64,000 nt of DNA from positions 1-64,000 of the IMG/VR virus record IMGVR_UViG_3300045886_000052; one strand, 5' to 3'. The stretch is from a virus. The number at the start of each line of letters is the position of its first letter. Within the stretch, counting starts at the first letter, position 1. Shown piece after piece: positions 1 through 64,000 of this stretch. The position numbers and the translations under genes were made by a program. The notes below the pieces were generated by a model that worked only from the letters and a program-made list of their open reading frames with translations, ran no database searches and was not told where the DNA came from.

Positions 1-490
1 GGAAGAAAAAGGAATCAACCCCGATCAGTGGGTAACGGTTACGCCCGAACTCGCGGAAGAGATTCCAGCAGAACACAAATCGGAGGCGATCGTCGCGATG
101 TTCGCGTCGGAGTTCAAGGTCGAGCGACCGGAGGGTCCAGGTTTCGTGTTGGGCGCTGCTACCCACCGGGTCAGGCAGACCTACGGGCCTTATACGATCT
201 ATCACGTAATTGGCAGGCACCATGAAAACGATCGGCGCCAGGTCGTCGGCAAATCCGAGGATACCCAGGTTCAAACCGGGACGACGAAGCCAAAATCCAC
301 GACCTTTACCAACCTGACGCCTTATTGCCAGTTTTACGACAAGTTTTTCGTCAGACTTGAAGGCGTCACGGGCGACGATCCGAATATCGCGCAGCGCAAG
401 GATCTCGTCAGTGCGCTATGGAAACGGGGTGTGGTTGATGCGGTGATTGATTACTTCGAGGCCCCACGGGGGGACTCAAAGAGGAACTGA
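1..490 (+). CDS. Tail assembly chaperone-like protein, 5' end cut by the window
   Basis: The frame is open from base 2 with no start, so the gene begins outside or, if the molecule is circular, at 63864. The visible part encodes about 162 residues and ends at a TGA at 488-490. It lies directly before the tape-measure gene, where siphophages encode their tail assembly chaperones. The next frame (-1) is open from 451 to 915 and overlaps this one across a run of six G, which is the usual layout of a frameshifting chaperone pair. The function is inferred from position and frame architecture; I did not recognise the sequence itself. Confidence 0.65.
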   Translation, partial: EEKGINPDQWVTVTPELAEEIPAEHKSEAIVAMFASEFKVERPEGPGFVLGAATHRVRQTYGPYTIYHVIGRHHENDRRQVVGKSEDTQVQTGTTKPKSTTFTNLTPYCQFYDKFFVRLEGVTGDDPNIAQRKDLVSALWKRGVVDAVIDYFEAPRGDSKRN

Positions 491-915
491 CGGAGTGGTT
501 CACCGTTCGGTTCGACAAGATTCGTGATTTGAACTTTGAAGCCTGCCCCGGTGAGCGGCGATGCGAAACCAAACCGACCGGTAGGATTCACCGGTTTTTG
601 AAACAGAACCCGGAGCAGGAGATTGAGCAGATATGCAAGGGTTGCCACTTGAAGGAAACGAAGCCGGGAACCGAACCGCCGCACTTGGCGCGGGCAATTT
701 GGATCGCCAACGAACTCGAAGAGGATAGCCTGGTCTGCGGCGGCTTCGATTACCCCGCAATCCTCGACTACCTCGATCCGTTCGAGTGGGTTTGCCTGGT
801 CGCCATCAAGGCCGCGCGCCGCGCGAGCGAGAACAAGAGCGTCAAAGCGCCCCAGCAGCAGGCCGATCGGGGCGCGATGTTTGATCACTTGAAGCGAGTG
901 AGCCACGGATATTGA
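451..915 (+). CDS. Probable -1 frameshift extension of the tail chaperone
   Basis: This frame opens at 451 and runs to a TGA at 913-915, with no ATG or GTG near its beginning; a TTG at 529 is the first possible start and has no clear ribosome site. It overlaps the preceding gene in the -1 frame and ends 4 bases before the tape-measure ATG. The extension has four cysteines (two in a CKGC pair) that could bind a metal. The likeliest reading is synthesis as a fusion by ribosomal slippage, as in lambda G/G-T. Independent translation from TTG is the alternative. Confidence 0.65.
   Translation, partial: LLRGPTGGLKEELTEWFTVRFDKIRDLNFEACPGERRCETKPTGRIHRFLKQNPEQEIEQICKGCHLKETKPGTEPPHLARAIWIANELEEDSLVCGGFDYPAILDYLDPFEWVCLVAIKAARRASENKSVKAPQQQADRGAMFDHLKRVSHGY
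467..473 (+). promoter_or_regulatory. Candidate -1 ribosomal slippery site (CGGGGGG)
   Basis: In the zero frame the codons are CGG GGG GAC. Six consecutive G let the GGG-decoding tRNA slip back one base and still pair, entering the downstream open frame at GGA CTC AAA. The site lies inside the 40-base overlap of the two chaperone frames. A second, weaker possibility is the AAG codon at 479-481. Confidence 0.5.
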
Positions 916-919
916 GAAT

Positions 920-3900
920 ATGGCCGAAGAGATTGTCGTAAAAGTAGTATTCGACACCCGCGAGGGCAAGCGAAAACTGGAGCAAGACCTCGATGCGCAG
1001 CGCAAGGCGGATGAGGCAAAGGAACTCGCGCATCGGCGGCGGCTCGAAGCGATTCACCTGCAATCGGGCGTGCGGCTTCAACAGATCGAGGCGCGCCGTC
1101 AGGCCCAACTCGACGCTATCCGCGAGCGCGGGGTACAGAAAGAGATTGAGCACGCGCGCAAACTGGAGCGGGAAACGCAGCGGGGCGCCAACGTCCTCGC
1201 CACCTTCCGCACGGCGGCGGCGGCTGTCCAGACAGTTTTCGCCGCGCTGGCCGCCATCGGCATCGTTTCGCTCTTCGAGCGTTTCGGCCGCGCGGCCGTG
1301 CAAGCCGCGATTGACGTTAACAAGCAGGTCAACGCGCTAAAGGCGCTAACAGGATCGGCGGAAGCCGCCGAGAGGCGATTCGCCGCATTATTTGCAATCG
1401 CGCAGAAGACGCCGGGGCTGACAACGAATCTCGCGGCTACGCTCGACGCACAGTTAAGGGTCTTCAGCGTGTCCGAGAGGACGATTGATCGATTACTACC
1501 CGCGATCGGCAGGCTCAACGCGATCAGCCCGCTTACCGATCCGCGCCAATTCGTCAACAACTTCACGCAGCTTATCAGCCAGAACTTTGAGCGGCAGGAC
1601 TTGAAGGAACTCGTCGGGCAGAGTCCGATTGCCGGCCTACTCATCAAGGAAATCTTCGACGTCGACAACCCAACGAACGCCGCGGCGATCCGAACCGCGG
1701 CGAAACGTCTCGGCATTACCACGGTCGAACGCCTGGCGGAAGAATTCGCCGACGCCGCCGCGACGAATTCAGCGCTGCGGAACGCAACCGAGAGTTTCGC
1801 CGGGCAGTTTGAGAAATTGCAGGACCGCATCACCGTCGCGCTCGCTCCGGTCGGCGAAGAAATATTGAAAGTGCTCCTGCCCGCGTTCGGAGATTTCGTC
1901 AAATTGCTGGAGCGCGACCTGCCGAAGATCACCGCGCTCCTGCGTGACAACGCGGACGAATTTCGCGCGATAGCCAGCGCCATTGTCACGATAGCCAACG
2001 CCGTCGGCACACTGATAGGCGCGCTCGCCAAACTGGATCAGAAGTTCGACATCATCCGCGCGATAACAATCCTGGGCGTCGGCGTCGCCAGTCCCGGAGC
2101 GGCGGGCGCTTTGCTGAATACTTTTGAACTGCAGGATAAGCAGAGGGCCTTTATCAACGCCATGAACCCCGTCCAGCGCCGCGCATTTGCGCGGGCTACC
2201 GGCAACGCGGCCGTCATGCCCAGCAACGAAGAGTTGCGCGCTTTCGCCAAGGGTTCAGGTGATTTCCAGTTGCTTGCGTCGCTGCCAAAGGAGCCGCCCA
2301 CAAGCGGAGGAGGCGGCGGCGGACTTGGAGGAGGGGGAGGAAGTGCGCGTAGTCGCTTTATTCCCGACTTCGGCCTTGGTGACGCCGCCAAGCTCGAACA
2401 CGAAGCGGAACTGGCCAGGATCAGGCGAAGCAACTTGGCGGTCGTCCTGCGCCGCCAGCAGCCCTTCGATCTCCAGGCATTGCCGCGACTGTCCGCGCTC
2501 GCGCCGGGACTGCCTGACACGGGCTTTCCAGGCGGGGAACTGGAAGCGCTGACGAGGCTGGCTGCAGAAGTGCCGGCGAAAATTTTACCGATAATGTCGG
2601 ACGTCGAACGCTTCATGCGCGGATTTTCGGATTCGATAGAAACCGTGGGCGATAGCTTCGAGCGTTTCGGCGCGAACGTGGCGCATGCTTTCACGAATGT
2701 TCGCACACTTTTTGACGGTCTCAAGCGGGCGGTCTTATCGTTCTTCAACGATTTACTCGGCAGCGCGCTGCAGAATTTGGTGAGGTCCACGCTCGGCGGT
2801 TTATTCGGCGGCGGCGGCGGAAGTATCGGCAACCTGTTCGGCAATTTGTTTCGCGGGTCAGGTGGTGGCAGTGGAATATCCGCGCCATCATCAATCTCAC
2901 AATCTGTCGGCTCATTCTTCTCAGGCGGTGGTGGTGGATCGTCGTCAGCGTCAGGATTCGGCCGGCTCGCGCTCGATCCTGTCAGCGCCAGGGAATTCGG
3001 CGGCGGCTCGTTTCTCGGCGGTATCGGTCGATCGTTCGGCGCAGCCGCGCCGCTGCTCGGTCTCTCACTCGGCGCGGGACTCGGCGGCCAGAGCGTATTC
3101 GGGCAGATAGCCGGATCGGCGGGCGGACTGCTCGCTGGCGGACTCTTCGGCGCCAAGGTGGGCGCGATCACCGGGAAAGCCGCGGCATTCTTCACGAATC
3201 CCCTAACCGCCATCATCGGCGGCGGGCTACTGATCGGCTCATTTCTGTTTGGCCGCTCGAAGCAGCGCCGACAGGATGAAGAACTGAGCGGGCAATTTCT
3301 CACGCAGGCGCTCGCGGGCATCGATCAACTCGCGGCTGCGGTCAGTGGCGGACAAATCACAACGCTTGCCGAGGCGCGGAGTCTCTTTGATTCGCAAGTC
3401 CTTGGAACGTTCCGCCAGCAGATCGGTAGCCTGAAGACGAAGAGCGTGCGCGAATCGAGGCTGACCAATCAGGTGAGGGATTTGCAGAACGTTTTCCAGG
3501 CTAGGATACCGCCGCTCATCGCCGACGCCGACAGTCGGCGCGCGTCGGCCGAGCGGGCGGCGCTCATCCACAGCAGGTTGATCCCAGAATTTAACTTTGG
3601 CGGAACGGTTCCCGGAATAGACAGGGGCCGTGATTCAGTTCTGGCAATGGTGCGGCCGGGCGAAAAGATCCTTACGCGCGGTCAACAATCCGCCGTAATC
3701 GCGCAATCGAATCCGGGCGTATTTGACCGCGCCGGCGTACCGAGGGGCGCAATCCATACCGGCGGCGCGCAGGCTTTCGGGATCGGGGGGACGGCGCAGG
3801 CGATAGGCAGGCAGCCGATCGTTATCAACGTCGCGATCCTGCAAGGCAGGCAGGACGCTACGCGGGCCTTCACGATCGGCAGCAACTCGCCGGAAGGCCA

Positions 3901-3955
3901 CGACGCAATCGTAAATATCGTGCAGGACGCCCGACTTAACAAGGAGCTGAACTAA
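920..3955 (+). CDS. Tail tape-measure protein
   Basis: A 1011-residue protein that should line the tail tube and set its length; by the family rule of about 0.15 nm per residue the tail would be near 150 nm. Residues 10-95 are charged and coiled-coil-like, followed by a hydrophobic segment near 100-122. Two glycine-rich low-complexity stretches and several Gly/Ala-rich hydrophobic segments lie in the C-terminal half, all typical of tape measures. It follows the frameshifted chaperone by 4 bases and overlaps the next start by one base (TAATG). The ATG at 920 has a weak ribosome site, consistent with translational coupling. Confidence 0.9.
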   Translation: MAEEIVVKVVFDTREGKRKLEQDLDAQRKADEAKELAHRRRLEAIHLQSGVRLQQIEARRQAQLDAIRERGVQKEIEHARKLERETQRGANVLATFRTAAAAVQTVFAALAAIGIVSLFERFGRAAVQAAIDVNKQVNALKALTGSAEAAERRFAALFAIAQKTPGLTTNLAATLDAQLRVFSVSERTIDRLLPAIGRLNAISPLTDPRQFVNNFTQLISQNFERQDLKELVGQSPIAGLLIKEIFDVDNPTNAAAIRTAAKRLGITTVERLAEEFADAAATNSALRNATESFAGQFEKLQDRITVALAPVGEEILKVLLPAFGDFVKLLERDLPKITALLRDNADEFRAIASAIVTIANAVGTLIGALAKLDQKFDIIRAITILGVGVASPGAAGALLNTFELQDKQRAFINAMNPVQRRAFARATGNAAVMPSNEELRAFAKGSGDFQLLASLPKEPPTSGGGGGGLGGGGGSARSRFIPDFGLGDAAKLEHEAELARIRRSNLAVVLRRQQPFDLQALPRLSALAPGLPDTGFPGGELEALTRLAAEVPAKILPIMSDVERFMRGFSDSIETVGDSFERFGANVAHAFTNVRTLFDGLKRAVLSFFNDLLGSALQNLVRSTLGGLFGGGGGSIGNLFGNLFRGSGGGSGISAPSSISQSVGSFFSGGGGGSSSASGFGRLALDPVSAREFGGGSFLGGIGRSFGAAAPLLGLSLGAGLGGQSVFGQIAGSAGGLLAGGLFGAKVGAITGKAAAFFTNPLTAIIGGGLLIGSFLFGRSKQRRQDEELSGQFLTQALAGIDQLAAAVSGGQITTLAEARSLFDSQVLGTFRQQIGSLKTKSVRESRLTNQVRDLQNVFQARIPPLIADADSRRASAERAALIHSRLIPEFNFGGTVPGIDRGRDSVLAMVRPGEKILTRGQQSAVIAQSNPGVFDRAGVPRGAIHTGGAQAFGIGGTAQAIGRQPIVINVAILQGRQDATRAFTIGSNSPEGHDAIVNIVQDARLNKELN

Positions 3956-5046
3956 TGCCATCTGAGCCCGGAACCCTAAACTTCCCCACGTCGCTCGACG
4001 ACGTCATCAGTCTGGTCGAGGCCGCCAATCATGCCTCGGCGGTACTGAACTCAGGGATCAATAATTCAGTATTGCTGGTCCCGGTTTCGCAGCCATCGGA
4101 ATTTTCCGCGTCGGGCTACGCGACGATTCTCGACGTTGTGCCGAACCCGACAGTGATCGAGATCGTGAAATATACGAGCAAATCCGGCAACGACTTGGTA
4201 GTTCCCACCGGCGGGCGCGGGCAGCAGGGAACCAGCGCCGCAGCGTTCAGCGCCGGCGCGGTCGTTGAGCAGCGGCCCACGCAACGTCATCACGGCGTAT
4301 TGCGCGACGCCATAATTGAGATCGAGAAGAAGATCGGATACGGCAACGTATTCGCGCCGCTCGACGCGTCCGGCACGAATCAGGCAGGCGTCGATAACGA
4401 CTTCTCAGGCGGACGTGGAACGGGCACCGGCATACCCGGCAATATGAGAGTCCGCTACCCGCTGATTGGCGCGACCGGTACGACCCTGCACGCGCTGAGC
4501 AATACCAGCGATGATTTCGTGCCGACCACTAGCGCCTACTCGAACACGTCGAACGGGACGGCGATTGCCAACTCGGCAAGCGAAACGAGTTTGTTTACCG
4601 GCGCCGGGGTAAGCGCCGGATCGACGCGCACGATCGAGGGCGGGATCGCCAGGGCGGGCGCGGTGTATCGAATCGTAATCGCCGGAGACTTCGGCGCGAC
4701 CTCGGGTCCTACCGGTCGCATCAAGTTCAAGCTCGGCTCGACGATCATCGCCGACACCAATACCTTCACGATGCCGAACTGCTCGCCGGGCGCTGGAATC
4801 TACACGATTGAATTCGACCTACTGATCAACTCGGTCGGCGCGACGGGTACGGCATCCGTCAGGGCATTGCGTGGAACGTTCTCTCCAGGTAGCGGCGGAC
4901 AGACACCGACATTCGCGTTTGCGTCAGGGGCGCCAACTGTTGATTTCACGGCTAATCAGACGATGGACATCACGTTTCAATGGGGCACGGCCAACTCGAA
5001 CAATACGATTATTCTGACGATGGCGAGCATTCAGAGGATCAGATAG
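3955..5046 (+). CDS. Tail fibre or tail-tip structural protein
   Basis: A 363-residue protein rich in Gly, Ser, Thr and Ala, with beta-type composition in the C-terminal half, as in phage fibres. It is translationally coupled to the tape measure by a one-base stop/start overlap. No enzymatic motif is visible. A structural role is inferred from position and composition; whether it contacts the host receptor is unknown. Confidence 0.6.
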   Translation: MPSEPGTLNFPTSLDDVISLVEAANHASAVLNSGINNSVLLVPVSQPSEFSASGYATILDVVPNPTVIEIVKYTSKSGNDLVVPTGGRGQQGTSAAAFSAGAVVEQRPTQRHHGVLRDAIIEIEKKIGYGNVFAPLDASGTNQAGVDNDFSGGRGTGTGIPGNMRVRYPLIGATGTTLHALSNTSDDFVPTTSAYSNTSNGTAIANSASETSLFTGAGVSAGSTRTIEGGIARAGAVYRIVIAGDFGATSGPTGRIKFKLGSTIIADTNTFTMPNCSPGAGIYTIEFDLLINSVGATGTASVRALRGTFSPGSGGQTPTFAFASGAPTVDFTANQTMDITFQWGTANSNNTIILTMASIQRIR

Positions 5047-5202
5047 ATGCCGAACGCGTTCGATGATTATGTATGGGACGGCGCTGCGTGGGACGGCGGC
5101 GACGCGATAGACCTCGCGACAGCGTCAGTCGAGGAGATGTGCATTGACTGCGAAGCCGTCTGGGAGATCACGCTCGACGGTGGCGAAGTGGAGGTTTGTT
5201 AG
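5047..5202 (+). CDS. Small acidic protein in the tail operon
   Basis: A 51-residue frame that exactly fills the space between two tail genes: the upstream TAG ends at 5046, this ATG follows at once, and its own TAG abuts the next ATG. The protein is acidic and aromatic (VWDGAAWDGG) with a CIDC pair. Perfect packing without gaps supports it as real. Function unknown. Confidence 0.7.
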   Translation: MPNAFDDYVWDGAAWDGGDAIDLATASVEEMCIDCEAVWEITLDGGEVEVC

Positions 5203-5580
5203 ATGCCGACGAAGGTTTTGGACATAACGACGCTGACCCGGGGCAACGACGTTGTCTTGAAGTTTACCGTCAAAACGACCGTTGATCTGGCGTCCGCGAA
5301 ATTCACGGTCAAGCGCAGCTTCTTGAATGCGGACTCGGTTGCGGCCGTCGCCAAGGTCGTCACGGTGAATCTCACGGCGGACGGGCAAATCACGGACGTT
5401 GGCGGCGCTGACGACTTGGCGATGGTTCAAATTATCCTGGCGAAAGCAGACACCGCTGCCATTCAGGCCGACCTGGATTACGTGTGGGACTTGGAGGTCT
5501 TCGACGCGACGGTTAAAGCGACGACGCCGGTTGGCGGAAGGATCTTCATGCACGAACGCGTGAGAAAGCTGATGGGATAA
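5203..5580 (+). CDS. Tail/baseplate-type beta domain protein (BppU-like pattern)
   Basis: 125 residues. The pattern of a short N-terminal motif, beta strands, TADGQITD and a later WDLEVFDATVK segment resembles the N-terminal domain of upper-baseplate BppU-type proteins. The same architecture recurs in the gene at 62711-63097, so the tail region holds two paralogues. It starts directly after the preceding stop. Confidence 0.55.
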   Translation: MPTKVLDITTLTRGNDVVLKFTVKTTVDLASAKFTVKRSFLNADSVAAVAKVVTVNLTADGQITDVGGADDLAMVQIILAKADTAAIQADLDYVWDLEVFDATVKATTPVGGRIFMHERVRKLMG

Positions 5581-5581
5581 T

Positions 5582-6232
5582 ATGCCGCGAAAAATGCCAC
5601 AGGGATGGCCGGAACTACTTGCTCGCCACGACAAACAGATTGAAACGCATTCGACGCTGCACCTGTCGGTGGACGACGGCGATATTTTGCGCGATTACTA
5701 CTTCGCGACCGCGCGCCTGGTAATTGACGGAATCGAATACGAACCGCAGTTGCGCAAGGGCGGTCAGATCAAATCGAGTCTGACGCGCGCCGTGGACCAG
5801 GGAACCGTCGAAGCGCAAAACGCCGACCTGACGACCGGCCACGAATTCCTCGGCTTGGGACAATCCCTTTACGGCGCCAAGGTGGAGATCGGGATCTGGT
5901 GGCGCGATCACGTCAGCGGTGTCGAGGCTCATAAAGTATTCCAATCCGGCCCGCTGACCTCGTTGAAGGTGAATGAAACCGTTACGGCCCTGACCTCGAT
6001 CGCCGATCCTTATGCGGCCGTCTCGGTCGGCGCGACGCGGCGCGTGGATGCGCTCTGCCAGTTTGAATATAAGGACGCCGACACCTGCGGCTCAACAAGC
6101 TCGGAAGCGGTCTGCAACTTCATGCTTAACCACGAAGGCGGCTGCATTGTGCGGCACGGTGACCCGTTGTTCCGGGCGAAAAACGGCAGCTTCGCGTTCG
6201 CGAACAGCGGATCGAGGTTCAAGAGTCTGTAA
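5582..6232 (+). CDS. Minor tail protein, gpL-like with four cysteines
   Basis: 216 residues. The C-terminal part has four cysteines at residues 159, 169, 178 and 188 in a frame resembling the Fe-S-binding end of lambda gpL-type minor tail proteins (LCQFEYKDADTCG). Position between the tape measure and a gpJ-like tip protein fits. The stop overlaps the next ATG by one base. Metal binding is inferred from the spacing only. Confidence 0.6.
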   Translation: MPRKMPQGWPELLARHDKQIETHSTLHLSVDDGDILRDYYFATARLVIDGIEYEPQLRKGGQIKSSLTRAVDQGTVEAQNADLTTGHEFLGLGQSLYGAKVEIGIWWRDHVSGVEAHKVFQSGPLTSLKVNETVTALTSIADPYAAVSVGATRRVDALCQFEYKDADTCGSTSSEAVCNFMLNHEGGCIVRHGDPLFRAKNGSFAFANSGSRFKSL

Positions 6233-8106
6233 TGGGTAAAGAATTCGACATGGATCTGTTTGTGATCGATCGCGGGGAACTGCCGCGGCTCGGTCCGGTT
6301 CCATTCGTCGATCCCGGCGAGATCAGCGGCGGTGGTAGTTCGATGGTCGCCGAAAAAGCCGACCAACAGATCGAAGAATTCCACCCCGAACTCGGCGGCG
6401 TCCTGGCCAAGCCTCATGGCCGGCACGTAACTGCGGGCCACTTGATCTACCACGTTTTCACGGCAGGTTCGCCGAATAACACCTTAATCATTTACGTCGC
6501 GCTCGGCGAGGGCGAAGGCGCAGGTGGCGGGCATGGCAAGTGGGATAGCGTCGAGAAAGTCTGGTACGCGGGCGAAGAGCTGAGCGTGTCACCGGACGCG
6601 ACGACACCGGGCTATCGGTTTCACCCCGGCGAGATTAGCACGGGCGTAGATTCAGGCCCTCAGCAGGTAGATCCGTTTCAGCCGAGCGGCCTGGCCTATT
6701 CGGGAACCGCTTACGTCGCGGTGATGCTAAACGGCCCGACTGTTGAAAATCGGCCGAACGAGTTGAGAGTCCTGGCCAGATGCCGCGAGGTTCCCGACTT
6801 CGACGCGACCGGCAGATTGCTCGGCTTCAGTTACAGCACGAATCCCGCGCGGATCGCAGCCGAGTGCGTTTTGACCTATTGGGAGCGTAAGTTTCCAAAC
6901 GACCCGGCGCTTGCGCTGCGCAAGACGCAGGAAATGATTGATTGGGAGTTCTGGACGATCTGGCGCGATGACTGCGACGAGTTGATCGAATGGTTCAACG
7001 GCGTGGAAACTGTAGAGATTCCGCGATGGGAATGCCACGTCGTTTTCACCGCAGACACGAACCTTGCCGACGCTCTCGATCAGATATGCGCGACCTGCGC
7101 CTCGACGTGGCAGTTGGACGGATCGACAATAATCTTCCTGCCGTTCAACGAGCGCGAACCGATTCATCACTTCGACGAGTCCAATATCGTCGCGGCGTCC
7201 GACGTGGAGCCGCGCGACCTGCGGTTGCGTCCGAATTCCATCCTGATCAAATATCGCGACACCGGCGACACCTTCATGGGCGTGACGATCTCGGAGGCGC
7301 GGCGGCCGGAGCTGAGAATGCAAGCGGGCGAGATCAAGAGCGAGCGCACGATGCCGCCGATGAGCAAATCGCAGGGCGACCGATTGGCCGAATTCCAGAT
7401 GCGGTTCGAGTCCGACAACGACAAGTTGTGGCTTGTTCGCGGCGACGAGACCAGTTTGCACCTGCTGCCGGGCGATTACGCGACGGTCTCGCACCTGCTG
7501 CCAGGCTGGCCCGATTACCAGCGCGTTCTTGTGCTGGCCGCGACGCTGGCAGGCCCGGAAGAAGCGCCTGATCACGTTGATTTCATCCTGCAGAAAATAG
7601 AAACCCCGCTGATCGACGACACCGCGCACGGGCCGAAGCAGTTGAAGATCCAGACGCTCAACCCAACGTCGTTCACAACTGCCGATCCGGGGCAGGGCGG
7701 CTTGGCTGTGACCGGCGCGACCAACACGGGGCACGCGACCACGTCGGCGGATGCTGCGGCCGGGGGCGGATCGCAAACGAAGACTTGCATCTGGACAGCT
7801 TTTCAGACCGTGGGCGGCGTTGTATCGTCGTTGAAGCTGAAGGTGAATTGGGCAGAAGACGGCGACGTTAGCGCTGGCACGAATAGTTTTAGACTCCAAT
7901 ACAGCCTCAACGGCGGGTCGAACTGGACTACCGCTTTTGATCATATCGACGTCGAAGACCCGGATTCCGGTGAATTCTCGGTAACGCTTTCTGCCGCTCA
8001 AAATATCTCACAGGTTCAGGTCCGGGACAGGATTATCGCCCAAACGGACAATGCGACCATCGTTGGGACAATTTCAAATATCCGGCTGGAGGTTGAATAT
8101 TTCTGA
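6232..8106 (+). CDS. Tail tip/host-specificity protein (gpJ-like core)
   Basis: A 624-residue protein. The region around GFSYSTNPARIAAECVL resembles the segment of gpJ-type central tail-tip proteins that precedes their phage-tail domain, and the middle part keeps the expected mix of beta strands and a DLRLRPNSI motif. The last 130 residues form a separate Gly/Ser/Thr-rich beta domain, probably a fibre-like module. It is coupled to both neighbours by one-base overlaps. It likely caps the tail and opens or guides DNA ejection; host specificity is an inference. Confidence 0.7.
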   Translation: MGKEFDMDLFVIDRGELPRLGPVPFVDPGEISGGGSSMVAEKADQQIEEFHPELGGVLAKPHGRHVTAGHLIYHVFTAGSPNNTLIIYVALGEGEGAGGGHGKWDSVEKVWYAGEELSVSPDATTPGYRFHPGEISTGVDSGPQQVDPFQPSGLAYSGTAYVAVMLNGPTVENRPNELRVLARCREVPDFDATGRLLGFSYSTNPARIAAECVLTYWERKFPNDPALALRKTQEMIDWEFWTIWRDDCDELIEWFNGVETVEIPRWECHVVFTADTNLADALDQICATCASTWQLDGSTIIFLPFNEREPIHHFDESNIVAASDVEPRDLRLRPNSILIKYRDTGDTFMGVTISEARRPELRMQAGEIKSERTMPPMSKSQGDRLAEFQMRFESDNDKLWLVRGDETSLHLLPGDYATVSHLLPGWPDYQRVLVLAATLAGPEEAPDHVDFILQKIETPLIDDTAHGPKQLKIQTLNPTSFTTADPGQGGLAVTGATNTGHATTSADAAAGGGSQTKTCIWTAFQTVGGVVSSLKLKVNWAEDGDVSAGTNSFRLQYSLNGGSNWTTAFDHIDVEDPDSGEFSVTLSAAQNISQVQVRDRIIAQTDNATIVGTISNIRLEVEYF

Positions 8107-9644
8107 TGAGGCTGAGAATCGTCCCGCCAGTTTTTACAGTCTATCCCGGCGACCGGATCGAATTCACCGCGGATGCCGGGCCGCCGCCACCATTGTGGGC
8201 CTCCGTGACGAATAGCGGCGATATTCAGGCCGATTCTTCGCTGGCTATTGACGCCGGGCAGGATTCCACGAGCGCCGTGGGCGGGCACAAGCTTTTCTCT
8301 GGAAGCGGCCGGGTTGAGCTGAAGATCAACAACCTGTGCCTGCCGACCGGGTCCGGCGTGTTGAAGCTCAACGGCGACATTACCGACACGAGCGCCTTTG
8401 TCTATCAGTACAAGATCGAGATCACGGCGACGGCCGTGACGGTCAAGAACGAAGCCGCCGCGACGATCTTCACCCAGCCTTATTCCACGGTTTCGGGGGA
8501 TATTTACCAGCTCGAACTCAACGCCGGATTTCGTCTCTACCGCAAGGGCGCCGAGCTGCATGCGCGCGTCGGCTTGCCCACGCAGATTGTTTATCCGATG
8601 GGTTACTCGTGCGAGCTGGCCGAGGACACCGTCACCGAACCCGGCGTAATCCCGCCGCCGCGGCTGATCGGTCAGGGCTGGCGGCTCGGCAATGTCGTTA
8701 CGTGGACGGCGCCGGCGCACGGCTCGCTCTCGACGACCGGCCCGGGCGTGACCACGGAATATTCCGGCGGCACGGTTCCCGGTCGCTACACCCTGGCGGC
8801 CCAGGTCGAGCCGGGCGCCGACGCGACGGGGGCGCAGCGCGCGACGGCGACCATAGACATCCCGGCGCTCGAAATCCTCGGCGCTACCGAACTTGAACTG
8901 CAACCGGGCCAGAAAGTTAGGATCAAGACCAATTACGATGAGGCGCAAAATCCGCTCATCGCGCTGTCCATAGTGAGCGGCGGCGGTTCGATTTCAGGCA
9001 GCGAATTCACCGCGCCGAGCGCGCCAGGAACTACGATCGTGCGGGCAGCCGCCGCCATCAACGGCCAGGCCGCCAACCTGACGATCACGGTTCCGGCTGT
9101 CGTCGGGCCGGAGATCGGATTCGCGGCGCCGGGCGATCCGGTGGATTTCGCGACCAACCTGACAGATCCGATATGGGCGGCAAGTTTGGGCCAGATCGCC
9201 ATCAGCGGCCTGTGGATAGTTCCCGACTTGATCGGACAGAAGGCAAGGATTACCGCGACCGCTGGGGGCGTTACGGTCACGCGCGATGTCGAGATCGTCG
9301 AGAAGTTCCCGCGCTCGGATTTCAAACTGGATTGGCCGATCGATTACGCGAAGCGGGTGCTATTGAGCGAGGCGGAAGACGGGACGCGCACATCGCGAAT
9401 TAAGACCGCGGCGCGCCGATCCTTCCCGGTGGAATTGCTGGTGGACGCTGTTGAGGATCTGAACGGCAAGGCGGGACTGCGCACTATCCGCGACTTCTGG
9501 GATCGCCATCACCCAGGATTGCGATTCATCATGGAAGATCCGGAGGAGGGAATTCAGCTTGTAATGTACACGGACTCGGAATTGCGCTGGGTTCACACCG
9601 GCGCCGGAATTGAGATAGTGTTTAGGGTGAAGGGGGCTGAGTAG
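8106..9644 (+). CDS. Tail tip protein with Ig-like repeats
   Basis: 512 residues. Residues about 1-400 are built from repeated beta domains with Ig-like features (for example EITATAVTVKNE and LELQPGQKVRIKT), common on phage tails for surface binding. The last 100 residues (from about KLDWPIDY) are different and end with a small mixed domain (HPGLRFIMEDPEEG) like those at tail tips. It is coupled to the gene before it (TGATG). Probably an exposed tail-tip component. Confidence 0.6.
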   Translation: MRLRIVPPVFTVYPGDRIEFTADAGPPPPLWASVTNSGDIQADSSLAIDAGQDSTSAVGGHKLFSGSGRVELKINNLCLPTGSGVLKLNGDITDTSAFVYQYKIEITATAVTVKNEAAATIFTQPYSTVSGDIYQLELNAGFRLYRKGAELHARVGLPTQIVYPMGYSCELAEDTVTEPGVIPPPRLIGQGWRLGNVVTWTAPAHGSLSTTGPGVTTEYSGGTVPGRYTLAAQVEPGADATGAQRATATIDIPALEILGATELELQPGQKVRIKTNYDEAQNPLIALSIVSGGGSISGSEFTAPSAPGTTIVRAAAAINGQAANLTITVPAVVGPEIGFAAPGDPVDFATNLTDPIWAASLGQIAISGLWIVPDLIGQKARITATAGGVTVTRDVEIVEKFPRSDFKLDWPIDYAKRVLLSEAEDGTRTSRIKTAARRSFPVELLVDAVEDLNGKAGLRTIRDFWDRHHPGLRFIMEDPEEGIQLVMYTDSELRWVHTGAGIEIVFRVKGAE

Positions 9645-9648
9645 GCGC

Positions 9649-9744
9649 GTGACCGAACGAACCGCAAAACTGATCGCCATCGTAATCGCGCTGCTGATTA
9701 TCCTGATCGGCCTCGCGCTGTTGATCGCGGCGCCGGCGGGGTAG
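9649..9744 (+). CDS. 31-residue single-pass membrane peptide
   Basis: A GTG-started frame 4 bases after the last tail gene. After a short polar start (MTERTAK) nearly all residues are hydrophobic (LIAIVIALLIILIGLALLI), giving one transmembrane helix. It is the final gene of the rightward late operon. It could be a pinholin-like or accessory lysis peptide, but there is no direct evidence; it is too short to assign by homology. Confidence 0.5.
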   Translation: MTERTAKLIAIVIALLIILIGLALLIAAPAG

Positions 9745-9763
9745 CGGTTAAGCGGATACGTTT

Positions 9764-10063
9764 TCATCCTTCCCCCTTTTCGCCTCTGGCGCGGATCGCT
9801 TGCGCCCCGGTGGCATATGCGCGAATAAAAGTACCGCCTATAGGCGTATGGGGGTCATGCGCCTCGGAAAATTCGTCAAGAATCTTCGCGCACGCCTCCC
9901 GCTCTGCCTCGACGGCCTGCTGCTCGCCTTCGTCCAATCGGGTGAACTCGGCGATGAGGCAGGCGACATCCTCGCTGATTCTGTATTCGGCTAGCCACTC
10001 ACACGCCCGTCTCGCGGCGGCCAGGGATTGCTGGCGCTGTTCAGGTGTTATGGCTTCGCGCAT
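9764..10063 (-). CDS. Small phage protein with EREACAK motif
   Basis: 99 residues. The AVEAEREACAKIL stretch is widespread in small phage proteins of unknown function. Its N-terminus (ITPEQRQQSLAAARR) is echoed in short leader frames upstream of three other genes in this block, so this gene may be their source. It is the last gene of the leftward block, converging with the tail operon. Confidence 0.6.
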   Translation of the reverse strand: MREAITPEQRQQSLAAARRACEWLAEYRISEDVACLIAEFTRLDEGEQQAVEAEREACAKILDEFSEAHDPHTPIGGTFIRAYATGAQAIRARGEKGEG

Positions 10064-10308
10064 AAAACCTCAGTTACGGGTACGTGCTTGTCCGTTACCC
10101 AATCCCAACACGGATTGATTGTCAACCCTCGGCCAAGTCCGAACGGAATAAAGCGCCGTCCTATGTGCTGTCCGCAGCGGTCGCACCTGTAGACAGTGCG
10201 CTGCTCTCCTTTAATCGGGTCAATCGCGCTCAATACCTCTTCGGCGGTGAACTTGTTTTCATTCTTCACATTTCCTCCGGCTAGGGATTGCTGGCGGTCA
10301 GCGGTCAT
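10048..10308 (-). CDS. Small zinc-ribbon-like protein
   Basis: Up to 86 residues with a YRCDRCGQHIG pair suited to zinc binding and a later Cys. Two starts are possible: the ATG at 10308, which overlaps the upstream stop (ATGA), or a GTG about 14 codons later behind GGAGGA. In the second case the first residues (MTADRQQSLA) are only a leader repeat. It overlaps the downstream gene by 16 bases. Function unknown. Confidence 0.55.
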   Translation of the reverse strand: MTADRQQSLAGGNVKNENKFTAEEVLSAIDPIKGEQRTVYRCDRCGQHIGRRFIPFGLGRGLTINPCWDWVTDKHVPVTEVLCAKP

Positions 10309-10568
10309 TCTTCGTCTCTACCGCGAAATTGCTTGATGGCCTCGCGCAGGTCGGACTCGTAGCAGTCGCCACGCCAAGAGTTCTTTCGGCGCTCAATCAC
10401 GCCCTCGCCCAGCAGTTGCCTGTTGAACACGGCGCATTGTCCGCCGCCCTCAAAGACAATGCCCACCATGGGCGTCTTATTCTCCGGGCAGATGAATGTG
10501 GCGACATGAAAGCCTTCGCCCGCTACGCCGTTCCGGTGATAAGCGATTTTCTCAATTTTGATTTTCAT
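10305..10568 (-). CDS. Small hypothetical protein
   Basis: 87 residues, mixed composition, no recognised motif. The ATG lies within the 3' end of a short leader frame (10552-10641), suggesting translation coupled to that leader. It overlaps the next gene by 4 bases (ATGA). Part of the leftward operon that appears to start at operator copy A. Confidence 0.55.
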   Translation of the reverse strand: MKIKIEKIAYHRNGVAGEGFHVATFICPENKTPMVGIVFEGGGQCAVFNRQLLGEGVIERRKNSWRGDCYESDLREAIKQFRGRDEE

Positions 10569-10641
10569 ATTGCCTCTTGCCTCCGGCCAGGGATTGCCGG
10601 CGGGCGTTGGCTAGGGATTGCTGGCGTTGTTCGGGTGTCAT
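10552..10641 (-). CDS. Leader peptide frame with duplicated RQQSLA motif
   Basis: A 29-residue frame starting MTPEQRQQSLANARRQSLAGG. It carries the RQSLA repeat twice and ends 15 bases inside the next gene, whose ATG it overlaps. The motif matches the N-terminus of the 9764-10063 protein and the leaders before two other genes. It may be a coupling leader or a remnant of duplication. Confidence 0.4.
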   Translation of the reverse strand: MTPEQRQQSLANARRQSLAGGKRQYENQN

Positions 10642-10667
10642 AGTTTTAGTCGACGCGGAGGGGAGTT

Positions 10668-10877
10668 TCACCCCTCAACCTGGTTACGCTTATCGAACCT
10701 GGTTCGTAACGCGCGCCGATGTCGCTTGAGCTTTAGCCGCTTCTCAAACTCGCCCGGATGGCATTCAATGAGATGCATAGCCATGCCCAATTCTTGAAAG
10801 AACCGATTGCGGCGCTTCGGACATCCACGCACGGGGCATTGAAAACCTGACCAATTTGTTTGCGCTGCGCATGCCAT
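10668..10877 (-). CDS. C2H2-like zinc-finger small protein
   Basis: 69 residues from an ATG with a good ribosome site (GGAGGAAAGAAC). The core FQCPVRGCPKRR...MHLIECHP has two Cys followed by His and His in a C2H2-like arrangement, and the C-terminus is basic, which suggests nucleic-acid or protein binding. An in-frame ATG at 10946 would add another copy of the DRQQS leader; the internal start is preferred. Confidence 0.55.
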   Translation of the reverse strand: MACAAQTNWSGFQCPVRGCPKRRNRFFQELGMAMHLIECHPGEFEKRLKLKRHRRALRTRFDKRNQVEG

Positions 10878-11013
10878 GTTCTTTCCTCCATTGTTTCTGA
10901 CATCCAGTAAATCCTGGGATTGCTGGCGGTCGGTGGTGGTGGTCATATGGTTTTCAAAGTGAAAGATGCGCCGCCTTCCGGGCCAACGGTAACGCTCTTA
11001 TAGTGCGTCTTTT

Positions 11014-11136
11014 TTACATATGCGGCCAGCAATGAATCTCCTGCGAGAGGCAGGTGAGCGCGAGGCTCTTATCTTCGGCGCTGTCTTTGCTGTTCAGGAT
11101 TTCGGCTTTCTTCTGTTCAAAGTCGGTGATTTTCAT
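11014..11136 (-). CDS. 40-residue hypothetical protein
   Basis: Starts at an ATG 8 bases after AAAGGAG. Charged, probably helical (MKITDFEQKKAEILNSKD). An upstream in-frame GTG has no ribosome site. Too short for a functional call. Confidence 0.5.
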   Translation of the reverse strand: MKITDFEQKKAEILNSKDSAEDKSLALTCLSQEIHCWPHM

Positions 11137-11149
11137 GATTCTCCTTTGG

Positions 11150-11503
11150 TTAGTATCCGCGCTCGTCGCCCGCAACGTCGCGAGTCCGCCAGTCGTTGCC
11201 CTCGTCGTCAATACCAGGAATCTCGGCTGTACCGGCGACCTGCGCGGGCGTGATTGCTTGAGAGGATTGAAATTGGCGAATAGCGTCTTTGACGACCGAG
11301 GCGCCGCGTTCGGCTCTCACGTCAATCGTTCCGTCTGACAGGAACGCTACGAAGCCGTTGTCAATCCAGCCCTTTTTCGCCTGCGTGTTGAATTTGAGAT
11401 AGAGGCGAACGCTCGTTTCTTTCGTCCACAGTTTTGCGCCGTGGTTGTCGTCCGCGTTGATAATTTCCGCTATTGCCTGGGCCGCTTCGATTCTGGTTGC
11501 CAT
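11150..11503 (-). CDS. Hypothetical phage protein, first gene of operon A
   Basis: 117 residues from ATG with ribosome site GGAGGAAAAG. Mixed alpha/beta composition with a KLWTKETSVRLYLKF segment; no catalytic motif seen. It is the first gene downstream of operator copy A (11641-11850), with an 18-bp inverted repeat pair in between. Confidence 0.6.
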   Translation of the reverse strand: MATRIEAAQAIAEIINADDNHGAKLWTKETSVRLYLKFNTQAKKGWIDNGFVAFLSDGTIDVRAERGASVVKDAIRQFQSSQAITPAQVAGTAEIPGIDDEGNDWRTRDVAGDERGY

Positions 11504-11537
11504 TTTCTTTTCCTCCGGTTGTTGTTTCGCTATTTGG

Positions 11538-11638
11538 CAATCAGTAAATCCCACGACCCGATTTTCCCGCAGACCGCGCGAGCCTTGCGACTCTGACCGC
11601 GCTGTCGGTGGTTCCCATTCCGTGGGATTTACTGATTG
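11538..11638. repeat. Inverted repeat pair, 18-bp arms
   Basis: CAATCAGTAAATCCCACG at 11538-11555 and its exact reverse complement at 11621-11638, separated by 65 bases. It lies between operator copy A and the first leftward gene, so the transcript would carry a long-range hairpin in its leader. A similar GGATTTACTG segment appears again near 10905. Confidence 0.7.
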
Positions 11639-11640
11639 TC

Positions 11641-11850
11641 AAACAGCCCTTACGCCGGTATATATAGCAATAGTCATACCGCAGTACGTGGATATAAACC
11701 TAGTGCTGTCAATGCCGCATCGCGGCCCGTTTTCCTATCTATACTATTTGGTACGTAGATTTCGGCCATTTCGGATAAACGTTGATAGCAATAGGGATAG
11801 CTATGCACCAAAACGTATTGCTATTAAACCGTTTGGTGTGATAATTTGCT
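11641..11850 (-). promoter_or_regulatory. Promoter/operator region, copy A
   Basis: First of three related regions (others at 13379-13575 and 14218-14415). It contains the boxes ATACCGCAGTACG, TATTTGGTACGT, CACCAAAACGTATT and AACCGTTTGGTGTGATAATT in the same order as the other copies. A TATAGA -10-like box on the minus strand overlaps the second box. It should drive the genes from 11503 down to 9764. Confidence 0.6.
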
Positions 11851-12075
11851 GACAGCGCCAACCGGACGCCCTACTGGAAGCGGTTCAAACGCTCTCAATT
11901 TAGCCAAGCCGGTCTCGGTCAAAAGTCGTCGCTTGCCGATCAAATAGAAGTCACCGGCCTCTACTGTCAGTGGTTTACCGCGATCCTCGAGCGCTTTGAT
12001 CCGCGAACGGACGGAGCTGCGGCTGGTCAATCCCAGGAGCGCGGCCGCTTGTTCGTAGTTGTATATATTTTCCAT
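11824..12075 (-). CDS. Small helix-turn-helix regulator, copy 1
   Basis: 83 residues. The N-terminal part (YEQAAALLGLTSRSSVRSR) has a helix-turn-helix pattern, followed by a basic C-terminal half. It is nearly identical to the protein at 13550-13801, differing mainly near the C-terminus. It is the last gene of the block driven by operator copy B and sits next to operator copy A. A role as the protein that binds the ACCA-N2-TGGT boxes is an inference from position and duplication. Confidence 0.7.
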   Translation of the reverse strand: MENIYNYEQAAALLGLTSRSSVRSRIKALEDRGKPLTVEAGDFYLIGKRRLLTETGLAKLRAFEPLPVGRPVGAVSKLSHQTV

Positions 12076-12135
12076 AGCTGGATTGTACTCAATTTCCGTA
12101 CCTCGATTTCTCTGTTCGTGCGGCGTGGTCCCATG

Positions 12136-12471
12136 CTAGTACTCCCTCGGTTCATAGCACATTTCGCAGCGGCGAGAAGTGCGGTGTTTCCCGCACGACT
12201 TACAAACGAAAGTTTCAGTGGCTTCGCCCATCGCTATCAATGCTCGCTCCAGGATCGGCACGTTGTGCGCGGCGTCAGCCTGCGCGGCGTCCAATTTCTC
12301 GCGGGCGACTTGCTCGTTTGCGGCCAGGGTGGAATCGAACGCGCCCAACGTCGGCATGGTCACGATCTCCAGGCTGTTGCGCTCTGTCGCCAGCGCGTTG
12401 AGCAGGTCGCGCGCGCTGACCTTGCCCGCCGCGATTCGCTCTTGCAATTTGGTTTCGTTGAGTTGCGCCAT
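12136..12471 (-). CDS. Coiled-coil protein with C-terminal zinc ribbon
   Basis: 111 residues: an alpha-helical N-terminal three quarters and a C-terminal CKSCGKHRTSRRCEMC zinc-ribbon pair. The ribosome site GGGAGGA precedes the ATG. Downstream of a J3-type junction repeat. Function unknown. Confidence 0.6.
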   Translation of the reverse strand: MAQLNETKLQERIAAGKVSARDLLNALATERNSLEIVTMPTLGAFDSTLAANEQVAREKLDAAQADAAHNVPILERALIAMGEATETFVCKSCGKHRTSRRCEMCYEPREY

Positions 12472-12529
12472 TTCATTCCTCCCTTATTCGCGGCCTCGCC
12501 GCAGTTGTGGGGCGTGAGGCCCCGGTAGA

Positions 12530-12757
12530 TTAGTCCTCGTCGTAAATCTTCACGTTATCCATGCCGCGTAATTTCTCTTCTTTCGCTTCCTGAATTGCGC
12601 GGGCGCGAGCCGCTTTCGCCGCAGCGCGTTCTTTGGCCTTCTGCGCGCAAGGCTCGCAGGGGATAGCGTCCGCAGCCCACGGCGTATTTGGCGCGCCGCA
12701 CAGGGTGTGTTGTTCGTAGTTGAACCCGTCTCTGTATTGATGTCTGATTTCCGCCAT
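12530..12757 (-). CDS. Small protein with CxxC and basic helix
   Basis: 75 residues: an N-terminal part with Cys (HTLCGAPNTPW, CEPC) and an Ala/Lys/Arg-rich helix. Ribosome site GGAGGAAGGA. Preceded and followed by J3 junction repeats. The layout resembles small zinc-binding phage proteins of unknown role. Confidence 0.6.
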   Translation of the reverse strand: MAEIRHQYRDGFNYEQHTLCGAPNTPWAADAIPCEPCAQKAKERAAAKAARARAIQEAKEEKLRGMDNVKIYDED

Positions 12758-12824
12758 TTCCTTCCTCCAATTCTCGCGCGGCCCTCGCCGCAGTTATGGG
12801 GCGCGAAGCCCCGGTAGATAACAC

Positions 12825-13010
12825 TTAACCCTCAATGAAAAATGCCGAGTCTCCGTTTTCGTCGTAGGCGTTTACGAATCCGTCGGCAGTGGTTCGCGCA
12901 AGCTCTTTGGCGCGCTCGGTGGCCGCTTTCAGCCCTTCAATGCTCTCTGTTTTTTCTTCGCCGTTGACTTTGTATTTCAATTCGTATTTTCCAGGTTTGG
13001 TAGTTGTCAT
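12825..13010 (-). CDS. 61-residue hypothetical protein
   Basis: Starts MTTTKPGKYELKYKVNGEE behind GGAGGAAAG. Predicted beta hairpin, then helix, then an acidic segment; no family recognised. Lies between two J3 junction repeats. Confidence 0.55.
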   Translation of the reverse strand: MTTTKPGKYELKYKVNGEEKTESIEGLKAATERAKELARTTADGFVNAYDENGDSAFFIEG

Positions 13011-13130
13011 CTTTCTTTCCTCCGTTTCGCGTTGTGAGTTGGGGGCGGTGAGGCCCCGGTGGATTGCTACTTGATTTTGTAACTCGCTGCACGCTCCGGC
13101 ATCGTTCGCGGCGAGAGGCCCCGGTGGACC

Positions 13131-13337
13131 CTAGAAAATGCAGTGCCATTTTTGTTCAATCACCACGTCGGCGTAGCGATCCAGCGTCGCTTGGTCTTCC
13201 TGCGACTGGCCTGGCCCGAACATTCCGCGCATGTTTGCGACCGTGAAATACTCACGCACCTGTTTCTCTGACTCAAACCGATCGCCATTGGCGAATCCGG
13301 TTGAGTCGTTAATCTCGTCAAAATCACTTCGTGGCAT
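13131..13337 (-). CDS. 68-residue hypothetical protein, first gene of operon B
   Basis: ATG with ribosome site GGAGGAAACG. Acidic and polar, ending VIEQKWHCIF. It is the first gene downstream of operator copy B (13379-13575) and is followed by a J3 junction element. Confidence 0.55.
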   Translation of the reverse strand: MPRSDFDEINDSTGFANGDRFESEKQVREYFTVANMRGMFGPGQSQEDQATLDRYADVVIEQKWHCIF

Positions 13338-13378
13338 GTCGTTTCCTCCGATTATCGCGCGGCGTCATTGCCGCTGCG

Positions 13379-13575
13379 ATACTTATTACTAAGCAATCAG
13401 CGTACCACGGTACGCAAGTATAAACTCAATAGAATCAGCGCGGGGTATTGCGCCATTCTGACCGCTACACCATTTGGTACGTGAATTTTGGACATTTCCG
13501 GTAAACGCTGAGAATAAAAGGCTTATCAATACACCAAATGGTACAGCATTTATACCATTACGTGCGATAATTTAG
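13379..13575 (-). promoter_or_regulatory. Promoter/operator region, copy B
   Basis: Carries GTACCACGGTAC (perfect 5-bp arms around AC), ACCATTTGGTACGT, CACCAAATGGTAC and ACCATTACGTGCGATAATT in the same order as copies A and C. The -10-like region next to the second box is weaker here. It should drive the genes from 13337 down to regulator copy 1. Confidence 0.6.
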
Positions 13576-13801
13576 ACGTAGAGCCAAGCGGACGCCCTGC
13601 CGGCAGCGGCTCGAACGCTCTCAGACGGGCCAAGCCGGTCTCAGTCAAAAGCCGCCGCTTGCCGATCAAATAGAAGTCACCGGCCTCTACTGTCAGTGGT
13701 TTACCGCGATCCTCGAGCGCTTTGATCCGCGAACGGACGGAGCTGCGACTGGTCAGTCCCAGGAGAGCTGCAGCTTGTTCGTAGTTGTATATGTTTTCCA
13801 T
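13550..13801 (-). CDS. Small helix-turn-helix regulator, copy 2
   Basis: 83 residues, nearly identical to copy 1 at 11824-12075; the differences cluster in the last 25 residues. It starts at the ATG at 13801, since the conserved first residues MENIYNYEQ begin there; the longer open frame upstream is not shared. Last gene of the unit driven by operator copy C and adjacent to operator copy B. Confidence 0.7.
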   Translation of the reverse strand: MENIYNYEQAAALLGLTSRSSVRSRIKALEDRGKPLTVEAGDFYLIGKRRLLTETGLARLRAFEPLPAGRPLGSTSKLSHVMV

Positions 13802-13854
13802 AGCTGGATTGTACTCAATTTCCGTACCTCGGGCCGATGCCCCGTGGGTTGCTC

Positions 13855-14175
13855 TTATTCGGCTGAAACGAAAGAGCCGCCAGCCTTGCGGAACTTCAAC
13901 AAAATCGTGGTCGGGTTGCCCGCCATCAGCCCGCCGCCTTTGGTGGCCAGGAAGTTGGCGATATTCTTGCCCGTCAAGCACTGCCAATAGGAACCGGTTT
14001 CAGGGTTGTCACCGGCGTCTTCAAGTTCGCGTCGGCGAGCGTCGCTTTCGACTTGCAGGTGAGTCACGTTATCGTCCCTGTCGAACAGTCCCATGACGTG
14101 CGTTCCGTCTTTGACCAGATTGTCGGGATCGATCTCGATATTGATTGTTTCGCGGTTGACTGTGATCGTTTTCAT
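13855..14175 (-). CDS. Hypothetical protein, first gene of operon C
   Basis: 106 residues from an ATG behind GGAGGAAAAG. Beta-rich start (MKTITVNRETINIEI) and a conserved-looking TGKNIANFLATKGGG segment; no motif recognised. Followed by regulator copy 2 and preceded by operator copy C. Confidence 0.6.
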   Translation of the reverse strand: MKTITVNRETINIEIDPDNLVKDGTHVMGLFDRDDNVTHLQVESDARRRELEDAGDNPETGSYWQCLTGKNIANFLATKGGGLMAGNPTTILLKFRKAGGSFVSAE

Positions 14176-14217
14176 TTTCTTTTCCTCCGTTGTTGTTTCG
14201 TTTTCAATTCCAACTGA

Positions 14218-14415
14218 CACTTATTACTAAGCAATTGTCATACCACAGTATGCGCGTATAAGTCCAATGCTGCCAACGCTGCATTTCAGCTTGTCTCGGC
14301 AATTATACCACTTGGTACGTGAGTTTCAACTGGTTACGCTAAATGCTAGAAACAATAGAGATATGAATACACCAAAACGTATTACCATTAAACCATTTGG
14401 TGTGATAATTGAAAA
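14218..14415 (-). promoter_or_regulatory. Promoter/operator region, copy C
   Basis: Best-preserved of the three copies: ATACCACAGTATG, ACCACTTGGTACGTGA, CACCAAAACGTATT and AACCATTTGGTGTGATAATT. The minus-strand promoter at 14302-14329 overlaps the second box. The copy lies between divergent units, the leftward operon from 14175 and the rightward SWIM gene at 14535. Confidence 0.65.
14302..14329 (-). promoter_or_regulatory. Sigma70-type promoter of operon C
   Basis: On the minus strand TTGAAA (14329-14324) is followed after 16 bases by TATAAT (14307-14302). The operator box ACCAAGTGGT overlaps the spacer and the -10, so a bound repressor would block it. Confidence 0.65.
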
Positions 14416-14492
14416 AGAGCGATAACTGGCGCGCCGTAAGCATTGATATAGCAAGAGATATATTTCGGTACAATGGTACGCTGATTGCTTGG

Positions 14493-14498
14493 TATAAT
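14493..14498 (+). promoter_or_regulatory. -10 box of the SWIM gene promoter
   Basis: TATAAT 36 bases before the SWIM ATG, preceded by TACAATGGTACG, which resembles operator half-sites; no good -35 is visible. The gene may be activated or repressed from these boxes. Confidence 0.45.
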
Positions 14499-14534
14499 AG
14501 CGTAGTTGATAACCAGAAAGGGAAGGGAATAGCA

Positions 14535-14897
14535 ATGATCAAACTCGAAAGCAAAACAATGACGAAGGCGATTGAAAGAGCCAAAGCAATCCACCCGAAA
14601 GTGCGCGTAATCAGCGCAACTGATCGGGTGTACGCCGTGACTGGCAGCCGGGGCAACGCTTACACCGTGCGCTTCGTCGTCGCGAACGGCCTGAAGCTCG
14701 GCTCGTGCGACTGCCCGGCGGGCCAGCGCGGTCAAATGTGCTACCACGTAGCAGCTGGGGCGGCCGTGAATATCGGCATCCAGGGAATGCGGCAAGGGGC
14801 TCCGGCCCCTGTCGCGCCGCGGATCGTTCGCAGCGTCGAGCGAGATCAATCTGGCGCGCGGGTGGCCGTAGCTCGCTGTGATAATTGGGTAGTCTGA
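14535..14897 (+). CDS. SWIM-type zinc-finger protein, copy 1
   Basis: 120 residues. It contains CDCPAGQRGQMCYH, a C-x-C-x8-C-x-H SWIM-type zinc motif that binds DNA or protein in known families. The N-terminal half (TKAIERAKAIHPKVRV) and the last residues (RCDNWVV) are shared with the protein at 50696-51064. Starts at an ATG behind GGAAGGGA. A stand-alone SWIM protein, not part of a Swi2/Snf2 helicase. Confidence 0.75.
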   Translation: MIKLESKTMTKAIERAKAIHPKVRVISATDRVYAVTGSRGNAYTVRFVVANGLKLGSCDCPAGQRGQMCYHVAAGAAVNIGIQGMRQGAPAPVAPRIVRSVERDQSGARVAVARCDNWVV

Positions 14898-15015
14898 ATA
14901 GCAAACCTAATCGGCGGCGTGAACAAAACGCCGCACAGATCACACAGTAGCAAGTGTAAGCAGCAAACGGCGCTTACGATCTTTGAAAATTAAACCTCTA
15001 ACGCGAAGGAGACTT

Positions 15016-15249
15016 ATGAATATCATTTCCAAGTTTATGGCCGACAACATCGAAAGCGCGATTCTGGAAGACTTGAAAGCGAATCCCGGCTGGCAATGCG
15101 AGAGTATGATTCACCAACGGATATGTGGCGGTGGCGTTTGGGAGCACTTCCCAGAAACATTCTCGGCATTGGTCAAACTCAAGGAGGAAGGGAAGATAAA
15201 ATCCAGTGGCAACAACGGATTCAATTCTTTCGCTTTCAAACTGGCATAG
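15016..15249 (+). CDS. Possible winged-helix small protein
   Basis: 77 residues from an ATG behind AAGGAGACTT. The pattern of three helices followed by GKIKSSGNNGFNSFAFKL could be a small winged-helix DNA-binding fold, but no family is recognised. It is followed by a strong terminator. Confidence 0.5.
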   Translation: MNIISKFMADNIESAILEDLKANPGWQCESMIHQRICGGGVWEHFPETFSALVKLKEEGKIKSSGNNGFNSFAFKLA

Positions 15250-15252
15250 AAC

Positions 15253-15285
15253 AAAGCGGGCGGGGCGACTCACCCGCTTTTTTTT
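15253..15285 (+). terminator. Rho-independent terminator
   Basis: AAAGCGGG at 15253-15260 pairs with CCCGCTTT at 15273-15280, and the last T residues continue to a run of eight T. It ends the short rightward unit 14535-15249. Confidence 0.85.
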
Positions 15286-15545
15286 ATTCTTTTCAAAAGC
15301 TCCTGCGCCAGTCCATGCGGGCACGGCTCCTTGTTTAGCCAACTATGCGCCTGACAATGGCCTAAATGATCGAACCAGCACTCATCGGGGTCGGTCAGAT
15401 CGGCAAGCAGAGTCAGGATGCCATTGTCGCCCATTGCTATTTCCCCGGTCCCCTCGCAGGGAATCACCATCTCATCGGGTTCGCGTCCGTGTTCGGCCAG
15501 CCTCACGCAAACAAACTGGCCGCACTTTGGGCATTGTTGTTTCAT
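15270..15545 (-). CDS. Small Cys-rich phage protein
   Basis: 91 residues from an ATG behind GGAAGGAAC. Starts MKQQCPKCGQF and carries a CWFDHLGHCQAH segment seen in many phage hypotheticals; the Cys/His content suggests zinc binding. It converges with the rightward unit over the terminator. Confidence 0.65.
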   Translation of the reverse strand: MKQQCPKCGQFVCVRLAEHGREPDEMVIPCEGTGEIAMGDNGILTLLADLTDPDECWFDHLGHCQAHSWLNKEPCPHGLAQELLKRIKKSG

Positions 15546-15563
15546 TGTTCCTTCCTTACTTGC

Positions 15564-15611
15564 AGCGTCGAGCGGGTTAAGGTCGTGCGGGGCGATAACT
15601 GGGTGGTTTAG
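15564..15611 (+). pseudogene. Remnant of a SWIM protein C-terminus
   Basis: The plus strand encodes SVERVKVVRGDNWVV then a stop, closely matching the end of the SWIM protein at 14535-14897 (RSVER...RCDNWVV). Nothing of the N-terminal or zinc region remains. It sits between two leftward genes, so it is a leftover of an earlier rearrangement or duplication. Confidence 0.6.
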
Positions 15612-15931
15612 GCCAGGTCGCTGTTCGGTTCGGTTGGCCACGTCTCGCTCTCTCTGACCCGTTCCACCATGAGAGCATGCCCGGCTTCGGCATCTTCCCG
15701 GGTAGTGTATCGCTCGCATTCCTCATCCAACGTTCCACCAAACACCATTGTCTCGAACAGTATTGGCGCGCCGATCCCACTGAGGTTATGGAGAAAAACC
15801 GTGCTGATCGTGACACCGTTGATTTCGTCCAGCGCTACGAGTCGGTTTTCGGCTTGTGCTAGTCGGCTCCATTCTATTGCGCCATGGCACCGCTTTGGCG
15901 TATGCCCGTCTAAGATATATGAGTCGCCCAT
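15608..15931 (-). CDS. Conserved phage hypothetical protein
   Basis: 107 residues from an ATG behind GGAGGAAGC. The start (YILDGHTPKRC), the FETMVFGG segment and the EDAEAGHALMVERV end are the pattern of a common phage family of unknown function. It belongs to the J4-repeat block. Confidence 0.7.
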   Translation of the reverse strand: MGDSYILDGHTPKRCHGAIEWSRLAQAENRLVALDEINGVTISTVFLHNLSGIGAPILFETMVFGGTLDEECERYTTREDAEAGHALMVERVRESETWPTEPNSDLA

Positions 15932-15966
15932 GCTTCCTCCATTCCACCACGCGGGCCGGGGCGGGG

Positions 15967-16233
15967 TTATTGGCATTTCGTCTCAGTGTGGCAAGGACAC
16001 GAAGGCGACTCGCATCCTTCGCTTACTACGTTTGGCGCGTTAGACCAACCGCTTTTCTCGCATCCGCAGCGCCAGCAAAATTCAGGCTGAGTGTCCGAGC
16101 CGACCTTACCTATCACCAACAGCCTTACATATCCGACGCCTTCACGCGACTCATGCGGATGGCCCTTTGCCTCTTCTACGGTTCCGGCGTGGAACTCGTT
16201 GCAGTGAACGCAGGGTGTAAACGTTTCTTTCAT
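15967..16233 (-). CDS. Cys-rich zinc-binding small protein
   Basis: 88 residues with three Cys clusters (CVHCNEFH, CWRCGC, CESPSCPCH). Ribosome site GGAGAGAAC. It ends in Gln-stop inside a J4 repeat. Function unknown; the Cys pattern suggests at least two zinc sites. Confidence 0.6.
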   Translation of the reverse strand: MKETFTPCVHCNEFHAGTVEEAKGHPHESREGVGYVRLLVIGKVGSDTQPEFCWRCGCEKSGWSNAPNVVSEGCESPSCPCHTETKCQ

Positions 16234-16275
16234 GTTCTCTCCATATCCGCCGCATCCGATAAGACGCGGGCCGGG

Positions 16276-16473
16276 TTATATCCGTTCCGCTTCGGCGATC
16301 TGTTCAGCGTATCCGTTGGCGATAGCCCATTCAGTAACAGACGGGCCTCCGTCCCATGTTGTGTGGTCGTCTGGCGGCGCTTCTCGGTCTAGCCGTGCAA
16401 CTTGTTCAAATTCACCGTTGGTGACGAGGTAAAAATCAACCACGTTACCACGGTCATCAACTTCGTATGTCAT
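16276..16473 (-). CDS. 65-residue hypothetical protein
   Basis: Acidic protein with a predicted beta start (MTYEVDDRGNVVDFYLV) and a helical end. ATG behind GAAGGA. Flanked by J4 junction repeats. No family recognised. Confidence 0.55.
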   Translation of the reverse strand: MTYEVDDRGNVVDFYLVTNGEFEQVARLDREAPPDDHTTWDGGPSVTEWAIANGYAEQIAEAERI

Positions 16474-16503
16474 TCCTTCACCTAAGACGCGGGCCGGGTG
16501 GGG

Positions 16504-16836
16504 TTATTGCTTGCGCTGTGAATAGCAAGCAGCGGCAATGGCGCTCACCTGCTCGAACACTGGGTACATTTCTGGCGACAGAGATAGATGCGCGCGATCC
16601 ATCAACGTTTTCCAGAGTGTTAGCCGCTGCCTGTGCGAGAGGTAGAACCCGTCTTCGTCCCGCGGCTCCTGATAACGCTGCACCACGTCGGCTAGGAATT
16701 GGCGCTCAAACTCGTTAAACGCTATAGATGTTGCAAAGTCGGGATTTTCGATTAGCCATGTAAGCAGCTGCACCTCAATGGCTGTCACCGGGACATAATG
16801 CGACCAGTCGAGTCGCGGGCGTTCGTTACTGCTCAT
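16504..16836 (-). CDS. Helical hypothetical protein
   Basis: 110 residues from an ATG behind GAGGTAAGAG. Mostly helical (NEFERQFLADVVQRYQEP), no catalytic motif. It ends in Gln-stop within a J4 repeat. Confidence 0.55.
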   Translation of the reverse strand: MSSNERPRLDWSHYVPVTAIEVQLLTWLIENPDFATSIAFNEFERQFLADVVQRYQEPRDEDGFYLSHRQRLTLWKTLMDRAHLSLSPEMYPVFEQVSAIAAACYSQRKQ

Positions 16837-16887
16837 TCTCTTACCTCTATTAAGCCATATCCGCCGCATCCGAAGACGCGGGCCGGG

Positions 16888-17241
16888 TTATTGCTTGCGA
16901 AAATCGTAAATCTCAATTCCGGCGCGCTGGGCTTCTTTGTACATATTGGCAGTTCCACGCCCGCCAGGGAATAATGCCACGGCGTCGGCGTATCCAGCCA
17001 TTTGCCGGTTTCTTCTTGGCCCCGCCGATTTACCAAAATGTTCCCATTCGGCGCAGAAGCGTTTAACAGGGATGCCATGCTTGCGCGCCCACTCTTCGCC
17101 ACATTTATCCACACCAGAAGCGCCGCCGGAAACCACTTCTTCAATGGGCGCCACGAAACGGCTGAGCCGCAATTCGTCAAGCAGGGCAATATCGGCATCT
17201 GTGAATTGATAGTCTCTACCGCCTGCGATGATCAATTTCAT
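16888..17241 (-). CDS. SLOG-family (DUF2493-like) protein
   Basis: 117 residues. The motifs IIAGGRDY, VVSGGASGVD, WARKHGIPV and the AGPRRNRQM segment are those of the DUF2493/YspA-type SLOG domain, a Rossmann-like fold proposed to bind nucleotide-derived ligands. ATG behind GGAAGGTAT. It follows the tyrosine recombinase and ends in Gln-stop within a J4 repeat. The ligand here is unknown. Confidence 0.75.
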   Translation of the reverse strand: MKLIIAGGRDYQFTDADIALLDELRLSRFVAPIEEVVSGGASGVDKCGEEWARKHGIPVKRFCAEWEHFGKSAGPRRNRQMAGYADAVALFPGGRGTANMYKEAQRAGIEIYDFRKQ

Positions 17242-17260
17242 ATATACCTTCCGGGTCGGG

Positions 17261-18091
17261 TTATTGCGCTTTCAGTTTAGATGCCAGTTCGCGCCCCTTC
17301 GTCGGATGCGCGTACAGCCCCGTCGTTGCGATGCTGGCATGCCCCACGATCTCGCTCACGTCGGCTAATGGCGCGTTCTCGGCCAGCAGGTGTGAGACGA
17401 AGGCATGTCGGAATTGATGGGGATGAGCGCCTTCAACGCCTGCCGCCTTTCCTGCCGCCTTCACGATCTTCCATGCGTTCTGCGGTGTGAAAGGGAAGGG
17501 GTGATCCTTGTCCCCGGCATTGCCCCGCATCGCTATCAAGTCCCGCCACAGTTCAGCCGACAAATACACCGTCCGTCTTTTCCCGCCCTTGCCTAAAATA
17601 TGCGCCTCGCCGCCGTCTTCCATTGGTCGCAGATCGCACCAGCGCAAGCCCAAAACCTCGCTGATTCGCGCGCCGGTCAGGTACAGAAACTTCAACAGCG
17701 CATGGTGTAGGGGATCGGCTGCCGTGGCTGCAATAATGGCGCGAATCTGTTCCGGCGTAAGCAATGCGCCGTGGTCGACGGAGCGGTCCATCTTCGCGCG
17801 CTCGATCCGCGCCAAGTTGATCGCCGTTACCTCTCGGTTGTTCAGGAAGCGGTAGAAACTGCACACGCTGGCCAGCTTTCGCGCGCGGGTTTTCTCTGCG
17901 CCGTATTCGTCCGCCAGGAACGATTGATAATCCATTATGTCGGCGGTGATGATCTGATCGAACGGCTTGCGTGTATGGGCCAGGAATGCCTTGATGTCGG
18001 CGCGATAGGCGATTGCGGTGTGCTGGCTTCGCCGTTTGCCGGTCGGTTTCAGCCATTCCGCGATCCAGAAATCAACATCTTCGATGTTCAT
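17261..18091 (-). CDS. int: Tyrosine recombinase/integrase
   Basis: 276 residues with a SAM-like N-terminal DNA-binding half and a complete catalytic set: Arg142 (GARISEVLGL), Lys168 (ILGKGGKRR), His225 and Arg228 (HPHQFRHAF), His251 (GHASIATTG) and nucleophile Tyr260 (GLYAH). Length and spacing are those of XerC/D-type and simple phage integrases. It sits inside the small-gene array, not beside the switch region, and its 3' end carries the J4 repeat. It could integrate the phage, resolve dimers or act on the array repeats. Confidence 0.9.
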   Translation of the reverse strand: MNIEDVDFWIAEWLKPTGKRRSQHTAIAYRADIKAFLAHTRKPFDQIITADIMDYQSFLADEYGAEKTRARKLASVCSFYRFLNNREVTAINLARIERAKMDRSVDHGALLTPEQIRAIIAATAADPLHHALLKFLYLTGARISEVLGLRWCDLRPMEDGGEAHILGKGGKRRTVYLSAELWRDLIAMRGNAGDKDHPFPFTPQNAWKIVKAAGKAAGVEGAHPHQFRHAFVSHLLAENAPLADVSEIVGHASIATTGLYAHPTKGRELASKLKAQ

Positions 18092-18133
18092 ATAATTCTC
18101 GTTATATCACGGCGTCGAATTTTACACGCTTTA

Positions 18134-18340
18134 TCATCCACTCTTCCACTCGTTTATAGGCTTTTCCGCGTTTCCGCCAGCCGCCGCCACATCCAATTGC
18201 GTTTCGTATTGCTCATACGGTTCCGGTTCATCTTCCGGTTCGTAGTCGTTGAAGTTATCCAGGTGCCAAAACAGTTTGCACGTCTCTTCGTCTCGACAAT
18301 CGCAATCAATATGCGCCAGTGTGTCAAAGTCGCTATTCAC
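18134..18340 (-). CDS. Acidic Cys-containing small protein
   Basis: 68 residues from a GTG with a near-perfect ribosome site (AAAGGAGGTGATG). N-terminal Cys cluster (DCDCRDEETC), then very acidic. A competing ATG gives only four codons. Function unknown. Confidence 0.55.
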   Translation of the reverse strand: MNSDFDTLAHIDCDCRDEETCKLFWHLDNFNDYEPEDEPEPYEQYETQLDVAAAGGNAEKPINEWKSG

Positions 18341-18381
18341 TTGGCATCACCTCCTTTCACTCGCGCCCCTGCGAAGCCGCG

Positions 18382-18606
18382 TCAGTCGCTTCGCACGTTT
18401 ACCCAATGGTCGCCAAGTTTAACCTGTCGCGCCGATCTGATCTGCGGCTTGATTAACTTAATCAGCGGATCAATCGGGCGATTACAATGGGAACATTGCT
18501 CGGGTTTATCACCATTCCGCAGCGGGATAATTGTGTGATCCCAGAAACAGCGGTAATAAAGAAAATTGTCGGCCATAAACCAGTCGCCGTTGCAGGTGTG
18601 GTTCAT
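18382..18606 (-). CDS. Zinc-ribbon small protein
   Basis: 74 residues with CSHCNRP and earlier Cys residues suited to one zinc site. ATG behind GGGAGTG. The upstream gene overlaps its start by 4 bases. No family recognised. Confidence 0.55.
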   Translation of the reverse strand: MNHTCNGDWFMADNFLYYRCFWDHTIIPLRNGDKPEQCSHCNRPIDPLIKLIKPQIRSARQVKLGDHWVNVRSD

Positions 18607-18860
18607 ATTTCACTCCCGTCCCTCGCATCTTCAACCTCGTCGGTGGCTAGCACGATGCCGTAACAAGCCGCATCGTGATACGCCAGCGAATTGCGAGGAA
18701 AAATGTCTGGTGGTAAATCCATCAAGAAGAAGTGCGTCTCATGTCCTCGCACCCGGATCGGCCTACATTGAAGTCCCGCGCGGAGAGTTACCGTATGGGT
18801 AATTTGTCCCACGCGATAGTGTTTTGTGATGTCGCGTTTTACAACGTATCGCTTGCTCAT
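18603..18860 (-). CDS. Hypothetical beta-rich protein
   Basis: 85 residues from an ATG behind GGGAAT. Starts MSKRYVVKRDITKHYRVG; basic and beta-rich N-terminal half. Its start lies in a J1-type junction and its end overlaps the next gene. Confidence 0.55.
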   Translation of the reverse strand: MSKRYVVKRDITKHYRVGQITHTVTLRAGLQCRPIRVRGHETHFFLMDLPPDIFPRNSLAYHDAACYGIVLATDEVEDARDGSEI

Positions 18861-18867
18861 ATTCCCC

Positions 18868-19053
18868 TCACGCCTCCGCGTCTGCATCGGATTGCTGCGC
18901 GAATCTTGCGCACCTGCAATCTCGATGCGCGCAACTTTCGTCTTCATCGTATCCGCCAAGGTGTTCCGATAGTTTGTGTCCGCAGTCGCATGTCATACCT
19001 ACTGCCTCGGCGTAACTGTTGAACCCTTCGTCTTTCCAATTGAACGCGCTCAT
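18868..19053 (-). CDS. Cys/His-rich small protein
   Basis: 61 residues from the ATG inside a J1 junction (GGAGGGGAAAGAATG). The CDCGHKLSEHLGG...CAHRDCRCARF pattern matches that of the protein at 33365-33622 (CQCEHNLLSHEHY...CKCDYF), a small zinc motif seen in phage proteins. It ends SDADAEA, the J1-encoded tail. The frame is also open upstream to 19287. Confidence 0.6.
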   Translation of the reverse strand: MSAFNWKDEGFNSYAEAVGMTCDCGHKLSEHLGGYDEDESCAHRDCRCARFAQQSDADAEA

Positions 19054-19287
19054 TCTTTCCCCTCCGCGTCCGCACGCATAGTCTCTACGGTGTTGCCTGA
19101 GCGTTCGTCCCTGGCGCTTCAATCTACGCCTTACGCTTTCAACGAACTTGTTCGCCTCTTCGCGCGTGTTGAACTTCTGGTGATGGCGAACCCCGGACTT
19201 GAAACCGCTGCTTCCAGCAATTTGATAACTCGCGCCAGCCGTAGCATACAGCCCCGGTGATAGAGAGTACCCTTTGGGGATAGCCAC
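18868..19287 (-). CDS. Alternative longer reading: two cassettes fused in frame
   Basis: From a GTG at 19287 the frame encodes MAIPKGYSLSPGLYATAG, then a HHQKFNTREEANKFVES segment that looks like a genuine domain, and reads through the J1 junction without a stop into the 18868-19053 gene (139 residues). At the other J1 junctions the element is read in the frame that ends in GKE-stop. Either this is a fusion protein or the upstream part is a damaged or overlapping gene. Confidence 0.4.
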   Translation of the reverse strand: MAIPKGYSLSPGLYATAGASYQIAGSSGFKSGVRHHQKFNTREEANKFVESVRRRLKRQGRTLRQHRRDYACGRGGERMSAFNWKDEGFNSYAEAVGMTCDCGHKLSEHLGGYDEDESCAHRDCRCARFAQQSDADAEA

Positions 19288-19409
19288 GAAAAAGTGTTCC
19301 CGTTCCAGTCGTCAAAAATAAACTCATGGCAGCGGCGACAGTTGCCCGACCACTTGCTACCGGAACGCCAGCCAGCGGCGCGCAGTATTTTATATTGCTC
19401 AGTTGTCAT
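19131..19409 (-). CDS. Small zinc-ribbon protein
   Basis: 92 residues from the ATG in a J1 junction. CRRCHEFIFDD and YHRGCM could form a four-ligand zinc site in the first 60 residues. The C-terminal third overlaps another plausible frame (19287 leftward) and has atypical composition, so the true end may be altered by a frameshift. Confidence 0.5.
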   Translation of the reverse strand: MTTEQYKILRAAGWRSGSKWSGNCRRCHEFIFDDWNGNTFSWLSPKGTLYHRGCMLRLARVIKLLEAAVSSPGFAITRSSTRAKRRTSSLKA

Positions 19410-19629
19410 TCTTTCCCCTCCGCGCCCCTCGCCGCGACTCAAGAATCTTCTCGTATGCCCGCCGCCACGCCTGCGCCGCCGTATTGCCGCTCGCAAATCG
19501 CGGTGAGCCGGGTTCCAGTTTGACGAAAAACCGTGTCGGCAACGAAGTGGTATGTACAATTGGAAACCTGGAGCACACGGCACGTGGATACAATTCCAAG
19601 ACCAGTCTTTTGTCCGCGCCGCCTCTCAT
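19399..19629 (-). CDS. Hypothetical basic protein
   Basis: 76 residues starting at the ATG of a J1 junction. The C-terminal NTAAQAWRRAYEKILESRRGA is a basic helix. It overlaps both neighbours by a few bases. No family recognised. Confidence 0.5.
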   Translation of the reverse strand: MRGGADKRLVLELYPRAVCSRFPIVHTTSLPTRFFVKLEPGSPRFASGNTAAQAWRRAYEKILESRRGARRGKNDN

Positions 19630-19796
19630 TCTTTCCCCTCCGCGTCTGCGTCAACCGACAACGGTGAATGCTCGTCACACCGCACGGTTGATTCATAACT
19701 GGCGCGTCCGCACAGTATCCATGCCGTTTCGCCCTTGACGGTTCGCGTTATCCAGCAAATACCGTTTTCGTCTCGCTCGTGTCTGGGTTCGTTCAT
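19626..19796 (-). CDS. Small protein ending in the J1 tail
   Basis: 56 residues from an ATG behind AAAGGGGAAG. A CWITR and RCDEHSP Cys pair, then the J1-encoded C-terminus VDADAEGKE. The stop overlaps the next ATG (ATGA). An upstream in-frame ATG has no ribosome site. Confidence 0.5.
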   Translation of the reverse strand: MNEPRHERDENGICWITRTVKGETAWILCGRASYESTVRCDEHSPLSVDADAEGKE

Positions 19797-19996
19797 GCTT
19801 CCCCTTTGTCGCACTTGCTATTCAAGCAGCGCCACCAGCCGCCCTTGCCACCGCAGTTGCCACACTCTTCCACTTCGCCGGGGAAACAGTTGATCGGATC
19901 GTCTTCGTAGGCGTCGAAGTACCCGTCGTCGCACCCGCTCCAACAGTCAACCCAATCCATCCCACAGCCGCATGCATTACAGTGTGGCTCTAGCAT
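19793..19996 (-). CDS. DnaJ-type zinc-ribbon small protein
   Basis: 67 residues with CNACGCG, CWSGCDDG and CGNCGGKGGW pairs, the Cys-x2-Cys-Gly repeats of phage zinc-ribbon proteins. Starts at the ATG of a J1 junction and ends on the next ATG (ATGA). Probably a nucleic-acid or partner-binding adaptor; function unproven. Confidence 0.65.
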   Translation of the reverse strand: MLEPHCNACGCGMDWVDCWSGCDDGYFDAYEDDPINCFPGEVEECGNCGGKGGWWRCLNSKCDKGEA

Positions 19997-20235
19997 TCTT
20001 TCCCCTCCGCATCTGCGTCAACCTCTTCTAAGCGTCCAAGCCTGTCGGCAATGATGTCCAGAATAATGCCGATTTCAGAATCTTCGATATTCATCTGCTC
20101 TTCCATCCGCTCACACAGCGCATTGAACAAGTCCGCCGCTGGTAGCCTTCTGAAGTATTCGGCTTCTTCCAGATTGGTTATCAGCCGATTGGCCCACGCT
20201 GCGTCGTATTGTCGGTTAAATTCTTCGTCCGTCAT
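19990..20235 (-). CDS. Helical hypothetical protein with J1 tail
   Basis: 81 residues, mainly helical (MTDEEFNRQYDAAWANRL), ending EEVDADAEGKEC. The J1 element supplies these last residues and the next gene's ribosome site. ATG behind TTGGAGGCGG. Confidence 0.55.
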   Translation of the reverse strand: MTDEEFNRQYDAAWANRLITNLEEAEYFRRLPAADLFNALCERMEEQMNIEDSEIGIILDIIADRLGRLEEVDADAEGKEC

Positions 20236-20272
20236 GTTCCGCCTCCAACCCTAGAGACGGACGCTTGGTTGA

Positions 20273-20476
20273 TTATGTGCAAGTATTTTTCTCCGCGTCT
20301 GCGTCATCTGGAAATTCCATAAACGCTTCAGGCGGCAAATCGTCAGGGTCGAACGGCTCGTCGCAGACACACGACGTAAGCGGCTCGTCGCATTCGTAGC
20401 ACCAAACGCTTTCGTCCGCTTCCAGCCAGTCGTCCTCTTCGAGTTCAATTTGTCCATCGTATGCGATCAGGCTCAT
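20273..20476 (-). CDS. Acidic Cys-rich protein (MSLIA family, copy 1)
   Basis: 67 residues. The first 19 (MSLIAYDGQIELEEDDWLE) nearly match the start of the 20691-20903 protein, after which the two diverge; here two Cys pairs (CYECDEP, CVCDEP) follow. It ends DDADAEKNTCT, a shifted version of the J1 tail. ATG in a J1 junction. Confidence 0.55.
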   Translation of the reverse strand: MSLIAYDGQIELEEDDWLEADESVWCYECDEPLTSCVCDEPFDPDDLPPEAFMEFPDDADAEKNTCT

Positions 20477-20694
20477 TCTTTCCCCTCCACGTCTGCGTCA
20501 ACCGCTACCCACTCCCCATCAAGTGAGTTCTTTAGTTTATCAATCAGCGCCAGAACGGTCGAAGGCGGATAGTATTTACTGCCGTAATTCGGTCTTCTGG
20601 CGTCTTTTTCGAGTTGTTTGAGTTCGCGCTCGTTAAACTCTTTAAGTTCCACTTCGAGTTGGGCCAGCAGTTCTTGCTTAGTCACCGTGCTCAC
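20473..20694 (-). CDS. Coiled-coil small protein with J1 tail
   Basis: 73 residues from a GTG that overlaps the upstream stop. The N-terminal half is a strongly charged helix (LLAQLEVELKEFNERE), and the last residues VDADVEGKE come from J1. Function unknown. Confidence 0.55.
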   Translation of the reverse strand: MSTVTKQELLAQLEVELKEFNERELKQLEKDARRPNYGSKYYPPSTVLALIDKLKNSLDGEWVAVDADVEGKE

Positions 20695-20903
20695 CCCTTA
20701 TTAACGCTGCGTCGAAAGTCGCGCGCCCACTCTTCCGCCATTTCCCGCGTGTAACATTCCATGCGCATATGGTCGCCGGGCATTAGACACTCACCGGAAA
20801 AGTCGCAGCCCCATTGGTATTCTTCGTAGCCATCCGGTTCGTGTTCATCTAACCAGTCGTCCTCTTCGAATTCGATTTGTCTGTCGTGTGCTATTAAGCT
20901 CAT
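20691..20903 (-). CDS. Acidic protein (MSLIA family, copy 2)
   Basis: 70 residues, sharing MSLIAHDRQIEFEEDDWL with the 20273-20476 protein but with an unrelated C-terminal part (HMRMECYTREMAEEWARDF). ATG behind GAAGGAG. The pair suggests exchange of C-terminal halves behind a fixed N-terminus. Confidence 0.55.
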   Translation of the reverse strand: MSLIAHDRQIEFEEDDWLDEHEPDGYEEYQWGCDFSGECLMPGDHMRMECYTREMAEEWARDFRRSVNKG

Positions 20904-20905
20904 GT

Positions 20906-21112
20906 TTACTCCTTCGGGGCGGCGTCAATGCCAGCCGCCCTGACGAATGCGGCAACGGCTTCGGCTTCGTCTGGCGTTTCTATCACCCGTTGCTGTAGTC
21001 CGGTATTTCTATCGGTGTAAACCACCCATTGATTCTCGCCGTTGTCCCACTCAAGCCATACGTAGTCCGTGGCAAGCCAGGTGTCCAGTTTGAGCAAGTC
21101 GAGAATGGTCAT
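20906..21112 (-). CDS. Hypothetical protein
   Basis: About 68 residues; the GTG at 21115 or the adjacent ATG at 21112 can start it, both coupled to the upstream TGA. Acidic with a Trp-rich start (DTWLATDYVWLEWDNG), beta then helix. No family recognised. Confidence 0.5.
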   Translation of the reverse strand: MTILDLLKLDTWLATDYVWLEWDNGENQWVVYTDRNTGLQQRVIETPDEAEAVAAFVRAAGIDAAPKE

Positions 21113-21348
21113 CACTTTTCCTCCTCAATTGCGGCGGTATTGCGCGCCCAGATAACTGTGTTTCTCCTACCGCGCCCCACCTCTCGGACTTTGCCGCGCA
21201 CTACCAGCGCCCGCAGGTTTGCAGAAATAACAGCAACGGACTCATAGAAATTCAAGTCCAGCGCCCGCAAAACATCCCTAGTGGTAAACGTCTCAGGCAG
21301 TTCACGCAGGATATTTTCAACGTGGATACGAGCGTGCTGCTCTTTCAC
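21112..21348 (-). CDS. Possible winged-helix DNA-binding protein
   Basis: 78 residues. The middle (TTRDVLRALDLNFYESV then a basic VVRGKVREVGRGRRNTV) fits a winged helix with a wing. ATG behind GGAAAGGTG. It overlaps both neighbours by 4 bases, so it is probably translated with them. DNA binding is a prediction from pattern only. Confidence 0.5.
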   Translation of the reverse strand: MKEQHARIHVENILRELPETFTTRDVLRALDLNFYESVAVISANLRALVVRGKVREVGRGRRNTVIWARNTAAIEEEK

Positions 21349-21554
21349 CTTTCCTCCCCCTCAATCGCGCCGGGTTGCTGCGGTTGCGTGTCTTTCGCTT
21401 GTACGTCAACGCTGTTAATCATCACAACGTCGGCCTCGCCTATAACGGCGTCTAAGTCGTATTCGGCCCAGCCTTGCGCCTCTTCTGGCGAATCAGCTTC
21501 GACATTAGACTTGTATTCAAACTGTCCGCGAATCGTTACTTGATATTGGCTCAC
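21345..21554 (-). CDS. Small protein, DpnD/PcfM-like pattern
   Basis: 69 residues from a GTG behind GAGGAGAAAAG. YQVTIRGQFEYKSNVEADSP followed by EEAQGWAEYDL is the strand-helix pattern of a small family often found in phages and plasmids. Overlaps the coiled-coil gene upstream by 38 bases. Confidence 0.55.
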   Translation of the reverse strand: MSQYQVTIRGQFEYKSNVEADSPEEAQGWAEYDLDAVIGEADVVMINSVDVQAKDTQPQQPGAIEGEER

Positions 21555-22713
21555 TGCTTTTCTCCTCTCTTATTGTGGCTGCGCGCAATTGAAGCTCCTC
21601 CTGCGGTTGCGGCGCGAATAGCACGCGCCCCACCTCCTCGAGCGTACTCAATCCGCCCGCCCATTTCGTACCGTCCGGGCGCTCTATTGCGAACTGATCC
21701 CAGCAGTCTTCCAGCGCGGCGCGCAACCTGTCGTTTCTCACCGCCCGCCCGTCTGCGCAGACGCGCCAGTCGTCCACGATCTTGCGTAGTCGCTCGTTTT
21801 CCGCCTCGGCAGCGGTAAGGCTGTCTCGAAATTCACCGGCTATATTAGCCATCCCGTCTCGCTGTTGTAGTAGTGCTTCTGCCTTCGCCTCGGCTTCTTT
21901 GCACCGGCTCATCCACTCGTCGCGTTGTCGAACCGCCTCTACGATTGCTGTATCTTTTGTCTCTCTTTCCGCATCGGCTTCAACGAGCCGGACGGACACA
22001 TCGTCAGAGTTTAAACTGAACAGGTCGCGCCACCTGTTGGACTCGCGGGCCATCACATCCCGCGCCGCCTCGGCTTCGCGCAGGCGCGTCAAAACCACGC
22101 GCACAGCTTCAGCCACGCATCGTAAGCCAACGCCGTAGCCGATAGGTGTTTCAAGTAATTCCGAGGCTTCCCGTAGCTCGGCTTCAAGTTTAACATTGCG
22201 CTGCTCGGCTTCGCGCAGTTGCGCTTTCATTTCCTCAAGCGCTACGAGATAGGCGCATGCGCCTTTAGCAACCGGCGGCTCATAGGGGATGTCCAGTTTT
22301 GTCGCTATGTCGCGCGCGAATTGTTCGGCTTCGCGCAGTTTCGCTTCGAGTTCTCTCACCGACGACTCGGCCAGCGCGCAGTAACGCGATTCGCCTGACT
22401 CAACGACGTGCGGACAGGCGTTATCGCGCAGCTTCGATTCGAGTTCGGTGATGCGGTCTTTCAGTGCGACTAATTCATCGTTGACAACTTTGCCAAGCGG
22501 CAGCGTGGTGGGTTCATATGTAACCCAGACTTTTACGCCGGGGCTGCCCGCGGCTATCCGCTCAGCGCATAAATCAGCGCGGAATTTAGAATAAAACTTC
22601 AAGCCCACCATTACCGGCTCGGGGTGTGTGGCGTCCGTCCAACATACTCTGAAAATGTCTCGTGTGCCCTCTTGAGGGCGCTCGTTATTGTCCATTGATT
22701 CCTCTTCGCTCAT
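21517..22713 (-). CDS. Large coiled-coil protein
   Basis: 398 residues, the longest protein of the accessory block. After a 60-residue globular start, most of it is heptad-like coiled coil with repeated LREAEQ/LREAEA units and scattered Cys. A KAEALLQQRDG segment is repeated in the 23335-23574 protein. ATG behind GGAAAGGGA. It could be a scaffold or anti-host adaptor; no enzymatic domain is visible. Confidence 0.65.
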   Translation of the reverse strand: MSEEESMDNNERPQEGTRDIFRVCWTDATHPEPVMVGLKFYSKFRADLCAERIAAGSPGVKVWVTYEPTTLPLGKVVNDELVALKDRITELESKLRDNACPHVVESGESRYCALAESSVRELEAKLREAEQFARDIATKLDIPYEPPVAKGACAYLVALEEMKAQLREAEQRNVKLEAELREASELLETPIGYGVGLRCVAEAVRVVLTRLREAEAARDVMARESNRWRDLFSLNSDDVSVRLVEADAERETKDTAIVEAVRQRDEWMSRCKEAEAKAEALLQQRDGMANIAGEFRDSLTAAEAENERLRKIVDDWRVCADGRAVRNDRLRAALEDCWDQFAIERPDGTKWAGGLSTLEEVGRVLFAPQPQEELQLRAATIREEKSSEPISSNDSRTV

Positions 22714-22739
22714 AATTCCCTTTCCTCCGGCTGTGACGG

Positions 22740-23204
22740 CTAGCGTTTCCGCTTCTGTTCTGCTTGCCAGTCCCGCATGATTTCGTAACTGTATTTGTGG
22801 CTTTCGACGAACCGCTTGAACTCCTGAAGACCTTCGAGCGACATGGCAAGTTCGCGGTGTTTGATCTGTCTCACGGCGCCATCTTCAACTACCAGCACGC
22901 CGTTATCGTCCGTTTCTTCGCCTGAGTAATTCACTGATCCGCTCAGCGTGACACCGTGCGGCGTCAGTACGTTATCGATGAGGTATTGCAACCACTCCAC
23001 GTACTCGTAAAACTTCTCACCGTAATCCCATTCGATCCCTCGACAATCTTTCGTCAATTGCCATTGGCAGTATCCGCCTGGCGCATTCGGATCTTCCATT
23101 TTCCTGCCGTCGATACCTTCAAGCTCGCGCAACCGCACGATAGCTTCAGCGGGCGGCAGTTTGTCTAAGTCAAATCGTCCGTGAAATCTTGTCGTATATC
23201 CCAT
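22740..23204 (-). CDS. Conserved phage hypothetical protein (MGYTT family)
   Basis: 154 residues. The start MGYTTRFHGRFDL, the segment YCQWQLTKDCRGIEWDYGEKF and the YVEWLQYLID helix are those of a family common in phage genomes, without known function. ATG close after GAAAGGAAAT. Confidence 0.75.
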   Translation of the reverse strand: MGYTTRFHGRFDLDKLPPAEAIVRLRELEGIDGRKMEDPNAPGGYCQWQLTKDCRGIEWDYGEKFYEYVEWLQYLIDNVLTPHGVTLSGSVNYSGEETDDNGVLVVEDGAVRQIKHRELAMSLEGLQEFKRFVESHKYSYEIMRDWQAEQKRKR

Positions 23205-23219
23205 TGTTGAATTTCCTTT

Positions 23220-23324
23220 CTATGCTGCTTCTTCCACGGTGGAACCGGTTGCACGCCGCAATTTCTCGCGCAGTTCCACGATGGCGTAAAACTGATTCAC
23301 GGCCTCTTGCGAGTAGTAGGCCAT
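23220..23324 (-). CDS. 34-residue hypothetical peptide
   Basis: Starts MAYYSQEAVNQFYAIVELRE, one charged helix. Ribosome site weak. A longer version from 23429 overlaps the upstream gene by 95 bases and is less likely. Confidence 0.35.
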   Translation of the reverse strand: MAYYSQEAVNQFYAIVELREKLRRATGSTVEEAA

Positions 23325-23334
23325 ATACCTATGT

Positions 23335-23574
23335 TTACTGCTTCGCTTCCCGTTGCTGGAGATCGCAGGTTGCCGGGTGAAAAGCTTCCAGCCCGCCTTG
23401 GTTGATCTCCATTTGAGGCGGGCATGCATTGCGCGTTCGTCCGTCTCGCTGCTGTGAGAGCGCTTCCGCCCTCGCCTCGGCTTCGCGCAGTTGCGCTTCG
23501 AGTTCGGCTATGCGGGCGTTGGCAGCGTCCAACTCTACTTGCGTGTCAATTAAGTCAAAGTATTCAGCGCTCAT
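23335..23574 (-). CDS. Coiled-coil small protein
   Basis: 79 residues with an N-terminal helix (NARIAELEAQLREAEARAE) similar to a segment of the 398-residue coiled-coil protein, including AEALSQQRDG, then a short Cys-containing end. ATG behind AGAGGGAAC. Probably a duplicated fragment of the larger gene. Confidence 0.5.
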   Translation of the reverse strand: MSAEYFDLIDTQVELDAANARIAELEAQLREAEARAEALSQQRDGRTRNACPPQMEINQGGLEAFHPATCDLQQREAKQ

Positions 23575-23586
23575 AGTTCCCTCTTT

Positions 23587-23898
23587 CTATTCCGCGTCCG
23601 GCTGCGCGCCCGGCGCGGTGGTTGTGGCAAAGCCGGGTCCAGTCTCAAGACTGACGCGCAATGCGTTGAGTAGCCGGCACAAGCAGTTGCGGCATATATC
23701 GGGCGGACCGCCGAAGCCGGCTGGGTGATCCGTAAAGGACAATACCGGCCGGACCACCAGTTTGCATTGCTTTACGACTGGAAGAATATTGCCGGGGCTC
23801 GCCGAGTTGTATTCCTCGCCTATATGTTGGACGACCTCGACCCGCGCGGCGAGGTCCCACGCAGGTTCTTCACAAAGATCGCAAAATACTTTTTTCAT
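23587..23898 (-). CDS. Zinc-binding small protein
   Basis: 103 residues with CDLCEEP at the start and CRNCLCR later, consistent with one zinc site joining the two ends. ATG behind AAAGGAAA. No family recognised. Confidence 0.55.
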   Translation of the reverse strand: MKKVFCDLCEEPAWDLAARVEVVQHIGEEYNSASPGNILPVVKQCKLVVRPVLSFTDHPAGFGGPPDICRNCLCRLLNALRVSLETGPGFATTTAPGAQPDAE

Positions 23899-23912
23899 AT
23901 TTTCCTTTCTGG

Positions 23913-24185
23913 TTATGCCGCGTCCGGCTGAGTGTTCAGCATTTCAAACTGAGTGCCGATCGCGTTGTTAATCAGTCGAGCAAGGTTGCGATCTTCGTCG
24001 TTGACAATTCCCTGCCCGGTGCGAATGAACGATATAAGCCACGTCTGCCGCGCTTCAGCGTCGTCAGCTTGCATTCTGAACTCGCCTTTAGCCGCCTGAG
24101 TCAGCATGCTTAAATGGGCCAGTGCGATCATGGTTTGCTCGTCTGAGTCAGCCAGCAATAATGGCGGCCTTGTTTTGTTTGTCAC
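23913..24185 (-). CDS. Helical hypothetical protein
   Basis: 90 residues from a GTG behind AAGGAGAG. Entirely helical (DEQTMIALAHLSMLTQAAKG). Overlaps the upstream gene's end by 38 bases. No family recognised. Confidence 0.5.
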   Translation of the reverse strand: MTNKTRPPLLLADSDEQTMIALAHLSMLTQAAKGEFRMQADDAEARQTWLISFIRTGQGIVNDEDRNLARLINNAIGTQFEMLNTQPDAA

Positions 24186-24549
24186 TCTTTCTCTCCTTGC
24201 AAAGTAGTCCGGCCATTTCCAGCGCCGTCCAGTTGAAGTAGCCGGCCAGCGAGTGAACTGAGTTGTCAGCCGTGGTCTTATCCGGCTTGCGGCTGAGTAC
24301 CCAGAGATACGAAACCCCATACTCAGTTTCCGCGATACTATAGCCCCGCATACGGCGGATCAGATAGCCCGACCGCTTCCGGCTTCGCTTCCATTTCGAC
24401 CGTTCGTAAACAATGCCCCGCTGAGCACTCAGTTGGACGACATTATCTTTGTTTGCAGCCGGTTGCGATTTCGCCACCTGACGTTTCGCCCGGCTGACCG
24501 GAACCACTTTCAGCGACGCCGCTGAGTGTTCAGTTACCGCCTCAGCCAC
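24148..24549 (-). CDS. Basic hypothetical protein
   Basis: About 133 residues from a GTG inside the end of a tiny membrane-peptide gene; the frame is open much farther upstream but without a good start. The centre (KWKRSRKRSGYLIRRMRGY, then SIAETEYGVSYLWVLSRK) is strongly basic, suggesting nucleic-acid binding. Start uncertain. Confidence 0.45.
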   Translation of the reverse strand: MAEAVTEHSAASLKVVPVSRAKRQVAKSQPAANKDNVVQLSAQRGIVYERSKWKRSRKRSGYLIRRMRGYSIAETEYGVSYLWVLSRKPDKTTADNSVHSLAGYFNWTALEMAGLLCKERKSDKQNKAAIIAG

Positions 24550-24626
24550 GCTATCAGCAGCAGCACCGCGAGCGCGAATAGTACTTCCCAAACTAGGGAG
24601 CGGGTGATTATTTTGTGTCTGAGCAT
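24534..24626 (-). CDS. 30-residue membrane peptide
   Basis: The ATG follows the upstream stop directly and has GGAGGGG 6 bases before it, a far better ribosome site than the overlapping larger frame. It encodes MLRHKIITRSL, then a hydrophobic helix (VLFALAVLLLIAW), then RR. Single-pass peptide; it follows a multi-pass membrane protein. Confidence 0.5.
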   Translation of the reverse strand: MLRHKIITRSLVWEVLFALAVLLLIAWLRR

Positions 24627-25244
24627 TTACCCCTCCCCCTGGCCTTTTGGGTCTCGGTCGCTCCGCGCAAACCCGGCAACGGGCGCCGCCGGCAACGCGG
24701 ATGTCGCCTTCGACTTCAGCACGCCTTTCAACTCCTGCTCCCGCACGGCTGATAGGGTAGAGACGGTATTGATCCTCATCTTCGAGCGAACGTCGAGCAG
24801 GATAATCCCGGCCCACGTCAGCAGCGTAGCGCCGAGGACGAGGACGGGAAGGCCGTTCGATTGATAGAAGTCGCCGAAGCCGTCCAGGTATCCGAATAGA
24901 TTCTTTCTGAAGTTCAGCGCGCAGTGAAAGAGCAGGATAGTGTAGGTGACGGCGTCACCGGCCAGGCCGATCCATTTCTGCGCGTTCGTTGTGAAGAGCA
25001 GAAAGTGGCAGACGATCAGCGCGATTAAACTGCCCTCCACGCAGCCTACCGCCATGAACGCGTTGAGGTAGGCGCCCTTCCCCGCTCTGTCGCCGCCGGC
25101 TAAATCAAAGAACAAATGCCAGGAGTGGTAGGCGAGAAAAAGACTTGTCAGGATTACGAAGATGATCCCGATTCCGAGAAGTTTGTTTGAATTTTCAAGC
25201 TGGCTCTCGGCCTCTCCGAGAACGTCATTGATGTTTGTTTTCAT
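24627..25244 (-). CDS. Multi-pass membrane protein
   Basis: 205 residues with about four hydrophobic segments near residues 23-43, 60-85, 95-112 and 130-150, and a basic cytoplasmic tail. ATG behind AAGGGAAGGGAG. It could be a holin-like or superinfection-related protein, but no family is recognised and it is not next to a lysis enzyme. Confidence 0.55.
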   Translation of the reverse strand: MKTNINDVLGEAESQLENSNKLLGIGIIFVILTSLFLAYHSWHLFFDLAGGDRAGKGAYLNAFMAVGCVEGSLIALIVCHFLLFTTNAQKWIGLAGDAVTYTILLFHCALNFRKNLFGYLDGFGDFYQSNGLPVLVLGATLLTWAGIILLDVRSKMRINTVSTLSAVREQELKGVLKSKATSALPAAPVAGFARSDRDPKGQGEG

Positions 25245-25372
25245 ATGCTGCTCCCTTCCCTTTTGGGAGCGGCGACGTGTAAGATTTCGTCGCCGCGTAG
25301 TTGGTTAAGTTCGGTTACGCGGTTCGTCCCCGTCCGCAGGCCTTTCGAGTCGAGCGGGCGGGGGCGTTGTGG
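25245..25372 (-). other. Intergenic region with strong hairpins
   Basis: No gene. CCCCGTCCGC (25328-25337) pairs with GCGGGCGGGG (25354-25363) just after the methyltransferase stop, and GCGGCGACG (25269-25277) pairs exactly with 25288-25296. No T-run follows, so these are structured leader or processing hairpins more than classical terminators. Confidence 0.6.
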
Positions 25373-26146
25373 TTATGCAGTCCAAAGAACTTCTTGTCGC
25401 AGGCGTTGGGCTGCGATTTCAGCGTATTTCTCTTCTATCTCGATACCTATGGATTGCAGCCCTGCATCCTTCGCCGCGCGCAATGTTGTGCCTGATCCGC
25501 AAAATGGATCAAGAACGCAGCCCGCATTGACGGCGCCTAGAATCTTTGCCGGCAACGCTAGGGGGAACGGGGCTGGATGCGCGTTAACGTCCGGTGCCAT
25601 CTGCCATACGTCGCCCAGTCCCGAATCGCTTCTTGAACGCAGGCGAAAGTCCGGGCGGGCCAGGAGCAGAATCCATTCCGACGTCGGCATAAAAGCCGTC
25701 GGATTGAAGTTCATGCCGCCCGGGCGTGCCCAGGTAATGATCTGTCTAACCTCGACCTCTTCGGGAATAAGCTCGAACGGCGTCCAAAGTTTCGCGCCGA
25801 TCACGCGCGGCTTGTGGTTGTAGAAAATAGCGCCCTTGTCGGTGAGTTTGCGCCAGAGTGCCCGCAGGATCGAGCGCTGCCAGTCCACGTATTGCGGCCA
25901 CGGCATAGAATCGTGATGTTGGCCGTATCGTACACCGGCCGACGCGTCGGCGCCGTTCTTCCAAAAGCCCTTGCCTCCAGCAGAGCCGCCCGGTTTCCAG
26001 TGTCCTAGATGCGGCCACGGCGATGCGCCCAGGTTGTAGGGCGGCGATGTGATGACCAAATCCGCCGGGCCCAACTGCGGAATGATCTGGACGCAATCGC
26101 CCAGATATATCGTCGCAAACCCATCCTGGTAATACGGCTTCAGCAT
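25373..26146 (-). CDS. DNA methyltransferase, beta class (N4-C or N6-A)
   Basis: 257 residues. Catalytic motif IV DLVITSPPYNLG lies near the N-terminus and the SAM-binding motif DPFCGSGTT near the C-terminus, the order of beta-class methyltransferases; SPPY fits N4-cytosine or N6-adenine. The ATG at 26146 is preferred; a GTG at 26170 would add eight residues. No restriction enzyme is adjacent, so it is an orphan enzyme that probably protects phage DNA. Confidence 0.85.
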   Translation of the reverse strand: MLKPYYQDGFATIYLGDCVQIIPQLGPADLVITSPPYNLGASPWPHLGHWKPGGSAGGKGFWKNGADASAGVRYGQHHDSMPWPQYVDWQRSILRALWRKLTDKGAIFYNHKPRVIGAKLWTPFELIPEEVEVRQIITWARPGGMNFNPTAFMPTSEWILLLARPDFRLRSRSDSGLGDVWQMAPDVNAHPAPFPLALPAKILGAVNAGCVLDPFCGSGTTLRAAKDAGLQSIGIEIEEKYAEIAAQRLRQEVLWTA

Positions 26147-26170
26147 AAGAAACACGCGCTGTGGATACAC

Positions 26171-26307
26171 GCGCGCGAGTGTGTTTAATTTTAGTGTGGA
26201 TTGTCGCCGAGCGTTTGGAAGCCGCTCGGCGCCAGTCGCCCTATTGGAAGTAGGACGACGGCAAAAGTCACGATGGCGGAAGGATTATAGCGAAAGAATT
26301 CTATTCG
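26171..26307. other. Intergenic region after the serine recombinase
   Basis: 137 bases without a gene. GCCGAGCG (26206-26213) pairs exactly with CGCTCGGC (26223-26230). The segment GACGGCAAAAGTCACGATGG resembles 30468-30490. Lying beside a recombinase gene, it is a possible place for the attachment site, but no crossover sequence can be identified. Confidence 0.4.
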
Positions 26308-27864
26308 TCAATCCCGATCAGAGTCGGACTTAGCCAGAACCGTATAGGTCGTCGTGACGACTAATTTAGAACTGGATAAAAAGCCGGCCGTCCTGAGGCT
26401 CCACCACTTGCCGTTCGCGATTACCTCGATCCGCAGTTCTTCCAAATCGAGCCGCTTTCGCTCGAACGTCAACTCGCCGGCTGTCTCAGCCGCAAGCCGC
26501 GCGCAGGTCTCGTAAACCTGCTCGACGCCCACGCGCCCGCCCTGCTGCTCGCGGAGATCGCGCTCAATCTCGGACGCTTCCAGGCGCAGGCGTTCGCGCT
26601 CGGCTTCGATCTCACCAATCTCTTTTTCAATGAGCGCTGCCACGCGCCCCTCGGCTTTGCGCAATCGTTTTACCAATCGCTCTTGCTCAGCGCCGCGCTG
26701 CTCGATCTGGCTACGAACGATACCGAACCGCGACGTCAATTGCTCGACGATTCCGACCGTGCGCGCCAGGTCGAGCGCTTCGATGAGGCTGTCAGGATTG
26801 TTGACGAGCCACACGAAGCGCTCCCAGACCTCGCGCTCGATCCGGTCGGCGCGCACTGACTTTCCGCCGCAGCGCGTATATCCGTTGTGGTGGCGCTGAA
26901 ATTCCGAGGCGCAGCGGTAGTAGTAAAGACCGTGCTGTATGGCGACGTACATCCGCGCGCCGCAGCTCGCGCAGAAGATCAAGCCCCGCAGCAGCGCCGG
27001 TCTGCTCTGGTTGCGCAGCGCCTCGCCGCGGTTCGCGTCGAGCCGTTCCTGCGCTTTGTCCCAAACCTCGGCGTCCACCAATGGCGGAAAGATCCCGTCC
27101 GGCATTCGCAGTAGCTCGCCGCCGTGTCTGTACGCCCACGCCTCGCCCTTGTAGGCGGGATCGCGCAGCAACACGCGCAATGTTCCGGGATGCCACTGCC
27201 CCTTGCATTCACCGCGAGATGTGAAGCTCGTCGGGACGCCCGAGCGGTTGAGATCCTTACAGATCGTTCGCAGCCCCTGCCCGGCGCAGACTTCACGGAA
27301 AATACGGCGCACGATTTCCCCTTGGGCGTCGTCTATCTCGGCAATCCCCTGCTCGCGGTTTTTCCGGTATCCGAATTTGTCCCGGCCGCCGCCCCAGATT
27401 TTTCCCTCCATCACCTTCTTGCGTTTGCCGCGCATTGTACGGTCGAGGATCTTGCCGATCTCACCGGCGGCTTCGTGTCCGGCGACGAGCGCCATGATCT
27501 TTCCGGCAATCGTCGTGAGGTCGAGCGGATTTCTTATGAATCGGACTTCGGTATTGAAGTGGCGAAATTCAACGAGCAGGTAGAAAATATCTTCCGCCTC
27601 TTCGCCGCGGATCAATCGATCCTGCGCGTAGCAATAGACGATCTGCCGCTCGCTCTTGTGCTGCTCGAGCGCGGCGCGCAATTGGCTCAGCTCCGGTATG
27701 GCGCGCAGGTCTCGCCCCGAAAACTGCACTTCGTACTCGCGGTCGGGCGTGACGCTTACGTCATCGGCTGCCGCGGCTTCACGGCAGGCGTCAAGCTGGC
27801 TTTTGATCGAATATTTTTCCTCGTCGTAGAGGTTGGACTCCCGCGTCCAGATGTAGCCGATCAT
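26308..27864 (-). CDS. Large serine recombinase (integrase)
   Basis: 518 residues. The N-terminal resolvase domain has the nucleophile Ser10 (IWTRESN), the SIKSQ segment and QDRLIRG; a recombinase domain follows; the zinc ribbon is CASCGARM with later Cys near residues 300-345; then a long coiled coil (residues about 375-460). This is the layout of phage large serine integrases. Located next to the divergent switch, it is the likelier main integrase. A second, tyrosine-type recombinase exists at 17261-18091. Confidence 0.9.
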   Translation of the reverse strand: MIGYIWTRESNLYDEEKYSIKSQLDACREAAAADDVSVTPDREYEVQFSGRDLRAIPELSQLRAALEQHKSERQIVYCYAQDRLIRGEEAEDIFYLLVEFRHFNTEVRFIRNPLDLTTIAGKIMALVAGHEAAGEIGKILDRTMRGKRKKVMEGKIWGGGRDKFGYRKNREQGIAEIDDAQGEIVRRIFREVCAGQGLRTICKDLNRSGVPTSFTSRGECKGQWHPGTLRVLLRDPAYKGEAWAYRHGGELLRMPDGIFPPLVDAEVWDKAQERLDANRGEALRNQSRPALLRGLIFCASCGARMYVAIQHGLYYYRCASEFQRHHNGYTRCGGKSVRADRIEREVWERFVWLVNNPDSLIEALDLARTVGIVEQLTSRFGIVRSQIEQRGAEQERLVKRLRKAEGRVAALIEKEIGEIEAERERLRLEASEIERDLREQQGGRVGVEQVYETCARLAAETAGELTFERKRLDLEELRIEVIANGKWWSLRTAGFLSSSKLVVTTTYTVLAKSDSDRD

Positions 27865-27876
27865 AGGTGATTTCTA

Positions 27877-28443
27877 TCAAAAGAGTTCTTTGGACGCTTG
27901 AGACATCTGGACTGCATGCTTGAACGCTTTTTCAAATCTGCGCGCCGTTTCTTCGCTGTCAAAATTCAGCGCGAACTTGCTGATCATGTCGGTATAAACG
28001 CGAGGAGCGCCGTGATCGTTTTGCGCCGGGATCGTGCGCCTGATCGCCCTTTTTCCGTCTTTGGTGCTGAGTGTCAACTCATAATTCGGAGGCTCGGCGC
28101 TCACCGGTGATCGCTCAACTAGGATTTTTTCAGGATCGAGGGATATGAGCGAAAAGAGATAAGTTCCGCCATTGCCGCTTTTGAGCCCGTCCGGGAGAAC
28201 TGTCTCTCCATGCGTTAAAAGCGTGCAGGAAGCGCCGTCGAATGTCGCGGAAATCACCCGCAGCGTAATAGCGCTTCCGTTCAACTTGCCTTCGTAGGCG
28301 GCCAGCGCCGGTAATTGCTGAGCAAGCCATTGAACAGTCTCGTCGAACGTCGGCGCATCCTGCCGCTTCGGTCGATCAGCCTGTCCACACGCAACAATAC
28401 ACGTTGAGAGTAGGAGCGCAATTGCGCCTAACATATGCTTCAT
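27877..28443 (-). CDS. Predicted lipoprotein
   Basis: 188 residues from an ATG behind AAAGGACT. Residues 1-18 form a signal peptide ending in the lipobox IVAC, so Cys19 would be lipidated. The rest is soluble alpha/beta with no catalytic motif. It lies 12 bases before the serine recombinase on the same strand, in the lysogeny region, and may be expressed in lysogens as a cell-surface (for example superinfection-exclusion) protein; that role is inferred. Confidence 0.65.
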   Translation of the reverse strand: MKHMLGAIALLLSTCIVACGQADRPKRQDAPTFDETVQWLAQQLPALAAYEGKLNGSAITLRVISATFDGASCTLLTHGETVLPDGLKSGNGGTYLFSLISLDPEKILVERSPVSAEPPNYELTLSTKDGKRAIRRTIPAQNDHGAPRVYTDMISKFALNFDSEETARRFEKAFKHAVQMSQASKELF

Positions 28444-28462
28444 CGCGAGTCCTTTCAAAGTG

Positions 28463-28494
28463 AAAACCCCCGCCGGAGCCCGGCGCGGCGGGGG
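28463..28494 (-). terminator. Terminator after the S24-like gene
   Basis: GGCGGGGG (28487-28494) pairs with CCCCCGCC (28467-28474); on the minus strand four T follow. It ends the gene at 28501-28845 and separates it from the lipoprotein gene. Confidence 0.75.
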
Positions 28495-28500
28495 CTTTGT

Positions 28501-28845
28501 TTAAGCCGTCATCAGCAAGTTTGCCAACGCGGCGGTTAGTCCTGTGAATTGGAGCATCAGGCTATATATTCTGGGCGCCCACTGCTCCGATTGTTGTAGT
28601 TGATAAAATTCCAGCACTCGCACCACACCCAGCCAACCCTGTCCCCTATAGAGCGCAATGGTAATGTTGCTATCTTGCCGTCTAACAACAATCCAATCAC
28701 CTGGCGCCGGCTTGGCGTCGTAGTCAACCGTAATAAATAAGTCGCTCTCTTCAACGTGGTAAACAAGTGTCCTGAAACGGTCTGCTTTTTTAGCCTCGGC
28801 CGGGCGTGTGGGCGCGTCGGGACGAGCGCGGTCGATTGAAGGCAT
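28501..28845 (-). CDS. S24/LexA C-terminal-like protein
   Basis: 114 residues. The core SDLFITVDYDAKPAPGDWIV then ALYRGQGWLGVVRVLEF recalls the folding unit of LexA/CI S24 autocleavage domains, but the N-terminal DNA-binding domain is absent and I see no clear Ser-Lys pair. ATG behind AAAGGATGG. It may be an immunity component or antirepressor target. Confidence 0.45.
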   Translation of the reverse strand: MPSIDRARPDAPTRPAEAKKADRFRTLVYHVEESDLFITVDYDAKPAPGDWIVVRRQDSNITIALYRGQGWLGVVRVLEFYQLQQSEQWAPRIYSLMLQFTGLTAALANLLMTA

Positions 28846-28940
28846 AATCGATCCATCCTTTACCGAGATCGTTAATGGAAGCCGGTGGCGTGTCGCCGGC
28901 AGGACGTATGCGATGGAGTCCCGGCAGGGTGGGGGATTCC

Positions 28941-29318
28941 TTACTTGCGGCCTCCTTTCTTGTTCGACCGATCGTTGAGTGATGCGTCCGTCGTGTGATT
29001 TAGAGAAATCGTTTTGTTGATAGATTGCGTGGGAATGTTGTCAGCTTGTCGTTGTAGCGCTTGGACTATCGCAAGCACTCTTTCCTGGTCCTCTACGGAA
29101 AGCTCGTTGAATAGATTTATCAGCATCTGCTCGCGCGGGTTTTTGGAAACGGGCGCATTGTGTCGCGCCTGCCACCCCAGTACGACAAGCTGTCTTGAAT
29201 ATGTGCCTGGGGCGATGCCCAGCGCCTTGCCTTCATCCTCAATGGCACGTTTCAGCGAGGGCTCGACCTTTACCCCCAAGTTTTCAAGCGACGCTTTGTT
29301 GGCTTTTGATCTAGGCAT
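28941..29318 (-). CDS. Predicted DNA-binding regulator of the switch region
   Basis: 125 residues. The first 50 (NLGVKVEPSLKRAIEDEGKA) look like a ribbon-helix-helix or short helix-turn-helix unit, and ELSVEDQERVLAIVQALQRQ is a helix often found after such domains in phage repressors. It is divergent from 29406-29648 across an 87-bp operator region. The ATG lies right at a possible promoter, so its mRNA may have almost no leader. Confidence 0.55.
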   Translation of the reverse strand: MPRSKANKASLENLGVKVEPSLKRAIEDEGKALGIAPGTYSRQLVVLGWQARHNAPVSKNPREQMLINLFNELSVEDQERVLAIVQALQRQADNIPTQSINKTISLNHTTDASLNDRSNKKGGRK

Positions 29319-29355
29319 AATTTTAGTTTACCGAAATCACGCATTAGGGACAAGC

Positions 29356-29399
29356 GTTAACGTAGGGGCTTGACAAGTTAACTTTGTAAGCCATATAGT
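29356..29399 (+). promoter_or_regulatory. Promoter P1 with paired GTTAAC operators
   Basis: TTGACA (29370-29375), 18-base spacer, TATAGT (29394-29399). GTTAAC boxes at 29356-29361 and 29377-29382 flank the -35, 21 bp apart, on one face of the helix. The predicted start point falls on the ATG at 29406. Confidence 0.7.
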
Positions 29400-29405
29400 G
29401 CGCCC

Positions 29406-29648
29406 ATGGTCGAATCCAAACCCAAACAACGTAAGCGTCGAGCCGGGCGACCACTCAAGCCGGAAGCTGAAAAATTTGTCCTCCTGGGCGGCAAAGTGCC
29501 TCCTGAAATGCTTGCCGCTATTGAGGAAATTGCGGGGGAGCGGAATTGGACACGATCTGCTGCCGTCCGCGCGGCCTGCGCCCTGCTGATCAAGCATGAG
29601 ACGGCAAGAAAAAATTTGCTGGTTAACGAAAATCTCTTGACAGGTTAA
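29406..29648 (+). CDS. Ribbon-helix-helix repressor-like protein
   Basis: 80 residues: a basic N-terminus (RKRRAGRPLKPEA), then FVLLGGKVPPEMLAAIEEIA and TRSAAVRAACALLI, the strand-helix-helix pattern of CopG-type DNA-binding proteins. No ribosome site precedes the ATG, which coincides with the predicted transcription start, so the mRNA is probably leaderless, as for many phage repressors. Near-identical operator/promoter units stand before and after it. Likely represses both and the downstream rightward genes. Confidence 0.7.
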   Translation: MVESKPKQRKRRAGRPLKPEAEKFVLLGGKVPPEMLAAIEEIAGERNWTRSAAVRAACALLIKHETARKNLLVNENLLTG

Positions 29649-29665
29649 CTAAAATAACCGATACT
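29622..29665 (+). promoter_or_regulatory. Promoter P2 with paired GTTAAC operators
   Basis: TTGACA (29637-29642), 17-base spacer, GATACT (29660-29665), with GTTAAC at 29622-29627 and 29644-29649, the same architecture as P1 (22 bp apart). The upstream box overlaps the end of the regulator gene. It should drive the genes from 29830 onward. Confidence 0.65.
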
Positions 29666-29829
29666 CCGCTTGTCAGTTGATAACGCTCCTTGAATCCCCG
29701 AATACGATAACCGCCGCGGTAGGTTGGTTGGGTGGTCACGGAGTAACGCACTCGTTAAGACGGCTCAGCGCTACGCAAGGCGGAAACGGCAACCTGGGGA
29801 TTCGAGGGGCGATCAAACACGGAGACATT

Positions 29830-30123
29830 ATGAAAATCGCCACTTGCAAAATTTGCCGCCGAAGCCTGAAAAACGAAGCCAGCGTCGCCAGGGGCATTGG
29901 CCCCGAGTGCGCCGAGAGATTCGTGTGGATGAAATCGAACGCGGGCCTGACACTCGAAGCCCTCGACATTTCCGAATCGATAGCGGCCGATCCCGTAGTC
30001 GCTCGCTGTCTCCACTTTGCCGAACTGGCTTTGCTTATTGGCAGACGGAGCGACATGGAGCGCTTCAAGATCAGCGCGCGGGACGCGGCGCGAAGAGCCT
30101 CGGCGCTGACGGAGGTTGCATGA
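29830..30123 (+). CDS. DUF6011-like zinc-binding protein
   Basis: 97 residues from an ATG behind ACGGAGAC. CKICRRSLKNEASVARGIGP then EC is the typical motif of a small phage/actinobacterial zinc-binding family (DUF6011-like). The remainder is helical. First gene after P2; its stop overlaps the next ATG (ATGA). Confidence 0.65.
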   Translation: MKIATCKICRRSLKNEASVARGIGPECAERFVWMKSNAGLTLEALDISESIAADPVVARCLHFAELALLIGRRSDMERFKISARDAARRASALTEVA

Positions 30124-30434
30124 CGCCAAAATGCCTACACTGCGAAAACGACAACGGCCGTGATTTTCCGGTCTGCGGCGACTGCGAATCCACCTGCCAC
30201 TTCACCAGTCGAACGGATTGCCGCTGTCTGGCTTGCGAGGACGCGCGCGACTTGGCGCAGCTTCCGGCGGCGCTGCAGGATCGATTCAAAGATTCCGTCC
30301 TGATCGCGACGTCCGACGACGAGCCGGACAAGGTCAGGGTTCCGTTCCGGTTTGAATATCTCAAGCCGGAAATCCGACAGCGCGTTGCTGTGGCGCTCGC
30401 GGAGACGGTGAAAGAGTGGGCCAAAGCGGCCTGA
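30120..30434 (+). CDS. Cys-rich hypothetical protein
   Basis: 104 residues: an N-terminal zinc-rich part (CLHCENDNG, CGDCESTCH, CRCLACEDA) and a helical C-terminus. ATG behind GGAGGTTG, coupled to the preceding gene. Function unknown. Confidence 0.6.
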   Translation: MTPKCLHCENDNGRDFPVCGDCESTCHFTSRTDCRCLACEDARDLAQLPAALQDRFKDSVLIATSDDEPDKVRVPFRFEYLKPEIRQRVAVALAETVKEWAKAA

Positions 30435-30533
30435 AGCGCGCCACGCGGGCGCAATGGGCAATGGGCGACGGCAAACGTCGCGATGGCAATGGCGGGGCGG
30501 TTTGGAAGGCCGCTTCGCGGAAAGGGAGCAGAT

Positions 30534-30848
30534 ATGAACCTAATCAAGGTTGGCAATCTGATTCTAAACCTCTCGCAATTGATCGACGCGGAATTCACGC
30601 CGGCTTCTGGCGGCGTGGACGAAGAGACAGGCCGGCAGTTCAACCGCATGGCCAAACTTGAATTGCGCTTTGCCGGTCCGCAGTCAGAGCCGCACACCAA
30701 CTACGACGGCGATTACGTCGGTTTCGCCGATCATTCGCCCTACTCTCGAATCCTGCGTGGCGAAGAAGCTGAAGAAGTCTTCAGCGAACTCTGCATGAGG
30801 GACACCCGCAAGCCGAAGGAAACGGGCAGATCGCAATCTGCCGGCTGA
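30534..30848 (+). CDS. Hypothetical beta-sandwich-like protein
   Basis: 104 residues from an ATG behind AAAGGGAG. Starts MNLIKVGNLILNLSQLIDAE and continues with polar strands; the family is not recognised. It is the last gene before the structured-RNA region. Confidence 0.55.
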   Translation: MNLIKVGNLILNLSQLIDAEFTPASGGVDEETGRQFNRMAKLELRFAGPQSEPHTNYDGDYVGFADHSPYSRILRGEEAEEVFSELCMRDTRKPKETGRSQSAG

Positions 30849-30988
30849 TCTTTTCAAAGTCGAGACGACGGGGATCGTTTCGATTGCGCGGCGGACGATC
30901 ACGGGGGCCGTCCAGCCGCTTTTACCGGGGCGCGGTGTGGCCATAGCAGGGAGTCACGCCGCGTCTCCGGGTTTCGATCTTTTACAAG

Positions 30989-31127
30989 TTTGGCCGTGGA
31001 GGCTTTTTAGCAAGTCCCACCGTTGGGAACCTGTTCCGTGCGATTGAACGCTACCCGAAAGGGCAGACTCTCTATATCGGATGAATCCCTTTAAGCGGCG
31101 ATAACGCGAGCGCACGCAACGGCCAAA
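30989..31127 (+). ncRNA. RNA element U2a: multibranched domain
   Basis: TTTGGCCGT (30989-30997) pairs exactly with ACGGCCAAA (31119-31127), enclosing TCCCA/TGGGA and a CCC-GAAA-GGG hairpin. It starts 2 bases after box 2. Confidence 0.6.
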
Positions 31128-31131
31128 GACC

Positions 31132-31209
31132 TCGGAAGCGTTCCCACGACCGCTTCCGATTGCAGGGCGCGGCGCTGTTCGGGCAACTCGGCGCCGCGCC
31201 CGGTGGGAA
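31132..31209 (+). ncRNA. RNA element U2b: candidate pseudoknot
   Basis: TCGGAAGCG (31132-31140) pairs with CGCTTCCGA (31151-31159). The 10-base loop begins TTCCCAC (31141-31147), which pairs exactly with GTGGGAA (31203-31209). Between them GGGCGCGGCGC (31165-31175) pairs with 31191-31201. Box 3 follows at once. Confidence 0.6.
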
Positions 31210-31222
31210 TGATCTTTTCCAG

Positions 31223-31311
31223 ATTGGCGAACCGGTTATGAGAGTGGCCATCGCCAATGCCACCGGGGGCGGGTTGTTGTTGTTTGTTGCTTATTGGCGC
31301 CCGCCTCCGGT
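31223..31311 (+). ncRNA. RNA element U3
   Basis: ATTGGCGA (31223-31230) pairs with TCGCCAAT (31251-31258). ACCGGGGGCGGG (31262-31273) pairs with CCCGCCTCCGGT (31300-31311) with one G-T, around a T/G-rich loop. Box 4 follows 2 bases later. Confidence 0.6.
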
Positions 31312-31338
31312 TCGATCTTTTACATTTCGATATTCCAA

Positions 31339-31458
31339 CGGGCGGGTTCTATTGGTGACGGAACAGAGCGAGAAACCCACGGGGGCATCCTGCGCAATCG
31401 GGGACGGCGCTGCTTACAGAACCGATAAGGGTGTGCCGTCACCAATAGAGCCCGCCCG
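31339..31458 (+). ncRNA. RNA element U4: 23-bp stem
   Basis: 31339-31361 pairs with 31436-31458 over 23 bp with a single G-T (starts CGGGCGGGTTC; partner ends GCCCGCCCG), enclosing 74 bases. The preceding GATATTCCAACGGGCGG also opens element U6. Confidence 0.65.
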
Positions 31459-31480
31459 GGTCAATTCGATCTTTTACAGT

Positions 31481-31617
31481 TTGGCGGCGGCGGTTGTGGA
31501 TGGACACGCCGGCAAAACCGAGGAAGGCAATAGCCGAGAGCAGGAACTAGGCCGATGTACTCGGGTCGGCCAGGGCGCTCACCCTGGAAGCCGGTATCAA
31601 GCCCGGCCCGCCGCCAA
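31481..31617 (+). ncRNA. RNA element U5
   Basis: TTGGCGGCGG (31481-31490) pairs exactly with CCGCCGCCAA (31608-31617). Inside, CCAGGG/CCCTGG forms a 6-bp hairpin and GGCCGA/TCGGCC offers an alternative pairing. Box 6 follows 3 bases later. Confidence 0.6.
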
Positions 31618-31650
31618 TCCGATCTTTTACATCTTGATATTCCAACGGGC

Positions 31651-31849
31651 GGCGACAGTAACCGTCTTCAGGTGATCGACGGCGATCACGTGCGACAACG
31701 CCAAAGTAGGTACACCGGGAGACTAGCAGCCCCGGATATCCCGAGAAGGCGGACGGCCAAATGGAGTGTGAAGAGTCGCCAGCGGAAAGTCAGCGTATGC
31801 CCAACTTGCAGAAACCTGACTTGACTTCGCCGGGTGGAGAGAACCCGGC
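31651..31849 (+). ncRNA. RNA element U6
   Basis: GGCGAC (31651-31656) pairs with GTCGCC (31775-31780), enclosing GTGATCG/CGATCAC (31672-31689) and CCGGG/CCCGG. AAGTCAG (31787-31793) pairs with CTGACTT (31816-31822), and GCCGGGT/ACCCGGC (31829-31849) stands just before box 7. Confidence 0.6.
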
Positions 31850-31866
31850 AGTTCGATCTTTTACAG

Positions 31867-31969
31867 TTATGGCTGCGGTACGGTGTGCCAGCACCGCAGC
31901 CGCCCATAAACGAATCGGCAGCCGCTCGTAACGACTGCCGATGTTGCTCTGATTGAATTATCAAAGAGC
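31867..31969 (+). ncRNA. RNA element U7: three hairpins before the first gene
   Basis: TTATGG plus CTGCGGT (31867-31879) pairs with 31893-31909 with bulges. ATCGGCAG (31914-31921) pairs with CTGCCGAT (31935-31942), and GCTCT (31946-31950) with AGAGC (31965-31969). The last ends 11 bases before the ATG at 31981. Confidence 0.55.
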
Positions 31970-31980
31970 CAGGACACTTT

Positions 31981-32238
31981 ATGACATCCACAATCCCCCG
32001 CCACGCCGACCGAAGCGCCGATTCGCTGCGCACCATGCGCGATATGGTTGATCGTGTTGAGCGCAATCTGCGCGACGGATGGCTTTCCGATGATCCAATC
32101 GCCAGGGAGCACGCCGAAGCGTTACTCGGAGACGCCAGACTGATCTGCGACGAATTGTTGAGAGCATGCCGTAACCCTACACCGCTTCAACCCCACGATG
32201 AAGTGCTAATACGAACTGATAAAGCACGGGATTTATGA
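31981..32238 (+). CDS. Helical hypothetical protein
   Basis: 85 residues, all helical (SLRTMRDMVDRVERNLRDG). ATG preceded by AGGACACTTT. First gene after the RNA array; its stop overlaps the next ATG (ATGA). Confidence 0.55.
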   Translation: MTSTIPRHADRSADSLRTMRDMVDRVERNLRDGWLSDDPIAREHAEALLGDARLICDELLRACRNPTPLQPHDEVLIRTDKARDL

Positions 32239-32651
32239 GCAGTATTCCGACACCTCACCTGAATGAAAAGTCGCTCGAAGAACTGGAGATATTCGAGCTG
32301 CTCGCAAAAGTCATAGGACGCGGAGAGGCCGCCAGGTTGGCCAGATTGTACGGTTGCAGTGAACAGACCGTGCGCAAATGGCGCAACGATCCCGAGGCGG
32401 ACGACGACAAAGAGGCCGACCCGCATGGGCGAAGAAGTCCGGTCGAACTCTTCCTGCGATTCATGGACGCGCTGAATGCGATTAGTCCGGCTCGCGCTAG
32501 CACGGTCTGGCGCAGGGTCGAGTATGAGTTCGCCGACATGCAGCGCATACAGGGTAATGACGCGATGATGAAGAGATGGCAGGCGATGAAAAAGGCCAAC
32601 GACCTGGCGCGGGAGATCGTCGCGGTTACTAACGGAGACGACGATGGCTAA
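32235..32651 (+). CDS. HTH regulator, CII-like
   Basis: 138 residues. AARLARLYGCSEQTVRKW is a clear helix-turn-helix, followed by a charged linker and a helical region (PVELFLRFMDALNAISPAR). Architecture and position at the head of the rightward early genes recall phage CII/YmfL-type regulators. Translationally coupled to the gene before it. Confidence 0.65.
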   Translation: MSSIPTPHLNEKSLEELEIFELLAKVIGRGEAARLARLYGCSEQTVRKWRNDPEADDDKEADPHGRRSPVELFLRFMDALNAISPARASTVWRRVEYEFADMQRIQGNDAMMKRWQAMKKANDLAREIVAVTNGDDDG

Positions 32652-32826
32652 ACGGCCACCGCTGAAAGATCACGACGTGACGATTCCGCGCAAGGGTCGG
32701 GAACCGAAAGAATTGCCGATAAACGCGCCAAGTACCGAGGCCGCCGAAGCATTGGCGGCGCGCATTGCGAAACGCCGAGGCTGGAAGCTGTCGGGAAAAC
32801 CCAAAGCGGAGGAGAAGAAACCATGA
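32644..32826 (+). CDS. Small basic protein
   Basis: 60 residues, Lys/Arg/Pro-rich, probably disordered at both ends with one helix (STEAAEALAARIAKRRG). Overlaps both neighbours. Function unknown. Confidence 0.5.
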   Translation: MAKRPPLKDHDVTIPRKGREPKELPINAPSTEAAEALAARIAKRRGWKLSGKPKAEEKKP

Positions 32827-33134
32827 ACCTGACGCAAATGGAAAACGCATACGCATTCGCTGATCCGCTGCCGGCGGTTGAGACAATTGATCGGCTGGAG
32901 GAACTGGTAACGCAGCGCCGCCGCGAGTTGATCATCGAGCACAATCGCCGGATTCAACTGGAAACATTCGACGATAGGTTCCCCGGCCCGGACTGGCAGG
33001 CGTCGGACAAGCGTGTGCGCCTCGTTGACCAGATCGCGCAATCCGAACAGCGGCGCGCGAGGATCAAGCAGGAGATCGTCGAGGTCGCGCGACTGATCGT
33101 GGCCGAGAATCACGGGGAAGGGGTGAGATTATGA
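32823..33134 (+). CDS. Coiled-coil hypothetical protein
   Basis: 103 residues, nearly all helical with heptads (TIDRLEELVTQRRRELI). ATG behind GGAGGAG; stop overlaps the next start. No family recognised. Confidence 0.55.
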   Translation: MNLTQMENAYAFADPLPAVETIDRLEELVTQRRRELIIEHNRRIQLETFDDRFPGPDWQASDKRVRLVDQIAQSEQRRARIKQEIVEVARLIVAENHGEGVRL

Positions 33135-33334
33135 ACAGAAAAGCGGAACAACCTTACACGCTGAAGAAGATTGAAGGGCTGGACTGCCTGATATGCGGCG
33201 AGCCCGCAACCTGCGCCGTGCTGTCCTGGCACAAGGTCGGCGCGGCGTGTGAGAAGCACGGGCGGCGCGCGAAGGAGCTGGGGTATGAAGTGCTGTTCCC
33301 CGGCGACGGGACGCTGACGGTCAAGAGGGTTTAA
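33131..33334 (+). CDS. Zinc-binding small protein
   Basis: 67 residues. CLICGEPATCAV followed by AACEKHG gives a Cys/His set for one zinc. ATG behind GAAGGGGTGAG. Function unknown. Confidence 0.55.
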   Translation: MNRKAEQPYTLKKIEGLDCLICGEPATCAVLSWHKVGAACEKHGRRAKELGYEVLFPGDGTLTVKRV

Positions 33335-33364
33335 CTGCCGCGAAGGCGGCGCGAAAGAAAACAT

Positions 33365-33622
33365 ATGAGCGAACAGTTGCATGTTACGCCGAACCTGATT
33401 TGCCAATGCGAACACAATCTATTGAGCCACGAACACTATCCGCCGGAGGCTGATCATTGTGGGTATCCAGGTTGCAAGTGCGATTACTTTGTCGGGAAAC
33501 CCACGCCGCCAGACGTTATCGACGCAATCAAGCTGCTCGGCGCTTACGTAAAAGAAAAACACTATGCAAGCGTCAAGATTGGGCCGGAAGGCGGCGCATA
33601 TTTTGAACTGAAGATGATATGA
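33365..33622 (+). CDS. Cys/His-motif small protein
   Basis: 85 residues. CQCEHNLLSHEHY...CGYPGCKCDYF matches the Cys/His pattern of the accessory-region protein at 18868-19053. The C-terminal half is alpha/beta. Stop overlaps the next ATG. Confidence 0.6.
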   Translation: MSEQLHVTPNLICQCEHNLLSHEHYPPEADHCGYPGCKCDYFVGKPTPPDVIDAIKLLGAYVKEKHYASVKIGPEGGAYFELKMI

Positions 33623-33819
33623 GCGAATTGAAACCAATAACAGACGTGCGCGTTCCGTGCCGGTTCTGCGGAAAAGTCATTTGGGCGCAATCGGACAATG
33701 GCGAACCGACATGCGCCGATTGCGACGAATTGGAAATGGCGTCACTGCGCGAGTCGCACGAAACCGAGTTGACGCTGCGCCCGATTACGGAATGGGCTCA
33801 TCCGTGGAGCGGCGAATAA
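33619..33819 (+). CDS. Zinc-ribbon small protein
   Basis: 66 residues with CRFCGKVI and CADCDEL, a classical two-pair zinc ribbon. Coupled to the gene before it. Function unknown. Confidence 0.55.
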   Translation: MSELKPITDVRVPCRFCGKVIWAQSDNGEPTCADCDELEMASLRESHETELTLRPITEWAHPWSGE

Positions 33820-34030
33820 ACCTTTCCCACCCCCGGTCCGCGCCCGGCCGGAGTGGGAACGCAGTAATGGGCGCGGCGGTTTCGGCGTCGGTTGGGGGAT
33901 CGTCGCCGAATGGATTCGGATACTTATGCAGGGCCCCGCCGCGTTGGTCTTAGAAGAATTTGCTATTCACTATCGGAGCACAATCGCGGTGATCCCGCGT
34001 CGCGGCGGGGCGGTTAAAAGAAAGGGAACT
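33820..34030 (+). other. Intergenic region with a hairpin
   Basis: No convincing gene in 211 bases. TTCCCAC (33824-33830) pairs with GTGGGAA (33853-33859) with further CCGG pairing inside. A ribosome site AAAGGGAA for the next gene ends the region. Confidence 0.5.
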
Positions 34031-34342
34031 ATGCTCAAAACACTCGGTCTCGAAATTATCGAAATCAACAAGGCGAACGGCTGGAATGTCACAACGCCTG
34101 ATGATTGGGGCGATACATACAAAGTCCCTGGCGTGCTGGCGCTGATTCACTCTGAAGTATCAGAAGCGCTTGAGGGCTTCAGGGGCGGCGATAAGGCGAA
34201 CTTCGAGGAAGAGCTTGCCGACGTGCTTATCAGGGTTTTGGATTGCGCCACCGGGCTTGGACTGGACCTGGATACAGCAGTCGCGGCCAAGCTGGACAAG
34301 AACCGGGCGCGCAGTTTTCGCCACGGAGGCAAGCGGCTATGA
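34031..34342 (+). CDS. MazG-like nucleotide pyrophosphohydrolase
   Basis: 103 residues. EVSEALEGFR, EELADVLIRVLD and the C-terminal KLDKNRAR reproduce the EExxE...ExxD helices of MazG-like all-alpha NTP pyrophosphatases. In phages these change the pool of (d)NTPs or ppGpp. ATG behind AAAGGGAAC. Substrate unknown. Confidence 0.75.
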   Translation: MLKTLGLEIIEINKANGWNVTTPDDWGDTYKVPGVLALIHSEVSEALEGFRGGDKANFEEELADVLIRVLDCATGLGLDLDTAVAAKLDKNRARSFRHGGKRL

Positions 34343-34437
34343 AACACGATCTGAATTTCTTTCGTGGGCTTATCTGGGCGGGCGTATTGTCCGCGCCGTT
34401 CTGGGTGGCGGTGATATGGTTGAGTCAGGCCCGATAG
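34339..34437 (+). CDS. 32-residue membrane peptide
   Basis: MKHDLNFFRGL then a Trp-rich hydrophobic helix. The ATG overlaps the MazG-like stop (ATGA). Short single-pass peptides of this type are common between phage early genes. Confidence 0.5.
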   Translation: MKHDLNFFRGLIWAGVLSAPFWVAVIWLSQAR

Positions 34438-34481
34438 TTTTTCTTGCCGCGATCGGCGGCGCAAATAACCAAGGAGTAATT

Positions 34482-35297
34482 ATGAGTACCGCATTGATAA
34501 AGCAGGAACAAGCGAACGGACTGGTTTACAGGCCGGAACAGGTTCAACTGATAAAAGACGTGTACGCGAAAGGCGCAAGCGATAACGAACTGGCGTTGTT
34601 CATTGAGGTCGCGCAGCGCAAGGGACTGGATATATTCAGCCGGCAGGTTCACTTGGTGAAACGATACGACAGCCAATTGCAGCGCGAGGTAATGGAACCG
34701 CAAACCGGCATTGACGGCTACCGCTTAATGGCTGAACGCACCGGCAAATACGAAGGCCAGCTCGGGCCGTTCTGGTGCGGATCGGACGGTGAATGGAAAG
34801 ACGTTTGGCTTAGCGACGCGCCGCCGTCCGCCGCGAAAGTCGGAACGCTGAAAGCCGGCTGTCGCGAACCGTTCTGGGCCGTCGCTCTGTACAAGGAATA
34901 TGTCCAGACGCGCAAGGACGGCCAACCGAATTCAATGTGGAAAAAAATGGCCGCGAACCAGTTGGCCAAGTGCGCCGAGGCGCTGAGTCTGCGCAAGGCG
35001 TTCCCCGGCGATCTGGCCGGTATCTACACGCAAGAGGAAATGGCGCAGGCGTCGAATGTGGCGCCGGTTGAGATAGCGGCGGACGTGGAAGAAGCGGCGG
35101 CTGTTATTGATCCCGACTATGAAGACGCGCGCAACGCCATACTGGAAGAAATGCAGGACATTTATATCGGCAAGGGTAAGACGCAGGAAGAGTGGCTGAA
35201 GTACCGGAAGGGACTGGCCGCGAAGACGTGCGAACAACTGGAAGTAATGTTGGCGAATTGGCAGACCGCTGCCGAGTCCACGAAGAACGCTGGCTGA
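34482..35297 (+). CDS. bet: Bet-type single-strand annealing protein
   Basis: 271 residues from an ATG behind AAGGAGTAATT. The sequence around NELALFIEVAQRKGLDIFSR, MEPQTGIDGYRLMAERTGKY and FWAVALYKEYVQTRKDG is that of phage recombination protein Bet. It anneals complementary single strands during recombination-dependent replication and repair. Its usual exonuclease partner was not recognised nearby. The C-terminal 60 residues are acidic and variable. Confidence 0.9.
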   Translation: MSTALIKQEQANGLVYRPEQVQLIKDVYAKGASDNELALFIEVAQRKGLDIFSRQVHLVKRYDSQLQREVMEPQTGIDGYRLMAERTGKYEGQLGPFWCGSDGEWKDVWLSDAPPSAAKVGTLKAGCREPFWAVALYKEYVQTRKDGQPNSMWKKMAANQLAKCAEALSLRKAFPGDLAGIYTQEEMAQASNVAPVEIAADVEEAAAVIDPDYEDARNAILEEMQDIYIGKGKTQEEWLKYRKGLAAKTCEQLEVMLANWQTAAESTKNAG

Positions 35298-35333
35298 ACT
35301 CTGGGGGCGGCCGCCCCGTTTTTACGAGACACG

Positions 35334-36497
35334 ATGGATATTGAAATCGCAAAAATCAGGCAGGATGGCGGGACGCAGCCGCGCGCGCAAATCAATCTAC
35401 TTACGGTTGGCGACTACGCTGAAGAGATGCGCGCGGGCGTTAGGTTTCCCGACGTGGTTGTCTTCTTTGACGGAACGGACTACTGGCTGGCCGACGGGTT
35501 CCATCGAGTTTTGGCGGCGACAGCGGCAAAGTTGAAAGCTATTAACGCCGACGCGCGGCAGGGGACGCGCCGAGATGCCGTTCTATTTAGCGTCGGCGCA
35601 AACGCTAGCCACGGACTGCGGCGCACGCACGAGGACAAGCGCCAAGCCGTGCGGACGCTGCTCGAAGACGAAGAGTGGAGCAAGTGGAGCGACGCAGAGA
35701 TAGCGAGGCGCACCGGCACTAGCCATCCATTTGTAGGCGAGCAACGAAAAATTCTCACTTGTAACGTTACAAGTGAGAATGGCGAGCGTCAGTATACAAC
35801 CAAGCATGGGACACCCGCCGTCATGCATACCGACAATATCGGCAAATCAAGCGTGCTTCTTGATATGGTTCCCGAAAGCGACATCCTGCAGGCCGCAATG
35901 GATATTCGCATTAAGCGCGCCGTGGAAAACCGGGAGAGAATACAGGCTATTAAAGAGCAGCCTATCACTGTCCCTAAAGGAAAGTTCCAAACCATCGTCA
36001 TTGACCCGCCGTGGCCAATGGAAAAGATAGACCGCGACACGCGCCCAAACCAAGTCGGCTTCGACTATCCGACGATGAGCGAAGAAGACCTAATGGACTG
36101 GCCGTTATCTAAATTCGCCGCCGACAATTGCCACCTTTACTTATGGACAACTCACCGCTTTCTACCTATGGCGATGCGGCTTGCTGAACATTGGGGCTTC
36201 ACTTACCAATGCCTGATGACGTGGGTTAAGAACGTTGGAATGACGCCGTATTCATGGATGTATTCAACTGAGCATGTACTGTTCTGTCGGCGCGGCTTCC
36301 TGTCGCTTGAAAAGCTAGGTATGCGCCTGGACTTCCGCGCCAACGTGCGAGAGCACAGCCGCAAGCCCGACATATTTTACGAAATTGTACGTCAGGCGTC
36401 ACCGGGGCCGCGCCTTGATATGTTTAGCCGCGAACCGCGTGAAGGCTTCGAGCAGCACGGCAACGAGGCCGCGAAGTTTCAGGGGGTGACGGCTTGA
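35334..36497 (+). CDS. ParB-like/MT-A70 methyltransferase fusion
   Basis: 387 residues. Residues 1-110 are a ParB/Srx-like domain with DGFHR at 54-58; a short helix-turn-helix region follows (about 116-140). From about 205 an MT-A70 methyltransferase has the catalytic DPPW at 224-227 and continues to the end. Such enzymes usually make N6-methyladenine. A perfect 30-bp palindrome encodes residues 140-149, in the linker. Probably a sequence-specific phage DNA modifier. Confidence 0.8.
   Translation: MDIEIAKIRQDGGTQPRAQINLLTVGDYAEEMRAGVRFPDVVVFFDGTDYWLADGFHRVLAATAAKLKAINADARQGTRRDAVLFSVGANASHGLRRTHEDKRQAVRTLLEDEEWSKWSDAEIARRTGTSHPFVGEQRKILTCNVTSENGERQYTTKHGTPAVMHTDNIGKSSVLLDMVPESDILQAAMDIRIKRAVENRERIQAIKEQPITVPKGKFQTIVIDPPWPMEKIDRDTRPNQVGFDYPTMSEEDLMDWPLSKFAADNCHLYLWTTHRFLPMAMRLAEHWGFTYQCLMTWVKNVGMTPYSWMYSTEHVLFCRRGFLSLEKLGMRLDFRANVREHSRKPDIFYEIVRQASPGPRLDMFSREPREGFEQHGNEAAKFQGVTA
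35751..35780. repeat. Perfect 30-bp palindrome inside a coding region
   Basis: The left half ATTCTCACTTGTAAC is followed at once by its exact reverse complement. It lies in the linker between the DNA-binding and methyltransferase parts of the fusion gene. Candidate binding site for the ParB-like protein itself (autoregulation or centromere-like site), or a strong mRNA hairpin. Confidence 0.8.
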
Positions 36498-37081
36498 ACG
36501 GATACTCGAAGGATCGCGCCTTTTCCGATCTTTTTATTCCGGCTATCAAGCAAATTGTCGGCCCGTATTTAATCGTTCCCGCCGACCTGAAGGCAGACAT
36601 AAAACAAGCTACGGATATGACGATCTTGACGGCGCGCGATATTACGATCGCCTGTCGCATACGACGACCTGGATTCATTGAACGCTTTGGATGGCAATTC
36701 ACGATCCGAGCCAAGCGGGACTCTGGCGCTGAAACAGAACTAACCAAACTTGTCAACGGATGGGCGGACTGGATGTTTTACGCCTTTGCAAAATCAAAAG
36801 AGGTCACGGATGGCTTTGAGCGATGGTTCTTGATCGATCTTGATGTATGGCGGGCGCATATGATTCGGCGGGACAAGCGAATACAGTGGGGCGACACGCC
36901 CAATGGGGATGGAACCCATTTTAGATGGTTCGATCTACGATCCTTCCCGCCTACGCCGTCTGTTCTAATTGCTTCTAGCGTGCATTTGCCACTATCCCCT
37001 ACAACGCAGGCGCCGATTGCCAATGCTGCCAATTCGCGCATTGAGCGACCGGTTGAGCAAATGTTTCCCGGTTTCGATTGA
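36494..37081 (+). CDS. Conserved phage protein of unknown function
   Basis: 195 residues from a TTG overlapping the previous stop, behind AGGGGGTGA. FSDLFIPAIKQIVG, the RIRRPGF segment, WQFTIRAKRDSG then AETELTKLV, and WFLIDLDVWR are the landmarks of a family seen in several phages. It may be a nuclease-like or binding protein; no catalytic set is certain. Confidence 0.6.
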   Translation: MNGYSKDRAFSDLFIPAIKQIVGPYLIVPADLKADIKQATDMTILTARDITIACRIRRPGFIERFGWQFTIRAKRDSGAETELTKLVNGWADWMFYAFAKSKEVTDGFERWFLIDLDVWRAHMIRRDKRIQWGDTPNGDGTHFRWFDLRSFPPTPSVLIASSVHLPLSPTTQAPIANAANSRIERPVEQMFPGFD

Positions 37082-37082
37082 T

Positions 37083-37790
37083 ATGACCCTCTGGCTTCGA
37101 CTTTATACCGACGTTCTCGACGATCCGAAAGTGCAGCGGCTCGACGGTGAACTGTTCAAAGCCTGGATCAATTTACTTTGTCTCGCCAAAGCAGGTGACG
37201 GCTTGTTGCCGTCCATTGAAGACATAGCGTTCAAACTACGGTCAGGCTCCGAAGAGAACGCAAAACGTCTTACCGATGAATTGGTTAAACGTGGACTGCT
37301 GGACTCGGACGGTATGAACTTAACCCCTCATAACTGGCATGGACGCCAGTTTGACTCGGACAGTTCCACCGAAAGAGTGCAACGCTACCGAAACGTTACA
37401 CGAAACGTTTCTGAAACGTTAGAGAGCAGAGACAGAACAGAGCCAGATCCAGAGCCAGATCCAGAGCAGAGAGCTGCGACTTCGCGCGCAAAGCCGCGCT
37501 CAGTCCGCAAACCGGTTCTTCCTGACGACGAATGGCTGGACAACCTGCAGAAGAACCCGGCTTTTTCTTCGCTAAATGTCCGGCTTTGCTATCACAAAAT
37601 GCTTGCCTGGTGCGAAGTGAATAACAGGCAACCCAGCAGAAGAATGTTTATCAACTGGCTTAATCGCGAAGACAAACCAATGGGTAACGGCAATGGAAAA
37701 ACTCAAACTGGTAAAACGAATGACGCCGCTAAAGACGGCGCTCGAAAAACTACAGAAGACTATGGAATCCGTCCCCCTAGAGAAATTTAG
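37083..37790 (+). CDS. Replication initiator/replisome-organiser-like protein
   Basis: 235 residues. The N-terminal winged-helix-like part (LDDPKVQRLDGELFKAWINL, then VKRGLL) and the middle ERVQRYRNVTRNVSETLE linker are typical of phage replication initiators. Three GAAACGTT repeats lie in that linker, as in lambda O, whose gene contains the origin. A DnaC-like loader gene follows and overlaps it. Confidence 0.7.
   Translation: MTLWLRLYTDVLDDPKVQRLDGELFKAWINLLCLAKAGDGLLPSIEDIAFKLRSGSEENAKRLTDELVKRGLLDSDGMNLTPHNWHGRQFDSDSSTERVQRYRNVTRNVSETLESRDRTEPDPEPDPEQRAATSRAKPRSVRKPVLPDDEWLDNLQKNPAFSSLNVRLCYHKMLAWCEVNNRQPSRRMFINWLNREDKPMGNGNGKTQTGKTNDAAKDGARKTTEDYGIRPPREI
37390..37420. other. Candidate replication origin (iterons)
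   Basis: GAAACGTT at 37390-37397, 37402-37409 and 37413-37420, spaced 12 and 11 bp (one helical turn), followed by AGCCAGATCC-type direct repeats. The whole lies inside the initiator gene, just before the helicase loader gene. Confidence 0.55.
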
Positions 37791-38451
37791 GCCGGCGGAA
37801 GAGATATTCACCTGCGTTACCTGTTCCGATACCGGCTGGGTTGTCATTGCTGATCGCGGCGCGAAACAGTGTGAGTGTTTGCGGACGAAGCAGCGGGTAA
37901 GACTACTGGACAGAATACCGCCAGAGTACCGCGGCTTGGATCTCGAAACTATCCGTCCCGACGCTACCCGGCACCCGGATCAAGAGTCACTGGTAAACGC
38001 GTTGCGCGCCGATCCCGATATGAGCCTGCTGTTATCCGGCCGCGTCGGCTGCGGTAAAAGTCTCATCGGTTGGCTTCTCTACAAACGCGCGATAGAAGCC
38101 GATCGGCCAAGCGTCGCATTGCCGTTGGCCGAACTACTCGGACAGTTTCGCCGCTACGAATGCGGGTCCGATACGCTGCCGGCGGTAACGTCGGAAAACC
38201 TGCGCGACAGCCGCCGCTGGTTTCTCTTCCTTGACGAATTCGATAAAACGCGTCCGACAGAGTTCGCGGGCGAACAACTGTTTTTGCTTATGGACGCGAT
38301 TTACACGTACAGACACCAGTTAGTCGTAACGTCCAATGTCGGCAAAGACGAACTGCGGTTTAAGTGGTCGCAAGCGAGCGAACAGTACGGCGTCTCGATA
38401 ATGCGGCGCCTGCTGGAATTGAACAGTGTGCGCTACAAGGAAATGTTTTGA
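37693..38451 (+). CDS. DnaC-like helicase loader
   Basis: 252 residues. N-terminal Cys pairs (Cys41, Cys44, Cys60, Cys62: CVTCSDTGW, CECLRT) form the zinc site of DnaC/DnaI-type loaders; Walker A GRVGCGKS at 116-123, Walker B WFLFLDEFDK, sensor 1 LVVTSN. It should load a host DnaB-type helicase on the phage origin. It overlaps the initiator gene by 98 bases; starts at 37720 or 37762 are possible. Confidence 0.85.
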   Translation: MEKLKLVKRMTPLKTALEKLQKTMESVPLEKFRPAEEIFTCVTCSDTGWVVIADRGAKQCECLRTKQRVRLLDRIPPEYRGLDLETIRPDATRHPDQESLVNALRADPDMSLLLSGRVGCGKSLIGWLLYKRAIEADRPSVALPLAELLGQFRRYECGSDTLPAVTSENLRDSRRWFLFLDEFDKTRPTEFAGEQLFLLMDAIYTYRHQLVVTSNVGKDELRFKWSQASEQYGVSIMRRLLELNSVRYKEMF

Positions 38452-38481
38452 GTGTGGGCGCTTGAGCGAGACGCCCGCAAT

Positions 38482-38531
38482 GGACAACGGCCGCCGGTAT
38501 AACTACGAGTTCTGATCCGCGGCCGTTGTCC
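38482..38531 (+). promoter_or_regulatory. 13-bp hairpin before the next gene
   Basis: GGACAACGGCCGC (38482-38494) and its exact reverse complement (38519-38531), 24-base loop. A tiny frame (ATG at 38480, 11 codons, MDNGRRYNYEF) runs through the left arm and loop. No T-run. Translation of the mini-frame would open the hairpin, as in attenuators. Confidence 0.5.
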
Positions 38532-38538
38532 GAAAATT

Positions 38539-38811
38539 ATGGTCAAAACCAAAGAGAAAACCGAATACCGCGACGGAACGCTTGGCTGGTGGCTTATGGA
38601 AGCCGGCTGGTCGCCGGTGGAAGTGCTTTGCAATAGCGGCGGCAGTCACAAACTGGACGCGCACGGACGCTGCGAACATTGCCGGATATTGCCGCATCCG
38701 CTTTGGCGATACGAGGAATTCGGTCCCCGGCTGACGGGGTGGGAAGCGAGACGGTTGGAACTGCTGAGAATACACGACGAATTCAAACGGAAGGCAAGCA
38801 ATGTTCACTGA
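38539..38811 (+). CDS. Zinc-binding hypothetical protein
   Basis: 90 residues with CEHCRILPHP and an earlier Cys (EVLCNSGGSHK), consistent with one zinc. ATG follows the 13-bp hairpin without a clear ribosome site. Overlaps the next gene by 11 bases. Confidence 0.55.
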   Translation: MVKTKEKTEYRDGTLGWWLMEAGWSPVEVLCNSGGSHKLDAHGRCEHCRILPHPLWRYEEFGPRLTGWEARRLELLRIHDEFKRKASNVH

Positions 38812-39181
38812 CGCGCTACAAGAAAAAATACTCGGCGGCATTGAGAGACTGGCCGAAGCGAATAACGCGCACCACCTGGCCGGCGTCGAACATGCGCATG
38901 CCGAGCACGCATACCGCCAGTTGCGCGCGAACGAGTTCGTCAAGGTAAGTCTCGACAAGGACGACAACGGCAAGAAACTCACCGACACGCATAAGAACGC
39001 GCTGGTGGACATCGCCACCGACAAGGCCATGTACCGCGTTCGCATTGCCGAGGCTGAGCACGAGGCGGCATGGGAACTGGTGAAGAGTCTTAAAACACAG
39101 ATCAGCGCGCTACAGAGCTTGTTAAACGCTGTCCGCGCCGAAGCGGAAGCGGTGACATATAGACAGACAACAGGAGCGTAG
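38801..39181 (+). CDS. Helical phage protein
   Basis: 126 residues, helix-rich with repeated Ala/His (VEHAHAEHAYRQLRANE). Similar helical early proteins occur in many siphophages, of unknown role. ATG behind ACGGAAGGC. Confidence 0.55.
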   Translation: MFTDALQEKILGGIERLAEANNAHHLAGVEHAHAEHAYRQLRANEFVKVSLDKDDNGKKLTDTHKNALVDIATDKAMYRVRIAEAEHEAAWELVKSLKTQISALQSLLNAVRAEAEAVTYRQTTGA

Positions 39182-39183
39182 AA

Positions 39184-39396
39184 ATGACCACAGCAACAGC
39201 CCCAGCGCCCTCGATCACCTGGGCCGAAGCCGGACCTGAGATAGAGCGGCGCCAAATAAATATCACGCACATTGACGACGACACCTGGTGCGCCGACTGC
39301 CCCGGCCCGGAGTGGAAAGTGCGGCGCGCGTTCGGCTCGTCGGCGCTGGAGGCGGTCGAGAAACTGTTGAGGGAGATAGGAGGCGAGAATGGTTGA
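39184..39396 (+). CDS. 70-residue hypothetical protein
   Basis: Starts MTTATAPAPSITWAEAGPE; a WCADCPGPEWKV Cys pair and a C-terminal helix. Overlaps the following small gene by 8 bases. Confidence 0.5.
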   Translation: MTTATAPAPSITWAEAGPEIERRQINITHIDDDTWCADCPGPEWKVRRAFGSSALEAVEKLLREIGGENG

Positions 39397-39559
39397 AGGC
39401 GACACCAAAACCGTCGACGGCATCACCGTCGACATTCACACGATAACCGAGGATCAGGTGTATTTCGCGCGGTATCGAGAGGAAGGGCGGGGTGAGGGCT
39501 GGCCGTTATATCGAATGAACCGCGCCGACTTTGAACGACTGTGGGAGGCGGAGACATAG
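39389..39559 (+). CDS. 56-residue hypothetical protein
   Basis: ATG with a good ribosome site (GATAGGAGGCGAG) overlapping the previous stop. Acidic, beta start (TVDGITVDIHTITEDQVYF) then helix. It fills the space between two other genes. Confidence 0.55.
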   Translation: MVEGDTKTVDGITVDIHTITEDQVYFARYREEGRGEGWPLYRMNRADFERLWEAET

Positions 39560-39560
39560 A

Positions 39561-39755
39561 GTGGGCTACAGCAAGCGTGACATGGAAAGAATCCGCCTTG
39601 GCGTTTGCCTGGACTGCGGCGAGCGTGAGGCGTGGAAGTATAGGCGCTGCGTGCAATGCCGCTCGCGCACGCCGTTTCAGCGCACGCAGCGGAGATTGGC
39701 ATTGCGGCGGGTGTCGTATGCGTTTTTGAAAGCACGGGGAGGCGTAAAAGCATGA
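39561..39755 (+). CDS. Basic zinc-ribbon protein
   Basis: 64 residues from a GTG (an internal ATG at 39582 is possible). CLDCGEREAWKYRRCVQC is a zinc ribbon, followed by an Arg-rich tail, so nucleic-acid binding is likely. Stop overlaps the next ATG. Confidence 0.55.
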   Translation: MGYSKRDMERIRLGVCLDCGEREAWKYRRCVQCRSRTPFQRTQRRLALRRVSYAFLKARGGVKA

Positions 39756-40060
39756 CGCGAGTATTTGAAGACTTCGGACAACAGGCGGTATTCGAGGCGC
39801 TTGTTAGCCGTGGAGCCCAGAAGCACGAAGCGCAGAGCGCGGCGAATAAAACGCCGAAGTGGGATTCCGCCGAATGGGAGTCCATTGAGAAACATATCGA
39901 GGACGCCGCGAAGCAAGTGCGCGTAGGGCTGGACGAGCGCCACACCAAGTTGCTGCGCAAACGCGAAGAACTGGAAAGCAAGATAACGACAATCGAGGAC
40001 GAGATCGGCGAGATCGAAGATCGCAAACTCGCCGAGCTTGAAGCGGAGGCGAAAATATGA
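39752..40060 (+). CDS. Coiled-coil protein
   Basis: 102 residues, a long charged helix in the C-terminal half (LLRKREELESKITTIEDEIG). ATG behind GGGAGGCG, coupled to the gene before it; its stop overlaps the RusA start. Confidence 0.55.
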   Translation: MTRVFEDFGQQAVFEALVSRGAQKHEAQSAANKTPKWDSAEWESIEKHIEDAAKQVRVGLDERHTKLLRKREELESKITTIEDEIGEIEDRKLAELEAEAKI

Positions 40061-40479
40061 CCGACCGTATCACCACAACCGAATACCGCAACCTGCGGCG
40101 CGCGTCCGAGTCGCGGCTTGAGTTCACTATCCCCGGCCTGCGCGTCGTCAGCGAAGCCAACCTGCGCGACTCATGGCCTGCGCGGTTCCGTCGCAAGAGA
40201 GCGCAGCAATTTGAGGTCCACGCCGAATGGAAGCGGAACGCGCGCGGCGTCAAGATTACTCTTCCCTGCGTCGTGCGATTGACTCGCATTGGCCCGCAGC
40301 GGCTCGATGACGACAACCTCGGCTCTGCGTTCAAGGGGGTTAGGGATCAGATCGCCAAAGAGATAGGCGTCGATGACGGCAGCGACCGGATCAAGTTCGA
40401 GTATGCGCAGTTGGCGGTGGGCAAAAGAATGTATGGGGTGCAGGTGCAAATTTATTGCGGGGAAACAAGCCAGTGCTAA
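40057..40479 (+). CDS. rusA: RusA-like Holliday junction resolvase
   Basis: 140 residues. RLDDDNLGSAFKGVRDQIAK followed by EIGVDDGSDRIKFEYA contains the conserved Asp residues of RusA endonucleases. It would resolve recombination or replication junctions produced by the Bet system. Overlaps neighbours at both ends. Confidence 0.85.
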   Translation: MTDRITTTEYRNLRRASESRLEFTIPGLRVVSEANLRDSWPARFRRKRAQQFEVHAEWKRNARGVKITLPCVVRLTRIGPQRLDDDNLGSAFKGVRDQIAKEIGVDDGSDRIKFEYAQLAVGKRMYGVQVQIYCGETSQC

Positions 40480-41459
40480 ATGCGCCATTTCCATATTTCG
40501 GAGGCAAGTCGCGCGCGGCTGAACTGATCTGGTCGCGATTCGGTAGAGTCGTCAATTACGTCGAGCCCTTCTTTGGTTCCGGCGCTGTCCTTCTTGGCCG
40601 TCCGCGTCCGTTCGCAGGCGTGGAGACGGTCAACGATATAGACGGGCTGCTTGCGAACTTCTGGCGGGCGTTACAGCGCGATCCTGAAGCGGTCGCATTC
40701 CACGCCGACAACCCGGTAAATGAAAACGACCTGCACGCGCGCCATATCCGGCTCGTCGAGAACCGCGAAACAACCTCGCGCAGGCTTGACGGCGACCCGG
40801 ATTACTTCGACGCCAAACTTGCGGGTTGGTGGGTTTGGGGTATTGCGTGCTGGATCGGCTCCGGCTGGTGCAGCGGCAGCGGCCCCTGGCGCGCAGTCGA
40901 AGACGCCGAAGGCTTTCGCCAGCTAGTCCACCTTGGCGATCAGGGACGGGGCGTGAACCGCCAGCTAGTCCACCTTGGCAATCAGGGCCAGGGCGTGAAC
41001 CGCAAGCGAGTCGAGTTGATCGAATATTTTTCAGAACTTGCCGACCGCCTGCGCGAAGTGCGCGTCTGCTGCGGCGATTGGCGGCGCGTCACCGGGCCGA
41101 GTGTGACGACGAAGCATGGCCTAACCGCAATGTTGCTCGACCCGCCATATGCTGACACCGCCGGGCGGCAGGCGGAACTCTACGCAAAAGATTGCCTGCG
41201 GATCGCGCACGAGGTTCGAGAGTGGGCGATTGCGAACGGCGACGACCCGCTTATGCGCATCGCGCTTTGCGGATACGAAGGCGAGCACGACATGCCCGGC
41301 AGTTGGGAATGCGCCGAATGGCATGCGCGCGGCGGCTATGATGGACAGAGCAAAGATAAATCCACAATCGGACAGAACCGAGCGAAAGAGCGGGTGTGGT
41401 TTTCGCCATATTGCATACAGGAAACGCTGCCGCTTTTTATGGAGGCAACCAATGGATGA
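40473..41459 (+). CDS. DNA adenine methyltransferase (D12/Dam type)
   Basis: 328 residues from a GTG behind GGGGAAAC. PYFGGKSRAAELIW and YVEPFFGSGAV (motif I) at the start, LLDPPYADTAG (motif IV) later: an alpha-class N6-adenine methyltransferase. In the middle a 42-bp tandem duplication encodes RQLVHLGDQGRGVN twice, a repeat type known from phage members of this family. Orphan enzyme. Confidence 0.85.
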   Translation: MLNAPFPYFGGKSRAAELIWSRFGRVVNYVEPFFGSGAVLLGRPRPFAGVETVNDIDGLLANFWRALQRDPEAVAFHADNPVNENDLHARHIRLVENRETTSRRLDGDPDYFDAKLAGWWVWGIACWIGSGWCSGSGPWRAVEDAEGFRQLVHLGDQGRGVNRQLVHLGNQGQGVNRKRVELIEYFSELADRLREVRVCCGDWRRVTGPSVTTKHGLTAMLLDPPYADTAGRQAELYAKDCLRIAHEVREWAIANGDDPLMRIALCGYEGEHDMPGSWECAEWHARGGYDGQSKDKSTIGQNRAKERVWFSPYCIQETLPLFMEATNG

Positions 41460-41688
41460 CGTAATTATTTTCCTATTCTTCCTTCTCGCCGTCGTCGTCG
41501 TCGTCTCGATGGTCGTCGCCGCCTACCGTGGCGGCAGGAAAGAGGGCTACGAAGAGGGCGTCGCGTTCGGGATCTTGTCCGAGCGGCTGCGGCGGCTCGA
41601 ACTGGAGCGCGAAGTGGAGGACAAAATGGTAAGGCGGGCGATGCGGGGCGAGGAAGACGAGTTTTCAGAGACGGAGATTGACGCCTGA
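41452..41688 (+). CDS. Single-pass membrane protein with cytoplasmic helix
   Basis: 78 residues: an N-terminal membrane helix (IIFLFFLLAVVVVVSMVVA), a Gly-rich hinge and a charged helix (ILSERLRRLELEREVEDK). ATG behind GGAGG and overlapping the methyltransferase stop. Confidence 0.6.
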   Translation: MDDVIIFLFFLLAVVVVVSMVVAAYRGGRKEGYEEGVAFGILSERLRRLELEREVEDKMVRRAMRGEEDEFSETEIDA

Positions 41689-41727
41689 TATGGCGCTTTG
41701 CAGTGTTGCGGATTATTGGAGGAGGTA

Positions 41728-42027
41728 ATGGGAAAGCATTGGAGGAGTCGAGGCATTGATGACGCATCGGAGTGGCTCTACAAGAATCTTTTGGAGAGAC
41801 AGGGCGGCGCATGTATCTGCGGAAAACCCGCGATGCCGGACGGGGAGACGCTGGTGCTTGATCACAGTCACCGAACAGGAAAGGCGCGCGCCGTGCTTTG
41901 CATTCCTTGCAATCTAAATTTAGGGCGCATTGAACATGGTAAGACAAACGCAGTTTTTAACTCGGGATGGTCATATTTTGAAAAGCGCGAGGTAGACCCG
42001 GAGATAGTCGAGTCTCTGATTGACTAG
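41728..42027 (+). CDS. HNH endonuclease, phage EndoVII-like
   Basis: 99 residues from an ATG behind GGAGGAGGTA. CICGKP, LVLDHSHRTGKARAVLC and PCNLNLG give the Cys-pair/His-Asp core of recombination endonuclease VII-type HNH proteins. Compared with T4 endonuclease VII it is the minimal nuclease unit. It could debranch DNA or act in packaging. Confidence 0.8.
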   Translation: MGKHWRSRGIDDASEWLYKNLLERQGGACICGKPAMPDGETLVLDHSHRTGKARAVLCIPCNLNLGRIEHGKTNAVFNSGWSYFEKREVDPEIVESLID

Positions 42028-42137
42028 CCTCCGCCTCAATGCCCATTGCTGAGCCACAGAGGGCGCTGGCTGAACGAACGGCGTCTGGGGCGGGGGATGG
42101 TATGCCGAAATCGGCGGCGGGCTTCTATGGCGAAATT

Positions 42138-42791
42138 ATGACGAAAGGCAAACCGAGACTTTTAGACCTCTTTTGCGGCGCCGGTGGGTGTACTGCCGGA
42201 TACCAGCGCGCGGGGTTCTGGGTTCGCGGCGTGGATATAAAACCGCAGCCGAGATATTGCGGGGATGAGTTCGTGCAGGCTGACGCGCTGGAATATCTGC
42301 AAGGGCTGATTGATTCGGGAGAGGTTGAAGAGTTCGACGCGATACACGCGAGCCCGCCGTGTCAGGGCTACGCGGCAACAAAGGTGCTAAACCCAACAGA
42401 ACACCCGCTGCTTCTAGAAGACACGCGCCGGCTGTGCAATGAAAGCGGCAGGTTCTACGTGCTTGAAAACGTACCGGGCGCGCCGCTGCTGAATCCTGCG
42501 CGGCTGAACGGGCAACTCTTTGGCTTAATGGTGGACAGAGAACGCTGGTTTGAGTGTGGCGGCTTTGAAGTGCCATTCGTGCTTCTGCCATCACCACGTA
42601 AGGCCGTGAAAATGGGGCGGCAAGTGCGAGAGGGCGACGTTATACAAGTCGTCGGTAATTTTAGCGGCGTTGATTACGCGCGCCGGGCAATGGGTGTTGA
42701 TTGGATGGTTCGTAATGAACTCTCGCAAGCAATTCCCCCGGCCTACACCGAATTTATAGGCAAGCAACTGATTGAGGCAATAACGCGATGA
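42138..42791 (+). CDS. C5-cytosine DNA methyltransferase
   Basis: 217 residues: motif I LLDLFCGAGGCTAGY, catalytic PC in SPPCQGYAATK, ENV in VLENVPGAP. It is short for the family, with a compact target-recognition region, as in phage orphan enzymes. The start at 42138 gives the usual N-terminus; upstream ATGs at 42102 and 42039 are possible. No restriction partner adjacent. Confidence 0.85.
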   Translation: MTKGKPRLLDLFCGAGGCTAGYQRAGFWVRGVDIKPQPRYCGDEFVQADALEYLQGLIDSGEVEEFDAIHASPPCQGYAATKVLNPTEHPLLLEDTRRLCNESGRFYVLENVPGAPLLNPARLNGQLFGLMVDRERWFECGGFEVPFVLLPSPRKAVKMGRQVREGDVIQVVGNFSGVDYARRAMGVDWMVRNELSQAIPPAYTEFIGKQLIEAITR

Positions 42792-43150
42792 ACGACGCGA
42801 AACCCAAAACCATATTCGACGAGCGCGATCAGCTGCAACGCGACAACGAGCGGCTGCTCACAGCATTCGAGAACAAGACGCTTGAATGCGTCGGATTGCG
42901 CAACCAGCTCGAAGCCGCGCGCAAAGAGATAGCCAACCTGGAAGCGCAGCGGAATATCTGTCTTGCCGTGGCTAACAGCGCCGAAGCCGCGCGCAAGGTA
43001 GCGGACGCGGCGGTGGCGTATTTCGAATTTTTTGGCATTCGGAAACATGTAAGACTTGGCGGCGTGCTCGCAGACGCCGTGCGCGAATACCGCAAACTGA
43101 AGGAGGCATCGAATGAGCAAGTCAAGAGAACCGAAGCTAACGCCGATTGA
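42788..43150 (+). CDS. Coiled-coil protein with EAARKVADAAVAY motif (copy 1)
   Basis: 120 residues, helical. The segment EAARKVADAAVAYFEF is repeated in the next gene, and about 40 bp of DNA are nearly identical there. Coupled to the methyltransferase (ATGA). Confidence 0.5.
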   Translation: MNDAKPKTIFDERDQLQRDNERLLTAFENKTLECVGLRNQLEAARKEIANLEAQRNICLAVANSAEAARKVADAAVAYFEFFGIRKHVRLGGVLADAVREYRKLKEASNEQVKRTEANAD

Positions 43151-43433
43151 ACAGCAAGCGGAAGAGATAGTTCGCTCGATGGTTCCGCAAAGCTGGAACG
43201 AGAGCATTGAGACTGTCGCCAATCTTCTGCGCGAACACGAAGCCGCGCGCAAGGTGGCGGACGCGGCGGTTGCGTATTGGGACGTTGACGACGGGACTGC
43301 CGAATGGGACGCGCTGGCATTCAACGCGCTTGAAACCGCCGTCCGCGAATACCGCGCGCTCACCGAACCGCCGCCGCTGGAGGCGCGCATCGAGGCGGCG
43401 ATCGAGAAGGCCGCGCCGGGATGGGGGGAGTGA
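43113..43433 (+). CDS. Helical protein with EAARKVADAAVAY motif (copy 2)
   Basis: 106 residues sharing EAARKVADAAVAYWDV and the AVREYRAL end with copy 1. Overlaps it by 38 bases. The pair looks like a partial tandem duplication. Function unknown. Confidence 0.5.
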   Translation: MSKSREPKLTPIEQQAEEIVRSMVPQSWNESIETVANLLREHEAARKVADAAVAYWDVDDGTAEWDALAFNALETAVREYRALTEPPPLEARIEAAIEKAAPGWGE

Positions 43434-43488
43434 GCAGCAAGGCGGCGACGGCGCCGTAATTATTAACCAAGCAACAAAGGAGACTTGA

Positions 43489-44100
43489 ATGCTTAAAACG
43501 GTTGAAGTGACTTTGGTCGGGAAAACCCCATTGCTACTAAGTTCTCCGGCGACAATGCTGATGGATACAGACGCAGAGCCGGCAGCGACGAAGAAGGCAA
43601 AGAAACTTACGCGCGAACAGGAAGCGGAATTGCGAGCCTATCGCAACGACAAGGGGCATTTAGTGTTCCCGCTGATGGGGATTCGCAAAAATCTGATTCT
43701 CGGCTGCGCCGGCTACAAACTGCCAAAGAAGCGAGAGGGTATCAGTTCATACCTGATGCACATTCGCCCAGTTTCAATCAACGGCTCAACAGAGGAATTC
43801 ACGCCGATCCTGAACGGCAAAGGCAAGCCGATCACCAACTACATTATTGACACGCGGCGGGCGGTCAATCGCAATTCAAAACCGCCGGCGGGGATCATTG
43901 TCCATAGGCCACGGGTTGACGAATGGCAGATCGTCGCGCGGTTCTTCTATGACCCGGAAGCGATCCCGGTTGATGACCCGGTTGCGGTGTTGATGCAGAT
44001 GTGGAGCAACGGCGGAAACCGCGTGGGCATTGGCAGTTTCAGGCCGCAGTGTCAGGGGTATTTCGGGTTATTCGACGTGAAAGAGATCATTGAAGTTTAG
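43489..44100 (+). CDS. Phage protein of the TPLL family (possibly RAMP-like)
   Basis: 203 residues behind AAAGGAGAC. Starts VEVTLVGKTPLLLSSP; later segments are HLVFPLMGIRKNLILGCAG and GGNRVGIGSFRPQCQGYFG. This layout (TPLL start, basic middle, Gly-rich IGSFRP end) belongs to a phage family without settled function; the Gly-rich end recalls single-domain RAMP/Cas7-like folds, which is only a guess. Confidence 0.45.
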   Translation: MLKTVEVTLVGKTPLLLSSPATMLMDTDAEPAATKKAKKLTREQEAELRAYRNDKGHLVFPLMGIRKNLILGCAGYKLPKKREGISSYLMHIRPVSINGSTEEFTPILNGKGKPITNYIIDTRRAVNRNSKPPAGIIVHRPRVDEWQIVARFFYDPEAIPVDDPVAVLMQMWSNGGNRVGIGSFRPQCQGYFGLFDVKEIIEV

Positions 44101-44162
44101 ATTCATCGCGTTGCTACGTGGCGCGAGGCCACGCCTCGCATCGCGGCGCTTCGCTCTGTGAT

Positions 44163-44223
44163 GCATAGCGCAATCTCAACAATTGCCGGTGAGGGCTTAT
44201 GGCCCGATCCGGGAGTCGTTGAG
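44163..44223 (+). ncRNA. Structured RNA element, tandem copy 1
   Basis: After GCATAGCGCAAT, CTCAAC...TTGCCGG (44175-44189) pairs with CCGGGAGTCGTTGAG (44209-44223), with an inner GGGC/GCCC stem. Conserved TGAG and AT bases flank the inner stem in both copies. Confidence 0.55.
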
Positions 44224-44285
44224 GCTCCGAACGCGGCGAGGCGGCGCAACGCGCGCCGAGGTTTTGCCTTGTGACGCGGAGCACA

Positions 44286-44350
44286 GCATAGAGCAATCTT
44301 CAACGATTGCCGGTGAGAAGTCGTCAGGCTTCAATCCGGGAGTTGTTGAA
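44286..44350 (+). ncRNA. Structured RNA element, tandem copy 2
   Basis: Same fold as copy 1: TTCAAC...TTGCCGG (44299-44313) pairs with CCGGGAGTTGTTGAA (44336-44350), with an inner GAAG/CTTC stem. Compared with copy 1 the C-G pair becomes T-A and the inner stem changes on both sides, keeping pairing. It ends 15 bases before the ATG at 44366. Confidence 0.6.
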
Positions 44351-44365
44351 ACAGAAAGGAGAATT

Positions 44366-45052
44366 ATGATCCAGGAAGTCGAAGTCGCAAACTTGATTTT
44401 AGATTACAACATTTATCCGCGAACCGCCGTTCAGGATGTCCACGTTAGATCGATGATCGAAGCGGGCGAGTCGGGCGTCACGTTTCCGCCTATTCTCGTT
44501 GATCACAAATCAATGCGAATCGTTGATGGTTTTCATCGCTACGCTCGCGCAATCAAGATCGGCCAGAAAACGATTCAAGCCGAATTGCGCACATTCAAGA
44601 ATGAGCAGGAAATCTTTGAGGCGGCCGTAGCGGCGAACGCCAACCACGGGAGACCCTACGCCCCTTTTGACCGGGCGCGGATTATTTCCATCGGCCTGCA
44701 ACTGAAAGTATCAAAGCAGAAACTTGCCGCCGCGCTCAGCATGCCGGTTAGCCGAGTGGAAGAAATCCGCCTCAGTTTCGCAAAGGTTGGCAGGGATGAT
44801 GAGCCGACAGAGCCGCTGAAGATGACGATTCGCAATCAGTTTCAGGGCAAGCGACTGACGCACGCACAGGCGCAGGCGCAGCGCAAGCTCGGCGGACAGC
44901 AGGCCACGTTCTACGCGAATCAACTCGTGATTCTGATCGAGAATGATCTATTGAACGTGAAGAACCCGAATATTCTGGCGACGATGCATAAACTGGCATC
45001 GTTGATTCTGGATCGAGTTCCGATGCCGGAGACAATGAAAGACGCGGCTTAA
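44366..45052 (+). CDS. ParB-like protein
   Basis: 228 residues behind AAAGGAG. IVDGFHRYARAI is the ParB/Srx DGxHR motif, followed by a helix-turn-helix region (SKQKLAAALSMPVSRVEEIR). Related to the N-terminal domain of the fusion at 35334-36497 but without a methyltransferase part. The mRNA leader holds two structured elements. Confidence 0.7.
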   Translation: MIQEVEVANLILDYNIYPRTAVQDVHVRSMIEAGESGVTFPPILVDHKSMRIVDGFHRYARAIKIGQKTIQAELRTFKNEQEIFEAAVAANANHGRPYAPFDRARIISIGLQLKVSKQKLAAALSMPVSRVEEIRLSFAKVGRDDEPTEPLKMTIRNQFQGKRLTHAQAQAQRKLGGQQATFYANQLVILIENDLLNVKNPNILATMHKLASLILDRVPMPETMKDAA

Positions 45053-45060
45053 AGGAGTGA

Positions 45061-45291
45061 ATGACCCCTTCGCGTGACCAACAACCCGACTTCATCCCCG
45101 TCCGTTGTCCGCACTGCAACGCGAAGTTATTCAGCGTCGCGCGGACCGCGTACAGTTTCGCCGTGCGCATCAAATGCCGGCGCTGCACGAGTCGCCGTCA
45201 CGTCCCGGTGTATCTACTACTTACTATTTCGCTTGAACCGCTGCTATCACCAGATATAGACTTGGTGACTGAAAATTCTGCGTGCGCATAA
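45061..45291 (+). CDS. Com-like zinc-finger protein
   Basis: 76 residues behind AAAGGAGTG. RCPHCNAKLF and VRIKCRRCTSRR (Cys16, Cys19, Cys39, Cys42) match the zinc domain of Com, the Mu protein that activates translation of the Mom DNA-modification gene. No Mom-like gene is recognised nearby. The C-terminal half is hydrophobic and atypical. Confidence 0.6.
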   Translation: MTPSRDQQPDFIPVRCPHCNAKLFSVARTAYSFAVRIKCRRCTSRRHVPVYLLLTISLEPLLSPDIDLVTENSACA

Positions 45292-45536
45292 TTCGCGCCT
45301 TCGACCGCTACGGATCGTTGGCGCTTTTTGTTTGTTATCCCCTAATTATGATTGATCTGCTCGGTTTAATTTGTTTGGTAATTTTGCAAGGGCTTCACGT
45401 TTATCGCGATCATATGAAATTCAAAGCTCACGCGAACGAGATCAAGGACTTGAAGCGCCGGCAGGATTGCTGCGATCAGGGGAAGGGCGATGGTGATCAA
45501 AACTGCATTCCTGCTTCGCGGGTGAAGCAAACATAA
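45282..45536 (+). CDS. Membrane protein, unknown
   Basis: 84 residues from a GTG; one or two hydrophobic segments (LIMIDLLGLICLVILQGLHV) followed by a charged tail. No ribosome site at the GTG; a start inside at 45349 is possible. May belong to the lysis-like cluster that follows. Confidence 0.45.
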   Translation: MRIIRAFDRYGSLALFVCYPLIMIDLLGLICLVILQGLHVYRDHMKFKAHANEIKDLKRRQDCCDQGKGDGDQNCIPASRVKQT

Positions 45537-45573
45537 ACCTATGGTTTTTCCCCTTCCCCCCGGAAAGGCGCCA

Positions 45574-45951
45574 ATGAGGGCATTAATGGCTCGAAACGGG
45601 AGCGGCACCGCGCCGTTCCTATTACACCTAAACATGGCTGAAGAGAGAGATTTTTGGCAGCAATTCAACCGACAAACCGCGACCCTCGCGCGAATAGACG
45701 AACGACAAACCACGATGTCGCGCGACATCACGCGGTTGCTCGACGCCGACGCCACGTTCCAGGCGCAGCGCGAAGCCGATCGCGAGTGGAAAAGAAAGAT
45801 CGAGGAACGATTACAAGCTATCGAAGCCTCCGGCATTACCGCATGGTCGTGGCGAAAACTCACGCAGGCTGTCGCGCTCATTTCCGCCGCCGCCGTCCTG
45901 CTTGCATTTATCTTTGAATTCGCTCGATGGTTTGCGGCGCACTGGAAGTAG
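45574..45951 (+). CDS. Coiled coil plus C-terminal membrane helix (XhlA-like)
   Basis: Up to 125 residues. The core (from MAEERDFWQQF) is a coiled coil ending KIEERLQAIEASG, then a membrane helix. This is the layout of XhlA-type holin-associated proteins. The start at 45574 has GGAAAGG; the one at 45634 matches the domain better. Likely a lysis accessory. Confidence 0.5.
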   Translation: MRALMARNGSGTAPFLLHLNMAEERDFWQQFNRQTATLARIDERQTTMSRDITRLLDADATFQAQREADREWKRKIEERLQAIEASGITAWSWRKLTQAVALISAAAVLLAFIFEFARWFAAHWK

Positions 45952-46073
45952 CGATGATCGAAATAGCGATCACTATTTTTGAACTTAACCGAATCGCCGA
46001 GGCGATTGAAAAACTGGCGTTGATCCAGTCCGCCGCGCGATTCACTTACACACTAACGTTTGGAGAGAACCTA

Positions 46074-46424
46074 ATGGCTGTATACAAAAGTGACAGGCCC
46101 GATTTTGATTTTATGGTCGCCATCGCCGCGACTGACAGCGAAGGCAACGTCATTGCCGACGCCCCGGTTCCCGCCGGCCATACGCTCAGCGTCATGAGCG
46201 ACAACCCGGCGGCTTTCAGCGTCACGCAGGACCCGCTCAATCCAAAGCTCGTTCATGCCCACGTCGGCGGCCCCAACTCGGACGGCACGCCGAGCCAGTC
46301 GAACGTCACGGCGAATCTGACCGACCCGGCCAACAACCTCGTGGCGACCGGCGCCGCGCAGGTCACGGTCACGGTCGGCGACCCGGCTTTGATAACCGCG
46401 ATCACGCTCAATCTGCCGGAGTAA
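46074..46424 (+). CDS. Ig-like-domain phage protein
   Basis: 116 residues from an ATG behind TGGAGAGAAC. The pattern RPDFDFMVAIAATDSEGNV, then ADAPVPAGHTLSVMSDNPAA, then HVGGPNSDGTPSQ belongs to an Ig-like (Big) phage domain family that often decorates virions. The frame is open back to 45954. Its position between membrane genes is unusual for a structural protein. Confidence 0.6.
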   Translation: MAVYKSDRPDFDFMVAIAATDSEGNVIADAPVPAGHTLSVMSDNPAAFSVTQDPLNPKLVHAHVGGPNSDGTPSQSNVTANLTDPANNLVATGAAQVTVTVGDPALITAITLNLPE

Positions 46425-46428
46425 CTGA

Positions 46429-46851
46429 ATGCAAATACTTAACTATCTGCGCGAGAACCGCGCGAAACTGATCCGCGCGTTCATAATCGCCGCCGGCGCG
46501 CTGCTGTTCGCCCTGCTGATCTGGTGCGCCGCCGAATACGTGGCGAGCGCGAGATCGGCAAGGAAAATAGCAGCGGCCGAAGCGGTCGAGCGCGAGGCCT
46601 CGGCAAGAGCTAAAAGCCTGGAAGCGGAAGCCAACGAACTCAAAGCCGCCAAGGAAGCGCTGGAGATCGAACTGCGCGAACTCGAAAGCCGCGCCGCCAA
46701 CGCTGAAGACGCGCTACGCAATGCGCGCGGGAAAGTCGTAACACTCAAGGAAGAATATGAAACCATTCGTTATAGGGATGTTCCTACTGATCCTGTGTCC
46801 GTCGTGGACATTTGCGGGAAACTTTCAGGACTTGGTTATTCCTGCGAATAA
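46429..46851 (+). CDS. Membrane-anchored coiled coil (i-spanin-like)
   Basis: 140 residues: N-terminal membrane helix at about 15-37 (IIAAGALLFALLIWCAAEYV) and a long coiled coil after it, the layout of inner-membrane spanins such as Rz. The next gene overlaps its 3' end in another frame, as in Rz/Rz1. Spanin function is inferred from architecture. Confidence 0.5.
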   Translation: MQILNYLRENRAKLIRAFIIAAGALLFALLIWCAAEYVASARSARKIAAAEAVEREASARAKSLEAEANELKAAKEALEIELRELESRAANAEDALRNARGKVVTLKEEYETIRYRDVPTDPVSVVDICGKLSGLGYSCE

Positions 46852-47212
46852 AGCGCCGACCTGCGAAGGGCTCGCGCGAGCCTGCAACGCAGCCGCCGAT
46901 GAACTGATCGCGGCGCGCAAGCTGATCGTCGGCTACGAAAATGAGATCGTCGCTCACGACGCCAGGATCGAGATCGCGCGCAAGGAAATCGCAACGCTGA
47001 AGTCTATCGGTGCGCTCGAAGCGGAACGCGCCGCGAAACTCGAAGCCGTAATCGCCGCCGAGCGTGAGGCGAAAGAAGCTCTGCGCGCGAAGATCGATCT
47101 GCAGGAAAAGCGGATTGCCAAACTTGAAAAGAGCGCCGGACGCTGGCGCAGGTTCGCGCTGATTACGGGCGTCGCGGCGGGCGTCGCGATCCTCGTTGGC
47201 GCAAGGAAGTGA
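46757..47212 (+). CDS. Exported coiled-coil protein (spanin partner-like)
   Basis: 151 residues: a signal-peptide-like start (MKPFVIGMFLLILCPSWTFA), a coiled coil and a C-terminal membrane helix. It overlaps the preceding gene by 95 bases. Unlike Rz1, it has no proper lipobox and has a C-terminal anchor. Role unproven. Confidence 0.45.
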   Translation: MKPFVIGMFLLILCPSWTFAGNFQDLVIPANKAPTCEGLARACNAAADELIAARKLIVGYENEIVAHDARIEIARKEIATLKSIGALEAERAAKLEAVIAAEREAKEALRAKIDLQEKRIAKLEKSAGRWRRFALITGVAAGVAILVGARK

Positions 47213-47309
47213 GCGATCGGACAGACGCTCATTCGTGGGTAGGGGAGTGAGGAATTCGGGGCAACTTTCAAACGTCCTTATCCGCCCCACGTAACAACAA
47301 AGGAAAACC

Positions 47310-47879
47310 ATGAAAGCATTTCTGAAATTACTTTTTCGACCAATCTATCGAATGGGGCTGCGCGACGCGGCGCAAATCGCGCAGGACTATGGCTATGACA
47401 TAGTTGGCAAACCGGATCATCCTGAGCCGCTGCGCGCCAAAGCTTACAGCCACACCGCGCAGATGGTTGCGGCTACGAATATCGCCAGTTTGATCCGCCA
47501 TCGCGCGCTGCCGAGACCTTTATGGCCGGTCTCGCTCAAGTGGCGATGGCGCGAACGGGATTACGCTAAACGCTATCAGCAACGGACGCACATTTGCGAT
47601 GGCGCGAACGGACAACGGAACGCTGGTCGAGTTGTACACCTGTGGGCGCTGAAAGTCGTATTCGGTCTATTCCTCGTTGCCGCGATTGCGACCGTCACGA
47701 CGTATTCACAGGACAATGGCCAGGACACCGGGAGGCTGTCGTTCATTTATCTGCGCACCGACATCCTCTTCCGCAACGGCCAGTACATGGGCATGGGTTC
47801 CGGCGTCGAGAACCGCAACGGCTTTGCCGCGGAAGCTGACGTGAAAGTGTTCGGGCGCAAAGGCTTCCGTGCGTCTTGA
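47310..47879 (+). CDS. Membrane protein with beta-barrel-like end
   Basis: 189 residues behind AAAGGAAAACC. A basic soluble first half, a membrane helix near residue 115-130 (VVFGLFLVAAIATVTTY) and an end (LRTDILFRNGQYMGMG then GFAAEADVKVF) that reads like beta-barrel strands. It may be a damaged or fused gene; composition changes in the middle. Confidence 0.4.
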   Translation: MKAFLKLLFRPIYRMGLRDAAQIAQDYGYDIVGKPDHPEPLRAKAYSHTAQMVAATNIASLIRHRALPRPLWPVSLKWRWRERDYAKRYQQRTHICDGANGQRNAGRVVHLWALKVVFGLFLVAAIATVTTYSQDNGQDTGRLSFIYLRTDILFRNGQYMGMGSGVENRNGFAAEADVKVFGRKGFRAS

Positions 47880-48058
47880 TTGAACAATCGCAAAATAATT
47901 CATCCGCCCTTATAAAGGGAGTGACGGCAAGCGCCGCCACTTAGTTCTTTAAGCGTAACTACCGGCTTTGGGCTGTTTATGCTAGTCGGTAGAAAATCCG
48001 ATAAGGGAAGGGCGCCGGGGGTACGTCAATACCAGCGCCCGACCCGCACAAGGAATAA

Positions 48059-48724
48059 ATGAAACGAATTCTTCTCTTTATCATCGTGGCGCTGGCGGCA
48101 GTTACCGCCGAGGCGCAGGTCAATACGTTCTTTGAAGCCGGACTTGCGGGAAGCTACGGCTCGAACAGTCGCCAAAAGTCTTTCCCCGAAGTCTATGGCG
48201 CCGCCGGGCTGAAGTTCGCCGAGTTTCGTGGCGCAACCGTACAGGCTCGCGTCCGCGGCATCTGGTCCGAAGCCGCGCAGTATGCCGACCTCTTCACGCG
48301 CGACGATAACCCGGAACGAAAAGCGAGTAGCCAATTGATTCTCGGCTTCGGGTTGCGCGCGAATCTTTCGACGGAGAGCTTTTTCAAGCCGTTCGTTGAA
48401 GGCGGCAGCGAATACACGCGGCACTTCGGTTTGCCGAGCGAGCCCCATCACGCGCTCAGTCCCACGCTGACTTTCGGAACCCGCATTGGTTACGGTTACG
48501 AGTTGACATATACCCGACTGTTCGAGGATCGGCTCGGTTATTCCCGCCTGCGCGGAGATCGTCTGGCAGCGTCGTATTCGATTAAGCTCGCCGGCAAGTT
48601 TCATTTCAAATTCGGCGCCGAGGGTGATTACGTGAGCTTCCGCGCGTGCTCGGATAAGGACTGCGATCACTATCGCGAGCATGACTACGTTGTAAGACCG
48701 TTCGCGGCGATTTCGATTTATTGA
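48059..48724 (+). CDS. Outer-membrane beta-barrel-like protein
   Basis: 221 residues behind ACAAGGAA. Signal peptide (LLFIIVALAAVTAEA) then alternating strands with turns, ending in aromatic Tyr, as outer-membrane barrels do. Phages such as lambda carry such genes (lom) that modify the lysogen surface. Diderm host implied. Function inferred. Confidence 0.65.
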   Translation: MKRILLFIIVALAAVTAEAQVNTFFEAGLAGSYGSNSRQKSFPEVYGAAGLKFAEFRGATVQARVRGIWSEAAQYADLFTRDDNPERKASSQLILGFGLRANLSTESFFKPFVEGGSEYTRHFGLPSEPHHALSPTLTFGTRIGYGYELTYTRLFEDRLGYSRLRGDRLAASYSIKLAGKFHFKFGAEGDYVSFRACSDKDCDHYREHDYVVRPFAAISIY

Positions 48725-49404
48725 TGAAGAAGAAGGCGACCGGAACAGAAAAAAACGACCTCTATAGAGACAGACTTATAGAGGTCAAAACGATGCGCGC
48801 CGGCGATGTGGCGCCGCATCCGAACAATCCGCGACTTCATCCGCCGGCGCAGCTCGATCCATTGCGAGGACTGCTCGAAGCGGTCGGAAAGGCCGGAACG
48901 CTAAGCGCCTATTACTCAAAGCGAAACGGCGGCAAGCTGACCTATTGGGACGGACATGGAAGAAGGGATTTAGGGCCGGGCGAACTCTGGCACGTGGCGA
49001 TTTACGACCTGACCGACGAAGAGGTCGATCTGCTTCTCGTTTCCCATGATGAAATTACCCTGCTGGCCGAGAGGGACGCGCGGTTGCAATCGCAATTGCT
49101 CGCCGGCCTGGAAGCCGAAGATCAGGCGCTCGACGCGCTGCTCGATCAATTGAGACTGGACGCGCAGGCCGCTGTCGATGGCGATAACGGCGAAACGAAT
49201 GAGACCGGCGCGGGGCGATTGACCGCCGGCAAAAACCAAACCGTCAAGGCCGTGATAGTGGCCAAGCAGGCGGCGATTATCGAAGCTGCGTTGATGGAAA
49301 CCGGGTTGAGAAATCGCGGCGAAGCGCTGACCGAGATTTGCCGGGAGTATTTGCTTGCAAAAGGACAACTCGACATTTTTGAGCAAGAAGAAATTGCGGC
49401 ATGA
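48724..49404 (+). CDS. ParB-like protein
   Basis: 226 residues. MRAGDVAPHPNNPRLHP and YWDGHGRRDLGPG are the ParB/Srx family landmarks, followed by a helical domain. It overlaps the start of the next gene, a methyltransferase-like protein, and probably works with it. A 10-bp inverted repeat (48757-48786) lies in the first codons. Confidence 0.65.
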   Translation: MKKKATGTEKNDLYRDRLIEVKTMRAGDVAPHPNNPRLHPPAQLDPLRGLLEAVGKAGTLSAYYSKRNGGKLTYWDGHGRRDLGPGELWHVAIYDLTDEEVDLLLVSHDEITLLAERDARLQSQLLAGLEAEDQALDALLDQLRLDAQAAVDGDNGETNETGAGRLTAGKNQTVKAVIVAKQAAIIEAALMETGLRNRGEALTEICREYLLAKGQLDIFEQEEIAA

Positions 49405-49960
49405 GTTGCTGAAGCTCGTTCCCGACTCGGTTGTAATGGAGACTCACGGCGGAACCGGTAAACTGTGGCAAGCTTGTTATTCGCACATCGAGCGCGGGGT
49501 AGTATTTGAGAAAGACCCGGATAGAGCGGCGCTGCTGGCCAAGCAAAGGCGCACTTGGTCGGTTTATGAGGGTGAATGCGTTGCGGCAATATCCGCCGGT
49601 TTCGGCGCGCATTTACCGGTAAACTTTTTTGATATTGATCCCTACGGCAGCGCATGGCCGATCGTGGACGCCGTCCTGGGCCGCGCAAAAGCCGAGTCGG
49701 TCGGACTGGCGGTCAACGACGGGCTTCGCCAGAAGATTCAATTAACCGGCGGCTGGGACGTTGAATGTTTGGAAAATGCCGTTCGTAAATACGGCAATCG
49801 GCTCTTTGATATTTATCTGGACGTATGCCGGGAAATGATGGAAGAAAAAGCGGCCCGGGTTGGCTATGCCCTGAGCCGCTTTTGGGGAAATTATGCTGGC
49901 CACAATGGCGTAATGACGCACTACGCGGCGGTGCTGAAGCGCACCGGCGCGAGCAGCTGA
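49355..49960 (+). CDS. SAM-dependent methyltransferase-like protein (TcmP-like)
   Basis: 201 residues from a TTG with CGGGAG upstream, overlapping the ParB-like gene by 50 bases. METHGGTGKLW is a SAM-binding-type turn, and FFDIDPYGSAWPIVDAVL carries a DPYG catalytic-type motif. Three-Cys-motif partner proteins (TcmP) have this combination and are found next to Gp37/Gp68 genes, as here (49921-50682). Confidence 0.6.
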   Translation: MQKDNSTFLSKKKLRHELLKLVPDSVVMETHGGTGKLWQACYSHIERGVVFEKDPDRAALLAKQRRTWSVYEGECVAAISAGFGAHLPVNFFDIDPYGSAWPIVDAVLGRAKAESVGLAVNDGLRQKIQLTGGWDVECLENAVRKYGNRLFDIYLDVCREMMEEKAARVGYALSRFWGNYAGHNGVMTHYAAVLKRTGASS

Positions 49961-50682
49961 CCCGGCATCTGCATGTATTTCATTTGTCGCCCGTCTTCTT
50001 CGATCACGTAGGGGCGCATTTCCGTACGATGCGCGGCGTCCTGTTTGAAAAAGAATGCGACTCGATGGGTTTTGCACTGGTCGCGAATGTCGCGCGCCCA
50101 CTCCTGACGCATCGGACGGTAGCCGGAACCGCTTTCGCCGCCAACGATGATCCAGTGGAGGCGGTCGAGCCACGGACTGAGATCGAGCGGACCGAGCAGA
50201 GGCTCAGCGCTGACGAAGCGGATGCGGGCCGGTACGGTGACGAGATCGTCAAGCCGCGATGTCCAGCGTTGATTCTCGACACTGACGCCCTGCCATATGT
50301 TCGGTGTCCATTCGAGCAGCGGCGCCAGTTTTCGCAATCGCTCGCTCCGCTTGGTCAGCACCTGGAATTGATGACCGAGTCCGCGTGCGTGAGATTCGTT
50401 CATCACGTCGAAGACCCGCTTGATATTATCGAGCGGTACTTCCTCGAAATAGAGGTCGGACATTGAGTTGACGAAGATCAATTTCGGCTCTTTGAGCTTG
50501 AGCGGTTCGCTGAGCTTGTGCCAGCGATAGGTGAGGTCGAAGCCGCTCGGGAACGCTTTCGTTCCGCGCTTGTTCTCGCTGAGGGTTTTAGCGTAACAGT
50601 GGGCGCAGCCGGGCGAGACTTCCCTGCACCCGCTCCAGACGTTCCATGTGAGGTCTGTCCAACTGATAATTGTTTCGTTCAT
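49921..50682 (-). CDS. Gp37/Gp68 (DUF5131) family protein
   Basis: 253 residues. WTDLTWNVWSGCREVSPGCA then HCYAKTLSE gives the C-x6-C-x2-C Cys motif; PKLIFVNSMSDLYFEEV and WIIVGGESG are further landmarks of this family, predicted to be radical-SAM-like. It is antisense to its surroundings and overlaps the methyltransferase-like gene tail to tail by 40 bases. Reaction unknown. Confidence 0.85.
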   Translation of the reverse strand: MNETIISWTDLTWNVWSGCREVSPGCAHCYAKTLSENKRGTKAFPSGFDLTYRWHKLSEPLKLKEPKLIFVNSMSDLYFEEVPLDNIKRVFDVMNESHARGLGHQFQVLTKRSERLRKLAPLLEWTPNIWQGVSVENQRWTSRLDDLVTVPARIRFVSAEPLLGPLDLSPWLDRLHWIIVGGESGSGYRPMRQEWARDIRDQCKTHRVAFFFKQDAAHRTEMRPYVIEEDGRQMKYMQMPGQLLAPVRFSTAA

Positions 50683-50695
50683 AGGTTCTCCTTGC

Positions 50696-51064
50696 TTAAA
50701 TCGCCCAGCCGTTGCAGCGGACGACCGTGTAGCGCTGGCCTGAGCGATCAGATTCGATACTACGTTGGATGCGGGCGGCGATGGGGGCCGAAGCCCCCTG
50801 CCGCATTGATTGAGTCATAATGTTTACCTGCGCGGCGGCTGCCAGGTGGTAACATGCCTGACCGTTATGCCCTGCAGGACACGTGCACGCGCCGAATTTC
50901 CGGCCGTCCGCGTCCACGGCGAACACGACCGTGTAGGTCGTCCCGGCGTGACGAGCGGACTCGACGGCGAAGCGGCGCTCGCCCATGAATTTAACGTGCG
51001 GGCGAAGTTGACGCGCTCGGTCAATTGCCCTCATCATGCTTTTGTTGCGCTCTAATTTGATCAT
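50696..51064 (-). CDS. SWIM-type zinc-finger protein, copy 2
   Basis: 122 residues from an ATG behind GGAGGTTTC. CTCPAGHNGQACYH is the SWIM motif; the whole protein aligns with the 14535-14897 protein. It is placed just upstream of the Gp37/Gp68 gene on the same strand and divergent from the terminase genes. Confidence 0.75.
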   Translation of the reverse strand: MIKLERNKSMMRAIDRARQLRPHVKFMGERRFAVESARHAGTTYTVVFAVDADGRKFGACTCPAGHNGQACYHLAAAAQVNIMTQSMRQGASAPIAARIQRSIESDRSGQRYTVVRCNGWAI

Positions 51065-51135
51065 TTGAAACCTCCGTTTGTTCGTTAAAGTCAACATCAT
51101 CAATAACTTACAGGCGGATAGTATCACGGGTCAGG

Positions 51136-51163
51136 TTGGGGCGCAACAAAAAAACGCTATAAC
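51136..51163 (+). promoter_or_regulatory. Candidate late promoter before terminase
   Basis: TTGGGG (51136-51141), 16-base spacer, TATAAC (51158-51163), 45 bases before the small-terminase start. Moderate match only. Confidence 0.4.
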
Positions 51164-51207
51164 ATCAATAAAATCAACAACTTGTAAGTATTGCGAGCAG
51201 GTGGGTT

Positions 51208-51732
51208 GTGGAAGATAGTTCGGCGCAAACTGCAAAAAAGACGCCTAAAAAACGCAGATCAGGTGTGCAGCTCGACACAACCTGGCATGCGCGCTTCCTG
51301 CAACTCTTCGCTCGGTCGCTAAACGTTCAATTGTCGTGTCGAGGCGCCGGTGTTGGTCGGGATGTCGCGTATATCCACCGCAAGCGATTTCCTGAGTTCG
51401 CAGCGGCATGGGAAGAGGCGCGCAAAGCCGCGGTGGAAAACCTCGAAGCTGAAGCATTTGCCCGCGCGAAAAGACAGTCGGACGTGCTCTTGATCTTTCT
51501 GCTCAAATCGCATGCGCCGGAGCGTTACCGAGAAATGAAAAGTGAGGGCGCGATCACGATGGCAACGTTGATGCGGATAGTCGAGCAAATGGGGGCCGAC
51601 TTAGTTGGCGCGCTAAATGAGCAAGGGTTTTCTACAAGTCAATCTGACGAACTCCTCCGGGCAGTTGAAACCCGTTGGCGATTCATCCGGGTGGATGCCC
51701 CCGGGCGAGCAGGCGATTCAAGGGATTCGTAG
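51208..51732 (+). CDS. terS: Terminase small subunit
   Basis: 174 residues from a GTG. A basic start (KKTPKKRRSG), a helix-turn-helix-like region and the segment AFARAKRQSDVLLIFLLKSH followed by APERYREMK typical of small terminases. It should recognise the packaging site and bring the large subunit. The large-subunit gene overlaps its 3' end. Confidence 0.8.
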   Translation: MEDSSAQTAKKTPKKRRSGVQLDTTWHARFLQLFARSLNVQLSCRGAGVGRDVAYIHRKRFPEFAAAWEEARKAAVENLEAEAFARAKRQSDVLLIFLLKSHAPERYREMKSEGAITMATLMRIVEQMGADLVGALNEQGFSTSQSDELLRAVETRWRFIRVDAPGRAGDSRDS

Positions 51733-53158
51733 AGCGGAGCACCAGCAGGTCGTTGCCGTCCCTGTTTGGCAACCCCAGCTCGGCCCGCAATCCGACGCCT
51801 ACAACAGCCCCGCTGACATCATCGGCTACGGCGGGGCGGCAGGCGGAGGGAAGAGTTTTCTAGGGCTCGGCTTCGCCACAACAAAGCACCGCCGATCGAT
51901 CATCTTCCGCCGCGTGTTTCCGTCGGTCCGCGGACTGATCGAAGACTCCCGTCAGATCCTCACTCGGCCAAGCGACCGCTACAACGACACCCTCCATATC
52001 TGGCGCACGGCGGACGGCCGCATGGTCGAGTTCGGCGCTGCCCAGTACGAGACCGACCGCAAGAAGCACATGGGCCAGGCGAGAGATCTGTTCGTCTTCG
52101 ACGAGGCGACAGAGTTTTCCGAATCCATCGTGCGGTTCCTGATCGGATGGAACCGCACAACCGTCCCCGACCAAAAATGCCGCGTGCTGCTCACCTTCAA
52201 CCCGCCGATGGACGACGCCGGCGATTGGGTTACGCGATTCTTCGCGCCGTGGCTCGACAAGCAGCATCACAACCCGGCGCAAGATGGCGAACTGCGCTGG
52301 TTTGCGATGGTGGACGGCGAGGAGAAGGAGGTTGCGCCGGAGCCATTCGAGCATAACGGCGAAACGATTCAGCCCAAAAGCCGCACGTTCTATCACGCAT
52401 CTCTGCGCGACAATCCTATCCTCGCACAAACCGGCTACGGCGCCACGATTGATGCAATGCCGGAGCCGTTGCGCTCTCTTCTTCGTGGAAACTTTGACGC
52501 TGCGCGCGTCCTCGATCCGTGGCAGGTAATACCCGGCGATTGGGTGAGATTGGCGCAAAAACGATGGCGGGAACGCGGACGACCGGACGTGTTATGTTCG
52601 TGTCTTGGCGTTGACGTGGCGCGCGGCGGCATCGCAAAGACCGTGCTGGCCAAACGCTATGCCAATTGGGTGGCGCCGCTGAAGAAGTATCCAGGCAAAG
52701 CGACGCCGAATGGCCCCTCCGTCGCCGCGCTCGTTCAAGCCGAGATCGAAGGCGAGGAGATCGTCCAGATTGACGCGATCGGTGTGGGAACCTCGCCTTA
52801 TGACATCCTCCGCGAGAACGGCGTCAACGTTAAACCAGTTATCTCCAGTGAGGGATCGAAGCAGACTGATCGCACGAAGAAACTCAAATTCCGCAATCTC
52901 CGGGCTGAAATGTGGTGGAAGTTCAGGGAAGCGCTCGACCCTGCTAACGGTGATGATCTTATGTTGCCTGACGATCCCGAGTTATTAGCCGACCTCTGCG
53001 CGCCGAAATGGAAACTCTCGACGGCGGGAATATTGATTGAGTCGAAGGATGAAATTGTCGAGCGGATCGGACGCTCGCCCGACTGTGGGGACGCGGTCGT
53101 TATGGCATGTTGGATCGATCGGCGCGGCGAGTTCGAGCAATGGGACTATTTTCGCTAA
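51617..53158 (+). CDS. terL: Terminase large subunit
   Basis: 513 residues. Walker A GGAAGGGKS (72-80), Walker B DLFVFDEATE (157-166) and the nuclease start CLGVDVARGG near 330. It powers DNA packaging and cuts concatemers. The start at 51617 overlaps terS by 116 bases with no ribosome site; an ATG at 51695 is a shorter alternative. Confidence 0.92.
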   Translation: MSKGFLQVNLTNSSGQLKPVGDSSGWMPPGEQAIQGIRRAEHQQVVAVPVWQPQLGPQSDAYNSPADIIGYGGAAGGGKSFLGLGFATTKHRRSIIFRRVFPSVRGLIEDSRQILTRPSDRYNDTLHIWRTADGRMVEFGAAQYETDRKKHMGQARDLFVFDEATEFSESIVRFLIGWNRTTVPDQKCRVLLTFNPPMDDAGDWVTRFFAPWLDKQHHNPAQDGELRWFAMVDGEEKEVAPEPFEHNGETIQPKSRTFYHASLRDNPILAQTGYGATIDAMPEPLRSLLRGNFDAARVLDPWQVIPGDWVRLAQKRWRERGRPDVLCSCLGVDVARGGIAKTVLAKRYANWVAPLKKYPGKATPNGPSVAALVQAEIEGEEIVQIDAIGVGTSPYDILRENGVNVKPVISSEGSKQTDRTKKLKFRNLRAEMWWKFREALDPANGDDLMLPDDPELLADLCAPKWKLSTAGILIESKDEIVERIGRSPDCGDAVVMACWIDRRGEFEQWDYFR

Positions 53159-53259
53159 AAAGACTTGTAATAATTGCGCATTATCTTTTAGACTGAAACT
53201 TCGATCCGAAAATCTCCGCGCGCCGCCGAGCGCCAAGCGGGACAGAGCCTCTTTATTAC

Positions 53260-53303
53260 GGGCCAAGCACCTGGAAAACAGGTGTCTTGGCCCTTTTCGT
53301 TTT
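53260..53303 (+). terminator. Strong hairpin and T-run directly before the portal ATG
   Basis: GGGCCAAG (53260-53267) pairs with CTTGGCCC (53286-53293) and ACCTG (53269-53273) with CAGGT (53279-53283), loop GAAAA, followed by TTTTCGTTTT and then ATG. It has every feature of an intrinsic terminator but sits where the portal leader should be. Confidence 0.7.
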
Positions 53304-54758
53304 ATGGCCGACGAGTTGAAAAACAAGCCGAATTATTGCTGCGCGGCCTATGGCAGAATGGCGCCGGATTGGCAAATTGTCAGGGACGTAGTCGCCGGCA
53401 CGCGCAATCTGCGTGAAAAGGGGCCGATCTACCTACCGACTGAGCCCGCCGAGAAGACCGATCACTACGAATACCGCCGGACGCGCGCAATTCTATTCAA
53501 CGCGACCGACCTGACGCTAAACGGCATGGTGGGGATGGTTTTCAGGAACGATCCGAAGCTCCTGGAAAACGTGCCGGAAGTAATACGCGGCAGGGAGGCG
53601 GCGGAAGGGCAATCGGCCGTCGAAGGTCATTGGAACAATATAGACAACGTCGGCACGCCCGGCGCGGTTTTCGCCAAAGAACTGTTCGCCGATGCGATGC
53701 GCGACGGACACGCCGCGATTCTCGTCGACATGCCGCCGAAGCTCCAGGAAGGCGCTACCCGTGCGGATGAATTAAACGCCGGGCGCCGTCCCTACTGGAT
53801 AAGCTATTCCGCCGATCAGATTATCAATTGGCGCGTGAAGGTTGTGAGTGGGCAGACCATGCTCGACCTGGTTGTTTTCAAGGAATGCACGCAGGAGCCT
53901 GACGGGGAATATGGCGAGAAGATGGTCGTTCGCTATCGCGTGCTGAGGCCCGGCAGTTGGGCGCTGTACCGCGAGTCGGACGATCAGAGCAAGGAGATCG
54001 TGTTCGAGAGCGGCGGCCCCATGTCTCTTGCCGAGATCCCGGTCGCCGTCGCATATAGCCGCAAGCGCGGCATTCTGACGAGCTGCCCGCCTCTACTTGA
54101 TCTGGCGATGACCAATGTTGCGCATTACCAGAAATACAACGACTTTTCGATTTATCTTCACGTCGCCAGCCGCCCGATCCTGTGGTTTCGCAACCGTGAC
54201 GCCAGCAAGAAAATCGAGGCGATCAGCGCTTATACGGCAATCGACGTCGGCGCTGACGGCCACGTCGACTTCGCCGAGACGACCGGCGCGGCGCTCGGGG
54301 CCGCAAGCCAGGACATCAAAGACCTCGAAGAGCGAATGAGCGTCATGGGTCTCTCGTTGCTCGTCAAGCGCACGGGCGGGCCGATCACTGCGACCGAAGA
54401 GAAAAACGACCAGCTTGAAGAATCGTCCGATCTCGCGACCGCGGCCCGCAGCCTGCAGGGCGCGCTCGAGCTCGCGCTCAAATTCCACGCTCAATATCTC
54501 GATAAAAACGCGACGACGGGCGGCGATGTCGAACTCGGCGCGGCGCTCGACGAATTGACGATGACGCCGCAGGAAATGACCGCGTGGTCGAACGCCGTCG
54601 CCGCGAATCAGTACTCGGTCGAAACGATGTGGGACGTGTTCGGCGCGGCCGGATTGAATCCGCCGGATTTCGACAAGGATCGCGAGAAAGAGCGTATCGC
54701 GAAAGAACAGCAGGCCAGACGCAAATTCGAGAGTGTGCGGGATGACGACATTGCGTAG
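53304..54758 (+). CDS. Portal protein (DUF4055-like)
   Basis: 484 residues beginning MADELKNKPNYCCAAYGRMA; the frame is open further upstream, but that part reads like non-coding DNA. The sequence (WQIVRDVVAGTRNLREKG, then EYRRTRAILFNATDLTL) matches the DUF4055 portal family. It forms the dodecameric DNA gate of the head. No ribosome site, because a terminator-like hairpin abuts the start. Confidence 0.8.
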   Translation: MADELKNKPNYCCAAYGRMAPDWQIVRDVVAGTRNLREKGPIYLPTEPAEKTDHYEYRRTRAILFNATDLTLNGMVGMVFRNDPKLLENVPEVIRGREAAEGQSAVEGHWNNIDNVGTPGAVFAKELFADAMRDGHAAILVDMPPKLQEGATRADELNAGRRPYWISYSADQIINWRVKVVSGQTMLDLVVFKECTQEPDGEYGEKMVVRYRVLRPGSWALYRESDDQSKEIVFESGGPMSLAEIPVAVAYSRKRGILTSCPPLLDLAMTNVAHYQKYNDFSIYLHVASRPILWFRNRDASKKIEAISAYTAIDVGADGHVDFAETTGAALGAASQDIKDLEERMSVMGLSLLVKRTGGPITATEEKNDQLEESSDLATAARSLQGALELALKFHAQYLDKNATTGGDVELGAALDELTMTPQEMTAWSNAVAANQYSVETMWDVFGAAGLNPPDFDKDREKERIAKEQQARRKFESVRDDDIA

Positions 54759-54840
54759 CGTCGAAAAATGAATATTCGGCGCGTAGCGCCAATAACCATG
54801 GCGGGCAGGACGCCCGCCATAGCCAACCGGGAGGGTTGCA

Positions 54841-55608
54841 ATGCCAGTTAAACAGGTTTTTGACAAGAAAGAAGACGCGCCGGAGTGGTTGCGCGGCTCG
54901 CTGCTCGAACAGGATGGGAAATTCGTGTTTGAGGCCGAGTTGCCGACCGAGACGGCGGGATTGAAGAGCGCGCTGCAGAAAGAGCGCGAGGCCAAGGCTG
55001 CATTCGAGAAGTCTTTGAAGGCGTTCGAGGGAGTCGATCCCGAAGAGGCGAAGCGATTGAAGGCTGAAGCCGAACAGGTCGCGGCCGATAAGCTGAAAAA
55101 CAAAGGCGATTGGGATACGCGCGAGAAGCAACTGAAAGAGCAGTTAGCCTCCGACTTGCAGAAGCGGGAAACGCATTTTCAGACCGAATTGAAAACGCGC
55201 GACGACCGGATCGCAAAGCTACAAAGCTCGCTCGAAAAGAGCCTGATCGAAGCGGAGGCGACGACGGCAATCGCGGCCGCAAAGGGAGCGCCGGAACTGC
55301 TGCTTCCCCATGTGCGACAGCACGTCAAAATCGTCGAGAACAACGGTGAATTCGTCGCTCGCGTGCTGGACGCGCAAGGGCAACCGAGAATCGCCAACGT
55401 GAAAGGCGATCCGTTTACGATTGCGAATTTGATTGAGGAGATGAAAGGCAACGCCGTTTTTGGCCGCGCTTTTGACGCATCCGACGCGGGAGGCAGCGGG
55501 GCGCATAAACAAACATACCCAAGCGGTGGGATGGGCACTTCGGAATTCTTGAAGCTCTCGCCGACCGAACAACTGAAACACGCCCGCCAAAGCGGGGCGA
55601 AGCAATAA
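54841..55608 (+). CDS. Scaffolding protein (GP20-like)
   Basis: 255 residues behind GGGAGGG. Coiled coil from about 45 to 145, then a small folded end and a Gly-rich tail: the layout of phage minor structural/scaffold GP20 proteins preceding the capsid gene. No protease was found, so it may act without maturation cleavage. The leader holds a 9-bp hairpin (54798-54820). Confidence 0.75.
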   Translation: MPVKQVFDKKEDAPEWLRGSLLEQDGKFVFEAELPTETAGLKSALQKEREAKAAFEKSLKAFEGVDPEEAKRLKAEAEQVAADKLKNKGDWDTREKQLKEQLASDLQKRETHFQTELKTRDDRIAKLQSSLEKSLIEAEATTAIAAAKGAPELLLPHVRQHVKIVENNGEFVARVLDAQGQPRIANVKGDPFTIANLIEEMKGNAVFGRAFDASDAGGSGAHKQTYPSGGMGTSEFLKLSPTEQLKHARQSGAKQ

Positions 55609-55647
55609 CGGCCTTGTCGCTGGTGGGCAGGGCGAGGAGATTTAGCG

Positions 55648-56580
55648 ATGGCAATGACATTGATTGAGGCTGCAAAACAGGCCGCGAACGGCGGCGCGCA
55701 GTTGCGGGCCTCGATAATCAACCTCTACGCGCAGAATTCCGACATTCTGCGAACCCTGCCTTTCGACGACATTCAGGGGAACGCGCTGCAGTACAACCGC
55801 GAGGAAGCGCTGCCCGGCGTTGGTTTCCGCGGCGTCAACGAGGCGTATTCCGAAGATGTCGGCGTGATCAATCCGTTGGTCGAGCCGCTCGTGATCGCGG
55901 GCGGCGACCTGGACGTCGATACGTTCATTCTGCAAACGATGGGCGACGGACAGCGCGCCACGCGGGAAAACATGAAAGTCAAGGCCCTCGCCCACCGCTG
56001 GACGAAGGCTTTTATCAAGGGCGATCAGACCTCTGACCCGCGCGAGTTCGACGGACTGCAGGTCCGCCTTACCGGGACTCAGAAGATCCAGGCGGGCGCG
56101 ACCGCGAACGGAACGGCGCTGAGCCTGGCCAAGTTGGATGAACTGATCGACTCCGTCGACAACCCGACCAACCTGGTCATGAACCGCACGATGCGTCGGC
56201 GTTTGTCAGCCGCCGCGCGTCTTACCACCGTGGGCGGCTTCGTGCAGTACACGTTGGATGAGTTCGGGCGTCAGGTCACGGTCTATAACGGACTCCCAAT
56301 TCTTCTCGTAGATCAGGACAACACCGGAACCGAAATTCTGCAATTCAACGAAGCGGCGACATCGGGAACCGCGACCGCGACCTCAATCTACTGCGTCAGT
56401 TTTGGCGAGGGAATGCTGCAGGGCATCCAGAATGGCGGGATCATGGTGCGAGACCTCGGCGAATTGCAGGCGAAGCCCGTCAAGCGCACTCGCGTCGAAT
56501 GGTATCCGGGCGTCGCGCTCTTCCATCCGCGCGCCGCATCGCGCCTCTGGTCAATCGCCGACGCCGCCGTTACAGCCTAA
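55648..56580 (+). CDS. Major capsid protein
   Basis: 310 residues. The order portal, scaffold, capsid and the landmarks LPFDDIQGNALQYNREEALP, SVDNPTNLVMNRTMRRRLS and GELQAKPVKRTRVEW fit an HK97-fold phage major capsid. ATG behind GAGGAGATT. Builds the icosahedral shell. Confidence 0.85.
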   Translation: MAMTLIEAAKQAANGGAQLRASIINLYAQNSDILRTLPFDDIQGNALQYNREEALPGVGFRGVNEAYSEDVGVINPLVEPLVIAGGDLDVDTFILQTMGDGQRATRENMKVKALAHRWTKAFIKGDQTSDPREFDGLQVRLTGTQKIQAGATANGTALSLAKLDELIDSVDNPTNLVMNRTMRRRLSAAARLTTVGGFVQYTLDEFGRQVTVYNGLPILLVDQDNTGTEILQFNEAATSGTATATSIYCVSFGEGMLQGIQNGGIMVRDLGELQAKPVKRTRVEWYPGVALFHPRAASRLWSIADAAVTA

Positions 56581-56631
56581 GAGTGAATAACCCGCGCGGG
56601 TTATCGCTCGCGCTTTCGTGAGGATAGAAAA

Positions 56632-57108
56632 ATGCGTTACACAAGTGCAAAACACAGACCTGCCTACACCTTCGATATCAATCTTCAACTGAAAGACGCC
56701 GGATTGATCGCAGCCGATGCCGCCGCTCTGGTCGGCGGCGCCGCGAAGGTGCTCGACCTGGGTGTCGGATTGGTCGAGGGCGACGTTGTCATCGACGTAA
56801 GCGCGGTCGAGATCGCATCGGGCGACGAGCGCTACACGATCATCGCGCAGTTCAGCAGCAGCGCTACGTTCGCTTCAGACATCGTGATCGGCTCGTGTAT
56901 TCCGATTGGCGACGGCTCGACCATCGGCACCGCGTTCGGTGGATCGGGCGTGGACGTCGACGATACGGCTGGGCGCTTCATCCTGCCGTTCCGCAATGAG
57001 CGCAACGGCGTGTGGTATCGCTATATGCGGCTCTGGACTGACGTGACCGGGACGATCGCGACCGGCATCAACTACACGGCCTTTGCGGCTATCCAAAAAG
57101 GCAGCTAA
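56632..57108 (+). CDS. Bbp16-like capsid cement protein
   Basis: 158 residues directly after the capsid gene, beta-rich, ending YRYMRLWTDVTGTIATGINY then TAF, the Bbp16-type signature of trimeric decoration proteins. ATG behind GTGAGGATAG. Likely stabilises the shell. Confidence 0.65.
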   Translation: MRYTSAKHRPAYTFDINLQLKDAGLIAADAAALVGGAAKVLDLGVGLVEGDVVIDVSAVEIASGDERYTIIAQFSSSATFASDIVIGSCIPIGDGSTIGTAFGGSGVDVDDTAGRFILPFRNERNGVWYRYMRLWTDVTGTIATGINYTAFAAIQKGS

Positions 57109-57120
57109 CCGGAGGGGTAA

Positions 57121-57744
57121 ATGCCTGATCCTGGAATTTATAAGCCGCCGACCGAGTTCGAGATCGCCCAGGCCGTCGCGATGATTTCGCCCACGGCCGG
57201 GGGCGAGATCGGGCTTGTCACTCAACCGGCTTCGGGCAGCATTACGCACACCGTGCGTCGCTTCGGCCCGTTCGTCGTTATTGATTTCGCGCTGAGCGCC
57301 GCCCGCCTTTCCGTGACCGATGCGGGCGCGCCGGGTTCGTTCGGAACCCACGTCCTGTTCACCTTCGCGCAGGCGGCTATTTCGTTTCTCGGCGCTCGCC
57401 AGAATTACACGGCCTTCGCCGAGGGCGCGGCGCTTACCACTGGCGCGGGCGACGCGGTGTTCGAGATCGGAGTCGGAACGACCGCCATTTCGGCGGCGGC
57501 TGACGGCACGCTCGGCAACGGAGTCAATGAAAACGTTGGGCAAGCGGTTGCGGTGACGGACTCGGGCGGCACGGGCGCGGGCACTGCGGTTGACGGGACG
57601 AAGGCGACAGCGCTCGACGGCACGGCGACCGCGCTCAAGCTTAACCTGAACTGGTCGGGATCGGCCGCGACGATTGACGCGAACAGCACAATCGACGTGA
57701 CCGGCACGATCACTGTCGTCTGCGCGCTTTTGGGAGACGACTAA
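57121..57744 (+). CDS. Structural protein, head or tail decoration
   Basis: 207 residues behind GGAGGGG. Ala/Gly/Thr-rich beta protein (ITHTVRRFGPFVVIDFALS) without motifs. In the head module; function unknown. Confidence 0.55.
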   Translation: MPDPGIYKPPTEFEIAQAVAMISPTAGGEIGLVTQPASGSITHTVRRFGPFVVIDFALSAARLSVTDAGAPGSFGTHVLFTFAQAAISFLGARQNYTAFAEGAALTTGAGDAVFEIGVGTTAISAAADGTLGNGVNENVGQAVAVTDSGGTGAGTAVDGTKATALDGTATALKLNLNWSGSAATIDANSTIDVTGTITVVCALLGDD

Positions 57745-57844
57745 AAATATGGGCGCGGCAGTGGGTGGAGCCACTAGCGAGAGTGTTCGAGCGGAGCCCG
57801 TTCGATTCGGGAGCGCGCCCGTAATCAATTTCGATTTTCGATTT

Positions 57845-58219
57845 ATGGCGGAAATAAAAGCTCAAACCACGCGCGGGAAAATGCTTGGCGAGAAACCGCC
57901 GGAAGTCTGGACGGTTTACGCGCCGGATGGGACGCCGCACAAGTGCGCGCCCTGCGACGCCCGCGAAATCCTGGCGGCGGGGCTCGGATATACGTCCGAG
58001 CCTTCCGCCGCCGCGCCTCTCACCGGAGAGACGATTATTGATGCAGCCTACGCCGAGGTGTCGAAACATGAACAACAATCAGAACAACAATCAAAGCTTG
58101 GTGACAGTGTTACCGGCGCCGAGGCCGCCGGCGCGGCAGGCGCCAAACCCGACGATTCAGGTAGCGCGAACGCCGCAGGCCAAACCGGCCCCGGCGCGCG
58201 TAATAAGGCCCGGAAGTAG
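57845..58219 (+). CDS. Hypothetical structural-region protein
   Basis: 124 residues: a small folded part (KPPEVWTVYAPDGTPHKCAP) and an Ala/Gly/Gln-rich disordered end. No ribosome site; an ATG at 57749 is possible but its leader looks non-coding. Confidence 0.5.
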   Translation: MAEIKAQTTRGKMLGEKPPEVWTVYAPDGTPHKCAPCDAREILAAGLGYTSEPSAAAPLTGETIIDAAYAEVSKHEQQSEQQSKLGDSVTGAEAAGAAGAKPDDSGSANAAGQTGPGARNKARK

Positions 58220-58223
58220 ATAG

Positions 58224-58487
58224 ATGGCAAGACATCAACGGCCGCAAATAAATGACGATGGATGGACGGATTGGATTTATCCGCATATGGACGACTACAA
58301 GCTCGCTTGCTGCGATTGCGGCCTGGTTCACGATATGCAGCTCAAGGTTGTTCGCGTCAAGCATCTGTCGAATAAAACCATGCTCGTTAAAGAATCGCGT
58401 TCATCCGTTTTGGCCGTGTCGTTCCGAGCGCGGCGAAATGTGCGGGCGACGGCCCAAACTCGAAGATGGCAGAAGAAGATCGGGTAA
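58224..58487 (+). CDS. Conserved small zinc protein of phage heads
   Basis: 87 residues. DDYKLACCDCGLVHDMQLKV and FRARRNVRATAQTRRW are typical of a family placed beside head-tail connector genes. Two Cys and a His could bind zinc. Confidence 0.65.
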   Translation: MARHQRPQINDDGWTDWIYPHMDDYKLACCDCGLVHDMQLKVVRVKHLSNKTMLVKESRSSVLAVSFRARRNVRATAQTRRWQKKIG

Positions 58488-58509
58488 CAAACACGGGGTC
58501 AGTAGATAA

Positions 58510-59070
58510 ATGCCAAGCGCGATCATTACGACAATCGGCGCTGCGGACGCGAATAGTTATCTCGATATCGAGCAGGCCGACGTTTATTTTGACGACCGGC
58601 TCAGCCCCGCCGGATGGACGAGCGCCAATGCGGACGACCGAACGCGGGCGCTGTTGCAGGCGGCGAGGCGGCTGAACAGCGAAAACTGGCTGGGCGACCG
58701 GGCAATGCAGGATCAGGCGCTTGCCTGGCCGCGCGCGGGCGTGATCAAGCCTGACGGTCTCGGCGCCGGATCGGCAGACTTCATTCCAGGCGCGGGCGCA
58801 TTGCTTTATCCGCGCACCGGCTACGGCATCTATTCGGGCGGCTATGGCGAACAGTATGCTTCGACTGAAATCCCGCAGGTCGTCAAAGACGCGCAGTGTG
58901 AACTTGCGTTGGCCTACCTGGAAGGCTTCCCCGGGTCGGTAGTCAAGGGGCTTGTCTCCGGCGGCGTCACCGTCGAAGTCGAGCATTCGGCTGTAATGGG
59001 GGGCTTGCCTCCGGCCGTGACGCGATTGATAGCCGGATTGATCGGGGGAAATAGGTTGATACGAGGTTGA
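58510..59070 (+). CDS. Head-tail connector (DnaT-like domain)
   Basis: 186 residues. DANSYLDIEQADVYFDDRL, ALLQAARRLNSENWLG and LAWPRAG are the landmarks of the DnaT-like head-tail connector family. It joins the portal to the tail. Confidence 0.8.
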   Translation: MPSAIITTIGAADANSYLDIEQADVYFDDRLSPAGWTSANADDRTRALLQAARRLNSENWLGDRAMQDQALAWPRAGVIKPDGLGAGSADFIPGAGALLYPRTGYGIYSGGYGEQYASTEIPQVVKDAQCELALAYLEGFPGSVVKGLVSGGVTVEVEHSAVMGGLPPAVTRLIAGLIGGNRLIRG

Positions 59071-59124
59071 ATCGCGCTCCGCGCTGGAGGAAATGCGCGC
59101 GATGGTCGCGAGGCTTGTTTAATT

Positions 59125-59394
59125 ATGGCGGTACTGACAGATACAGACTATGGCGAAATCCGGCGGTCGGTCTACACGGCCGGGCAGGGCAAGGAAGAGC
59201 TGAAGGCGCTGGCCAGCGTGCCCAACCAAATGCTACTTAAGGCCGCATTCCAAGTGCTCGAAGATTTCTGGAGCAACAACGCCGCGACGGTGAAGGCTGA
59301 CATGGAAACCGCGCTCGGCTTCTCGATCTCAGGCGCGCTCGCCAAAAAGATCGGCCTCGCCTGGTTGATCTGGAAAGTCAGTAAGGGGGGCTAA
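59125..59394 (+). CDS. Small conserved phage structural protein
   Basis: 89 residues, helical (LKAAFQVLEDFWSNNAATVK) with a hydrophobic end. Such proteins follow connectors in many siphophages. ATG without a strong ribosome site. Confidence 0.55.
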   Translation: MAVLTDTDYGEIRRSVYTAGQGKEELKALASVPNQMLLKAAFQVLEDFWSNNAATVKADMETALGFSISGALAKKIGLAWLIWKVSKGG

Positions 59395-59397
59395 TAG

Positions 59398-59916
59398 ATG
59401 GCGACGCATAGGATTCCAATTCTCAGCAACGTCAAGCCCGACCCTGCCGTATCCCTTGCGCTCGTCGGTTCGCAGATTACGGCGGCGACAGCGCCCTCTG
59501 TCGGCAATCAATATTGCTACGTGATAGCGGATGCGGGGGCGGACGTAGGCGTAAATGCTCGCTTCGACGTTCCAAAGAATTACGTGGGAAGTCCGGCGCT
59601 CATCGTTAAGGGAATTCTCGACGGCGCGCCCGGAGCTTCCGACACGCTCGGCTTCGGGTTGCGCAAGCGAGCCGTGGCGAATAACGAAGCGGCGGACGGT
59701 ACTTTCGACGCCGAAGAGGTTGTGTCGTCCACGATCGGATCAAGCGGCAGCAATCACGCCGACGAAGACGAGGTCGAATTGTCAATCTCGCTCACGGCGG
59801 GACATTACTCCGCGGACGATCAGGTTTTCTACTACTTGTTTCTCGATACCTCCGGCTCGAATTACGCCGGGAATTTCCTGCTGACCGGGGCTTATTTTCA
59901 GTACGTTGACGTGTAA
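59398..59916 (+). CDS. Structural beta-rich protein
   Basis: 172 residues, jelly-roll-like strands (VFYYLFLDTSGSNYAGNFLL). Stop overlaps the next ATG. Position suggests a tail or decoration protein. Confidence 0.55.
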   Translation: MATHRIPILSNVKPDPAVSLALVGSQITAATAPSVGNQYCYVIADAGADVGVNARFDVPKNYVGSPALIVKGILDGAPGASDTLGFGLRKRAVANNEAADGTFDAEEVVSSTIGSSGSNHADEDEVELSISLTAGHYSADDQVFYYLFLDTSGSNYAGNFLLTGAYFQYVDV

Positions 59917-60803
59917 TGGCCGACATTAAGTTTTCAGACGAGACCAAGATAAGCGCGCTCGCGCTCGATGACAGAATTCCGATCATCGACATGAGCGCCG
60001 GCCCTCTCGATCGCCACTACACGCCTGAGCAAATGCGGGATCTCATCACCCCGCGCGGATACATCTTTGGCCTGAAGATCGCTAACAACGGGACCGATGC
60101 GGCGAACGATATAGACATTGCTGGCGGCGAGGCCCAGGCCGAGAGCCACGACAATGTGATGACGCTCAGCGGCACGATCGTCAAGCGTCTCGACGCGGCA
60201 TGGGCGGTCGGAACGAATCAGGGCGGACTCAATACCGGCGCCGAGGCTGCGAACACTTGGTACGAAGTCCATTTGATCAAGCGCACTGACACGGGCGTTG
60301 TGGATGTGATGTTCACGACGACCGCCAATCGCACGACGCTGCCCACTAACTACGACAAGCAGCGGCGAATCGGATGGATACGGAATGATGGGTCTTCAAA
60401 TATCCTGGCATTCACTCAGGTTGAAGATCACTTCACGCTCGTGACGCCGATTAATGATGTGGGCGTTGCGTTCACGACCACGCTGACCGCCGTAACGCTC
60501 ACCGTGCCGCCAAATACTATAGCGCGGGTCAGAGCCGGTGGCGGACCGTTCACGACATCTGGCGTTGTCGGCGCGTTGAGGTTCTATGAAGCGGGCGAGA
60601 GCACGTCCGTTGCGCCAAGTACGACGGATGGCAACGCCAGTTTGGGGCTTGACGATTCCGCGACTTACAACGCGGGCCACTATGACATGCGGGTCAACGC
60701 ATCATCTCAGATCAGTCACGATTCCACCACCGTGGGCGTGGGCGCTCTCGATATTTCAACTTATGGCTGGATAGACTACCGCAGACGTTTGGATGCGGTT
60801 TAA
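59916..60803 (+). CDS. Tail fibre-like structural protein
   Basis: 295 residues. The N-terminus (DETKISALALDDRIPIID) has the form of virion-attachment regions, and the rest is beta-rich with a Gly/Ser/Thr end. It is placed before the tail genes, so a head fibre is equally possible. Confidence 0.6.
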   Translation: MADIKFSDETKISALALDDRIPIIDMSAGPLDRHYTPEQMRDLITPRGYIFGLKIANNGTDAANDIDIAGGEAQAESHDNVMTLSGTIVKRLDAAWAVGTNQGGLNTGAEAANTWYEVHLIKRTDTGVVDVMFTTTANRTTLPTNYDKQRRIGWIRNDGSSNILAFTQVEDHFTLVTPINDVGVAFTTTLTAVTLTVPPNTIARVRAGGGPFTTSGVVGALRFYEAGESTSVAPSTTDGNASLGLDDSATYNAGHYDMRVNASSQISHDSTTVGVGALDISTYGWIDYRRRLDAV

Positions 60804-60815
60804 CTGGAGGACTAT

Positions 60816-61079
60816 ATGGCAGACATAATCATTAGGATAGAAGCATGCCAGACGCCGTCGGAAGGTGACGCCGTGAAAATCGAGGGGATGGCGCGCTGCA
60901 CGGGCATGGACCCCGAGGACATGGACGTAACTTGGTCGGTAGAGGTCGATCCCGGCGATCTCGCTGCGACGATCAACGCCGCGGTCAAGGATGCCGCAAT
61001 CGCTGCCGCTGACGTGAGGGGGTATACGGTGGGCGCGCTCGATAAAAAGACCCTGATCGGGGGCGCGGTCGGTCTGTGA
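60816..61079 (+). CDS. Small structural-region protein
   Basis: 87 residues, starting MADIIIRIEACQTPSEGDAV, behind GGAGGACTAT. Acidic, no motif. Function unknown. Confidence 0.5.
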   Translation: MADIIIRIEACQTPSEGDAVKIEGMARCTGMDPEDMDVTWSVEVDPGDLAATINAAVKDAAIAAADVRGYTVGALDKKTLIGGAVGL

Positions 61080-61082
61080 TGA

Positions 61083-62711
61083 ATGAGCCTTCGCTTCGAC
61101 AACGCTGCCGATTACTTGGAGCGCACAACCGGCGCGCCGTCTCGAACCGCCTTCACGATGATGGGCTGGTTCAAGATCGTGGTAGATACGAACGCGGTCG
61201 CCACGTTCCTGCGGTTCAAAGCGTCCGGCTCCGCTGACAACTTCGTCGTCTCGACCGACGCGGACGGCGTGACGCTGATGGTCTTCAACAACAGCGTCAC
61301 CGATACAGGAACGGCGCTGAACGTCGGCGATTGGAATCATATCGCGATGGTTGGTGATGATACCAACGTCACGATCTTTCTCAACGGGATTCAGGATTGT
61401 CAGGTTGCGCAAGCCACGCTGACCCTCGCGCATATCCAGGTAGGCAACGCGCCGGAGTTCTCGGAGTTTCTGAACGGACTAGCAGCGGCGGTCAAAATCT
61501 ACGATGTGGTTTTGACCGCCGCCGAGATCCTTCAGGAATCGCTGCAATACGCTCCCGTGCGCTTCGCCGATCTCAACGCGTGGTATCCGATGATCGACCA
61601 CGCGACGGCGGACGCCGCGAAGGATTACTCGACGTTCAAGCGGGACTTCACGGTCAACGGGACGCTCGCGATCGAGAACGGGCCGCCGATTCCGTGGATT
61701 GTCGAAGACGAATTATGGGTGCCCGCGATCACGCTGCCGCAGACCGGCTTTTACCTGCGGGAAGATGGAACCAGCCGGTATCTGCGGGAGGACGGTTCTA
61801 GTTTTTATCTGCGCGAAGGCGGGGCAGAGGACGGCGCATTAACGATTAATCCCGCCGGCATTGCATCGGCTGAGATTTTCGGAAGCCACACTGTTAGCCC
61901 AGGCGCTGTAACGATCACGCCGTCGGGAATCGCGTCGGCTGAGGCGTTCGGCACGGCATCGGTTAATCACGTTATCGCGCCAACGGGAATCGCAAGCGCC
62001 GAAGCATTTGGGACGGCGGCGCTGAACCTAAACATTGCCGCCACTGGCATCGCGTCGGCCGAAGCGTTCGGGAGTCACACTCTCGCGGCGACCTTCACGA
62101 TCACGGCGAATGGGATTGCGTCCGCCGAAGCATTCGGCTCTCACGCGATCACGGTGGCCGCGCTGACCGTCAGCCCCGCAGGGATCGACAGCGCAGAGGC
62201 TTTCGGATCGCACACGCTGACGACGGGCAACGTAAATATCCTGCCCGGCGCGATTGCTTCCGCTGAGGCGTTCGGTAGCCACACCGTCGAAGTCGGCGCA
62301 CTGTCGGTCAGTCCGAACGGGATCGCGAGCGCGGAGGCGTTTGGATCGCACACAGTAACGCCAGGCGCCGTAACGATCACACCGTCGGGAATCGCGAGCG
62401 CCGAGGTGTTCGGGTCACAGGTTGTAACTGCGACCTACACGATCACTTCGACGGGCATTGGTAGCGCCGAGGCCTTCGGACAGCCGACGATCAATTTATT
62501 GCTCGCGATCCTGTCGCCGCTGGGCATTGCAAGTCTTGAAGTCTTCGGCGCTGTCGTCGTAACGGGCGGCGGGATTCCGAAGGCGCTGGCGATTGACAAT
62601 AGAACGTTTGCCGTGGCGTTGAACGACGAGAGGTCGATTGCGACCAGTCTGACGGATAGCCGCTCTATCCAGGTCTCGTGGACAGATGATCAAACGATCG
62701 ATTTAGGATAA
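61083..62711 (+). CDS. LamG-domain protein with GIASAEAFG repeats
   Basis: 542 residues. Residues 1-210 form a LamG/concanavalin-type domain (TAFTMMGWFKIV, NHIAMVGDDTNVTIFLNGIQ), likely carbohydrate-binding. Residues about 250-500 hold 11 repeats of 17-24 residues around GIASAEAFGS(H). Such repeats occur in tail and fibre proteins, and their number may vary. Probably exposed on the virion for adsorption. Confidence 0.75.
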   Translation: MSLRFDNAADYLERTTGAPSRTAFTMMGWFKIVVDTNAVATFLRFKASGSADNFVVSTDADGVTLMVFNNSVTDTGTALNVGDWNHIAMVGDDTNVTIFLNGIQDCQVAQATLTLAHIQVGNAPEFSEFLNGLAAAVKIYDVVLTAAEILQESLQYAPVRFADLNAWYPMIDHATADAAKDYSTFKRDFTVNGTLAIENGPPIPWIVEDELWVPAITLPQTGFYLREDGTSRYLREDGSSFYLREGGAEDGALTINPAGIASAEIFGSHTVSPGAVTITPSGIASAEAFGTASVNHVIAPTGIASAEAFGTAALNLNIAATGIASAEAFGSHTLAATFTITANGIASAEAFGSHAITVAALTVSPAGIDSAEAFGSHTLTTGNVNILPGAIASAEAFGSHTVEVGALSVSPNGIASAEAFGSHTVTPGAVTITPSGIASAEVFGSQVVTATYTITSTGIGSAEAFGQPTINLLLAILSPLGIASLEVFGAVVVTGGGIPKALAIDNRTFAVALNDERSIATSLTDSRSIQVSWTDDQTIDLG

Positions 62712-63097
62712 TGCAGACAGGCGTAAAAATAACAGTTATTGCGATCGGCGATGCGAAACGCATCGAGCGGACTTACACAACTCTGCCTCCCGGCATAACG
62801 ATCGAGAAGGCGTGGATGACGGTAAAACTGAGCGATAGGCAGTTGGATGCCGATGCATTATTTCAAAAAGCGATCACGATCAATTCGTCTGCCGCAGGTC
62901 AGATTACGGACGCAGATAGCACAAACGGCGACTTGGCGATGTTTTTCGATCTTGTCAAGGCTGACAGTTTGAACGCAGTTCCGGGCCGGCTGTATTTATA
63001 CGATATACAAGTCAAGCGCACCGGTGAGAGCAAGGCTCACACTCTTGAGATGGGCACAATCACATTCGTTCGCGGCATAACGGACGCGGACACATAG
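62711..63097 (+). CDS. BppU-like structural protein
   Basis: 128 residues with the same pattern as 5203-5580 (AWMTVKLSDRQ, SAAGQITDAD, RLYLYDIQVKRTGE). Coupled to the LamG gene by a one-base overlap. Confidence 0.6.
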   Translation: MQTGVKITVIAIGDAKRIERTYTTLPPGITIEKAWMTVKLSDRQLDADALFQKAITINSSAAGQITDADSTNGDLAMFFDLVKADSLNAVPGRLYLYDIQVKRTGESKAHTLEMGTITFVRGITDADT

Positions 63098-63107
63098 AGG
63101 GGGCGGC

Positions 63108-63515
63108 ATGGCTAACGCTTTGTACGACGCAGGCAGGGAAGGATTTCTTGCAGGGGACATTGATTGGGACGCAAACGACATTCGCATCATCCTGATCGAC
63201 GAAGCCGACGATACTATTGACTTGGCGGTTGATAACTTTCTCGATGACCGCGCGGTCGCTTCGCGTGTGGCTACCTCAACGGCGCTCGCCTCGAAGACGA
63301 CCACGGCTGGCGTGGCGGACGCTGCCGACAAGACGTTTACCGCAGTGACGGGTGATCAATCCGAATCTATTGACGGCTACAAGCACACCGGCACGGAATC
63401 AACGAGCAATCTGATTTTCAATATTGACACGGCGACCGGGCTGCCGGTCACGCCGAACGGCGGCGATATAACCGTCGCTTGGGATAATGCGGGAAACCGT
63501 ATTTTTAAACTCTGA
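63108..63515 (+). CDS. Conserved phage structural protein
   Basis: 135 residues. GREGFLAGDIDWDANDIRII, the DAADKTFTAVTGDQSESI stretch and TATGLPVTPNGGDITVAWDN match a family common in siphophages and typical of the region between connectors and tail chaperones. ATG behind GGGGGC. Confidence 0.75.
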   Translation: MANALYDAGREGFLAGDIDWDANDIRIILIDEADDTIDLAVDNFLDDRAVASRVATSTALASKTTTAGVADAADKTFTAVTGDQSESIDGYKHTGTESTSNLIFNIDTATGLPVTPNGGDITVAWDNAGNRIFKL

Positions 63516-63859
63516 TGCTGCAATCTCTCACAATCAGGCGCGAAGGCGAGAAAGTACTGTTGCTATCGGGCGGCGTACTAATTGCTGAAATGCCGTGGCG
63601 GGCCGCTGATGACTTGGCCGCCGCGCTGAAGGCAAAGGCCCGGCTTGCCGAAGAGGAAGAGAAGGGCGAGGAGATCGCCTATGACAGCGCGATCTTGATG
63701 CGGGCAGGCGTCCCATTTTCCTTCAGCAGCAGGCCCGACATATTGAAAGAGGCGGTAAAAGAGGCGGCCTGGAATTGCAACCTGCGGCGCTATATGCCCG
63801 GCGGCGTGAGGTCGAAACAGGTATTCGGCGCGCCAACGGTAACCAGGCATAAGAGGTGA
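63515..63859 (+). CDS. Conserved phage protein
   Basis: 114 residues. ALKAKARLAEEEEKGEEIAY, ILMRAGVPFSFSSRPDI and AAWNCNLRRYMPGG are landmarks of a siphophage family of unknown function. Coupled to the previous gene (TGATG). Confidence 0.65.
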   Translation: MLQSLTIRREGEKVLLLSGGVLIAEMPWRAADDLAAALKAKARLAEEEEKGEEIAYDSAILMRAGVPFSFSSRPDILKEAVKEAAWNCNLRRYMPGGVRSKQVFGAPTVTRHKR

Positions 63860-63863
63860 AGAA

Positions 63864-64000
63864 ATGGAAGAGACGATCAATTTCTCCGAACTGTCAATCG
63901 AAGAATTGAGAGAAAAGCTCGCCACGGCAAACGCGGCGCGGGACAACATATCGAAAGTCGCCAAGTCGATCACTAAGCATATCGATATGAAATTGGCCGC
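63864..64000 (+). CDS. Start of the tail assembly chaperone gene, cut by the window
   Basis: ATG behind GAGGTGAAGAA; 45 codons and two bases remain (METHINFS-like start: MEETINFSELSIEELREKL). If the molecule is circular, the codon completes with base 1 and continues as the gene at 1-490. Helical start typical of chaperones. Confidence 0.6.
   Translation, partial: MEETINFSELSIEELREKLATANAARDNISKVAKSITKHIDMKLA

Follow-up and report, generated by a model that had tools for sequence, protein, structure and literature searches.

The two tandem hairpins that precede a ParB-like gene in the IMG/VR phage record IMGVR_UViG_3300045886_000052 very probably belong to a divergent VIPR system, in which each would form the invariant 3' tail of a guide RNA (vrRNA), the two vrRNAs lying in tandem. 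The stretch analysed here, hereafter called the window, comprises positions 1-64,000 of this record. VIPR systems, which were not described until 2026 (PMC13142463), are used by phages to silence rival DNA and have been proposed as an ancestor of CRISPR RAMP proteins. As outlined there, a system consists of a Vipr protein, vrRNAs with 9-16 YNNGG repeats and an invariant structured 3' tail, a vipr-accessory (vap) gene and intergenic arrays. Apart from the GGY letters, this anatomy matches the locus, and because "a related consensus" of the repeat is also allowed (PMC13142463), the locus with its NNNGY repeats was filed as a VIPR variant.

Layout of the locus

As compiled in Table 1, the interval between the two genes is filled by repeats, tail, repeats and tail, followed by the Shine-Dalgarno stretch of the ParB-like gene. 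A scan for promoters and terminators gave nothing informative. Elsewhere the record codes for a tyrosine integrase (phrog_1; 17261-18091, - strand) and a large integrase of the serine type (phrog_95, also matching a DNA invertase; 26308-27864, - strand), which suggests a temperate phage with two recombinases.

Table 1 Features of the putative VIPR locus in the window
Feature	Position	Strand	Properties and evidence
vipr	43489..44100	+	RAMP-like protein, 203 aa, C-terminal glycine-rich loop GGNRVGIGSFRPQCQGYFG; phrog_4652 E=3.5e-9
Candidate vrRNA1 repeat (guide) tract	44105..44169	+	13 pentamers NNNGY; period-5 score
Candidate vrRNA1 3' tail	44165..44223	+	ATAGC-GCAAT + hairpin copy 1; fold, covariation
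Candidate vrRNA2 repeat (guide) tract	44233..44292	+	~10-12 pentamers; period-5 score
Candidate vrRNA2 3' tail	44288..44350	+	ATAGA-GCAAT + hairpin copy 2; fold, covariation
Shine-Dalgarno AAAGGAG of ParB-like gene	44355..44361	+	sequence
ParB-like gene, probable vap	44366..45052	+	228 aa; phrog_1033 ParB-like E=3.2e-7

Structure and covariation of the hairpins

The hairpin copies occupy positions 44175-44223 and 44299-44350, with a start-to-start distance of 124 nt for their 5' parts and 127 nt for their 3' parts. In copy 1 the outer stem P1 (CTCAAC 44175-80/GTTGAG 44218-23) encloses CCGG/CCGG (44186-89/44209-12), a 3x3 internal loop TGA/GAT and the inner stem GGGC/GCCC (44193-96/44202-05). 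Copy 2 consists of P1 (TTCAAC 44299-304/GTTGAA 44345-50), the same CCGG/CCGG (44310-13/44336-39), a loop TGA/AAT and the inner stem GAAG/CTTC, which can be extended to 6 bp (GAAGTC/GGCTTC, 44317-22/44327-32). A search of the window with the exact core pattern gives two matches, compared to none in 100 dinucleotide shuffles. Folding of the + strand yielded -26.8 kcal/mol for copy 1 and -27.9 kcal/mol for copy 2 (z = -5.0 and -5.5), and none of 200 shuffles gave an equally good fold.

When the two copies are aligned, 97% of the pair cells form and 4 of the 18 pairs are changed on both sides. The outermost pair of P1 turns from C-G in copy 1 to U-A in copy 2, the inner stem is replaced wholesale, and an extra exchange in P1 converts A.C (44181/44217) to G.U (44305/44344). 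Moving the 3' partner by 1-3 columns lowered the pairing to 25-61%. Column shuffling reached the observed pairing value in 102 of 500 cases, a control which is not decisive for an alignment of two sequences, whereas the slide control is clear. The preliminary description had reported two hairpin copies, two-sided stem changes and, from these, a selected RNA structure; coordinates and core pattern, paired changes with their slide control, and the folding scores of the + strand bear out all three; the A.C to G.U exchange had not been listed. Its own objection that the copies might be translated was checked as well: as their offset of 124 is no multiple of 3, they stand in different reading frames, and they lie between two genes. 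The invariable, structured 3' tail of the published systems is thus found here as a kept core with paired changes.

The same hairpins were found on only one other IMG/VR contig, which belongs to the same phage and carries both flanking genes with 100% identity. Scans of IMG/VR and of 84,980 species, each represented by a single genome, with the exact and the loop-only pattern revealed no further copy outside this contig; the leftover matches were chance matches without coherent pairing. Likewise, BLAST of the interval against phages (INPHARED) and plasmids (PLSDB) gave no match. As the tail sequence is, within the sensitivity of these patterns and BLAST searches, absent from other phages, the covariation support comes from the two copies.

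The conserved block begins 5' of the hairpins, at CATAG(C/A)GCAATC. Within it, GCAAT (44170-74 and 44293-97) is complementary to ATTGC (44182-86 in copy 1, 44306-10 in copy 2) inside the P1 loop, so that judging from the letters a possible a-b-a'-b' pseudoknot in the order GCAAT-CTCAAC-A-ATTGC..GTTGAG would form. Both sides of this helix are invariant in the two copies and thus show no covariation.

Rod-like hairpins of ~20 bp between genes are also what one would find at intercistronic mRNA-processing elements (RNase III or stability sites). Such elements leave the conserved CATAG.GCAATC block, the period-5 tracts and the linkage of tracts to Vipr genes described below unexplained, and we consider this reading very unlikely, while processing at the tail could occur alongside a vrRNA role. 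Furthermore, the arms of P1 resemble the R boxes (YYYAAC/GTTRRR) of integron attC sites, clusters of which are known from phages (PMC9892861): six of seven R-box letters match in both copies, and the spacers measure 5 nt. The full boxes RYYYAAC/GTTRRRY, however, fail at the outer letter in both copies, extrahelical base asymmetry is missing from the copies, and in the integrase of the phage the profile segment typical of IntI is absent. With a covariance model built on six attC sites of plasmid integrons and one of phage TJE1 (seven in total) the copies scored 11.3 and 10.6 bits on the wrong strand and 7.1 on the + strand, compared to 14-15 for chance matches in the window and 28-70 for 14 known or plausible sites in control loci, all on their own strand. 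Scoring below the window background, the hairpins were rejected as attC sites, a reading with next to no probability left.

Period-5 repeat tracts

Each hairpin copy is preceded by a pentamer tract which the preliminary description had omitted. Tract 1 consists of the units ATCGC, GTTGC, TACGT, GGCGC, GAGGC, CACGC, CTCGC, ATCGC, GGCGC, TTCGC, TCTGT, GATGC and ATAGC, the last of which may be part of the tail, and tract 2 of GCGGC, GAGGC, GGCGC, AACGC, GCGCC, GAGGT, TTTGC, CTTGT, GACGC, GGAGC, ACAGC and ATAGA. The period of 5 was taken from the arrays of relatives and not from the window. With this period tract 1 scores 13/14 in phase (shuffle mean 5.4, maximum 10 in 5000 shuffles), and other periods score much lower. 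Tract 2 is ragged and reaches 10/14, a value matched by a fraction of 0.0006 of the shuffles. With 13 and ~10-12 units, both beyond shuffles, the tracts fall into the published range of 9-16 pentamers.

In both tracts the repeat reads NNNGY and thus departs from the alternation of GGY with hypervariable NN. GY itself is kept (G in 24/26 and Y in 25/26 units), and the position of the usual first G of GGY is free, being A in 13, C in 48, G in 17 and T in 22% of the 23 units with GY. In the same 23 units the three free letters are composed like codons (first letter 48% G, second 70% A/T, third 48% C), a pattern that would fit a third letter taken from the wobble position left unread by canonical systems. 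This suggests, but in so few units does not establish, that the third letter is also derived from the target. Concatenated, the free letters of tract 1 give ATCGTTTACGGCGAGCACCTCATCGGCTTCTCTGAT with the open frame IVYGEHLIGFSD. That NNNGY is a true triplet code, each unit reading three consecutive bases of an uninterrupted ~36-nt target, appears to us a tentative and rather unlikely reading.

Loci with relaxed repeats do not form one clade in the Vipr tree. Another locus (L124, 1390-1620) carries an NN-AGY array with 85% A at the G position of GGY beside a Vipr gene. In three other loci (L143 1990-2400, L217 460-1000 and L163 5690-6020) vrRNA-like arrays are punctuated by short linkers which are constant within each phage, GGCGTTCA, GGCTACCTCA and GGCACCGCA; these linkers may represent compact tails, with the vrRNAs chained or overlapping. 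Near-perfect repeats of a single pentamer, CTTGC or GCCGT (L202 6660-6750; L209 ~9715-9756, + strand), fit the array pattern as well; a search for a Vipr gene in these two locus sequences found none, and they are probably plain microsatellites.

The Vipr gene and its linkage to arrays and ParB-like genes

According to profile and model comparison, the gene upstream of the tracts belongs to the Vipr family and has a predicted RAMP-like fold. A family profile (A7) of 60 members with the window protein as first row matched one chain among solved structures, PDB 36pp_D ("SUSP1 Vipr protein", E=9.7e-41). The window protein by itself matches this chain weakly (E=0.08), so that the link is carried by the family profile. 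All 60 aligned members match phrog_4652, whose function is not annotated. The AlphaFold model of the 203-aa protein (pLDDT 90) has its top Foldseek matches in Csm3 and type III and VII Cas7 proteins (E 4e-7 to 1e-4). Profile A7 and RAMP fold together thus place the protein with the ancestral RAMP family that characterizes VIPR, on a long branch of the Vipr tree. In phage SUSP1 the family profile finds a gene at E=9.2e-45 which adjoins a GGYNN array with tail. A TRAP-like ring protein as partner of the period-5 arrays was dropped upon the Vipr match.

The linkage was examined starting from the arrays: a scan of IMG/VR whose query consisted of eight GGCNN units and included no gene returned at least 80 loci. 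In 60 of the 80 listed loci the profile of the 203-aa family found a Vipr gene, which makes array plus profile a recipe for retrieving such genes; the other 20 do not prove its absence from the phage, as the locus sequences are short (2-15 kb). Among the listed loci the nearest array lies at a median of 90 nt from the Vipr gene and on the same strand in 58/60 cases, and unrelated control loci (0.52 Mb) gave 0 profile matches. Furthermore, the pair of Vipr and ParB-like gene was found in the window and in seven non-duplicate contigs (L044, L091, L092, L094, L096, L111/L112/L122 and L137). Most of these relatives carry sense-strand GGCNN arrays before, between and after the two genes; in L096 and L092 the two genes nearly abut. 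The accessory gene of VIPR adjoins vipr, and the paired ParB-like gene is a probable vap gene.

These relatives also bear on the regulatory reading of the preliminary description, according to which the hairpins recall riboswitches or protein-binding leaders. As an mRNA leader they would bind a metabolite or the ParB-like protein and thereby control ParB-like translation. The covariation of the copies and a stable hairpin whose end lies 4 nt from the Shine-Dalgarno stretch would suit such a leader. Against it, Rfam returned no family at the gathering threshold and no meaningful match at E<=10, a period-5 tract precedes each copy, and in the relatives arrays also flank the gene pair on both outer sides or the intergenic gap is almost missing. 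The leader is therefore highly improbable; the hairpins appear as 3' halves of larger units, with the period-5 tracts as 5' halves. The position before a start codon holds, and reflects the order vipr, vrRNAs, vap. Similarly, the RNA probably binds protein, as had been suggested, and the predicted partner is the upstream Vipr instead of the ParB-like protein. Vipr family membership, the linkage of arrays to Vipr genes and the conserved gene pair together make vipr, vrRNA1, vrRNA2 and vap the probable order of the locus.

Proposed mode of action

If the locus works as a VIPR system, the phage would produce a small Vipr protein with RAMP fold and two vrRNAs of ~120 nt, encoded on the same strand immediately 3' of vipr. 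Each would comprise a pentamer tract, in which variable letters alternate with the fixed GY, and, 3' of it, the structured tail. On the model of SUSP1, several Vipr subunits would coat the repeat tract, the tail would cap or anchor the Vipr-RNA complex, and the variable letters would pair with the bases of a competing mobile element's double-stranded DNA, whereby transcription at the targeted DNA would be blocked. The product of the ParB-like gene would act as accessory protein.

In the published systems, the NN letters pair with double-stranded DNA and one base is skipped (PMC13142463). As the locus reduces the supposedly fixed GGY to GY, it can test whether the protein itself imposes this skip or whether the fixed G brings it about; here, three target bases per repeat may be read instead of two plus a skip. 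Searches with both the NN-skip and the contiguous-triplet rule found no target in the collected loci or in 398 + 294 genomes. These 692 genomes come from two phyla and were drawn without knowing the host, so that this null result says little. BLAST of INPHARED with the contiguous query gave no target either. Neither the window itself nor its sister contig contains a tract-1 target at >=8/12 units, and neither is among the eight top-ranking tract-2 matches, which extend down to 7/11 units.

Comparison with known systems

With the crRNAs of Class 1 CRISPR systems and their Cas7/Csm3 proteins the locus shares the RAMP fold and an RNA in which a variable portion is joined to a constant structured handle. 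It differs in that no CRISPR array was seen at the locus and that the pairing would be broken every few bases by fixed letters.

The SUSP1 clade (type II; PDB 36pp; PMC13142463) resembles the locus in the Vipr-family RAMP gene, the phage location, the accessory gene and the period-5 tracts of 9-16 units with a structured 3' tail. The vrRNA tails of this clade are described with a pseudoknot (PMC13142463). In a close SUSP1 relative (L258) the tail GTAG-TTA-GTCTCA-G-CTAC..TGAGAC can be read as an a-b-a'-b' pseudoknot, and the possible one in the window has the same order. In contrast to this clade, the window has NNNGY instead of GGYNN repeats, an unrelated tail sequence, a ParB-like accessory gene and both vrRNAs between vipr and accessory gene.

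The nearest Vipr protein in the tree (33% identity, support 93/87) is that of L094 (3300032069_000195), a grouping which is uncertain owing to long branches. L094 shares the relaxed NNNGY repeat, and two of its tracts end in GCATAGCACA(GC), comparable to GCATAGCGCA in the window; it differs in that the tract between its genes is not followed by such a hairpin tail. The locus L044 (IMGVR_UViG_3300037264_001924) encodes homologous Vipr (30%) and ParB-like (30%) proteins and carries, in the interval that holds two hairpins in the window, three covarying hairpin tails between arrays. Its repeats are canonical GGCNN (85% G), and its tails have another sequence, in which the loop GGGTCA is fixed and the stems are largely replaced pair by pair; 10 of 13 pairs still pair via two-sided changes in at least one sequence. 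The preservation of the tail structure by paired changes is thus seen in two phages, that of the window and that of L044.
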